The notes beneath the pieces are model-generated. The model was not told the DNA's origin. It did no database searches and saw only the letters and a list, made by a program, of their open reading frames with translations. Below are positions 1 through 33,299 of a DNA stretch of 33,299 nucleotides, in pieces. The position numbers and the translations under genes were made by a program. The stretch spans positions 1 through 33,299 of the forward strand of contig JALWZS010000036.1 of the NCBI GenBank assembly GCA_027002475.1, written 5' to 3'. The DNA is from a bacterium (GTDB lineage: Bacteria; Patescibacteriota; 4484-211; GCA-002791395). The stretch's first letter is position 1. Each line of letters opens with the position of its first letter.

Positions 1-2271
1 GTATTCGCCATCTTTGACTTTTCTATACTCGATTTCTGTAACAGAAATATTTACTTTTTGATTAGGTCTTGGACCTGCTTTAAAGTTAGAAGTAACGCCA
101 CTATTAATTTCGTCGAGCGTTACATTATGCGCATTTATTAAGACTTTACTTTTGCTCTCAGAAACGTACGAGACATCACTTTCTAAATATACTGAGGATT
201 TGAAAACTCTAACTCCGGACCCGCCTTCGATACTAGCTAACTCCGAATTTGTAGGGTGCACATAGATATGTTCATAAGTACTAATACCATAGCTAGGTGC
301 ATAAGTATGAAGGTTGATAGTGAACTTACCATTATTGTCAGTTGTGGTTTCACCACTTGTTGCCCCATTGTAGGATAGTTTCAGTCCTCGAACGGGTGTT
401 CCATCGTACATAATCACACTGCCATTGAAGGTAACAGTTTCTCCTGTGTATACGGCTTTAACCTCTGGGTCAAGGTTAATTTGATATATAGGTTTCTCGT
501 AGCGGAGTATTTGGATATAGTTTGTCTTAACTAAGCGATTATTAGCCCAAAGCTCAAGGTAGTAATTACCTTCCGGTAGTCTATTTGCTTTAAGTGAGGT
601 TGTGAAATCGCCATATGTAGATACGTTTAGCTTTTGTGAAATAATTATGCTGTCCTGGTTGCTGCGATAATAGTCGGAAGAAGTTAAGTGTACACTAACT
701 TCTGCTTTAGCGTCTGGATTATCCCGATCTTTAACAATCCCCCAAACATTTATCGTGTCCGTAGGTTGGTACATTTTTCGATCTGTATATAGGTATGTGT
801 AATACTGCTTATCACCAGATCCCCCCATGTACCATTCCTCATAGTAATATCCATATCGTGGAGAATAGGGTCTATTGGCAGGAATAATAAGTAGTTCACC
901 ATCGCCTCGCACTATAAAATATTGAGCGCTTGCTTGCTCAGATAAATTGTCTGGAGTCTGAAAATAGGCTATACCCTGATCGTTGGTTACTGTCTTAAAG
1001 TCATTGTTAAGCAGCTCTATACTGTAATTAATCCCTGGGGTGTTGTTGCTAAGGTTGCGCACCCATATGAGTGTTTTTGTATCCGATGTAGTAATAAACG
1101 AGGCAATGTCACTCACCTGTAGAAGTGTTTGTTCTGTAGCTCCATTGTATTCTGCTGTTATTAAATATTGACCTTTTTCTAATGCTCTAGGGAGTTCTAG
1201 GTATCCTACATAATCGCCCTGCTGCAAGGGTAAGGTGAACTCTCCAACCAAATCAAGGTTTAATAGTTCGTCTTTGTCGAATTTATTCCAACTGGCTTGT
1301 GCCCAGTATGGTATGCTTGAGCGTTTTTTCAATTTGCCGATGAATGAATTTAAATCCCTGTATTTATATACTTTGACTGAGAGTTGTATGTCCTTGTTAT
1401 TTCCATATGCGTATACATCAAATGTTGGTTTATCAGTTGTTGGAACTTCCGTCATTTGTTTAGCGAAACCAAAGTTAGACACATTCTCATCTGCGTTTTC
1501 TTCTGTCTCGAAAGAAAAGACATAATCAGAACCTAGTGTTGCATTGCCATCTTGGACTGGAAGGTCTTTTGATACCGTTACAGTATAAACGGTGGCTTCT
1601 TCAAATGGAGTTTTGGGGTAAAGTACAGCGACTTCTTTATGCCTCTCAAACTTAAGGTCGGCGGGTGGATTAATTGTTGTGTACGGTAAAACATCAGCAT
1701 AGTGGTCGGTATTAAATCGTAGTTCAATCCCTGAATTTATAGGAACACGAGTTGCTTCATTCCGAGGAAGAGTAGATTTGATAGTAAACTTTCCTTCAGT
1801 TTGGAATGCCCACTTCAATGGAGCTCCACTGTGTTCACCAAGGACGTTTCTTTCTTGTAGTGAGACTTTTATAATTGAGTTTTCCGGGAATTGTTCTTTT
1901 GGGATTATTCGAACTGATTTGTTAGTTACGCTTTCTACATCAAAGTTAACTTTGGGTGTGAGTTCTAGGTTGCTTTTTATTTGCTCAGACGTAATTGGTT
2001 TTTCACTTGTTAGTAGGAAAGTTGAATCTTTACTTATGCCAAGTACGCCAGCTGATTCTGCAGTTATATCAATGTTAGTATCTGGGAGTGTGACTGGTGT
2101 TCCGTTAAATGGTTGTTCTTGCGGTTGATGTCTTAATTGAGGCAACTCAATATTAGGGAATAATTTAATGGCTATCAATGAAGCGGAAGCTAAAATAGAC
2201 ACTGTAGCTAATAAGCCAATAAATAACAATTTTCGAGACTTAGTTTCCTGAGTGCTATTTGTTGTGTTCAT
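1..2271 (-). CDS. Bacterial alpha-2-macroglobulin family protein, 3'-truncated by the window edge
   Basis: An open frame of 757 codons runs without a stop from an ATG at 2271 to the first base of the window, so the C-terminal part is missing. Residues about 14-32 form one hydrophobic segment after a basic stretch, which suggests a membrane anchor or signal peptide with the rest outside. Residues about 165-260 look like an Ig-like (SbsA/Big_5 type) domain. At about residue 495 the motif TDRKMYQPTDTINVWG is the hallmark of the macroglobulin MG2 domain, followed by further beta-rich segments with TGETVTFNG. Family knowledge: bacterial alpha-2-macroglobulins trap proteases in the envelope. Whether the thioester CxEQ motif is present cannot be seen here because it would lie outside the window. 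It starts 48 nt after mscL on the same strand. The upstream sequence has only a weak purine-rich stretch (GAAGTGAAAG) as a ribosome site. Confidence 0.8.
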   Translation of the reverse strand, partial: MNTTNSTQETKSRKLLFIGLLATVSILASASLIAIKLFPNIELPQLRHQPQEQPFNGTPVTLPDTNIDITAESAGVLGISKDSTFLLTSEKPITSEQIKSNLELTPKVNFDVESVTNKSVRIIPKEQFPENSIIKVSLQERNVLGEHSGAPLKWAFQTEGKFTIKSTLPRNEATRVPINSGIELRFNTDHYADVLPYTTINPPADLKFERHKEVAVLYPKTPFEEATVYTVTVSKDLPVQDGNATLGSDYVFSFETEENADENVSNFGFAKQMTEVPTTDKPTFDVYAYGNNKDIQLSVKVYKYRDLNSFIGKLKKRSSIPYWAQASWNKFDKDELLNLDLVGEFTLPLQQGDYVGYLELPRALEKGQYLITAEYNGATEQTLLQVSDIASFITTSDTKTLIWVRNLSNNTPGINYSIELLNNDFKTVTNDQGIAYFQTPDNLSEQASAQYFIVRGDGELLIIPANRPYSPRYGYYYEEWYMGGSGDKQYYTYLYTDRKMYQPTDTINVWGIVKDRDNPDAKAEVSVHLTSSDYYRSNQDSIIISQKLNVSTYGDFTTSLKANRLPEGNYYLELWANNRLVKTNYIQILRYEKPIYQINLDPEVKAVYTGETVTFNGSVIMYDGTPVRGLKLSYNGATSGETTTDNNGKFTINLHTYAPSYGISTYEHIYVHPTNSELASIEGGSGVRVFKSSVYLESDVSYVSESKSKVLINAHNVTLDEINSGVTSNFKAGPRPNQKVNISVTEIEYRKVKDGEY

Positions 2272-2319
2272 AGCTTTCACTTCTTTTATAACACAACCGC
2301 ATCGATATGTTTCATCTCT

Positions 2320-2622
2320 TTACTTCTTTTCTTTATCTAGTTTGTCTAGACCAAGACCTTTGACGCCAAAGTAAACCACAAGTGCTATAACTGTAAAGTC
2401 AATTAATACGCTAATGAAGTCGCCAATCAGGATTTTAACTGAGCCGAATTCTATTGCTGCAGTTTGAAGTCCACCAGCCGCACCGAGTACTACGCCGAGT
2501 AACGGATTGATGATGTCTTCAACTAAAGCTGTAACAACTTTTGAGACTGCGCCACCTAGAATAAATCCGACAGCTAAACCAACAACGCCCTGTTCTCTTA
2601 TAAAATCAATAAATCCTTTCAT
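2320..2622 (-). CDS. mscL: Large-conductance mechanosensitive channel MscL
   Basis: A 100-residue protein with the MscL layout. There is a short amphipathic N-terminus (MKGFIDFIREQGVVGLAVG), a first membrane helix at about 14-40 with the glycine-rich pore-lining stretch and the VEDIINPLLG loop, and a second helix at about 65-88 ending in a charged tail. MscL forms a pentameric pore in the inner membrane that opens under membrane tension and releases osmolytes on hypo-osmotic shock. The length is slightly below the usual 120-150 residues because the periplasmic loop and the C-terminal helix are short. The start is supported by a textbook AAGGAGGTGAT Shine-Dalgarno sequence seven bases upstream, one of the strongest in the window. 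The alpha-2-macroglobulin gene follows on the same strand. Confidence 0.95.
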   Translation of the reverse strand: MKGFIDFIREQGVVGLAVGFILGGAVSKVVTALVEDIINPLLGVVLGAAGGLQTAAIEFGSVKILIGDFISVLIDFTVIALVVYFGVKGLGLDKLDKEKK

Positions 2623-2651
2623 GAATAATCACCTCCTTGATGAATGGTTCT

Positions 2652-2660
2652 ATTGTAGCA
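2652..2660 (-). promoter_or_regulatory. Extended -10 promoter candidate for mscL
   Basis: Read on the minus strand this is TGCTACAAT, an extended -10 box (TGn plus TACAAT) about 30 nt before the mscL ATG. That leaves room for a leader carrying the strong Shine-Dalgarno site. No convincing -35 box is visible. Confidence 0.45.
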
Positions 2661-2674
2661 AGAAGATCTTGATG

Positions 2675-2683
2675 TGGGATAAT
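2675..2683 (+). promoter_or_regulatory. Extended -10 promoter, predicted leaderless start of the 2692 gene
   Basis: TGGGATAAT is an extended -10 element ending 8 nt before the ATG at 2692. There is no Shine-Dalgarno sequence in between, so transcription would begin at or within a base or two of the start codon. It sits back to back with the mscL promoter. Confidence 0.5.
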
Positions 2684-2691
2684 AGAAATAT

Positions 2692-3084
2692 ATGAATATT
2701 TATGTAGCGCATTCGACGGCGTTTAATTTTAAAAAAGAGCTTTATGAACCATTAAAAAATAGTGTGTTAGCAAGCCGCCATAACTTTGTGTTTCCTCACG
2801 AAAATAGCTTAGAGCTATTTGATTCCAAAAGCTTTTTAGAAAATAAGTGCGGTTTAATGATTGCTGAAGTTTCGTACCCCTCGACAGGTGTTGGGATTGA
2901 GGTTGGTTGGGCCAATATATTTGGTGTAAAAGTGCTAGCAATTCACAAAAAGGGAACGGCTCCGTCTTCTTCAGTAAAAGTAGTTACAGACAAGATTATT
3001 GAATACGTGTCGGCTGAAGATTTAACTAAAACAGTTGGCGAGATTATTGAGTCGTTTAAAAAATCCAGTCAAGGAAGGACTTAA
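2692..3084 (+). CDS. Nucleoside 2-deoxyribosyltransferase-like protein
   Basis: A 130-residue protein with a Rossmann-like start (MNIYVAHSTAF) and the segment GLMIAEVSYPSTGVGIEVGWA at about residues 54-74, broken only by ordinary substitutions. This matches the D/AE-x-s-x-x-S-x-G-x-x-x-E-x-G-x-A signature of the nucleoside 2-deoxyribosyltransferase-like family (PF05014). In that family the conserved Glu is the nucleophile that attacks the deoxyribose, and this corresponds to Glu in GIEVGWA. Related proteins hydrolyse deoxynucleoside monophosphates (DNPH1/Rcl) or have no known substrate, so the actual reaction is uncertain. The gene is convergent with the large secreted protein downstream and their 3' ends overlap by 29 bp. 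Its start has no ribosome site and appears leaderless. Confidence 0.65.
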   Translation: MNIYVAHSTAFNFKKELYEPLKNSVLASRHNFVFPHENSLELFDSKSFLENKCGLMIAEVSYPSTGVGIEVGWANIFGVKVLAIHKKGTAPSSSVKVVTDKIIEYVSAEDLTKTVGEIIESFKKSSQGRT

Positions 3085-5872
3085 AGAAGTTGACGACCGT
3101 CTCCCACAAGCGTCCTAAGAAACTTTGGTTTTCTTTATTGGCTTGTGCGTGAAAATTAGAATTAGAATTAGAATCTGTTGCCTTTTCTTGGGTTGGTGTA
3201 ATTGTTAGACTCTGCTGTAAGATTTCATCTTCTTGTGAGGTGCTTATTTGAATGTTTTCTTTTTTGCCTTGTCCTACTTTCCCAAAAACTCCAAAATGTA
3301 TTTTTTGATCAACAAGGGACGATACGTAAAAGATTCCAATGCCAGTAGCTTTAATATCTAAAAACGTCTGGTTGTCGATATCGGTTTTTACATCTTTTGA
3401 TACGTTTGACATTAAGTCGTTGCCTGATCCGTCAAATATGTGTAAATCTTGTATCGGGCGTGCAAATACAACATACTCTCCGTTCGGGGATATTGATAAC
3501 ATACCGCGCTCGTCTCCTTTTATATTTGCACCCCACTTTACAAAGCCGTTTTCAATATAATTTATGCGCGTCATATCTTGACTTGCTTCAATCCCAAGTA
3601 CTGCTTTTGATAAGTCATAAGTTGAGTCGTATCCCCAATAGTCACACCAACTTCCTGTGCATTTGAAAAATGGCGATCCATCACCACCGAGAATATGATA
3701 GGTGCAAAGCCCATCGCTAACAGGTTCGCAATAATTGATTGTTAATCCATTGGGCGTTGTTTTGCCAAAGTGAGAAAACTTACATTTGTCAGATACTTTT
3801 ACAAATCCTGTATTATAAAGCCCATCGCTTAGGCAAACTAAGTTCCCATCCCAAGAAAAGCCAACATATATACCATTGTGTTGAGTGGACTCTTTTTGAC
3901 CAAGAATGTTTCCTTTGTTATCGACGATCAAGTAATCATCAATTAAGACATCATGACCGTCGTAAGCTACCTTTAACGAGACTCCTTCGTATGGCTTTTT
4001 ATTGGGGATAATCAGGTACCCTTGCACTTTTCCAGTTTTATCAAATACATATAATTCGCACTTTTGTTCATGGGCATTACAAAACGCTACATATAAAGTG
4101 GATCCGTCGCCGGATATTGCTGCGGAGCGGGCAAGATATTCTTCTTTAGGATGTTTAAATGACCACAGTTCTTTAATCTTTGGAGCAAAGGTAATCGCAT
4201 CATCATTTAGGTATGCATCTAATTCCTGCAAGCCACAGCTAATTGTTTGTTGTTTGCCTTTTTCAAGGTTAATATCCATTGCGTTAGTTGAATATCCCGG
4301 TTTAGTAAGAATTAAGTGGTAGGTGCCGGCTAAAATTCCATCTAGCATTGTGTCTGCATCGGTAGTAATTCCTTCATACGAAAAATCGTTATTAGTTAAT
4401 TTGAACGCGTATTTATCGACAGGACAATTGATTTTAAGTTTTGCGGGGTTATCAAGAAGTACCATCTGAACATATGGATGCAATTCTGACTGGTCTGTAT
4501 CAAGTGGGTCTTTTGATAGTTTTAAGGTTACCGTTTTGGTTGCAGTTAAATCATGATTTGGATCTTTGGCGGTTACAGTAAACTCACCTGTTTTTGTTAT
4601 CCCACTAAAGTAAAAATATCCAGTATCATCGGTTTTTAGACTTTCTCCAGTATTTAACGTGACTGTAGCGTTCTCAATTGGCTTACCGTATACGTCTTTA
4701 ACTGTGCCGCTAATTGTTCCTGAAAAAAGCGTAACGAAATGTTGCGCTCTTGCTACATCACTCCCGTCAGATGCCTCTATTAACAAACAGCGTTGTTCGT
4801 ACATAGGAGGTTCGTTAGGCCAAAACAGGTCATTTATTTTAATCGTGTGAGTTTCTTTCTCATCTGGTTCTAGTTCTAACTTAACTCCAGAAGTGCCTCT
4901 TAAGGTTTGACCTTTATTGCAGTCTTTAACTAGTACTTTAGGACGACCGACTTTTTCACCTCGGTTTTCAATATCAAATGTTAGGTTCACTCTATCTAAG
5001 TAATCTCCAACTAATTCGTGCTTAATGTTGCTAATCTGATAATGCGGTGGCTCGGGGAGTTTGTTTATTGTTAAAACGTAGCTATTGTTTACAGGTGTTG
5101 TGTCTCTTTCATCTAGCTCTGGTATCCGATTATCTGGGTCAACAACGACCTTGACTTTACTGCATGCATCGGTTGGTGCTTCCCAGTCAATAGTTTTGTT
5201 ATTAACAAGCGGTATTCCTAAAGTGTTTTTTTCAATTACCGATGGTGCGAGCTCTTTGACTTCATACGAGTCGATTTGATCCCAGTTATCTGCTTCGTCA
5301 CAGTTTTCCTCGTAGGTAGTTGCAGTGTAAACATCTACCTTAAATGCTGGACTATAAACGTAGCCTCCATTGTGTATTTCGATATGAATTTTCCCATCAT
5401 CTGTGTACCAGACTCCGGGCATGGAGCTTCCTTTTTTGGTTGCAACGTTAAGATCCGGCGCATACGTCCACATATCGGCGGTACAATCTTTCGCACATTG
5501 GTTAAGCTTTGGCTCGAGGTTTAACTTAACAGCTCCAACACAAAATAGCGATTGGATAAACGGTCCAAAATCGGCACTTTCTCGAACTATGGTGTTAAAT
5601 GCAAATTTAACCAATGTTTTTGCCGCGTCTGTACCATCCATGGTGCACATAGTTTCTACGTATTCCCAGACAGCGTCGCGGCTCCAATAAAACTTCCATC
5701 CAGCACAACCTGTGTAGCAAAGGTCATAGCTTTGATCATAGTAAATTGGTGTATCTTGACTGTCTTCCTGTGTGTTTAAAGAGTTGGCGAACGATTTTTG
5801 CGAAGCAAAAAATACCCCTATGACTGAGGTAACTAATAAACTTAAAAGAATGTATCGGATCTTATTTTTCAC
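3056..5872 (-). CDS. Large secreted multidomain surface protein (CARDB, carboxypeptidase-regulatory-like, PEGA-like, beta-propeller)
   Basis: A protein of about 938 residues with an N-terminal signal peptide (basic start, hydrophobic stretch about residues 8-27, ending near SFA). Domains seen in order: a cysteine-containing N-terminal region (about 45-140); two CARDB-like beta-sandwiches (about 143-275 and 280-385) with the typical DPDNRIPELDERDT linker; a carboxypeptidase regulatory-like fold (ISGTVKDVYGKPIENATV, about 390-460); a PEGA-like domain (GTYHLILTKPGYS, about 480-550); and a six- or seven-bladed beta-propeller-like region (about 560-860). It ends with a Ser/Thr/Gln-rich linker and an amphipathic aromatic tail ending in DWIF. 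A GTG codon lies in frame at 5881, but the GAGGTGA ribosome site overlaps it and sits at the right distance for the GTG at 5872, so 5872 is chosen. Function is probably adhesion or surface display; no catalytic motif was seen. Confidence 0.75.
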   Translation of the reverse strand: MKNKIRYILLSLLVTSVIGVFFASQKSFANSLNTQEDSQDTPIYYDQSYDLCYTGCAGWKFYWSRDAVWEYVETMCTMDGTDAAKTLVKFAFNTIVRESADFGPFIQSLFCVGAVKLNLEPKLNQCAKDCTADMWTYAPDLNVATKKGSSMPGVWYTDDGKIHIEIHNGGYVYSPAFKVDVYTATTYEENCDEADNWDQIDSYEVKELAPSVIEKNTLGIPLVNNKTIDWEAPTDACSKVKVVVDPDNRIPELDERDTTPVNNSYVLTINKLPEPPHYQISNIKHELVGDYLDRVNLTFDIENRGEKVGRPKVLVKDCNKGQTLRGTSGVKLELEPDEKETHTIKINDLFWPNEPPMYEQRCLLIEASDGSDVARAQHFVTLFSGTISGTVKDVYGKPIENATVTLNTGESLKTDDTGYFYFSGITKTGEFTVTAKDPNHDLTATKTVTLKLSKDPLDTDQSELHPYVQMVLLDNPAKLKINCPVDKYAFKLTNNDFSYEGITTDADTMLDGILAGTYHLILTKPGYSTNAMDINLEKGKQQTISCGLQELDAYLNDDAITFAPKIKELWSFKHPKEEYLARSAAISGDGSTLYVAFCNAHEQKCELYVFDKTGKVQGYLIIPNKKPYEGVSLKVAYDGHDVLIDDYLIVDNKGNILGQKESTQHNGIYVGFSWDGNLVCLSDGLYNTGFVKVSDKCKFSHFGKTTPNGLTINYCEPVSDGLCTYHILGGDGSPFFKCTGSWCDYWGYDSTYDLSKAVLGIEASQDMTRINYIENGFVKWGANIKGDERGMLSISPNGEYVVFARPIQDLHIFDGSGNDLMSNVSKDVKTDIDNQTFLDIKATGIGIFYVSSLVDQKIHFGVFGKVGQGKKENIQISTSQEDEILQQSLTITPTQEKATDSNSNSNFHAQANKENQSFLGRLWETVVNFFKSFLDWIF

Positions 5873-5891
5873 CCGAATCACCTCGATTAAA

Positions 5892-5900
5892 ATTATAGCA
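5892..5900 (-). promoter_or_regulatory. Extended -10 promoter of the large secreted protein
   Basis: On the minus strand the sequence is TGCTATAAT, a perfect TATAAT with an extended TGn motif. Transcription would begin roughly 7 nt downstream, leaving a short leader with the GAGGTGA ribosome site. This supports the GTG at 5872 as the start rather than the one at 5881. Confidence 0.65.
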
Positions 5901-5942
5901 CTGATTGGAATGTACGTATTTACGCGTTGCAGAATAATGTAG

Positions 5943-5948
5943 TATCAT
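5943..5948 (+). promoter_or_regulatory. -10 box, near-leaderless start of the 5958 gene
   Basis: TATCAT ends 9 nt before the ATG at 5958, with TTTACG 18 nt upstream as a possible -35 box. Only a partial TAAGG stretch, too close to the ATG to be a normal ribosome site, lies between them. Confidence 0.4.
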
Positions 5949-5957
5949 CGTTAAGGT

Positions 5958-6761
5958 ATGTGTAAAAATTTCCTAAAAAAGATTGGACTTGTTGACTTTA
6001 CAGAGAGCAAGAGCGGAAAAGGGGCGTTTTTGGCAATATTTCATGCTCCGGTTTGGCTTGTGTTGCTGACTATCTTGTTTGCATTTATATTCATTGGGAT
6101 TTCTGTTTCTGCTGGACTTGTGCCAATGATTGTGATGTTTTTCTTTTGGGTCGTTTTGCTGTTTGTTATGGTCAAATTCGCGATTGCTCCAGTCTATTAC
6201 TTTTTAGTGGTGCTTTTATTTGCTGTTGGTTCGTATTTTTACTCAGGTACATTTGATCTAAGTACTACAACAGACATAAATAATTCTTGGGTCACAAGTC
6301 AGGAAGCTAATGAAAATACTTCTGGCGGTGGAACGGTCGTTGAAGTAACCAATAAAGATGGAGCAATATATATAGAGGCGGAAACAGGAACATTAACTAA
6401 TGCGGGGCAGTACTCCAGGATTGCAACAAATACACCAAGAGGCAATGGAGAAGCCTACCTAGGCGATGGTGGCGCAAAAGTTTCTTACATTATTCCAGTG
6501 GAAAGTGACGGGGAATACGAACTTTGGATAAGTGTTACTGATGATGGTAAACATGCGGACGGTGCAAGAGATGCAACGATTAATGTGAATGGCGATAGCT
6601 TGCATTATGACCATGTATCAAAAGATACTGGTGGCTGGAAGTGGGTAAGGATAAGTAGTGTTTACTTAAAGAAGGGAAATAACGAAATCTCGTTTACAAA
6701 GGATAATACTACAAGTGCTGCTTTTATAATGGACGCATTCAAGTTTGTGGCTGTTAAGTAG
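5958..6761 (+). CDS. Membrane-anchored protein with a C-terminal CBM6/CBM35-like domain
   Basis: A 267-residue protein. Residues about 26-97 form two to three closely spaced hydrophobic helices. Residues about 98-130 are a Ser/Thr/Asn/Gly-rich linker. Residues about 133-267 resemble a carbohydrate-binding beta-sandwich of the CBM6/CBM35 type: YIEAETGTL at its start, GDGGAKVSYIIPVESDGEYELWIS in separate strands, and a final AAFIMDAFKFVAV strand, matching the 'EAE...G...V...Y.v.v...G.Y.l.vr...D.i.f' pattern of the family. The topology predicts that the domain faces outward on a membrane anchor. A sugar-binding or surface-attachment role is an inference; no catalytic residues were seen. It is divergent from the large secreted protein, with which it shares a 75-bp promoter region. 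Confidence 0.6.
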   Translation: MCKNFLKKIGLVDFTESKSGKGAFLAIFHAPVWLVLLTILFAFIFIGISVSAGLVPMIVMFFFWVVLLFVMVKFAIAPVYYFLVVLLFAVGSYFYSGTFDLSTTTDINNSWVTSQEANENTSGGGTVVEVTNKDGAIYIEAETGTLTNAGQYSRIATNTPRGNGEAYLGDGGAKVSYIIPVESDGEYELWISVTDDGKHADGARDATINVNGDSLHYDHVSKDTGGWKWVRISSVYLKKGNNEISFTKDNTTSAAFIMDAFKFVAVK

Positions 6762-6854
6762 CTTACTTTTCATTGTTGCTCTGTTCCGTATTGTTTTAAG
6801 GGGGACAGTAGAGTTTTCTATAAGGGAGTTGGAATAGCTTAATTGTTTGGGGTT

Positions 6855-6889
6855 TTAAAAATATGTAGGCCGGGAACGTATCCCCGGCC
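6855..6889 (-). terminator. Intrinsic terminator of the 45-residue membrane protein gene
   Basis: On the minus strand GGCCGGG pairs with CCCGGCC around an 8-nt loop (stem 6868-6889). It is followed by TACATATTTTT, a slightly displaced U-run. It starts 6 nt after the stop codon of the small gene. Confidence 0.7.
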
Positions 6890-6895
6890 ATTGAG

Positions 6896-7033
6896 CTACT
6901 GTAGGTACGGGTAGCAGTGTTCTAGCCCGCTTGGACCTTGTACCTGGATGCTACCCAACCAAACCAGTATTATTGCTACTGCAATTATAGCCACCAGTAG
7001 AGTGGCAATCACGAGTAGTATGTACTTTTTCAT
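6896..7033 (-). CDS. 45-residue single-pass membrane protein
   Basis: A short gene that codes for 45 residues: MKKYI, then a continuous hydrophobic helix to about residue 27 (ending ILVWLG), then a polar tail GSIQVQGPSGLEHCYPYLQ with one cysteine. Three things support it as a real gene. It has an AGGAGAG ribosome site 5 nt before the ATG, a proper coding start with two lysines, and a GC-rich intrinsic terminator immediately after the stop. The cysteine is in the C-terminal tail, so this is not a lipoprotein lipobox. The orientation of the tail is not certain; the positive-inside rule suggests an outward tail. No family was recognised. It is transcribed alone, with no gene on the same strand within about 150 bp upstream. 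Confidence 0.65.
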   Translation of the reverse strand: MKKYILLVIATLLVAIIAVAIILVWLGSIQVQGPSGLEHCYPYLQ

Positions 7034-7037
7034 TGGT

Positions 7038-7051
7038 CTCTCCTATGAGAG
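7038..7051 (-). promoter_or_regulatory. Short hairpin covering the ribosome site of the 45-residue protein
   Basis: CTCTC-ATAG-GAGAG forms a perfect 5-bp hairpin on the minus strand. Its right arm is the Shine-Dalgarno sequence of the small gene, so initiation could be limited by folding. No regulator or ligand is suggested by the sequence. Confidence 0.35.
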
Positions 7052-7191
7052 GGTTTGTAACTGAAGAATACTAGCTTAACCTAGCGAGTGCGATGCTATG
7101 GGTATTATAGCAATATTGTTATGTTGTTGTCTAACCAGAAATAAAGAGCTTCGTCGGTTGGAAATGTCGGTTCTACAGACTAGGAGCGTGT

Positions 7192-8409
7192 TTACTTCCC
7201 AAATGCGATGCGGTCGATTATTTCGCTCTTTAGTCCTAGCATTGTTGCTGGAGCGATTGTGTACTCGCCAAACATGTCGTTAACCTTGTCTAGCGCTTTG
7301 GATAAGATCCTTAGTTTAGTTGTTTTACTTTCAAATAGAGTTTGTTGCACGGGAGTACGCGGCACAAGCCCATAAGCACTCACAGCTAGTTTTGCAACGC
7401 TTTTTCTTTGCGGACTTTTTTCTAGTATCTCTTTTGCTTTTTCATAAAACTCAAATGTTGAGTAAAGTGCGTTTGAGCTCATTTCGCCTTTGTGCCAATA
7501 AGTGCCGTCTGTGTATGAACAAGCTACGTGTACTCCACGTGCCGTTAGATTGTTTTTCCGAATACGACGCGCCATCTTTTCGCATAGTTTAAGAAGTAAA
7601 GGATAGAGTTTTTTAGAATCAGCCGTCTTGTACTTTAGAGCATAACTTTGTCCAAAACTCCTGCGTTTAAAATCAATTGAATCAATCTCCCAGCCACGAA
7701 GTCTAAGATACCAATAATATCCGCTAATGCCTTTAAACACTCGTTTTTTTAGAAGTGTTAGGGGAGCATTGAAAAAATCTAAAGGAGTAAAAATACCAAA
7801 ACTATTTAGTCTTGCTTCGTATCTAAAGTTGATTCCATGTAAATCTCTAAGTCCTACATTTTTATACGTTTCAATTAAATTCTCGTGGGTTATAACGTCT
7901 AGTCCATCGGGTTTGTGTAATGAGGCGGCAAGTTTTGCTAAGAAACGGTTAGTGCTTATTCCGACATTGCTTGATATCCATTCTCCAATTTCTTCTCTTA
8001 TTCTTTGCTTTATCTCTATTCCTATTTCACTAATGTCTTTTTTTAACTTTACGCCGTGGAAGTCAATGACTGCTTCGTCAATTGATTTTGCGCTAACAGT
8101 AGGGGAGTAGGATTTAAAAATCTCTAAAAATCTTCTTTGTACTATACGGTATTTTGGCGGATCAGGGGTTAGAACTATTAACCCTTTATATAAGTTTTTA
8201 GCGTCTTTTACTCGCATTCCTGTTTTAATGCCAAAACGCTTTGCTTCTATTGATGGAGCAAGAATGCAACCATTAGGTGAGTCGTACGCTGCAACAGCAA
8301 TTGGTTTGTCGCGCAGTAGGGGATTGGCTTGTTGCTCTATGCTCGCAAAGCAAGAGTTAAGGTCGATGTGCATGACTTTTGGTTGTTCTTGATTTACTGG
8401 TAGCGTCAT
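7192..8409 (-). CDS. dinB: Y-family DNA polymerase (DinB/UmuC-like, Pol IV type)
   Basis: A 405-residue translesion polymerase. Visible motifs: HIDLNSCFASIEQ (residues 14-26, with catalytic Asp15 and the steric Cys-Phe), SIDEAVIDFHG (109-119, with catalytic Asp110 and Glu111), and the helix-hairpin region GISTNRFLAKLAASLHKPDG near residues 150-170. A little-finger domain (RSFGQSYALKYK onwards) occupies about residues 245-350. Family members copy past damaged bases, usually under SOS control. The last ~40 residues have no C-terminal beta-clamp motif that I could identify. It lies 31 bp after an 84-residue gene on the same strand, so the two may be cotranscribed, although a hairpin separates them. 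The start has no Shine-Dalgarno site. Confidence 0.9.
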   Translation of the reverse strand: MTLPVNQEQPKVMHIDLNSCFASIEQQANPLLRDKPIAVAAYDSPNGCILAPSIEAKRFGIKTGMRVKDAKNLYKGLIVLTPDPPKYRIVQRRFLEIFKSYSPTVSAKSIDEAVIDFHGVKLKKDISEIGIEIKQRIREEIGEWISSNVGISTNRFLAKLAASLHKPDGLDVITHENLIETYKNVGLRDLHGINFRYEARLNSFGIFTPLDFFNAPLTLLKKRVFKGISGYYWYLRLRGWEIDSIDFKRRSFGQSYALKYKTADSKKLYPLLLKLCEKMARRIRKNNLTARGVHVACSYTDGTYWHKGEMSSNALYSTFEFYEKAKEILEKSPQRKSVAKLAVSAYGLVPRTPVQQTLFESKTTKLRILSKALDKVNDMFGEYTIAPATMLGLKSEIIDRIAFGK

Positions 8410-8424
8410 TTGGTAGTTTATTTA

Positions 8425-8455
8425 AAAGTCGCTTCTCGCTTTAAGCGGGAGAAGC
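8425..8455 (-). terminator. Hairpin between the 84-residue gene and dinB, possible attenuator
   Basis: On the minus strand GCTTCTCCCGCTT folds on AAGCGAGAAGC (8431-8455), followed by GACTTTT. The TAA stop of the upstream gene lies in the loop. The U-run is short, so read-through into dinB is plausible and the hairpin could act as a partial terminator. Confidence 0.45.
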
Positions 8456-8695
8456 AATCTCTATTAGTCTCCAACTTAACGTGTTTGTATCAAGGCGCAA
8501 TTTAAAAAAGGTGCCATTGGCTATAAGGTGAAAGTAGTGGATTAAATCTTTGCCTTCGTAAACTTTGTGGTGAAAACCTAGCTTTTCAAATTTTATTACC
8601 TCGTTTTTACGTTTCATGATGTATGGGAACGCTTTTCCATTATTGGCATCGTATGCTAATGAAACGCTAACTTGTTCATTTATTTGTGTTGTCAT
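8441..8695 (-). CDS. 84-residue protein of unknown function upstream of dinB
   Basis: The protein has no recognised family. It starts MTTQINEQVSVSLAYD and has a mixed beta pattern with alternating basic and aromatic residues (KAFPYIMKRKNEVIKF, HHKVYEGKDLIHYFHL, FFKLRLDTNTLSWRLI), no membrane segment and no cysteine. Its stop is 31 bp before the polymerase start. That context and its length are similar to small proteins paired with Y-family polymerases in other genomes, but homology cannot be claimed from sight. Its start region, including ATGAC, is duplicated about 190 bp upstream in the repeat described separately. No Shine-Dalgarno sequence is present. Confidence 0.6.
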   Translation of the reverse strand: MTTQINEQVSVSLAYDANNGKAFPYIMKRKNEVIKFEKLGFHHKVYEGKDLIHYFHLIANGTFFKLRLDTNTLSWRLIEIASPA

Positions 8696-8762
8696 AATTG
8701 TTTGTGAATGAGTTTGCTCGTTTCTTGTAATCCAAATGCATCTTTTATTTTTCTAATGAGCG
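8691..8762 (-). repeat. Direct repeat copy B, overlapping the start of the 84-residue gene
   Basis: A 72-bp stretch matching 8885-8958 at about 80% or more of positions, from CGCTCA through the central identical block TGCATTTGGATTACAAGAAA to the shared ATGAC at the gene start. In one minus-strand frame it reads a plausible C-terminus (KIKDAFGLQETSKLIHKQL, then a stop that overlaps the ATG as ATGA). This suggests it may be the tail of a lost upstream gene. Confidence 0.65.
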
Positions 8763-8793
8763 CTTGGTTACGGTGAAACGCTCAAACTCATTC
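8706..8793. repeat. Imperfect inverted repeat, 19-bp arms
   Basis: Arms at 8706-8724 and 8775-8793 (gaatgagtttgctcgtttc and its near reverse complement) match at 17 of 19 positions around a 50-bp centre. The motif therefore occurs three times here: twice direct in the repeat copies and once inverted. Confidence 0.5.
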
Positions 8794-8816
8794 GTACTAA
8801 GTGAATAATATGTAGG

Positions 8817-8855
8817 AAATAGTAGACACGCAAGATTGTATTTTGTCTACTATTT
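8817..8855. promoter_or_regulatory. Perfect 12-bp inverted repeat in the dinB-operon leader
   Basis: Arms AAATAGTAGACA (8817-8828) and TGTCTACTATTT (8844-8855) are perfectly complementary around a 15-nt loop. No U-run follows on either strand, so this is not a classical terminator. It could be a protein-binding site or an RNA hairpin between the two repeat copies. Confidence 0.45.
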
Positions 8856-8884
8856 GAATTTACTTTTCAAACTGTTTGTTTGTA

Positions 8885-8958
8885 GTCATAGCTACTTGTG
8901 AGTGAGTTTGTCCGTTTCTTGTAATCCAAATGCAGCTTCTGATTTTTTCTACTGAGCG
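8885..8958 (-). repeat. Direct repeat copy A, possible remnant of a duplicated gene junction
   Basis: A 74-bp partner of copy B. After its shared ATGAC it reads only MTTNKQFEK before a stop, so it would encode a 9-residue peptide rather than a second 84-residue protein. In the alternative frame it reads EAAFGLQETDKLTHK then a stop, matching FGLQETSKLIHKQL of copy B. A decayed duplication is the simplest explanation. Confidence 0.6.
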
Positions 8959-8988
8959 TAATTTAAGAGGTTAGCTCTTAAATTACGC
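8956..8988 (-). terminator. Long hairpin after pcm, terminator-like but without U-run
   Basis: GCGTAATTTAAGAG and CTCTTAAATTACGC form a perfect 14-bp stem around a 5-nt loop, 4 nt after the pcm stop codon. The sequence after it on the minus strand is purine-rich rather than U-rich, so its role as a terminator or as an mRNA 3'-end stabiliser is open. Confidence 0.45.
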
Positions 8989-8992
8989 GTTG

Positions 8993-9640
8993 TTACGCGT
9001 TCCAGCTGGCACCGACTAGTGGGACAAATGTAAAACGACCTTGCGGCAGATAACTTTTTTCAATTTCAGTTGGGCTAACTTTTTTAACCTGCATCATTAG
9101 TCCATTTACAGGAATTATCATTCTCCCACCAATCTCAAGTTGTTCTATTAAATCTTGCGGAACTTGATTTGCGCCAGCATTTACTAAAATCTTAGTGAAT
9201 TTATCGTCTTTATTAGGTGAACCAATCCTATCAGTCGGTGCCTGCTTGATAATTTCCTTAGGAAAACCGTACTTGGCTATGTTGTTTTGACCAAATTCAA
9301 CTAGCTCAGGAATAAGCTCAACCCCTAATACTTGGTTTGGGTTTTTAGTAATGCTTGCTAAAAGAGCAGTTGTCCAACCAGATCCTGAGCCAACGTCTAG
9401 GATTGTATCTGTTTCTTTGGGGGCAAGCATTTCAAGCATAATTGCTACTGTATAGGGTTGTGAAATGGTTTGATCGTAGCCAATGGGGAGTGGGGCATCG
9501 ATATATGCTTGGCTTTCGTATCCTGGTGCAACGAAATCTTTCCTGTCGATTTTGTTAAATGCATTAATTATTTGTGGTGTTTGAAGCGCACCTTCTTCAA
9601 TTAGGGGTTTTATTAGTTCTTCCTTACTGTCGTAAAACAT
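8993..9640 (-). CDS. pcm: Protein-L-isoaspartate O-methyltransferase
   Basis: A 215-residue SAM-dependent methyltransferase. It has the family-specific DQTISQPYTVA segment (residues 56-66) before the methyltransferase core, motif I DVGSGSGWTTALL (82-94) for SAM binding, an acidic residue after the second strand (GVELIPELVE), and ILVNAGANQVPQDLIEQL (about 150-167), which corresponds to the substrate-adjacent motif usually written as 'I.vtaa...vP..l..QL'. The enzyme methylates L-isoaspartyl residues that accumulate in ageing proteins and starts their repair. The length is normal for the family. It begins 2 nt after the stop of the 589-residue protein gene and is probably cotranscribed with it. 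A long hairpin follows the stop. Confidence 0.93.
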   Translation of the reverse strand: MFYDSKEELIKPLIEEGALQTPQIINAFNKIDRKDFVAPGYESQAYIDAPLPIGYDQTISQPYTVAIMLEMLAPKETDTILDVGSGSGWTTALLASITKNPNQVLGVELIPELVEFGQNNIAKYGFPKEIIKQAPTDRIGSPNKDDKFTKILVNAGANQVPQDLIEQLEIGGRMIIPVNGLMMQVKKVSPTEIEKSYLPQGRFTFVPLVGASWNA

Positions 9641-9642
9641 TG

Positions 9643-11412
9643 TTATGAAATATGAAGATCTACGTCAAATTTCTCTTCTACATCCGCAATTACTTGGGCA
9701 TCAACGTCTTTGAGGTGCTCTTGTACAAAGGCTCGCCACTGTTCCTCTGTTTCGTTTACTCCTTCTATAGTCCATTTCCCTTTGGCCAACCTGGCTATTA
9801 CTCCACCTACTGTTGGATACGTTAAGTGAGTTCTCTTGTTATGTTCTGTTATTTCTCGAACTGCATGCCCATTCATTTGCACAAGCTTAGGCTTGCCACT
9901 GCTATCAAGCACCTTCATCCCTTTAACGTCAATTCTTAGGATTCTAGATTCACGTCCTTCATTATCATATATAGTTTGTCCTATTATAGATTTTATTGCT
10001 GGGAATAGTTGAGGTGAGCGAATTGATTCTTGAATGCGAAGCTTTTGTTCATACCTTTGGGCTTGACGTTGGGCTTTTAATCTTTCTTGTTCTTCTGCGC
10101 GCTCGATTTCTGCCATTTGCTTGAGCCTAGCTAGTTCTTGTTGCTTGGTGTCAACTTCTTCTTTAGATAGCGATTTGGGCCATAGTTCTTCAGGCAGGAT
10201 TGATGGGTACTCTTTAATTATTTCTTTTACTTGAGCTGCTGCAGCGTCATAATTCTCGTCCTTAAGTTGTGTAATTATGCGATCCCAAATATCTGACGCT
10301 CTGGCTTCGTGGGGCAAATTAGACGTGCGAAAAAAGGCTAAGGCATTTATAGCTATAAGTACGTTTCTAATTTGTTCTGATGGTAACTTTGAAAGCATTT
10401 GTTCAATTACCGTGTCAATTCGGTCGACGTACCCTCGGTAAAATTCAGTACCGTTTACCTCTTCTTCTAGATGTTTGTGATTGCCATTTCTAATTGTAGG
10501 ATTTCCGATTAAAAGTCTTTCAAGGATTCTTTTTTTGTTAGTCTCTGGATCCATGAAACCGATTGGATTTCTTGTATTATATTTTTCCAGTAGTCGTTCA
10601 ATTGGGCTTAACATGTGCTGCTTGGCAGTATTTCGCAGACGCATTAGAAAAACTAACTGCCATTCAGGTGAAGCTTCGTCAAAACCTGCTTCTTTAAAAC
10701 GCTCGAGTAGCTGCATATTTGCAAAACGTTGCGTCGACCTTTCTTTGCCCCATGTTTCCTCGATAACGCTAGATGCCCCCAGTAGTTCAGGTGCTACGCT
10801 CTCTAGAGTCTTGATTGCCAAGATAAGGTATCTTTTTGACACTGGGAGATTCTCCCGGTCAAGTGGTTCTCCGCCATTAAAGATTCTCTTGGCTACATAC
10901 GGCACATCTTCTGGAGCCGTTTCCATCCCGCCGTTAAAACCTGCTTCGTATCGAGCCTTAGCTGCTGGATCGTCTAGTATTTCAAGTAGGATAGATATGC
11001 TAGATTCCATCTGTTCGGTCATTGCTGCTTGATATTCAGCGCGATACTGGGCAATCCCTTCTTCAATCATTGCCATCTCTTCTTCAAGAGTTGCAATTTG
11101 TTCTTTAGTAGCTTCTGTTGCCTCTTGTTTTAGCTTTTCCCTTAAGTGTGTCAACGCATTCTTTTTTTTAATGAGCTCTGGATGCTGAGCGTAAGTAGCT
11201 CTTACTTGTTTACTAAGGCGAGCTTCAAGTTCCCGCTGCATAGATCGATCCATGCCTTGTACAAGTAGTTCAAGAAATCTAGCATAGTCTGTTTCATTTC
11301 CATGGTGACGATATTTGGCACTAAGTAAGGTTTCTGTGTGTTTAGGTATAGTGTGAAATTTGTTGTATTCCGGGGAGTTGATGGCTATCGACCGCATACC
11401 TTTGCTTGGCAT
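9643..11412 (-). CDS. 589-residue coiled-coil protein of unknown function
   Basis: No family was recognised. The protein is hydrophilic, with no signal peptide or membrane helix. Residues about 60-145 are a strongly charged helical region (RELEARLSKQVRATY, REKLKQEATEATKEQIATLEEEMAMIEEG) typical of a coiled coil. A second charged coil lies at about 415-465 (KQQELARLKQMAEIERAEEQ). The C-terminal ~120 residues are more globular, with IIGQTIYDNEGRESRILRID and a repeated KLVQMNGHAVREI-like beta pattern. An upstream in-frame ATG (11451) would add 13 residues, but those bases are the promoter: TATAAT ends 6 nt before the ATG at 11412 with TTGTGC 16 nt upstream. The start at 11412 is therefore chosen and the mRNA is predicted leaderless. 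The gene sits directly before pcm. Confidence 0.7.
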   Translation of the reverse strand: MPSKGMRSIAINSPEYNKFHTIPKHTETLLSAKYRHHGNETDYARFLELLVQGMDRSMQRELEARLSKQVRATYAQHPELIKKKNALTHLREKLKQEATEATKEQIATLEEEMAMIEEGIAQYRAEYQAAMTEQMESSISILLEILDDPAAKARYEAGFNGGMETAPEDVPYVAKRIFNGGEPLDRENLPVSKRYLILAIKTLESVAPELLGASSVIEETWGKERSTQRFANMQLLERFKEAGFDEASPEWQLVFLMRLRNTAKQHMLSPIERLLEKYNTRNPIGFMDPETNKKRILERLLIGNPTIRNGNHKHLEEEVNGTEFYRGYVDRIDTVIEQMLSKLPSEQIRNVLIAINALAFFRTSNLPHEARASDIWDRIITQLKDENYDAAAAQVKEIIKEYPSILPEELWPKSLSKEEVDTKQQELARLKQMAEIERAEEQERLKAQRQAQRYEQKLRIQESIRSPQLFPAIKSIIGQTIYDNEGRESRILRIDVKGMKVLDSSGKPKLVQMNGHAVREITEHNKRTHLTYPTVGGVIARLAKGKWTIEGVNETEEQWRAFVQEHLKDVDAQVIADVEEKFDVDLHIS

Positions 11413-11418
11413 ATTCTC

Positions 11419-11446
11419 ATTATAAAGAAATATTGAAGGGGCACAA
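11419..11446 (-). promoter_or_regulatory. Promoter TTGTGC-16-TATAAT, leaderless start at 11412
   Basis: On the minus strand the -35 box TTGTGC (11441-11446) and the perfect -10 box TATAAT (11419-11424) are 16 bp apart. The -10 box ends only 6 nt before the ATG at 11412, so the first transcribed base would be the A of the ATG. No ribosome site fits in this interval. Confidence 0.75.
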
Positions 11447-11479
11447 TACACTCTGTGTGTCTAAAAATGTTAAGTGTGA

Positions 11480-13285
11480 CTAATTGCTTATACTCTGAGC
11501 TAAATCTTGCGCTTGAGTTAGGTCTTTTTGCATGTCGAGTAAACCTTGTTCCCAAAAATTTTTGTCTGTTAAGTCTATGCCAACGTCTTTAAATGTGTCT
11601 TTTGGTGATTTGCTCATTCCATAGCTTAGTATCTTTTTAAACTCTTTCATAAACGATTTGTCTTGGCGTACTCTTCGTTGCAGGGCTTTGGATACTAATA
11701 AGCTACTAGCATACGAATAAACGTAGAAAAACATTCTAAAGTGTGACCAATAAACCCACCAGTTTTCTGATCCTTCTGATTGCTCGACTGCATCGCCCAT
11801 GTAATTTGCCATGTGTTTTTGAAAGATGTCGCCAATTTGTTCTTTTGGTAAATATCCAACTTTCCTAAAGGAGTTATGCAAATCTTGTTCAAATCTGTAA
11901 GCACTTACTTGCCTAAAGATGGTTGAGACGTCGTTTCCTAGTTGAGTCATTAAAATTGCTAATTGCATCTTTTCATCTGCCGTCTTTCGCAGCTCGTCTA
12001 GTACGAAATCTTCTGTAAACGTACTTGGTACTTCTGCTATTGCTAATGAAGCGTCATAGTTTAATGCAAGTGGAGTTTGTTTTAGTAGCTCAAAATGAAC
12101 TGCATGTCCTAGTTCGTGCGCGATTACTTGTACGTCATAGAGTTTGTTAGTGTGGTTAAGCAGTACGTAAATAGGGTCATTTTTGTTCGAATTAGCACAA
12201 AGAGCCCCTCCTAGCTTTCCTTTTTTAGGGAAGGCATCAATTTGACCATTATCTATTAATCTTTTTACGATACCAGCAAACTCGTCGTCTATATTTGTAA
12301 ATGTTTTAAGGACGAGTTTGACCGTTTCATCATAAGAATAATCTTTATCAATGTCACCATAAGGCACGTTTCTTTCGTGGTATTTTAATTTTTTTACACC
12401 AAGCAGCTTAGCTTTTAATTTGTAGTAATCTCTAGCAATTTGAATGTGTTTTTCTACGGTTTCAAGCATCGTGTCAACAATTGATGAGTCGATATCGTCC
12501 TCTATGTGACGCATTAAATCGGGGCGAGAAACCTTGCGTAAAGTGTCATCGATTTTCTTGTTGTATAGAATTGCGTTTATCTCTTTTGTGGCGACTTCAA
12601 CATTTGCTTGTAATATTTCGTTAAACGCTTTTGCAGCAGTGTCTCGAACTTTTTTGTTGGTTGAGTTCATAAGAGTTGCTATCTCTTCAAAGCTTGCTTC
12701 TTTTTCCTCTAGTTTTTCGTTTAGAACTCTTCTTGTTTCTTTAGATATAAACTCGCTAACCATATTTACCCAAAACTCGTGGGCTGGTTGCACTTTAAGG
12801 TTAATAACTTTCTCAGCATCTTCGCTAAGCAAGTATGGAGACATTGCAAATATTCGCTCAAGAAAGTGTCTGTATAGTTGTAGCTGCACGTCGTTTAAAA
12901 ACTCTTGCTGTTTGTTTTTATCAATCCTAGCTAACCTTAGTTCAAAAAACTGAATTTTATTTTGTAAATGAGTAATGCGCTCAATTTCTTGGTTTAGTTT
13001 TGCTTGAATATTTGTATCAAGTTGATTTAGTAGGCTTTTTAGGTGTAAGTAATATGCTACTTTAGAAATAATGCCGTAGTTGCCATGCAATGTTTCGTAG
13101 TCATCGAGTGCTTCTTTTAACGCTTTAGGGCTTTCTAGATAATCGTTTCGTTTCTCCCACTTGTTTACGAAATCATTAACTGCTTTTTCTTGTCCTTTTT
13201 TAGACTTTTCTATCTCTGGAGCGTCATCAGACTTAAAAAGCAATGATAAATTCCAAGTAGTTTTAAGCTCTTTGTTCACACTCAT
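11480..13285 (-). CDS. pepF: Oligoendopeptidase F (M3 family zinc metallopeptidase)
   Basis: A 601-residue cytoplasmic peptidase of the usual PepF length. The zinc-binding motif HELGH is at residues 390-394 in VQVIAHELGHAVHFE, and the third ligand region (AEVPSTFTEDFVLDEL, with ligand Glu about 25 residues further on) follows at about 415-430. The N-terminal half is the all-helical PepF domain, beginning TTWNLSLLFKS. The C-terminal part includes the substrate-side motif RQVSAYRFEQDLH and the tail YVYSYASSLLVSKAL. Family members cut peptides of about 7-17 residues in the cytoplasm. The start has no Shine-Dalgarno sequence; TAGAAT (13295-13300) ends 9 nt before the ATG, so the mRNA is probably leaderless or nearly so. 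A separate promoter for the next gene lies in the 67-bp gap downstream. Confidence 0.93.
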   Translation of the reverse strand: MSVNKELKTTWNLSLLFKSDDAPEIEKSKKGQEKAVNDFVNKWEKRNDYLESPKALKEALDDYETLHGNYGIISKVAYYLHLKSLLNQLDTNIQAKLNQEIERITHLQNKIQFFELRLARIDKNKQQEFLNDVQLQLYRHFLERIFAMSPYLLSEDAEKVINLKVQPAHEFWVNMVSEFISKETRRVLNEKLEEKEASFEEIATLMNSTNKKVRDTAAKAFNEILQANVEVATKEINAILYNKKIDDTLRKVSRPDLMRHIEDDIDSSIVDTMLETVEKHIQIARDYYKLKAKLLGVKKLKYHERNVPYGDIDKDYSYDETVKLVLKTFTNIDDEFAGIVKRLIDNGQIDAFPKKGKLGGALCANSNKNDPIYVLLNHTNKLYDVQVIAHELGHAVHFELLKQTPLALNYDASLAIAEVPSTFTEDFVLDELRKTADEKMQLAILMTQLGNDVSTIFRQVSAYRFEQDLHNSFRKVGYLPKEQIGDIFQKHMANYMGDAVEQSEGSENWWVYWSHFRMFFYVYSYASSLLVSKALQRRVRQDKSFMKEFKKILSYGMSKSPKDTFKDVGIDLTDKNFWEQGLLDMQKDLTQAQDLAQSISN

Positions 13286-13387
13286 ACTTAAAAAATTCTA
13301 TCATGCTAATTAGCAAAGAGTTCTTAGGATTTTGTAAGAGCTCTACGGTGCCAAGTTCTAAGGTCGGACATTAGAACTTGTTGTTAG

Positions 13388-13419
13388 GAAAAGAAAAGCC
13401 CCGGCGTAAACACCGGGGC
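13388..13419 (-). terminator. Intrinsic terminator of the tRNA gene at 13426
   Basis: On the minus strand GCCCCGG and CCGGGGC (stem 13398-13419) pair around an 8-nt loop and are followed by TTTTCTTTT. This is a strong intrinsic terminator starting 7 nt after the last tRNA base. Confidence 0.85.
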
Positions 13420-13425
13420 AAAAGG

Positions 13426-13504
13426 CGGGCGCGGCGGGATTTGAACCCACGACCCCCCGATTGGCTATATCGGGTGCTCTCCATCTTACCTGAGCTACGC
13501 GCCC
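13426..13504 (-). tRNA. tRNA gene with abnormal D and anticodon loops, amino acid unassigned
   Basis: The acceptor stem is perfect (GGGCGCG/CGCGCCC), the T arm is normal (GTGGG TTCAAAT CCCGC), the D stem is GCTC/GAGC, and the variable region is GGGTC. Two loops are too long. The D loop has 12 nt, with seven rather than one to three bases between G15 and G18. The anticodon stem CCCGA/TCGGG encloses a 9-nt loop, TATAGCCAA. Forming one more A-T pair gives a 6-bp stem and a 7-nt loop ATAGCCA, with U33 and anticodon AGC (Ala). The Ala identity pair G3-U70 is absent (G3-C70) and the discriminator is G73, so that assignment is weak. CCA is not encoded. Total length is 79 nt without CCA. It has a consensus promoter and a strong terminator, which suggests it is expressed. 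Confidence 0.7.
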
Positions 13505-13518
13505 ACAAGGGTAGCGTG

Positions 13519-13547
13519 ATTATAGTAACCACTAGGGGTTTTGTCAA
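13519..13547 (-). promoter_or_regulatory. Consensus sigma-70 promoter TTGACA-17-TATAAT for the tRNA
   Basis: On the minus strand TTGACA (13542-13547) and TATAAT (13519-13524) are exactly 17 bp apart, both perfect consensus. Transcription would start about 8 nt before the tRNA 5' end. Confidence 0.9.
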
Positions 13548-13558
13548 TGTTGGTTTTA

Positions 13559-13586
13559 TTGTAACGAATACGACCAGTGGTATTAT
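13559..13586 (+). promoter_or_regulatory. Promoter TTGTAA-16-TATTAT, leaderless GTG start at 13595
   Basis: TTGTAA (13559-13564) and TATTAT (13581-13586) are 16 bp apart. The -10 box ends 8 nt before the GTG that opens the next gene, with no Shine-Dalgarno sequence. It lies back to back with the tRNA promoter. Confidence 0.55.
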
Positions 13587-13594
13587 AGAAGTGA

Positions 13595-14833
13595 GTGAAA
13601 GGGAAAATAGTATTCTTACTGGTTATAATATTGGCGTTCGGACAGGTTTTTTATTTTGCTTATATTAATCATTCAGTAGATATTTCGTTCTTATGGCTGT
13701 TCAGTCAAGAGAGAAGTAATACCACTGTGAGTTTAACTGCAACACCATCGCTTGTAATGTCCCCGATTATTACCAAGGAACAAGATGCTGTAGTTAGTCC
13801 AATCCCGACTATATCAAGAGATAAAAGGATTACACCTCCTTTACCGAGTATTGAAGAATTGAGAGGTGCAGGCGTTGAGGCAGTTTTTGACTCTTACCAA
13901 CTCAAAAAGCCGTATAAATTAAAAGGGGAAGGTGAGTTTAACTTATTCCGTGAGATTCAGGGAGAAGATTATGGCTATATTATTAAAGATAGTGGATACG
14001 GGACAGATCTAATATTTTCACGCATGGTCAATGGTAAACCTCAACGGACTAATCTCCTAATTGATTATAATCGAGATGAACTCGCACGCAAAAGCAAGTT
14101 TGAACGGATGACGTATGCTCTTACAAAATACTTAGATTATGATATTTTAGATTTCTATGTTGACGTTGATGCTAACAAGATACTTTTAGTAAAACCTTTT
14201 GTGAAGACTTTATTAAACCCAAATCCATATTATATGAATGCTGTTTTCATTGGTAACTACGAAGAAACTGTTGTCACCAATTCTGATGACGCTCAATTTG
14301 ATTATAATGTTAGTTGGAACATTTGGTTGCCACCCACTCCAAGTACAGACGTTAACCTTTACGTGGTTTATCCCAACTCAGACAAAGTTATTGTAAACTT
14401 GGTAAGGGGAGATAGAATGATGGGATCTGGTGCGTTATATCTTTTAGATCTTAACACCCATGAAGCTAAGAAGATAACAGATATTAGATATGGTCAGGAA
14501 GGGAGTGCTGGTGGTGGTGATGGAGCTCGTTTAATCCGTACGTATAACCATCAGTTATTATTAAGTGATGGTAGCTCTTATATGGAGAGAAGTGATGAAA
14601 AACGGTTGACGAACCTTTATTTGCTTGATCCACTTACAAATCAGAAGACAATGTTAGTAAAAGATATGACAAAATACGGAAATTTTGAGTTATCATACGA
14701 TGACTCAAGATGTAATCTTAATGCTGATGAAATTTGCTTGATGGATTCAGGTGCGCCTTTTATGAAAATCGATAATATACACTACTACAACTTTAATATA
14801 AAAACGAAGCAGTTAACCACTATTCAAGATTAA
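13595..14833 (+). CDS. Exported or membrane-anchored protein of unknown function
   Basis: A 412-residue protein starting with GTG. Residues 5-24 are one hydrophobic helix after MKGK. Residues about 40-90 form a Thr/Ser/Pro-rich linker (SLTATPSLVMSPIIT). The remaining ~320 residues are beta-rich with repeated segments such as GALYLLDLNTHEAKKITD and LTNLYLLDPLTNQKTMLV, spaced like blades of a beta-propeller. No enzyme motif was recognised. The layout (anchor, linker, propeller-like region) resembles the next gene downstream on the same strand, although the two sequences are not clearly alignable by eye. The gene is divergent from the tRNA. Confidence 0.55.
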   Translation: MKGKIVFLLVIILAFGQVFYFAYINHSVDISFLWLFSQERSNTTVSLTATPSLVMSPIITKEQDAVVSPIPTISRDKRITPPLPSIEELRGAGVEAVFDSYQLKKPYKLKGEGEFNLFREIQGEDYGYIIKDSGYGTDLIFSRMVNGKPQRTNLLIDYNRDELARKSKFERMTYALTKYLDYDILDFYVDVDANKILLVKPFVKTLLNPNPYYMNAVFIGNYEETVVTNSDDAQFDYNVSWNIWLPPTPSTDVNLYVVYPNSDKVIVNLVRGDRMMGSGALYLLDLNTHEAKKITDIRYGQEGSAGGGDGARLIRTYNHQLLLSDGSSYMERSDEKRLTNLYLLDPLTNQKTMLVKDMTKYGNFELSYDDSRCNLNADEICLMDSGAPFMKIDNIHYYNFNIKTKQLTTIQD

Positions 14834-14877
14834 TAGTTTATTGTTTATAGATAGTTTTTCAGATTTAGGTGCTGCAG

Positions 14878-14883
14878 TATACT
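14878..14883 (+). promoter_or_regulatory. -10 box TATACT, leaderless start at 14891
   Basis: TATACT ends 7 nt before the ATG at 14891. There is no ribosome site between them. No convincing -35 box was seen. Confidence 0.5.
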
Positions 14884-14890
14884 TAGGATA

Positions 14891-16201
14891 ATGGAATCTC
14901 AGACCTCTTCTAGTAGCGCTTCGCGTTCGCTGTGTTCCAAGAAAATATTCCGAGAAATGTTGATCGTTGGGCTCATATTAGTATCGATTTTGTGTCTTGT
15001 TTTTCTTGCTAACTACTGGGCAGATTTTAAGTATCAACAAGGCTATAGTGCTTGTCGAAGGCAACAGGATAACGTGAACAAAACGAGACAGTCAGAAAAA
15101 GCGGCAGATTCAAAAACAACAAATTATCAAATGCCCAAAAATATTTATGTTACGGATTCAAGCACTGATGCGGAAAAGGATTTACGGTTGCAATACGTTC
15201 AAATTCCAAACGACGTTTTTGTTAAGACTGAGGCTAACGAACTAAGCTTCAACAGCTTCTTTAAGAAAAGTCAGGATGATGAAATCTACGCATTTTACGA
15301 TACAGAGAGTCGTACCCACTGGACTCTTACAAGCTATAAGAATTCAAACGAGCAAAATGTTACTCACCTGATTACGACGGTCTATCCACCAAACGAAAAA
15401 GAGCAACCTTTTGTATCTTACTTAGCTTTTGGCAATTTTGATAAAGACGCCTGTTACTTATTTTCGTTTCTTAAATCGTCTCAAACAATGTTTATGTTAT
15501 GTGAGAATTCTATTGGTGACGATATGGCAGAGTATACATTGCTAGGCTTGGTGAGTAAGAAAAATAATAATCCTTCAATTGAAAAGCAATTAGTTGTCAG
15601 TTTGGTCAAAAAAATTCCGTTAAATAAAGATGCGACGTTAAATATAGATTCAGCGAAAAGTGTGTATGGAGTAATACATATCCTGCAGGTTAGGCCAAAT
15701 ACTTACTACTTATTAACACCAAGTAAGTTATATGTGATTGAGCAGGATACGGATAATGGAAGCTTGTCGATTATTAATGAGAAAAGCATGAAGTATTACG
15801 AAAATGCTAAAGGGAAAAACTCGAAATTGTTGTCTATGTCCGATGTGGAAGCTAATTGTCGTTTTGCTATTGATGTACATATGAGCCCCAAAGGACGATT
15901 TGTTGTTTATACTTGTATGGATTACAATGCTGCCATAGACACAGTTGATAACAGCATATACCCGCTTGGGAAATCTTGTAAGACAAACATTCCAGGACGC
16001 GGTGAGCAGTTTTACAATTACGTAATTGATTTTACAGAAGGACCGTATAAGTCGATCTACGCTACTGACTTGCCAGACACTTTCGAACAAATATGTCAGA
16101 ATGCAGGAACTGTATTTAGGGAAGGATTTATAAGTTTGTATAAAGCAAAAGATGTAGTGGAGTGCAAGATAAAACCTGAGTATAAACTACTTGAGTATTA
16201 G
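14891..16201 (+). CDS. Membrane-anchored protein of unknown function
   Basis: A 436-residue protein. The first 19 residues are Ser-rich with several basic residues, and residues about 22-43 form a membrane helix (IVGLILVSILCLVFLANYW). A charged linker (about 55-85) follows. The rest is beta-rich, with repeated segments such as DEIYAFYDTESRTHWTLTS, YYLLTPSKLYVIEQDT and MSPKGRFVVYTCMDY, which suggests a beta-propeller-like outer domain. Six or more cysteines are spread over the C-terminal half. No family was recognised. Its stop codon is immediately next to the stop of the convergent metallo-hydrolase gene (16201/16202). The predicted mRNA is leaderless. Confidence 0.55.
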   Translation: MESQTSSSSASRSLCSKKIFREMLIVGLILVSILCLVFLANYWADFKYQQGYSACRRQQDNVNKTRQSEKAADSKTTNYQMPKNIYVTDSSTDAEKDLRLQYVQIPNDVFVKTEANELSFNSFFKKSQDDEIYAFYDTESRTHWTLTSYKNSNEQNVTHLITTVYPPNEKEQPFVSYLAFGNFDKDACYLFSFLKSSQTMFMLCENSIGDDMAEYTLLGLVSKKNNNPSIEKQLVVSLVKKIPLNKDATLNIDSAKSVYGVIHILQVRPNTYYLLTPSKLYVIEQDTDNGSLSIINEKSMKYYENAKGKNSKLLSMSDVEANCRFAIDVHMSPKGRFVVYTCMDYNAAIDTVDNSIYPLGKSCKTNIPGRGEQFYNYVIDFTEGPYKSIYATDLPDTFEQICQNAGTVFREGFISLYKAKDVVECKIKPEYKLLEY

Positions 16202-16855
16202 CTAAGAGTGATATACGTTTGGCTTAAAAGTACCTAGAGCCTTTAGTTCCACTGCTTTGATGTCAACACTTTTATCAACTTTAAACATATCTCCGTGTCC
16301 AGGAATAATGTAATCTGCAATATTCCAAATCATAGCGCGCGAGTTAATCTGCTCTTTGGGGTTGTGGCTAAATGCAATCCAATTTTCTGGAGACTTCCAG
16401 TCGTCTTGATATTCGAATACGTCTCCGGCAATTACAACAGTTCCGTTGTTAGTTTTAACTACTACGCTAATGCTGTGATAATCATGACCAGGGGTTGAAA
16501 TGATTTTGACGTTTTCATCAATAATGTAATCATTGTCAACAAAAGTTGCTATATCGCCATCAAACACGTCAAGCCCCACTATTAATTTTGCATTAGGGAA
16601 AAGGTTGTTGTTGCTGACGTGATCGGCGTCGCCATGTGTACATACGACAAAGTCGATGTTTTCAGTAGATAGATTTTGGTTTTCTAACCCTTTTAGAATA
16701 ACTGGTTTGTCTTTTGGTAGGCCTGTATCCACTATTAGATTCTTTGTTGAGAGTACGAGCGTTATTGTGCCGTCGGCTTTTTGAGCATTTTGTTTATCTT
16801 GCCAAATGGCATAACCTGGTTGAATTATGTGGATAGTTGCCAATTGTGATGTCAT
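16202..16855 (-). CDS. Metallo-beta-lactamase-fold hydrolase (MBLAC1-like)
   Basis: A 217-residue protein with all the parts of the fold. The first metal motif reads THGDADHV (residues 73-80), so the usual HxHxDH has Asp76 in place of the second His. Further ligands are His124 (TPGHDYHS), Asp145 (AGDVFE) and His187 (IPGHGD). The TPGHD...VVVKTNNGTVVIAGDVFE pattern resembles the MBLAC1 branch rather than glyoxalase II or RNase J. Substrate is unknown; the fold commonly hydrolyses thioesters, lactones or phosphodiesters. HGDADH is a known variant of this motif, so activity is not excluded. It is convergent with the 436-residue gene and followed upstream by about 130 bp with no recognisable element. 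Confidence 0.8.
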   Translation of the reverse strand: MTSQLATIHIIQPGYAIWQDKQNAQKADGTITLVLSTKNLIVDTGLPKDKPVILKGLENQNLSTENIDFVVCTHGDADHVSNNNLFPNAKLIVGLDVFDGDIATFVDNDYIIDENVKIISTPGHDYHSISVVVKTNNGTVVIAGDVFEYQDDWKSPENWIAFSHNPKEQINSRAMIWNIADYIIPGHGDMFKVDKSVDIKAVELKALGTFKPNVYHS

Positions 16856-16985
16856 AGTCTAATTTTCTCACATTTCATTGTTTTTGGAATTCGTGCGTGT
16901 AGCCTTTTTAGGTTTGCAACCAATGTGGTGCCCAAAGAGTTGTAGGGTAAATGTTTAGGTACAGTTATTAGGGGGATTGTTGTAC

Positions 16986-17537
16986 TTATGTGTTACATTG
17001 CGAATATACCTCTTGGCAGTGGGACAATGCATTAGTGAGTGATTTGTGAAGCGTGCCTTTGGCATGCGGTAAGAGGTACTTTTCTGTTTCGAATTTGTAC
17101 TCCTTATATTTTTCAGGAAAGTTTACTGTGGCTAGTGAGATAAGGTTGTCGACTCGATCTAAAATCTTGACTGTGAGTGCAATACTGCGCACGTATGTAT
17201 CTTCATATCCCAAAATGATTTGGTAGTACTCCTGCTGTATATACTGCTGTGGTTTGGATAATAAGAAAACTGCCTTGGCAATTTGTTCGTTAAATTCTTG
17301 AGCAAGGAGCTCTTCTTTAACAGGAGAGTCCTCGATTAAATCGTGCAGAATCGATGTTAATAATATGTTTTTATCTGTAATCCCATGGGCAACTGCCAAT
17401 TTATATACAGTAAATAAGTGGGTCCAATAAGGTTCCTGACCAGAAAGAGGGGACAACATCCTAACTTCTCCCTTAGAGTGTTTGAGTACAAGGTTAAACG
17501 CTTTTTGTCTTAATACTAGAAATCGGTTAATTTCCAT
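16986..17537 (-). CDS. Small HD-domain hydrolase, SpoT/MESH1-like
   Basis: A 183-residue protein with the HD signature His40 (THLFTVYKLA), His65-Asp66 in LLTSILHDLIEDSP, and Asp127 in VKILDRVDNLISL. The spacing and the ILHDLIEDSP and VKILDRVDNL wording are those of the (p)ppGpp hydrolase domain of RelA/SpoT proteins. The synthetase, TGS and ACT domains are absent, so it would be a stand-alone hydrolase like MESH1. This assignment is from motifs only; other HD phosphohydrolases with similar motifs exist. Its start overlaps the end of the upstream gene by 11 bp on the same strand, so the two are probably translated from one mRNA. Confidence 0.7.
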   Translation of the reverse strand: MEINRFLVLRQKAFNLVLKHSKGEVRMLSPLSGQEPYWTHLFTVYKLAVAHGITDKNILLTSILHDLIEDSPVKEELLAQEFNEQIAKAVFLLSKPQQYIQQEYYQIILGYEDTYVRSIALTVKILDRVDNLISLATVNFPEKYKEYKFETEKYLLPHAKGTLHKSLTNALSHCQEVYSQCNT

Positions 17538-18210
17538 TCTGAGGGTTATGTGAATCTTGTTGTGGCTTTTTTGCTACTTTTTTATACTGCCTTCGGGGGC
17601 CGAAAAAGTAAGCAATTGCGCCGAGTAGTTGCAATAGCAGAATAATGATAATCCATGTGCTTCGGTTTGGCATATCTGGTTTTCGCAGGACATCAATTAA
17701 CATCCAGAACCAAAAGACAGTAAGAATTAGCATGATTGGAATAATGATTGCAAGTATTTTTAGTATTACACCAAAAACGTAGTTTGATGAAAGTTTTCCT
17801 GCTAAGTCTGTGTCGGTAATTAACCAATCGTTACCAACTTTCGTAAACGTGATGTATGCGCTAGCACCTGTTGCTTCCCAGTTTTGTGACGCATCTTTGC
17901 TGGACGCGGAGAATATGATTTTAACTTGGATATCATCTGATGGGAGGAGTTGCTTTATATTTGTGACACTGTATTCAAATACAACACTTTTGCCCCTTAA
18001 ATTATCAACAAACTTTTGATATATGCTTGGATCTGCATCTGGCGACATCAGCTCTAAAATACTTTGCGTGTCAGAATTATTTATTGCTGCTGCGAGGTTT
18101 TCTACTTGCCCGCGAACTATTAGCTCGTCTTGACTAGACACTTGAGCATTAACTTTAAATGGAAGTATTACTGCTATGACAAGAAATATAAGCAGTGCGA
18201 TTTTCTTCAT
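17527..18210 (-). CDS. Membrane protein with signal peptide, NTF2-like region and PLDc_N-like helices
   Basis: A 227-residue protein. Residues 1-22 are a signal peptide (MKKIALLIFLVIAVILPF...NAQ). Residues about 25-140 read like a small alpha+beta (NTF2/SnoaL-like) domain facing outward, with VENLAAAINNSDTQSILELM at its start and a final GNDWLITDTDL strand. Two membrane helices follow at about 147-168 and 184-203. Between and after them, MLIDVLRK, NRSTWIIIILLLQLLGAIAYFFGPRR matches the phospholipase D nuclease N-terminal (PLDc_N) membrane motif. The end is a basic cytoplasmic tail. No function can be assigned. TACAAT ends 6 nt before the ATG, suggesting a leaderless mRNA. It overlaps the HD hydrolase gene. 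Confidence 0.65.
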   Translation of the reverse strand: MKKIALLIFLVIAVILPFKVNAQVSSQDELIVRGQVENLAAAINNSDTQSILELMSPDADPSIYQKFVDNLRGKSVVFEYSVTNIKQLLPSDDIQVKIIFSASSKDASQNWEATGASAYITFTKVGNDWLITDTDLAGKLSSNYVFGVILKILAIIIPIMLILTVFWFWMLIDVLRKPDMPNRSTWIIIILLLQLLGAIAYFFGPRRQYKKVAKKPQQDSHNPQNGN

Positions 18211-18280
18211 AATGCAATTGTATAGTTTTTAAATTGATTTATAAAGTAACGATTTAAGATTTTGAAATTAAGCAAAGGGG

Positions 18281-18369
18281 TGGCGGAGGAGGTGGGATTC
18301 GAACCCACGGACGGCGTTAGCCGTCACGGCTTAGCAAGCCGCCGCTTTGGACCACTCAGCCACTCCTCC
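18281..18369 (-). tRNA. tRNA-Ser (anticodon GCT)
   Basis: A class II tRNA with acceptor stem GGAGGAG/CTCCTCC, anticodon stem GCGGC/GCCGT, loop TTGCTAA with anticodon GCT (reads AGC and AGU), a long variable arm (GACGGC...GCCGTC), a normal T arm with GGTTCGAATCC, discriminator G73, and an encoded CCA (18281-18283). TATACT lies about 15 nt upstream as a -10 box. Confidence 0.95.
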
Positions 18370-18434
18370 AAGAAGTAAAGTAAGTATATCGTGAATTTGT
18401 TATTTTATAAACTACTTAGTATTTGGCGTTGGAC

Positions 18435-18463
18435 TTGAAAAAAATAAATCTGAGTACGATAAT
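18435..18463 (+). promoter_or_regulatory. Promoter TTGAAA-17-GATAAT, near-leaderless start at 18473
   Basis: TTGAAA (18435-18440) and GATAAT (18458-18463) are 17 bp apart, and the -10 box ends 9 nt before the ATG. There is no Shine-Dalgarno sequence. Confidence 0.65.
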
Positions 18464-18472
18464 TTAGTTGAT

Positions 18473-19063
18473 ATGAAAAATCGAGTTCTAGTTTTAGGAC
18501 TAATCCTAGTTGCGGTAGTTGCAACAGGTGCATTTTGGTTTTTTAGCAAGGACAAAGAAGAGGGTCAAAACGTTAGTCAAGGACAATCTGTTGTTAGTGA
18601 TGAACCCGATACTGGAAAAGCCGATGAGACCGGTGACTTCGTGAGTGCCAGAAGGGCTTACTTTATTGCATTAAAAGGTGCTGATGAATGGGATAGTGAT
18701 GTTAAATTACTTCAAATAAATGATTTTCTTGGAACCAGCAGAAAAGATGGATTATCCCCGCGTTGGAGGGTGTTATTCTTTTTTGGGTCTAAAAACAAAG
18801 CTTATGAGGTAAATGTATTTCATGGGAAGATACTAGGCCAAAACGATTCAAAAGCGAAAAATCTAGAACCAATTTCTAATAAGTGGATTGATTCGGATAA
18901 AGCAATGATGGAGGCTAGTAAACATTTTAGTGGACTGTCATGCCAGAAGTATGAACAAAAGTTGTCTGGTAACGTTTGGCAAGTAAAATGTTTCACGAGC
19001 AAAACTGAGTATACAACTGTAAGTATTGATGCTTTAACTGGGAAATTTATTGACATAGATTAG
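18473..19063 (+). CDS. Anchored extracytoplasmic protein, tandem paralog 1
   Basis: A 196-residue protein: basic start, membrane helix at about residues 5-24, an acidic low-complexity linker (about 27-55), then a domain of about 140 residues. The domain starts SARRAYFIALKGADEWDSDVKLL and includes WIDSDKAMMEASKHFSGLSCQKY and a C-terminal TVSIDALTGKFIDID. The last motif resembles the end of PepSY-type domains, but I am not sure of that relation. The gene immediately downstream encodes the same fold: both have WD...LLQI/LIEV, WIDSD.A...A..(H/Y)F.GL(S/A)C.(K/S)Y and V.(I/L)(D/N)A.TG(K/E)FI at matching distances. The two shared cysteines could form a disulfide. Function is unknown. Confidence 0.6.
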   Translation: MKNRVLVLGLILVAVVATGAFWFFSKDKEEGQNVSQGQSVVSDEPDTGKADETGDFVSARRAYFIALKGADEWDSDVKLLQINDFLGTSRKDGLSPRWRVLFFFGSKNKAYEVNVFHGKILGQNDSKAKNLEPISNKWIDSDKAMMEASKHFSGLSCQKYEQKLSGNVWQVKCFTSKTEYTTVSIDALTGKFIDID

Positions 19064-19105
19064 TGAGATACAAAGTAGAAGTATAAGTAAAGGAGGTGAG
19101 CTAGT

Positions 19106-19741
19106 ATGAAAAATCCAAAGTTACTAGTAGGAATCATTGCCGCTATTGTTGTTGTCGGTGGTGTAGCGGTTTGGAAGATGACATCACATACTACATCAGT
19201 TGAAGATAAAGCAAAATCTACAGCTGAAGAGATTATCGATAGCGCAAAAGCAACTATAACTCAGGAGGCAAAGCACAAAACCGAAGACGTTTATATGTCT
19301 GCTAAAGAGGCATATAAAATTGCCGAGGGGTCTGCTAAAAAATGGGATGGTAATGCTTACTTAATTGAGGTAAGTACATTTGCAGACACTGAAAAGGCCG
19401 ACGGAACAGCTAGTGTTTGGACATTTGAGTTCGGTTCAGATAGCAAGAACGGTGATGGTTATGCATTGTACAAGATCCGAGTTAGGTCCGGAAAAGTATC
19501 TAGTGCATACGAGGATACTACTTACTCCGAACCGTCTAGGGTGGTATCAAGCTGGATTGATTCCGATGAGGCTATAGAAAAAGCACAACCATACTTTGAA
19601 GGTTTAGCATGTAAAAGTTATTGGTTGGGGCTAGCTGAAGATCGGTGGAACATAAAATGTCACAAAGAAAGTGGTGAGCCAACTTGGGTCTACCTTAATG
19701 CATCAACCGGTGAATTTATTAAAACACGCGTAGGGTATTAA
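19106..19741 (+). CDS. Anchored extracytoplasmic protein, tandem paralog 2
   Basis: A 211-residue paralog of the preceding gene with the same architecture: membrane helix at about residues 6-24, a charged helical linker (about 30-62) rich in Lys, Glu and Ala, then the shared domain with SAKEAYKIAEGSAKKWDGNAYLI, WIDSDEAIEKAQPYFEGLACKSY and a closing VYLNASTGEFIKT. The two proteins differ in the linker and share about 30-35% by rough inspection of the domain. It starts 42 nt after the first copy and has a strong AAAGGAGGTGA ribosome site, unlike the first copy, as expected for an internal gene of an operon. The tandem pair probably arose by gene duplication. Confidence 0.65.
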   Translation: MKNPKLLVGIIAAIVVVGGVAVWKMTSHTTSVEDKAKSTAEEIIDSAKATITQEAKHKTEDVYMSAKEAYKIAEGSAKKWDGNAYLIEVSTFADTEKADGTASVWTFEFGSDSKNGDGYALYKIRVRSGKVSSAYEDTTYSEPSRVVSSWIDSDEAIEKAQPYFEGLACKSYWLGLAEDRWNIKCHKESGEPTWVYLNASTGEFIKTRVGY

Positions 19742-19784
19742 CGGCGGTGTGAGTGCAAATTGAGGCGCGTAAGAAAGCTCGTAT

Positions 19785-19813
19785 TTGCAACGAGTAGGTT
19801 GTTACTATACAAT
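19785..19813 (+). promoter_or_regulatory. Promoter TTGCAA-17-TACAAT, near-leaderless start at 19823
   Basis: TTGCAA (19785-19790) and TACAAT (19808-19813) are 17 bp apart. The -10 box ends 9 nt before the ATG at 19823. This places the longer open frame that starts upstream (19760) inside the promoter and makes it unlikely. Confidence 0.6.
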
Positions 19814-19822
19814 AAATCAGTT

Positions 19823-20524
19823 ATGGATAAAAAGATTGTTTTGGCAGTTGTTGCTGTTCTTGTAATGCTTGGAGCCGTTGGCGGTTACTATGCATATTCT
19901 AGTGGGAAAATCGATATAAATGTTCCGTTCATTGCTCCTAAAACATATGAGTCGGTTGATGATCTTAAAGAACTTGCAAAGTCAGGTAAGTCAATAAAAT
20001 GTGAGGTTGATAACGATCAAATCAAAGGGGTTGCTTATGTTGATGCAGCCAACAAACGGGCGAGAATGGAGATTAGTGAATTTAAGGTAACACCTCCACC
20101 AACTAATGGGGATGATGCAAACCCACAACCAGATCACATGATTAGTACACAAGATACGATTTATATGTGGAGTGATTCTACCAAAGAGGGAATTAAAGTT
20201 AACCTTAAAGATACTGGTCAACAAACGCCGCCAACTAATAACTTTTTACAGGACATCATCGACGGTGCAGAGAAAAATGCCCAAGATAACGACACAGAAG
20301 CAGCGATAAATGAGAGTTTAAGTGGTATTAAGTGTGTTGAGTGGAAAGTGGACGACAAGATGTTTACTCCTCCATCTGACATTACTTTTAAAGATCCATT
20401 TGCAGCGATTCAAGACCAGTTGAAACAACAACAAGAAAATATGCCTGAAGCACCAGCTGAAGGACAAGCACCATCTAAAGAGGATCTGGAAAAAATGCTT
20501 GAAGATCTTCAAGACGCTCAGTAG
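19823..20524 (+). CDS. Anchored extracytoplasmic protein of unknown function
   Basis: A 233-residue protein: MDKK, membrane helix about residues 5-25, then an outer part with SIKCEVDNDQIKGVAYVDAANKRARMEIS, which resembles lipoprotein-like ligand-binding beta folds, and later DTIYMWSDSTKEGIKVNL. Two cysteines (in SIKCEV and GIKCVEW) may pair. The last ~45 residues are a Gln/Pro/Glu-rich, helical, low-complexity tail (KQQQENMPEAPAEGQ). The true start is taken as the ATG at 19823 because a promoter overlaps the upstream in-frame ATG at 19760, and because the basic Met-Asp-Lys-Lys start fits an anchor. It is convergent with the NUDIX gene, with a 26-bp gap. Function was not recognised. Confidence 0.6.
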   Translation: MDKKIVLAVVAVLVMLGAVGGYYAYSSGKIDINVPFIAPKTYESVDDLKELAKSGKSIKCEVDNDQIKGVAYVDAANKRARMEISEFKVTPPPTNGDDANPQPDHMISTQDTIYMWSDSTKEGIKVNLKDTGQQTPPTNNFLQDIIDGAEKNAQDNDTEAAINESLSGIKCVEWKVDDKMFTPPSDITFKDPFAAIQDQLKQQQENMPEAPAEGQAPSKEDLEKMLEDLQDAQ

Positions 20525-20550
20525 TCGCTAATTTTCTTAGCTCACGCTTT

Positions 20551-21048
20551 TTATTTGATAATTCTTAATGCTTGCTTTAGAAATGTAATGTCTCGTTTGT
20601 GTATGAAAGATGGTGAATACTCCGTTACGTTATCGTTTTCTACTAACTCTATTGCTTTGATCAGCGGAACCCAAATTAGCCTAAAACCTCGCTCTTTTTC
20701 TTTTTGGGTATAGTTCGATGTTCCTTTGGATATTACTTTCCCGAGGTAACAGTAAGACGTTTGTTTGAGTCTATACTCAAAGCGGTATTCAACGATTTTG
20801 CCAATTTCTTCTTTAACTTCGATTTCACTCCCGACCTCTTCATGGATTTCGCGAACGAGTGCTTTTATTTTATCTTCCCCTTCTTCAATACCTCCACCTG
20901 GAAGTTTGTGGTAATTGTGTTTAGAAACATAGATTAATGGGACTAAATGATTATCATCGAAGAGGACAGCCCTTGATGCTTCCCTAACTTTTATATTAGA
21001 AAGATTACTGGGTATCGGTTTATCGAAAATCTCTTTGAGTAATTGCAC
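20551..21048 (-). CDS. NUDIX hydrolase
   Basis: A 165-residue protein with a perfect NUDIX box: G52 (x5) E58 (x7) R66-E67 ... E70-E71 ... G73 in GGGIEEGEDKIKALV followed by REIHEEVGSEI. The two acidic pairs bind the divalent metal that activates water for cleaving a nucleoside diphosphate linked to another group. The substrate cannot be told from the sequence; LPGGGIEEGE after a single-residue strand fits housekeeping nucleotide pyrophosphatases as well as sugar-nucleotide types. The start is a GTG at 21048, 13 nt after the stop of the upstream small membrane protein. No Shine-Dalgarno sequence precedes it, so it may be translated by coupling. No in-frame ATG occurs before the catalytic region. 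Confidence 0.85.
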   Translation of the reverse strand: MQLLKEIFDKPIPSNLSNIKVREASRAVLFDDNHLVPLIYVSKHNYHKLPGGGIEEGEDKIKALVREIHEEVGSEIEVKEEIGKIVEYRFEYRLKQTSYCYLGKVISKGTSNYTQKEKERGFRLIWVPLIKAIELVENDNVTEYSPSFIHKRDITFLKQALRIIK

Positions 21049-21061
21049 GTTGAGTAACGGT

Positions 21062-21382
21062 TTATTCTTGTGAGAATTCTTTAATTAGTAAGTCAATCTT
21101 TTTCACAATGGTCTTGATATCATCTGTTTTAGGATCGAAGTCTGTTTCTTTATCTACTTTAGTTATTTTCTCATCAATAGCCTTACTTTCATCATTTACT
21201 TGTCTTAGAAGCTCTTCGGGGCTTTTTAGCTCGGTTGTTTTTTGTTGTTTGTTGACGGGAGATTGTGATGCAGAGTTGTGGTTGTTGAAGTAGAGATACA
21301 TACTAGTTGCACTAGAAAGGATTAATAGCAGCGCTAGGATTATAACTAGCCTGTTGTTATTTTTACACTTATGTTCTTCCAT
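21062..21382 (-). CDS. Small membrane-anchored coiled-coil protein
   Basis: A 106-residue protein with no recognised family. After MEEHKCKNNN there is one membrane helix (about residues 12-31, ending MYLYF), followed by a polar linker and a charged helical region rich in Lys, Asp and Glu (residues about 50-106), which could form a coiled coil. TAAAAT ends 6 nt before the ATG, so the mRNA may be leaderless. It lies 22 bp downstream of the 360-residue gene and 13 bp upstream of the NUDIX gene, all on the minus strand, so it may be in an operon with them as well. Confidence 0.55.
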   Translation of the reverse strand: MEEHKCKNNNRLVIILALLLILSSATSMYLYFNNHNSASQSPVNKQQKTTELKSPEELLRQVNDESKAIDEKITKVDKETDFDPKTDDIKTIVKKIDLLIKEFSQE

Positions 21383-21404
21383 AAACTTATTTTATGCGCC
21401 TTAA

Positions 21405-22487
21405 TTAGAAAGCAGATTCTTCATTACCGTACCCATAGATACTCTTAATTTCCTTAACGAATTCTTCACTAAAAGGATGTTCTTCGTTAAATTGGGCTAA
21501 TATGTTTTTCATCCAATTCAATTTATTAGATTGAGCCCATACATAATACTCGATTTCATCTTTACGAATGCTGATATCGGTTACCGACCAATAGTCGTTA
21601 GCTAATGTTTTGCAATGTAGATCATCTGGAAGTGGGGCTAGGAATGATCTACCATTATAGTCTCTTATTGTATCTCGTATTATAGAAATGTTAGATCGCG
21701 CCCGACGTCCGAACTTATGAATATCGTCTAGCAACCTCCAAAATGTACCGTTTACTTCCCATGGGATTTGACCGTCGTACTGTGTTTTATAAAGACTATA
21801 TGCAACTCCAAGCTTGTCTGCTCTTTCGTCATATATTTTACTCTTATTGAAATTTTCTTTGATAAATGTATTAAAGAGTGATTCGAAATAGCTAATACAT
21901 AGCTCTGCGCTACGGCTAGAATTTATCCAATATTGCATTTCTTCTTTGCTACTGTCGGCATCGAGCCTTTCGTTAACAAATTTTTGCAACTCTTGATTAT
22001 CTTTTGCACTTTCGGCCATTTCCTCAACTAGATTGTTATCTAGTTCATTTATTTCTTCTTTTATTGCCTTGTTGATTTCGTCGGTATCTATAATAGGAGT
22101 GAAATCTATAACTTTAAGGTTTTGTTCATGCTCTTGCGCTGCTTTTGTTAATGTGTCTTTATCTAGAATAATTGTCGTTGGTGTTAGTATTGGTGTGGGT
22201 TGCGGCGTAGGAGTTTGCTTAAGTTGCGCGTTCCCAGCTGTAGTTGTTATTGTTGCGACTGGGACGTTATGGATTTCTAGTGTTGTAGGTGTGGGCGTTG
22301 AGGTAGGCATATTCTTAAATTGAAGGATTGTTGGTGTAGGAGTGTCTTCTAGTTCAATACCATCAATTGGATCATTTGGGTCAACTATCGGGAGTAGGGA
22401 AAGTTCGCTGGGGCTATTTGCGGATGCTTTAACTGCAATTAGGGCGCTGAGTGCTATAAAAATCGCCAAGTAAAAGATTTTCTTCAT
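21405..22487 (-). CDS. Secreted or surface protein with Thr/Pro repeats
   Basis: A 360-residue protein with a signal peptide (MKKIFYLAIFIALSALIA..., about residues 1-23). Residues about 45-110 are a low-complexity region in which units such as LEDTPTPTILQF, STPTPTTLEIHN and QTPTPQPTPILTPT repeat, typical of a flexible surface linker. The remaining part is helical and acidic-charged, with LEKYL-like heptads absent but many Glu/Lys pairs, for example EEINELDNNLVEEMAESAKDNQELQKFV. It ends KSIYGYGNEESAF. No family was recognised. A TTTACT-16-TATATT promoter (spacer as read) lies before the ATG, with the -10 box ending 12 nt upstream. Confidence 0.55.
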   Translation of the reverse strand: MKKIFYLAIFIALSALIAVKASANSPSELSLLPIVDPNDPIDGIELEDTPTPTILQFKNMPTSTPTPTTLEIHNVPVATITTTAGNAQLKQTPTPQPTPILTPTTIILDKDTLTKAAQEHEQNLKVIDFTPIIDTDEINKAIKEEINELDNNLVEEMAESAKDNQELQKFVNERLDADSSKEEMQYWINSSRSAELCISYFESLFNTFIKENFNKSKIYDERADKLGVAYSLYKTQYDGQIPWEVNGTFWRLLDDIHKFGRRARSNISIIRDTIRDYNGRSFLAPLPDDLHCKTLANDYWSVTDISIRKDEIEYYVWAQSNKLNWMKNILAQFNEEHPFSEEFVKEIKSIYGYGNEESAF

Positions 22488-22619
22488 ATGATATTTAAAA
22501 ATATACTCGTTTTACAAAAAAAGTAAATATTTAAGAGATTGGATTAATGTGTATTCCTTTGCAATCGGATGATTAGTCCATTCTAACTGTTGTGTTATCC
22601 GCTTTGAGGAAGGCGTAGT

Positions 22620-22638
22620 AATTACACTTCGTGTAATT
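22620..22638. repeat. Palindrome next to the tRNA-Ser 3' fragment
   Basis: AATTACAC and GTGTAATT form an 8-bp perfect hairpin around TTC. It sits between the CCA end of the tRNA fragment and an ACTACGCC sequence that also follows the intact tRNA, where it is absent. Confidence 0.5.
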
Positions 22639-22655
22639 TGGCGGAGGGAGTGGGA
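22639..22655 (-). pseudogene. 3' end fragment of tRNA-Ser (17 nt)
   Basis: The minus-strand sequence TCCCACTCCCTCCGCCA is identical to the last 17 nt (including CCA) of the complete tRNA-Ser at 22959-23046. It begins 4 nt after the stop codon of the GIY-YIG gene. It is too short to be a gene and looks like an attachment-type repeat or a remnant of a duplicated tRNA. Confidence 0.75.
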
Positions 22656-22659
22656 CTGA

Positions 22660-22914
22660 CTACGTTGAAGCTTCGTCAGTTAAAATTCGCTTCTTTAAAA
22701 AGGCTTTCCCTGAACCAGTTTTTAGATACTTCTCTAAGCTTCTTGCAATTTGTTCGTTACTGACAGAAATGTATGCCATTAAAATGATAGGTTGCAGGTA
22801 TGTTGTTGATTTGCTTTTACCCTGCTGATGTTCTGCGAGACGTCTCCTCAGGTTATTTGTTGATCCTATATATAGGGTATTATTGCTACGTTTCAAGATG
22901 TATACGTACCACAT
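22660..22914 (-). CDS. Small GIY-YIG endonuclease-domain protein (copy 2)
   Basis: An 84-residue protein consisting of one GIY-YIG domain. It has WYVYILKRSNNTLYIGSTNN at the start (here YVY...YIG), then LRRRLAEHQQG with the conserved Arg, a His in HQQG, and SLEKYLKTGSGKAF containing the conserved Glu and ending Lys/Gly. The N-terminal extension that an ORF from 23040 would give is just the tRNA-Ser read as protein (MAEWLKA...), so the start is set at the ATG at 22914. These single-domain proteins (UPF0213/YhbQ-like) are common and mostly of unknown role, although the fold is that of homing nucleases and UvrC. It sits directly downstream of a complete tRNA-Ser and ends 4 nt before a tRNA-Ser 3' fragment. 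Confidence 0.8.
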   Translation of the reverse strand: MWYVYILKRSNNTLYIGSTNNLRRRLAEHQQGKSKSTTYLQPIILMAYISVSNEQIARSLEKYLKTGSGKAFLKKRILTDEAST

Positions 22915-22958
22915 GATTATGTGTTTGATGTTCTGCCAGACGAAGCCTTGGCGTAGTC

Positions 22959-23046
22959 TGGCGGAGGGAGTGGGATTCGAACCCACGTTCGCATAACACG
23001 AACACGCTTTCCAAGCGTGCGCCTTTAGCCACTCGGCCATCCCTCC
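22959..23046 (-). tRNA. tRNA-Ser (anticodon GGA)
   Basis: A class II tRNA with acceptor stem GGAGGGA/TCCCTCC, D arm GGCCGAGTGGCTAAAGGC, anticodon stem CACGC/GCGTG, loop TTGGAAA with anticodon GGA (reads UCU and UCC), a long variable arm (GTTCG...CGAAC), normal T arm and discriminator G73 with encoded CCA. A perfect TATAAT lies 21 nt upstream, overlapping the stop codon of the preceding GIY-YIG gene. A 7-bp hairpin (GCCAGAC/GTCTGGC) that includes the CCA end follows it. Confidence 0.95.
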
Positions 23047-23066
23047 TTGCGTTAATGTTCTGTTAG

Positions 23067-23072
23067 ATTATA
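23067..23072 (-). promoter_or_regulatory. -10 box of tRNA-Ser(GGA), overlapping the GIY-YIG stop codon
   Basis: TATAAT on the minus strand, with the TAA stop of GIY-YIG copy 1 inside it. The tRNA promoter therefore lies within the end of the nuclease gene and the two are physically inseparable. The expected -35 region is weak (CTCACT at 17 bp). Confidence 0.6.
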
Positions 23073-23334
23073 CCTTGTCTTCCTTTTTCAGTGAGTTAAA
23101 TATTCTCTTTTTCTCTAGGTAACCTTTTGGGCTTTTAAGAAACCATTCTCTTTTGTATGCCGCTTCTTTGGTTTTATACTCTTCACTATACACTAAAGCC
23201 CAAGGTATGTAAGGCTTAGTGGATTTCGACCAACCTTTATTGTGTTGGTGTAGTCTTCTCTTTAAATTGCTCGTGACGCCAATATAAAATTTATTTTCGA
23301 ATTTTAAACTACTCAGTACGTACAAATAATACAT
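23068..23334 (-). CDS. Small GIY-YIG endonuclease-domain protein (copy 1)
   Basis: An 88-residue single-domain GIY-YIG protein, with MYYLYVLSSLKFENKFYIGVTSN at the start, LKRRLHQHNKGWSKST with the conserved Arg and His, and YKREWFLKSPKGY containing the conserved Glu equivalent region before the basic end. It shares the fold and several motifs with copy 2 (YxYxLxS/KS....YIG.T.NL.RRL..H), but the two are only distantly similar, so they are not a recent duplicate. The start ATG at 23334 has no ribosome site. It is preceded by a tRNA-Ser 5' fragment and followed at once by a complete tRNA-Ser. The stop codon lies inside the tRNA promoter. Confidence 0.8.
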   Translation of the reverse strand: MYYLYVLSSLKFENKFYIGVTSNLKRRLHQHNKGWSKSTKPYIPWALVYSEEYKTKEAAYKREWFLKSPKGYLEKKRIFNSLKKEDKV

Positions 23335-23401
23335 TATGTTGTTGGGCTTTATTCTCCAATGTGTTCAATCGCTACCAAGGCCCAAAGGGCTCCCTTCGGG
23401 A

Positions 23402-23432
23402 CGTGCGCCTTTAGCCACTCGGCCATCCCTCC
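23402..23432 (-). pseudogene. 5' fragment of tRNA-Ser (31 nt)
   Basis: The first 31 nt of tRNA-Ser(GGA), from GGAGGGATGG through the D arm to the 5' side of the anticodon stem (GCGCACG), are repeated exactly, together with the 6 nt before the tRNA (ACGCAA), giving 37 identical bases. The sequence then departs from the tRNA just before the anticodon loop. The break is at the position where introns and homing elements commonly enter tRNA genes. After it comes a short hairpin-rich stretch and then the GIY-YIG gene. Confidence 0.8.
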
Positions 23433-23475
23433 TTGCGTCAAATCACGAATTCCAAATCGCAAACTAGACAAACGG

Positions 23476-23504
23476 ATTATACAGAGTGGCGTTTGGGGTG
23501 ACAA
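23476..23504 (-). promoter_or_regulatory. Promoter TTGTCA-17-TATAAT upstream of the tRNA/GIY-YIG array
   Basis: On the minus strand TTGTCA (23499-23504) and a perfect TATAAT (23476-23481) are exactly 17 bp apart. The predicted start is about 38 nt before the tRNA-Ser 5' fragment, and transcripts would cross the fragment into GIY-YIG copy 1. It may be the promoter of the ancestral tRNA gene. Confidence 0.7.
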
Positions 23505-23510
23505 GGTGAG

Positions 23511-23551
23511 GGGAGTTGGAGAGTTGAAGAGTTGGAGGGTTAGAGAGTTGG
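23511..23551 (+). repeat. GAGTTG low-complexity repeat
   Basis: Imperfect repeats of GAGTTGAAGAGTTGGAGGGT. The reverse complement of a similar tract occurs at 29177-29220 (ccaactcttcaactctttaa...), so the family is dispersed in intergenic regions. Confidence 0.6.
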
Positions 23552-23617
23552 GCGCCATGCCATCGCGGGGCTGACAGAAGGAGCTTCGTTCCTCCACTAG
23601 CCTCGGGCGATTGGTTT

Positions 23618-23739
23618 GTCACTGCGAGGGAGCCCAAGCGACCGCGGCAGTCTGATGCTGTACCTCCGTCTATCGCGAGGTAATCACGTAGTGATTTAAC
23701 GCGGCGCTCTAGACTGTCACGCCTTCGGCTCGCAGTGAC
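23618..23739. repeat. Palindromic intergenic element, MITE-like
   Basis: The ends are inverted: GTCACTGCGAG at 23618-23628 pairs perfectly with CTCGCAGTGAC at the other end (23729-23739), and CAGTCT inside pairs with AGACTG (23711-23716). An internal hairpin AATCACGTAGTGATT is also present. There is no coding capacity. Related pieces occur at 24316-24340 (aactgcgagcgttagcgtggcaatc) and 29128-29155 (gtctagattgccacgcctttggttcgt). This looks like a dispersed, non-autonomous repeat of the type often seen between genes in uncultivated bacteria. Confidence 0.65.
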
Positions 23740-23829
23740 GAAAATGTCAGATTACGTCATCGCAAATCCTCGATTTCCTCCTCGTAATGGCAGATGAAGC
23801 GTCGCTTCCTTTATAAACATAGGAAACAT

Positions 23830-24198
23830 CTAATCCGCTGGGATGTAATCTTCTATTGTCCAACCTGGATGGCTTATTACATCAACCCACGTTTCGTTAC
23901 CTATGTTGTAATGAACAGTTCCAGGTTTAATTGTAATGAAACCTCCTTCTGGAACATGGAATTCTTTACCATCTAAATTTACGATTAATTCACCCTTAAA
24001 AACTTTATAAGTTTCGGTTAGTTTATTGTGGTAGTGCTTGGGTGAACGGTCGATTACAGCGATCGCCCAAGAAAAGTCAGGATCTTGGATAACCTCGCAT
24101 ACTATCTCGATAACTTCTCCATCGGTATTTTTATTAAACACTATGTTTTTACCGGGATATTTTTTCTTTAATTCATCAACCACTTTGGGAACATTCAT
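23830..24198 (-). CDS. Cupin-domain protein
   Basis: A 122-residue single-domain cupin. Motif 1 has His55, His57 and Glu62 (HYHNKLTE, followed by YKVFKGE with Gly69). Motif 2 has PGTVHYN with His96. These four residues form the usual metal site. The domain is preceded by an N-terminal helical stretch (VVDELKKKYPGK). Cupins of this size include isomerases, dioxygenases and sensors; no more specific family was recognised. TAAAAT ends 6 nt before the ATG with no ribosome site, indicating a leaderless mRNA. It is a monocistronic gene between two repeat-bearing gaps. Confidence 0.75.
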   Translation of the reverse strand: MNVPKVVDELKKKYPGKNIVFNKNTDGEVIEIVCEVIQDPDFSWAIAVIDRSPKHYHNKLTETYKVFKGELIVNLDGKEFHVPEGGFITIKPGTVHYNIGNETWVDVISHPGWTIEDYIPAD

Positions 24199-24499
24199 AA
24201 CGACATTTTAACAGAATATGGCATTGTAATACTGCTATAAGCGAGGGAAGCGTTTCTGGTTATAGATTCGTCATAAATCTTTGATTTTCTTCTTGCAATG
24301 ACGGTTTGGTTAGTAACTGCGAGCGTTAGCGTGGCAATCGTTCGGCATCGATTTCTTCGGTCGATTTACTCCTTAGCGTGACAAACCATGATATTCCGAG
24401 TAGGAAATTATGAGCGTTGTTCTATTTGACGCTTGTTATGTCTGGTGTTTGCCGTGTTTGATGTTTGTAACATTTGGTGCTTGTTATGTTTGTCATTTG
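24199..24499. other. Repeat-bearing intergenic region
   Basis: No gene was supported. It contains a partial copy of the palindromic repeat family at about 24283-24396 (GCAATGACGG... and ACTGCGAGCGTTAGCGTGGCAATC... ending CGTGACAAACC), followed by a T/G-rich low-complexity stretch at 24421-24500 built from GTTTG and TGTTTG words. Confidence 0.6.
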
Positions 24500-24964
24500 C
24501 TATCTTGGTGGGGGGATTCGCTTGCCGAATTTCTTGAATTGACTTTTTTCAATTTCGCGTAAAACTCTTTCGGTAAACTCTTTTAGCTCATCGCGGTCTT
24601 GCTCATCGCCTATATTGTTTAATACTTCCTCTATTGTTTTTTCGTAGTCTCTTTTGTTTTTCTCATTGAGTTTTTTCCACTTAATATCTTTTAAGTATTC
24701 TGCTAGCCTTTCGTTACAGGGTAGTTTATCAAGCTTCATCAGTACAGCAATTGTGGGGTAGCCTAAGTATCCTTGCCAGTATGAACCATTATCGTTAGCG
24801 CGAATTGCGTTATTAGATAAGTCAAAGGTAACTATATATTTCTTACTTTTATCCGATGAAGTAACGCTAGCTTCACTGTCACTAGTTATATGAACTCGAT
24901 TATCAGCAATTGCTCCCATAGCTTCATAAACTTTAATTAATGGTGGTGTTTCCCAAGTGTCCAT
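24500..24964 (-). CDS. 154-residue protein of unknown function
   Basis: No family was recognised and no membrane segment is present. The N-terminal half is beta-rich with NRVHITSDSEASVTSSDKSK and YIVTFDLSNNAIRANDNGSYW, ending in QGYLGYPTIAVLMKLDKLP. The C-terminal half is a run of charged helices (LAEYLKDIKWKKLNEKNKR, EVLNNIGDEQDRDELKEF, RVLREIEKSQFKKF), finishing with a basic proline end. The dense NDNGSYWQGYLGYP segment, with conserved aromatics and glycines, looks like a ligand- or partner-binding turn. TATTAT ends 6 nt before the ATG, so it is probably leaderless. It is divergent from the kinase fusion gene. Confidence 0.55.
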   Translation of the reverse strand: MDTWETPPLIKVYEAMGAIADNRVHITSDSEASVTSSDKSKKYIVTFDLSNNAIRANDNGSYWQGYLGYPTIAVLMKLDKLPCNERLAEYLKDIKWKKLNEKNKRDYEKTIEEVLNNIGDEQDRDELKEFTERVLREIEKSQFKKFGKRIPPPR

Positions 24965-25080
24965 GAATAAATAATAAAGAGTAATTAGGGTGAAGTAAAG
25001 TATGGTACGGAACTATAGCATCAACAGCATTGTGGAGTACGTAAATTAAATATAGTTTAGCTTTTACAAAGACGCTAGCA

Positions 25081-25086
25081 TATAAT
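25081..25086 (+). promoter_or_regulatory. -10 box TATAAT of the polysaccharide-locus kinase fusion
   Basis: A perfect TATAAT 18 nt before the ATG at 25105, with a partial AAGG ribosome site in the leader. No strong -35 box was seen. Confidence 0.55.
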
Positions 25087-25104
25087 ATCTTAAGCTAAGG
25101 CATC

Positions 25105-26496
25105 ATGGAAGATTTATTAAACTCTCTTGTCGACTCAGGCATTTTTTTTACATTTATTCGTCCGCATGAGTTGTTTGATGCTTCTATAGGTGATATTGAT
25201 ATCTATGTTTCATCTTCGGATAAACAACGCTTCAAAGATCATATATATAGTTATCTTGCAAATAGCAAAACGATGTCATTGTTTATTGAAAGAGGAGACC
25301 TGTTTCATACAATGATGTATTTTTATGATAGTCGAGAAAAACAGTTTTATCTGATTGACTTACAGACCAAATTATCGGACAGAGGCGTTGTTTATCTCCC
25401 AGAGAGTTTAATTAAAAAAAACGTAGTATTTGTGAATGGTCTTCCTTTTTTGAACAGACAGATGCAGCTTTTACAACTACTTTTACATTCAATAATGGAC
25501 AAGGAGCGGGTTGCGCCTAAGTACTTAGACTATTTAACGCGCGAATTGGACAGCGAAGATAATATGACAAGGTTGATTGAGCTTTTTAAAAGTTACCCGT
25601 ACTACACCAATGTGAAAGATGACCTAGATGTGCTAATCAGAAATATAAAAAATGGTAGTTACGTCAGCGACTTAGCTAATCTACGTGCTTTACATAAGAA
25701 ATTAAGAAAAGCTATATTGGTGCATTCTCCATTGCAGGTTATTAACAGAATACATTACTCGTTTGTTAACCTTAAGAATAAGCTACTATATTCTTTGCAT
25801 CCGCCTGGAAAGTACATTTCTTTAATTGGCCCAGATGGTTGTGGGAAAACAACAACTGCTAACGAATTGATTCGCTTACTTGAGGAAAGGTTTGTATCTT
25901 TAGAGCATCATGCACCACATGTTTTTTATGTATATCAGGGTTCGTCGCTCCATGTTTTACCAAGTACTAAGTTTTTAGGGAAAATTTTCGAGCGTTTAGA
26001 TTCAAGAGACGCTACAGTAGAGGCTAAGGGTAACCGCGCGGCAACTGATAAGGACTTAACATTAAATCTACTGGTTACTTTAAGAAAAATTAAACGCCTA
26101 CTTATTCCCGACTCGCTCTTTAAAACCTTGATGGCAGTGAACTACGCTCTTGATAGAGTAGCTTCTTACGTGATACTTGTACTTCCTAAAGTGAGGCGTG
26201 GTAATGTTGTTGTATCGGATAGAACAGCATTTGATTTATTTAATTGGTTTAATATTAAGCCTGATTCCTGGTTGGCGAAAGTTTTGCTCATGTTAATACC
26301 AAAAGGCAACCGTATTATCTTACTCTTTAATACACCCGAAATAATTAGAGAACGTAAAGCCGAGTTACCAGTAGAGACCATTAAGCGAGAGCTAGAAACA
26401 TTTTTATATATCAATGAGGTATTGAGTAATATGAGTATTGTGAAAACAAATAAGCCTCCTGCTGACGTAGCCGAGGAAATTGTTAAAAATATTTAA
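25105..26496 (+). CDS. Fusion of a nucleotidyltransferase-like domain and a thymidylate-kinase-like domain
   Basis: A 463-residue protein in two parts. Residues about 1-200 resemble a nucleotidyltransferase fold: FTFIRPHELFDASIGDIDIYVSSSDKQR has the characteristic G-D-I-D-I-Y-V strand with the two acidic residues, followed by helical segments. Residues about 235-463 are a P-loop kinase of the thymidylate-kinase type: ISLIGPDGCGKTTTANEL (Walker A 242-250), then VVVSDRTAFD (Asp372-Arg373, as in the DR motif) and a lid-like RKAELPVETIKREL. The family commonly phosphorylates dTMP, but relatives in polysaccharide loci have other or unknown substrates. It is followed after 5 bp by an HPr-kinase-like gene in the same orientation, so the two are probably one unit. 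Confidence 0.75.
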   Translation: MEDLLNSLVDSGIFFTFIRPHELFDASIGDIDIYVSSSDKQRFKDHIYSYLANSKTMSLFIERGDLFHTMMYFYDSREKQFYLIDLQTKLSDRGVVYLPESLIKKNVVFVNGLPFLNRQMQLLQLLLHSIMDKERVAPKYLDYLTRELDSEDNMTRLIELFKSYPYYTNVKDDLDVLIRNIKNGSYVSDLANLRALHKKLRKAILVHSPLQVINRIHYSFVNLKNKLLYSLHPPGKYISLIGPDGCGKTTTANELIRLLEERFVSLEHHAPHVFYVYQGSSLHVLPSTKFLGKIFERLDSRDATVEAKGNRAATDKDLTLNLLVTLRKIKRLLIPDSLFKTLMAVNYALDRVASYVILVLPKVRRGNVVVSDRTAFDLFNWFNIKPDSWLAKVLLMLIPKGNRIILLFNTPEIIRERKAELPVETIKRELETFLYINEVLSNMSIVKTNKPPADVAEEIVKNI

Positions 26497-26501
26497 CAAT
26501 T

Positions 26502-27491
26502 ATGAGAATAAATATAACAGGTATTGCAGTAATCAATGCAAATCATTCTTCTGAAGTAACTACTTTTATTAGGGATGTGTACTCTTATTATAATGAGGTC
26601 AAATATTCTGCTAAGCAAGAAAGCATAATCCCTAATGTAGAACTATCACTTATTGATAGCGGTAAGTTTTACCACGAAGGTTCAGTAGTAAAAGATGTTC
26701 ATGGAAAGGTGGCGTGGGTCAGTCTTGACATAAACGCGCAAAAAGCAGTTGTTTACTACGAAAGAGGGTACATCCCTGATTCACTTCTATTTAATGTAAT
26801 TGAGCCTGTAATGATACTGCTTAATGTTTTGTCAAAATCATTGATGGTTCCGTTTCATGCGTCTTCTTTTTATATTAATAATAGTGGTGTACTAGTTATG
26901 GCTAAATCTGGATTAGGAAAGTCCACATTACTTCTTAGAACAATTTTGCGGTTGAAAGGGCAATTCTTGGCAGACGAAATCGGTTGGGTAAAGGATGGAC
27001 AACTGCTTCCGTATCCTCGTAAGTTATACATTTACAGAAGGAATTATTTGGATTTTCCTGACCTATATAAAATATCTTCTTTTAGCTTGAAAATTAAACA
27101 TAAAATTGCAGGTCTTCTTTTTTTTATTGGCGCATTGGTTGAGATGATTGGGTTTAAGGATGTAACCGTTTTCTTACACAAACGCTTTATGTTACCTGTA
27201 TTATTTAGTCCTACTGACTTAGGTAAGGTTGCAGATAGGAGTCAGCAACTAAATAAAATCTTGGTGATTTTGAAGTCTCCTGATGAGCGTCAAGTTAGGG
27301 AACTCTTACTAGATTATGTTATTGACCTATGGAATGAACGAGCATTTTTTAACACTTTATTAGCAAGTTCTTTTAAGGAGGAATTCTTCCGCAAAAACAC
27401 AGAGGCTATCGACTCTTTTCTCAAATCGGTGCAGGTTAAAAAGATACACGATATATACTCATCTACTGTTAATGATGTTTTAGGTAGTTAG
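26502..27491 (+). CDS. HPr-kinase-like ATPase
   Basis: A 329-residue protein. The centre carries a P-loop, MAKSGLGKSTLLL (residues 133-145, lysine at 140), preceded by FHASSFYINNSGVLV and followed by FLADEIGWVKDG (Asp158-Glu159), in the order and spacing of the catalytic core of HPr kinase/phosphorylase. The usual N-terminal DRTGG domain of HprK is absent; the N-terminal ~120 residues are different (NITGIAVINANHSS...). The C-terminal part is helical and unlike HprK. Known relatives (HprK-related kinase A) are encoded next to nucleotidyltransferases and PqqD-like chaperones in surface polysaccharide or peptide loci, which matches the neighbour here. No PqqD-like gene was seen. The substrate is unknown. 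Confidence 0.7.
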   Translation: MRINITGIAVINANHSSEVTTFIRDVYSYYNEVKYSAKQESIIPNVELSLIDSGKFYHEGSVVKDVHGKVAWVSLDINAQKAVVYYERGYIPDSLLFNVIEPVMILLNVLSKSLMVPFHASSFYINNSGVLVMAKSGLGKSTLLLRTILRLKGQFLADEIGWVKDGQLLPYPRKLYIYRRNYLDFPDLYKISSFSLKIKHKIAGLLFFIGALVEMIGFKDVTVFLHKRFMLPVLFSPTDLGKVADRSQQLNKILVILKSPDERQVRELLLDYVIDLWNERAFFNTLLASSFKEEFFRKNTEAIDSFLKSVQVKKIHDIYSSTVNDVLGS

Positions 27492-27498
27492 TCTAATA

Positions 27499-29022
27499 TC
27501 AGCGATTAAGAAATTTTTTCTTAATAGTTTTAAGAGCTATCGTTTCGTAATCTGTGAGTATATTGAGCTTGAAAAGTGAAGCACCGTAAAGAAACGTGAA
27601 AAGAATGATGCTTAATACTAGCGCAGAGAAACTGAAATGGTAACCTCTCATTTTGAGGACAATTATGGGAGTCATGATTAATAAACTAGTTATCAATATA
27701 TATAGGTGATGTTTAGTGAAGGGGACAAGATTGTATTTCTTATAAACTAAAACTGCTCGTATTATTGCTGGGATTAGCATTGCTAATGATAATCCAATGG
27801 CTGCGCCATATATGCCGGTCATAGGTATTAAGATTATTGAAAGTGTAAGAAGTATTATGAATTTTATAATATTTATGATTAGCATGGTTTTGGTTTCTCC
27901 ATGAGAACGAAGTGTAACTGCACTAAGACCTAATATCGTATTCCCAATTAATCCGATACTTACAATCATTAGGACTAGGGAGCCTTGTATATACTGTTCG
28001 CTTAGAAGTATTTTTATGATGATCGACGGAAACAGAAGTATGAAGTAAAGGATTGGTAACGAGAAGACTAGCAACCATTTAGACATGAGTGAGTATAATT
28101 TTCGTTCTTCGCTTACATCATTTGCAGCAATGCTTTCGCTGATGGTTGGTTGGTAAATTGTCGCGAATGCCAGCTGAATTATATTTGACAGTAATGCAAT
28201 TCCTAAAACAGCCTTAAATATGCCAACGTTGGCTGTTGTTGACCACAAACCAAGCAAAATAATGCCAATGTTATCTGTCAAAACCAATAGGATACTATCA
28301 AAAGCTAGAGGCCATGTGAAATTAAATATTTCTCGTTTATTAATAGAAGAAAGTTTCTTACTGTAGGTGAGTTTGCCGAGTAATTTATGTTTGAAAAGAA
28401 GAATAGCAGCAAATAGCATAACAAACATAGTTATAGATGTCCCTAGAGATAGTCCAAGGATAGGCGTAATCAATGTAGCTAGAGGGATAAATAGTAGTAA
28501 CTTACTAACGTTCTGCAGTATATCAATGATATAAATTTTGTAATCGATACGTTTGAAGCCGATAAATATGCTTGAAAACAGAGTACTCAGTCCCCAGAAT
28601 AGCGGTATAGGACTCATAATTTTGATGATGAATGCGGATTCTTGGTCTTTGAAAAGAATAACTGATATTACTGACGAAAGTACATATAAAAGTATAGAGG
28701 TTAACAGTAGCAGTGGGGCAGTATATTTAATGGCTAGTTTTATCAGGCCGTAGGCGTTTTCTGGTTGGTTTCTGGTCAGATATTTTGGAATATATACCTG
28801 GACGGTTTGGTTAAATCCCAATAGAAAAAATGGTGTAATTGTGAAAACAGCACTCATAACCAGACTGTATTTTCCGAATTCAGCAGGATTAGAAATACGA
28901 GCGACTATAGCGATGAAGGCGTAGGTAAGAATTCTTGCAAGGAAAGTACCTACTATGTAAACACTACTGCCCTTAACTAACGTATTAAATTTTCGTTGTG
29001 TTCCTGCTTCGTGTTCGGTCAT
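27499..29022 (-). CDS. Polysaccharide flippase, Wzx/MATE-type (MOP superfamily)
   Basis: An integral membrane protein of about 507 residues with 12-14 predicted helices spread over its whole length and few long loops. The N-terminal FNTLVKGSSVYIVGTFLARILTYAFIAIVARI, PAEFGKYSLVMSAV is typical of Wzx and related MOP-family lipid-linked oligosaccharide flippases ('a.ll.rlltpeefG.y'). It moves undecaprenyl-linked sugar units across the membrane. A longer frame starting at 29121 has N-terminal residues derived from the intergenic repeat, so the ATG at 29022 (MTEHEAGTQRKF) is chosen. It is convergent with the HPr-kinase-like gene and divergent from the glycosyltransferase, consistent with a surface polysaccharide locus. 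Confidence 0.85.
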   Translation of the reverse strand: MTEHEAGTQRKFNTLVKGSSVYIVGTFLARILTYAFIAIVARISNPAEFGKYSLVMSAVFTITPFFLLGFNQTVQVYIPKYLTRNQPENAYGLIKLAIKYTAPLLLLTSILLYVLSSVISVILFKDQESAFIIKIMSPIPLFWGLSTLFSSIFIGFKRIDYKIYIIDILQNVSKLLLFIPLATLITPILGLSLGTSITMFVMLFAAILLFKHKLLGKLTYSKKLSSINKREIFNFTWPLAFDSILLVLTDNIGIILLGLWSTTANVGIFKAVLGIALLSNIIQLAFATIYQPTISESIAANDVSEERKLYSLMSKWLLVFSLPILYFILLFPSIIIKILLSEQYIQGSLVLMIVSIGLIGNTILGLSAVTLRSHGETKTMLIINIIKFIILLTLSIILIPMTGIYGAAIGLSLAMLIPAIIRAVLVYKKYNLVPFTKHHLYILITSLLIMTPIIVLKMRGYHFSFSALVLSIILFTFLYGASLFKLNILTDYETIALKTIKKKFLNR

Positions 29023-29115
29023 TACTTGTAGTTTAAAAGTAATTGTAACGCACTTAGTACTGATATAAGATGGGGCGTTATTATTTGATCTGGTAGCTGT
29101 GGTTTCTCCAGCAGC

Positions 29116-29178
29116 AGTCACGGCGGTCTAGATTGCCACGCCTTTGGTTCGTAATGGACACACGCAATGCGTGCGTCC
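29116..29178. repeat. Partial copy of the palindromic repeat with adjacent hairpin
   Basis: AGTCACGGCGGTCTAGATTG... through GGTTCGTAATGG (29116-29157) resembles one arm of the element at 23618-23739. Immediately after it GGACACACGCA and TGCGTGCGTCC (29156-29178) form a hairpin with one mismatch in 11. Confidence 0.55.
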
Positions 29179-29220
29179 AACTCTTCAACTCTTTAACCCT
29201 CCCAACTCTACAACTCCTCT
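29177..29220 (-). repeat. Second copy of the GAGTTG low-complexity repeat
   Basis: The minus strand reads AGAGGAGTTGTAGAGTTGGG and continues with GTTAAAGAGTTGAAGAG, the same family as 23511-23551 in the opposite orientation. It lies between the flippase promoter region and the glycosyltransferase start. Confidence 0.6.
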
Positions 29221-29247
29221 CGTGTTATCATTTACACATACAAACTT

Positions 29248-29946
29248 ATGCCTGACGTCACGATTGTAATCCCTGCAATTAATGAAGAAAAAAGACTACG
29301 CGTTACAGTACCTGCTTATCTAGAGTACTTTAAGGAAACTGTTAATCTTTTAATTGTTGACAACGGTTCTCGTGATGGAACTATAGATTACCTTAAAGAT
29401 CTTGAAGCTAAACATAGAAACATATCGCATTTGGAATTTGATGAGGCGCTTGGTAAAGGGGGAGCGGTTTATGCAGGCTTTAACGCCGCGACTACAAAGT
29501 ATGTAGGGTTTGTTGACGCAGATATTTCAACACCTCCACGGGAATTTGAGAAATTAATAAATGCGATAACAAATGAGTCTGTTGATATAGCTATTGCATC
29601 AAGGTGGTTAAAAGGCGCACGAATGGATCCTCCGCAGCCATGGAGCAGAAGAGTGAATGGTCGTTTGTTTAATGTGTTTGTTAATTTGATGTTCGGACTA
29701 CAGCTATCTGATACGCAGTGTGGTGCAAAATTGATGAAAAAAGAAGTTTATGAGGATATAAAAGACAAGCTTACACTAAAGGGGTTTTCTTTTGACGTTG
29801 AGTTGTTATGGCAAGCAAAAAAGGCGGGCTTTAAGGTAACAGAGGTGCCAATTACATGGAAGTATATCCCAGGTCACTCATTTAATCCGTTTAAAGGTGG
29901 AATGAAAGCTGTGCTAGAATTGTTAAGAATCGCTAGTGATAAATAA
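29248..29946 (+). CDS. Family 2 glycosyltransferase, polyprenyl-phosphate sugar synthase type
   Basis: A 232-residue GT-A glycosyltransferase. Motifs seen: VTIVIPAINEEKRL (residues 4-17), LLIVDNGSRDGT (34-45), the metal-binding VDADIS (89-94), and ASRWLKGARM followed by FNVFVNLMFGLQLSDTQCGAKLMKK (about 145-170), which matches the dolichyl/polyprenyl-phosphate mannose or glucose synthase branch. There are no C-terminal membrane helices. Its stop overlaps the wbpA start by 11 bp, so it is translated from the same mRNA as the sugar-nucleotide genes. The upstream leader has TATCAT 16 nt before the ATG and no Shine-Dalgarno sequence. The donor sugar and acceptor are not predictable from the sequence. 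Confidence 0.85.
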   Translation: MPDVTIVIPAINEEKRLRVTVPAYLEYFKETVNLLIVDNGSRDGTIDYLKDLEAKHRNISHLEFDEALGKGGAVYAGFNAATTKYVGFVDADISTPPREFEKLINAITNESVDIAIASRWLKGARMDPPQPWSRRVNGRLFNVFVNLMFGLQLSDTQCGAKLMKKEVYEDIKDKLTLKGFSFDVELLWQAKKAGFKVTEVPITWKYIPGHSFNPFKGGMKAVLELLRIASDK

Positions 29947-31276
29947 AGAGCATTTTGAACAACTAATAGGTTCGAGGCAACTTAAAGTTGGAATTATTGG
30001 ATTAGGTTATGTGGGTTTACCAGTAAGTGCTACGATTGCCAAGCAAGGCTTTCACGTTGTTGGTCTTGATATCAACAAGGAACGAGTAGAACTGATTAAC
30101 GATGGAACATCTCCCATAAAAGGTAAGGAACCAGGGTTAGCTGAGTTAATTGCTAAAGTGACGGAGACTACTCTTGAAGCAACAACAGACGTTAAGCGCT
30201 TGGCTGATAGGGATTTGGTTATTGTCGCAGTTGATACTCCGGTTGAAGAGGGATCAAAGCTACCCGAATATAAGGCGCTAAAAGCAGCAATCGAAACTTT
30301 TGCTCGTGTGATGAAGGAGAATGTACTTCTTATTATTGAATCAACAATAGCACCAGGCACAATACGAAAAATCGTAGTTCCTTTAATTGAAAGCGTAAGT
30401 AAAAGAAAGCTTAATGAGAGCTTCTATATTGGACATTGCCCTGAAAGGGTAACTCCAGGTAAGCTGCTTTACAACCTTGAGAATTATGCTCGCGTAGTTG
30501 GCGGCTCCTCTCCTGAAGTCGCGCAAGTAATGAAGCATTTTTACTCAACATATGTGAAAGGGGAATTGGACACGACAGATGTATCTACTGCTGAGATGGT
30601 TAAAACGACTGAGAATTATTATCGGGATGTAGAGATTGCTTTTGCGAACCAGCTGGCTTTAAATTGTGAGTATCACGGTGTTGACTTTTATCGTGTAAGA
30701 GAATTGGTCAACAAGGTCGAGGCACGCAATGTTCATTACCCAGGGACTGGTGTCGGTGGGCACTGTATTCCTAAAGACGGTCTGTTAAATGTAGCTTTTC
30801 TTAGGAAGGATAGAGGCGATGATGTTTTGCCTGTTCGCTTTTCAGATTTAGCAAGAGAAGTCAATGACTTTATGCCGTATCATATCGTTGAATTGTTAGA
30901 GGATGCAGTTAAAGAGGCAGGAATAGAAATGGACCAAGCAAAGGTTTTGTTATTAGGTTATTCATTTCTACCAGATTCTGACGATGTAAGAAACTCTCCA
31001 AGTATTGCGATTGTGAATGCGTTAAAGGAAAGGGTTGGGTCACTAAAAGTATACGATCCTTTCGTGAGTGAGTACTCTGGGGATTTAGATAAGATGATTG
31101 AAGGTATTAATGCGGTTATTCTTGCGACGGCTCATAGTGAATTTAAGAACTCAGAACTCTTACCTAGACTTAGCGGTAGCATGAATACTAAAATTCTAAT
31201 AGACGGCAGAAATGTTTTCGATAAAAACAAAGCACTTGAGTTCGGTTTTGTTTATAAAGGAATTGGTAACATATGA
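29936..31276 (+). CDS. wbpA: UDP-N-acetylglucosamine 6-dehydrogenase (WbpA-like)
   Basis: A 446-residue NAD-dependent nucleotide-sugar dehydrogenase starting with GTG. The NAD site is VGIIGLGYVGLPVS (about residues 18-31). The catalytic region GTGVGGHCIPKD has nucleophile Cys277, and the C-terminal domain ends in VILATAHSEFKNSEL (about 396-410). Family members oxidise the 6-OH of UDP-GlcNAc, UDP-ManNAc or UDP-glucose to a carboxylate. The WbpA assignment comes from the context: the next three genes encode the remaining steps of the UDP-2,3-diacetamido-2,3-dideoxy-glucuronate pathway. WecC/WbpO-type UDP-ManNAc dehydrogenases are an alternative. It overlaps the upstream gene by 11 bp and the downstream gene by 4 bp (ATGA). 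Confidence 0.85.
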   Translation: MINKEHFEQLIGSRQLKVGIIGLGYVGLPVSATIAKQGFHVVGLDINKERVELINDGTSPIKGKEPGLAELIAKVTETTLEATTDVKRLADRDLVIVAVDTPVEEGSKLPEYKALKAAIETFARVMKENVLLIIESTIAPGTIRKIVVPLIESVSKRKLNESFYIGHCPERVTPGKLLYNLENYARVVGGSSPEVAQVMKHFYSTYVKGELDTTDVSTAEMVKTTENYYRDVEIAFANQLALNCEYHGVDFYRVRELVNKVEARNVHYPGTGVGGHCIPKDGLLNVAFLRKDRGDDVLPVRFSDLAREVNDFMPYHIVELLEDAVKEAGIEMDQAKVLLLGYSFLPDSDDVRNSPSIAIVNALKERVGSLKVYDPFVSEYSGDLDKMIEGINAVILATAHSEFKNSELLPRLSGSMNTKILIDGRNVFDKNKALEFGFVYKGIGNI

Positions 31277-32295
31277 TTTCTAAAAAGAAAATAGCTATTG
31301 TTGGTCTTGGGACTATTGGTACCATTCATCTAAAACACTTATTGTCGTTGCAGGATGCAAATGTAGTTGAAGTTATTGGGCTCGCTGATCCCAAACCGAG
31401 CGAAAAGGCGACTGAATTAGTTGGCGATGTAGGGTTAGATATTAAATCTGATTTCAAGGATTTACTGGAGCATTCTCCTGATGGTTTTATTGTTGCTACG
31501 CCGACCTCACTACATGCGAGTGTTGCGAATGAGCTTCTTTCTAAAGGAGTGTCAGTGTTAGTTGAAAAGCCTATTGCTATGTCTGAGGCTGAAGCCACTA
31601 GTATGATTAGCACTGCTAAAAAAAATAAAGTATTATTACGTGTAGGTCATGCTGAAAGATTCAATCCTGCTTTTATGCACGCAATGAACTATTTGCCGAA
31701 ACTTGGCGAGTTAACTAGCATTAGCTCTATGCGACATAATCCATATCCCGATGGTAGGGCCCCAATGGGAGATGTAATTCTCGACTTAGGATCGCATGAC
31801 ATTGATTTGATTAATGTCATCCTTAAGGAAAAGGGTCTTTCTCTGGAGCCTAATAATATCGATGCGATTGGTAGTTCATCTTTACGTACCCCTACAGATT
31901 TACTTGATAACGTACAAGTATTTGCGCAAGTTAACAAGGTATCGATTCATATTTCTACTTCTTGGGTGGATGCGGTAAGGCTTCGGAAACTTGAGTTAAT
32001 CGGTACTAAGGGGAAACTTGTGGTGGATTTATTTGGTCGAGAGGTAGAGTTTTTTGAAAATAAAGGTGGGTACGATAACGCAGATAGTGCAGCCATGATG
32101 CGTTATGTTCAATACGGTAGGAGGGAAATAAAACCAGTGGAGAATGTAGATGTCTGGCCGATTGAACTTGAACAACGTGCATTTATTGATGAGCTGAATG
32201 GCAAGAAAACAAGGTTGGCAACACCTCAGGAAGGTCTTGAGGTGTTACGGATTGCTGTAAAAGCAAGTGCGGTAGTTAGAGATAGGATTAAGTGA
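31273..32295 (+). CDS. wbpB: Gfo/Idh/MocA-type oxidoreductase (WbpB-like, UDP-GlcNAcA 3-dehydrogenase)
   Basis: A 340-residue two-domain oxidoreductase. The N-terminal Rossmann domain has [19 protein letters not shown] (residues 6-24) and the family motif VEKPIA (97-102, Lys99 catalytic). The C-terminal domain is the mixed alpha/beta substrate domain with [14 protein letters not shown] near residue 170. In the WbpA-B-E-D pathway WbpB oxidises C3 of UDP-GlcNAcA, with the NADH returned by coupled turnover. Proteins of this family act on many sugars, so the specific role rests on gene order. It is translationally coupled at both ends (ATGA with wbpA, GTGA with the acetyltransferase). Confidence 0.83.
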
Positions 32296-32897
32296 CAGCA
32301 ATGACTTACGTAAACGATAAAGCGGTTATTGAAGAGGGAGTTGTGTTAGGAAGAGGGAGTAAGATATACAACTTTACACATATTCGTACAAATGCAGAAA
32401 TAGGAGAAAATTCGATTGTAGGTGGGCACGTTTATATTGATGTAGGAGTGAAGATCGGTAGTAACTGCAAGATTCAATCAGGAGCGCAAATATTTCATGG
32501 GGTAACAATATCTGATGGAGTCTTTATTGGACCTGGCGCTAGGCTCGCGAACGATAAGCTCCCACGAGCGATCAATTCGGACGGTTCATTGAAAACTGCC
32601 GATGACTGGGAAGTATCTCCAACTGAGGTTAAATATGGGGCATCAATTGGTATGGGTAGTATTGTTCTTCCTGGTGTAACAATAGGGAAGTGGGCTATGA
32701 TAGGTGCAGGTAGTGTGGTTACTAAAGATGTGCAAGACTTCGCACTCGTTGTTGGCAATCCAGCTAAGCAGATTGGTTATGTTTGTAAATGTGGACACAG
32801 ACTTAATGTTGAAAAAGCTGGAGACGTTGTGTGTAGGTTCTGCAATCTGAAGTACAAAATCGTTAATAATCAACTGAAGGAGGATATAAATGAGTGA
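32292..32897 (+). CDS. wbpD: Left-handed beta-helix N-acetyltransferase (WbpD-like)
   Basis: A 201-residue acyltransferase of the hexapeptide-repeat type. Residues about 7-160 are a run of hexapeptide repeats (for example [52 protein letters not shown]), which form the left-handed beta-helix that binds acetyl-CoA in trimers. Residues about 168-195 have a zinc-ribbon-like tail, VCKCGHRLN...VCRFC, also found in other WlbB/WbpD-type proteins. In the pathway this enzyme acetylates the amino group that the aminotransferase puts on C3. The start is GTG at 32292 overlapping the previous stop (GTGA); an ATG three codons later is possible. Its stop overlaps the next gene by 8 bp. Confidence 0.85.
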
Positions 32898-33299
32898 ATT
32901 CATTCCAGTTGCGAAGCCTAATATAACCCAAAAAGAAATTGATTCCGTTTTAGAAGTGTTAAATAGTGGTATGTTAGCTCAAGGGAAATATGTAAAAGAA
33001 TTAGAAGACAATTTCGCTAAGGTCACGGGAGCAAAATATGCGGTTGCTGTTAATTCTGGTACGGCAGCGCTACATTTAGCTTTACTTGCATTAGGAATTA
33101 AACCTGGAGATGAAGTCATAACAACACCATTTACTTTTTGGGCTACTGCTTCCGCAATCATGATGTGTGGTGCTATCCCCGTATTTGTCGATATTGATAA
33201 AAGAACATTCAATATCAATCCGTTATTGATTAAGGATGCTATTACTGATAAAACCGTTGGGATTCTGCCGGTTCACCTGTATGGACAGCCTGCTGATAT
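32890..33299 (+). CDS. wbpE: DegT/DnrJ/EryC1/StrS aminotransferase (WbpE-like), 3'-truncated by the window edge
   Basis: The first 136 residues of a PLP-dependent sugar aminotransferase. It begins [17 protein letters not shown] with the family's P-x-x-P/N-x-T start and includes [34 protein letters not shown] (PLP-phosphate binding) and [15 protein letters not shown], then [15 protein letters not shown]. The active-site lysine lies beyond the window. In this context it would be the WbpE step, transferring an amino group from glutamate to C3 of the 3-oxo sugar. A GGAGG ribosome site lies 6 nt before the ATG, and the start overlaps the acetyltransferase stop by 8 bp. Confidence 0.88.

Follow-up and report, generated by a model that had tools for sequence, protein, structure and literature searches.

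How does one tRNA gene come to be present as one whole and two broken copies, with a nuclease gene in each of the two gaps? The question is raised by a locus in the window analysed here, i.e. the whole of a 33,299-nt contig (JALWZS010000036.1, assembly GCA_027002475.1) of a Patescibacteriota bacterium, whose genome is a 1.09-Mb bin of 48 contigs (93% complete). On the minus strand the order is promoter, 5' relic of a tRNA-Ser gene, GIY-YIG gene 1 (GIY1), intact tRNA-Ser(GGA), GIY-YIG gene 2 (GIY2) and 3' relic of the tRNA-Ser gene; a preliminary description of the locus had given the same order and strand, and every element was found in its place. We consider it likely that the locus holds two homing-endonuclease-like mobile units that target tRNA genes, in which cleavage, homing and the role of the hairpins described below are inferred.

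The sigma-70-like promoter (TTGTCA-17-TATAAT, 23476-23504) matches the consensus at 11 of 12 positions, in agreement with the consensus promoter described earlier ahead of the 5' fragment, and presumably drove the resident tRNA-Ser gene originally (a scan of the region found 6 promoter-like sites, as compared to 1.3 ± 1.1 in shuffled sequences). The 5' relic of tRNA-Ser(GGA) (23402-23438) is a 37-nt exact repeat of the intact copy: nucleotides 1-31 of the tRNA are found at 23432-23402, and 6 nt of upstream flank bring the identity to 37 nt (23438-23402). The fragment had been said to end at nucleotide 31. Identity does end there, but a clean cut at this point is rejected, since the relic continues with two tandem hairpins (23380-23401, recognised by sequence and fold; TCCCGAAGGGA and GCCCTTTGGGC, i.e. 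TCCC-GAA-GGGA and GCCC-TTT-GGGC), and past the hairpins the tRNA sequence resumes imperfectly (CTTGGtAGCG, 23370-23379), reaching from about nucleotide 32 to about nucleotide 41 in comparison with the intact tRNA. GIY1 (23068-23334; 88 aa; PF01541, E=3.4e-15) lies upstream of the intact tRNA (5'-type). Its stop codon TAA (23070-23068) falls inside a TATAAT (23067-23072) that had been taken as the -10 box of the intact tRNA; the overlap was confirmed, but no acceptable -35 was found by the scan for this possible -10 box, so a second promoter remains unproven. The intact tRNA-Ser(GGA) (22959-23046; ARAGORN; Rfam RF00005, 61.2 bits) has its CCA encoded.

The 3' end of the intact tRNA (GCCA) supplies the 5' arm of a hairpin (22935-22962; GCCAGAC-TAC-GCCAAGGC-TTC-GTCTGGC), which forms the left end of the GIY2 unit; its arms covary, and its TAC/TTC loop is conserved in 29 loci. 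GIY2 (22660-22914; 84 aa; PF01541, E=8.3e-15) lies downstream of the intact tRNA (3'-type), and its stop codon is inside a right hairpin (22656-22679; CTGAC-GAA-GCTTCAAC-GTA-GTCAG), which comparison with relatives identifies as the inverted counterpart of the left one. The 3' relic (TCCCACTCCCTCCGCCA, 22639-22655) begins at the end of the T-loop and is a 17-nt exact repeat of nucleotides 72-88 including CCA. The intact copy is thus identical to both relics where they match, as previously described, and both repeats (37 and 17 nt) exceed those in shuffled controls (no longer than 10 nt).

The Rfam scan of the whole window returned only three tRNA matches and no group I or group II intron, and with no support from Rfam an endonuclease encoded by such an intron was rejected. 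According to the list of open reading frames in the window, no integrase is found between the tRNA pieces, which enclose GIY-YIG genes only. The genome contains a third stand-alone GIY-YIG gene (contig C30), located between tRNA-Thr and tRNA-Tyr, so that each of the three stand-alone genes is located at tRNA genes; one further Pfam match, the fourth, lies inside a 497-aa UvrC-like frame.

Both window proteins match PF01541 and are 37% identical to each other. Four residues (Y15, G17, R25 and E61) are invariant in 41 sequences and include the conserved catalytic-type Tyr/Arg/Glu of the GIY-YIG domain. The closest match to the structure model of GIY2 (pLDDT 88.5) is UPF0213 (1zg2), followed by the branched-DNA nuclease Slx1; together with a second single-domain UPF0213/YazA-YhbQ structure (PDB 1ywl), these are the best matches by sequence or fold. 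The role of UPF0213 proteins, which are encoded on the chromosome in single copy, is unknown, and Slx1 is a eukaryotic structure-specific nuclease that acts with a partner. We note that the single domain of 84-88 aa is without an obvious separate DNA-binding part. A phage origin of GIY2 was rejected, as the search of 50,697 phage records gave 0 matches (E≤1e-5) and IMG/VR gave only weak partial matches to the protein and none to the DNA pattern of the right end.

Searches made with the protein alone recover genes linked to tRNA. GIY-YIG genes were collected by a search of 380 Patescibacteria genomes plus fetched regions (the sample for GIY1). Among the resulting 90 genes, 59 have a same-strand tRNA gene within 300 nt (in just 2 others is there solely an opposite-strand one), as compared to about 1.2% expected from tRNA density (binomial P about 1e-89, ignoring relatedness). 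In a broader set of 184 distinct stand-alone relatives, 124 are beside a same-strand tRNA gene (chance about 1%), 11 are at tmRNA (mostly just downstream of it), 3 at 16S rRNA and 2 inside RNase P RNA, i.e. a structured-RNA gene is nearby in 140; no recognised RNA gene was found near the other 44 (38 with both flanks adequate, 6 near contig ends). The P values are rough, since the sequences come mostly from metagenome bins and there is no independence among the sampled proteins. A coincidental gene order, for which we see no argument other than the small size of the genes, is nevertheless already refuted by these counts (59 of 90 same-strand neighbours where about 1% would be expected), and it would leave unexplained why the breakpoints of the fragments recur across phyla; we give it practically no credence. 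Clades found mostly away from tRNA genes would also have spoken for coincidence in the preliminary description, and this is in general not the case: 19 of the 20 members of GIY2's smallest supported clade adjoin a tRNA gene, as do 7 of the nine in the clade of GIY1. The order GIY-YIG, tRNA-Ser, GIY-YIG itself recurs in two loci (L017 and L019), both on short metagenome contigs.

The two types of genes differ in their position relative to the tRNA. Linked genes in the Patescibacteria sample are mostly found immediately upstream of the tRNA, and genes of the GIY1 kind have upstream of them a duplicated 5' tRNA piece of 10-71 nt (Ser, Cys, Gln, Glu, Leu, Pro, Phe, Val, Gly, Asp, Tyr and other isotypes). 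The break of the piece is commonly occupied by one GC-rich hairpin or by two in tandem; past them the tRNA sequence resumes and runs for several nucleotides ahead of the ATG. Of 43 5' relics, 22 have a perfect stem of at least 6 bp no more than 3 nt away from the break, as compared to 2.7% at random positions. The 5' relic in the window shares this layout (hairpins, then resumption), with stems of 4 bp that are too short to enter the count.

For GIY2, a protein-only scan of GTDB contigs found 80 loci, in Patescibacteria, Bacteroidota, Omnitrophota, Ignavibacteria, Planctomycetota, Chloroflexota and other phyla, including the isolates Fodinibius salsisoli and Fulvivirga. Nearly all of the best ~40 relatives are 40-215 nt downstream of an intact same-strand tRNA-Ser of any isoacceptor, and most GIY2 relatives have downstream of their stop codon a 15-18-nt repeat of the 3' end of the host's own tRNA-Ser, at a distance that is mostly fixed (4-5 nt) across phyla. 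In the GIY2 clade the repeat starts at the T-loop/T-stem boundary, and the same break is seen in most relatives with a 3' relic. The ends of the GIY2-clade unit are hairpins that are inverted counterparts of each other, with conserved internal loops (TAC/TTC on the left, GAA/GTA on the right); the left one starts within the 3' end of the tRNA, and the stop codon is part of the right one. Terminal inverted repeats are therefore present in this clade as the left and right hairpins, and are not established for 5'-type units. The 5' arm of the left hairpin consists of the 3' end of the host tRNA and its trailer, whether CCA is present or not. Among 16 distinct pairs of outer left arms, 85% of positions are paired, as compared to 58% (maximum 73%) when the arms are re-dealt among loci; the inner stems of the hairpins covary too. 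Re-dealing ignores relatedness, and the covariation figures are indicative.

Inverted hairpin ends with GAA/GTA loops next to host-matching duplications speak for a transposon-like element, whose nuclease would act on the hairpins as terminal inverted repeats and insert with a 15-17-nt target duplication; the presence of the branched-DNA nuclease Slx1 among the closest solved folds agrees with this. We know, however, of no GIY-YIG enzyme that joins or transfers DNA strands. The insertion points are also specific to a gene rather than scattered, and a simple target duplication fails to explain the foreign tRNAs found in five loci (see below). We regard transposition as unlikely, although it keeps some weight, and prefer homing into tRNA genes.

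Related loci with and without GIY-YIG genes could be compared at three syntenic empty sites, the only ones examined. Complete genomes of genus g13 are syntenic over the upstream 1.2 kb (73-77%). In G136 the site is empty (tRNA-Thr, 7 nt, tRNA-Tyr). In G007, tRNA-Thr is followed by a hairpin-split 5' Tyr relic, a GIY-YIG gene, a second hairpin-split 5' Tyr relic and the intact tRNA-Tyr; in G030 it is followed by a hairpin-bearing resident 5' Tyr half, a different intact tRNA-Tyr, a hairpin and the resident 3' half, which runs from the anticodon on. A tRNA-Leu/Pro pair of the same genus is 7 nt apart in G007 and about 400 nt apart, with a GIY-YIG gene, in G030. In genus g74, synteny returns about 29 nt past the tRNA-Pro of the empty G089. 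The tRNA-Pro of G074 is identical; it is preceded by two 5' relics with hairpins and followed by a GIY-YIG gene and a 3' half that has the same hairpin (TCCGTCAGCTGACGGA) in place of its T-arm. Insertion at a specific target and absence from empty alleles are demonstrated by these three comparisons and by the fixed T-loop break in tRNA-Ser. The earlier proposal that GIY-YIG genes repeatedly entered tRNA genes with a working copy kept is hence supported by the tRNA linkage, the conserved unit ends and the occupied and empty sites. Comparison of sequences thus establishes the linkage to tRNA genes, the conserved ends, the duplicated or split targets, the patchy presence and the lineage-specific targets.

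In G002, a member of the same family, the orthologous tRNA-Ser(GGA) is about 390 nt from the counterpart of the window's upstream 154-aa gene, and the locus has no intact GIY genes; just a broken piece of an N-terminus (MQFYYVYVIKSQLDETLY*) is left of them, and a hairpin of the left type is kept. Relics without GIY-YIG genes, which according to the preliminary description would make the linkage coincidental, do exist (L219 and the tRNA-Tyr locus of G030), but they are rare and adjoin occupied relatives, and for this reason they look like decayed units. DNA searches in the genus of another tRNA-Ser locus (L149) returned tRNA genes without flanking synteny, which are suggestive and were not counted as empty sites.

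The intact tRNA is not always a copy of the broken one. Five loci (L101, L135, L137, L150 and G030) contain a split resident tRNA, whose two relics are complementary to each other, together with a different intact tRNA of the same isotype. In L101, L135 and L150 (tRNA-Ser) and L137 (tRNA-Phe), the acceptor strands of the 5' and 3' relics are complementary to each other at 7 of 7 positions and the intact acceptor differs (e.g. resident GGAGAGG/CCTCTCC and intact GGAAGCG/CGCTTCC in L101); the acceptor at the tRNA-Tyr locus of G030 is GTCAGGT/ACCTGAC. That every intact copy is foreign was considered and rejected, as tRNA-Pro is 100% and tRNA-Leu 98% identical to the empty relative. With native-like copies in some loci and foreign ones in five, both duplication and replacement occur. 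Although the relics are split by hairpins, the intact tRNA alongside usually has the same sequence, and it is recoded in the five loci only.

On the tree of the 184 proteins (a short alignment, with many forks unresolved), the insertion side, where supported by a relic, changes 4 times as compared to 21.6 times (at least 12) when labels are shuffled; for the division into Ser and other isotypes there are 17 changes as compared to 41.3. Side and isotype follow the tree, i.e. target specificity is inherited with the protein. The nearest relatives of GIY1 are 5'-type at tRNA-Ser. GIY1 and GIY2 are of different lineages, each with its own side of the tRNA, and two arrivals at the window locus are therefore supported; separate arrivals had previously been argued from the low similarity of the two proteins, and the phylogeny of side and target supports them.

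It is very improbable, in our judgement, that the GIY-YIG genes are passive passengers, left behind from larger elements after tRNA duplication or the insertion of integrase islands. Integration is known to concentrate at tRNA genes, and the 3' repeat of 17 nt resembles an att site; islands at tRNA 3' ends likewise combine a direct repeat of the tRNA 3' end (17 nt in the window) with a restored tRNA. Tandemly repeated relic segments (in G007, G030 and G074) would also fit duplication. Yet at locus after locus the insert consists of a GIY-YIG gene and hairpins only, with one and the same gene at a fixed distance from the repeat across phyla and with side and target tracking the GIY-YIG phylogeny, and the absence of an integrase between the relics of the window has been noted above. 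As compared to integrase islands, the units have no integrase, measure about 300-350 bp with one nuclease gene, and leave 5'-half relics and hairpins as well.

RNA genes other than tRNA are also occupied. The two insertions in RNase P RNA lie between GCCCCGCACCT... and ...AGGTGCGGGG, a site that we read as the P3 helix/loop, and in L041 hairpins of the GIY2 type flank a unit located at tmRNA. Members at tmRNA or within the P3 loop, together with the co-orientation of the genes with the tRNA and the covarying left hairpin, in which the 3' end of the tRNA is base-paired to the unit, could be taken to mean that the nuclease acts on tRNA or its precursors in cellular RNA processing or defence, and that relics and hairpins are functional RNA parts. 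Presence that is patchy within a genus and clean empty sites fit mobility better, and many isotypes, broken or repeated tRNA pieces and decayed copies favour mobility too; a cellular role thus appears improbable to us. Neither the hairpins at unit ends and in relics, nor the recoded replacement tRNAs, nor the tmRNA, 16S rRNA and RNase P RNA targets were part of the preliminary description.

The homing model that we prefer can be put as follows. Two minimal units, each of about one single-domain GIY-YIG gene with hairpin-forming ends, would have entered one tRNA-Ser(GGA) gene. Targets are structured-RNA genes, chiefly tRNA genes, at lineage-specific positions (the T-loop for the GIY2 clade; for the GIY1 kind, the anticodon/D-arm region or, in other members of that kind, the T-loop). 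The nuclease would cut a tRNA gene that has no unit, and the break would be repaired from an occupied donor, so that the unit is copied in, with the tRNA-derived sequence at the unit edges serving as homology; the resident gene would persist as a 5' and/or 3' relic. Viability would depend on an intact tRNA, either regenerated by duplication or imported as a different tRNA of the same isotype, and outcomes without a working tRNA would not survive. The probable role of the hairpins is to label the unit ends for the nuclease and/or to keep the relics from being cut; given the Slx1-like fold and the stable hairpins, a structure-specific nuclease step is plausible. DNA cleavage, homing by recombination, the function of the hairpins and rescue as the selected advantage are all inferences. 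We note that the intact tRNA usually still carries the presumed target, and how the donor escapes cutting is unexplained unless the tRNA is recoded.

Synthetic cleave-and-rescue and homing-rescue drives combine a nuclease that breaks an essential gene with a linked, working recoded copy. L101, L135, L137 and L150 resemble them in having a nuclease and a recoded working copy; the GIY-YIG units differ in being natural, tRNA-based and of a single GIY-YIG domain, with cutting and rescue inferred. Whether the units are an undescribed mobile class that breaks tRNA genes and regenerates or carries a (sometimes recoded) tRNA, and thus a natural cleave-and-rescue drive with sister forms at tmRNA, RNase P RNA and 16S rRNA, is in our view evenly balanced; a categorically separate class is possible if cleave-and-rescue is demonstrated.

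Among natural systems, the nearest functional analogue is SegB of T-even phages, a free-standing GIY-YIG homing endonuclease encoded among tRNA genes (PMC2988022), which cuts inside tRNA genes at the motif RAWTSGAAC (PMC13096335). Its gene is likewise found between tRNA genes without an intron, and by our reading the reverse complement of its motif, GTTCSAWTY, matches the T-arm consensus where the GIY2-clade relics begin. SegB differs in being phage-borne and is no close relative (GIY2 had no phage match at E≤1e-5), and the accessible text on SegB mentions neither tRNA relics nor hairpin ends that covary nor a replacement tRNA. In CPR bacteria, GIY-YIG genes are found in 16S and 23S rRNA insertions that match neither intron type, and insertions are located at the tops or bases of stem-loops (PMC11270868). 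They are likewise nuclease genes in structured-RNA genes of the same bacterial group; three of our GIY-YIG relatives are at 16S rRNA. That study covers rRNA only, without mention of tRNA, and its inserts lie within the RNA gene, whereas the units studied here break the tRNA and keep an intact copy alongside. Short GC-rich single or tandem hairpins, possibly mobile, are found in or near genes of fungal and sponge mitochondrial DNA (PMC2800124); the GIY-YIG hairpins differ from them in lying at the breaks of tRNA relics beside a nuclease gene and, in GIY2 units, in being conserved inverted ends. The literature searched gave no account of GIY-YIG units that target tRNA genes and come with relics, with hairpins or with replacement tRNAs, and since subscription journals and preprints were mostly not covered, novelty is provisional; this kind of element is widespread and apparently undescribed.

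tRNA genes are essential and generally do not tolerate insertions. GIY-YIG units have colonised them in many phyla, chiefly in the streamlined Patescibacteria, with a functional tRNA kept each time. If our reading is true, these would be the smallest tRNA-targeting mobile units known, a natural precedent of nuclease-plus-rescue gene drives and a source of tRNA gene turnover and of tRNA replacement between lineages, and they would account for abundant GIY-YIG proteins of unknown role. The layout also explains an annotation artefact, namely open reading frames that start with a translated tRNA-Ser (MAEWLKAHAWKA...).

GIY-YIG genes adjoin tmRNA genes at 11 loci of the compared relatives (L041, L056, L058, L061, L062, L064, L066, L073, L131, L152 and L180), lying directly downstream of the tmRNA in most of them, and the tmRNA-linked GIY-YIG gene of L041 has the same hairpin ends as the GIY2 unit of the window. 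RNase P RNA genes are interrupted by GIY-YIG genes in two Patescibacteria genomes (loci L105 and L161; 1163–1639), at a shared position that is apparently the P3 helix.

In the window, an ORF (22660–23040, minus strand; beginning MAEWLKAHAWKA...) starts within the tRNA and continues into GIY2; ORF fusions of this type in databases are likely annotation artefacts. Directly upstream of the GIY-YIG/tRNA-Ser locus lies a MITE-like segment (23605–23780, minus strand) bounded by inverted GTCACTGCGAG and CTCGCAGTGAC. A tRNA gene at 13426–13504 (minus strand) was found by an Rfam match (47 bits) and missed by ARAGORN.

Broken tRNA genes were also observed without a GIY-YIG gene. At L240 in a genus g13 genome (G030:C1, ~52858–53139), the resident tRNA-Tyr is broken at its anticodon and the two halves enclose an intact tRNA-Tyr of different sequence; no GIY-YIG gene is adjacent. 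A solo tRNA-Ser(GCT) 5' relic with an intact copy downstream (L219; G287:C5:101332–101398) likewise has no GIY-YIG gene, and is probably a decayed unit. Close to the tRNA-Pro locus, a dispersed repeat of ~80 nt occurs at L255 (query 1718–1798) and at more than 10 sites across the genus g74 genomes G074/G089.
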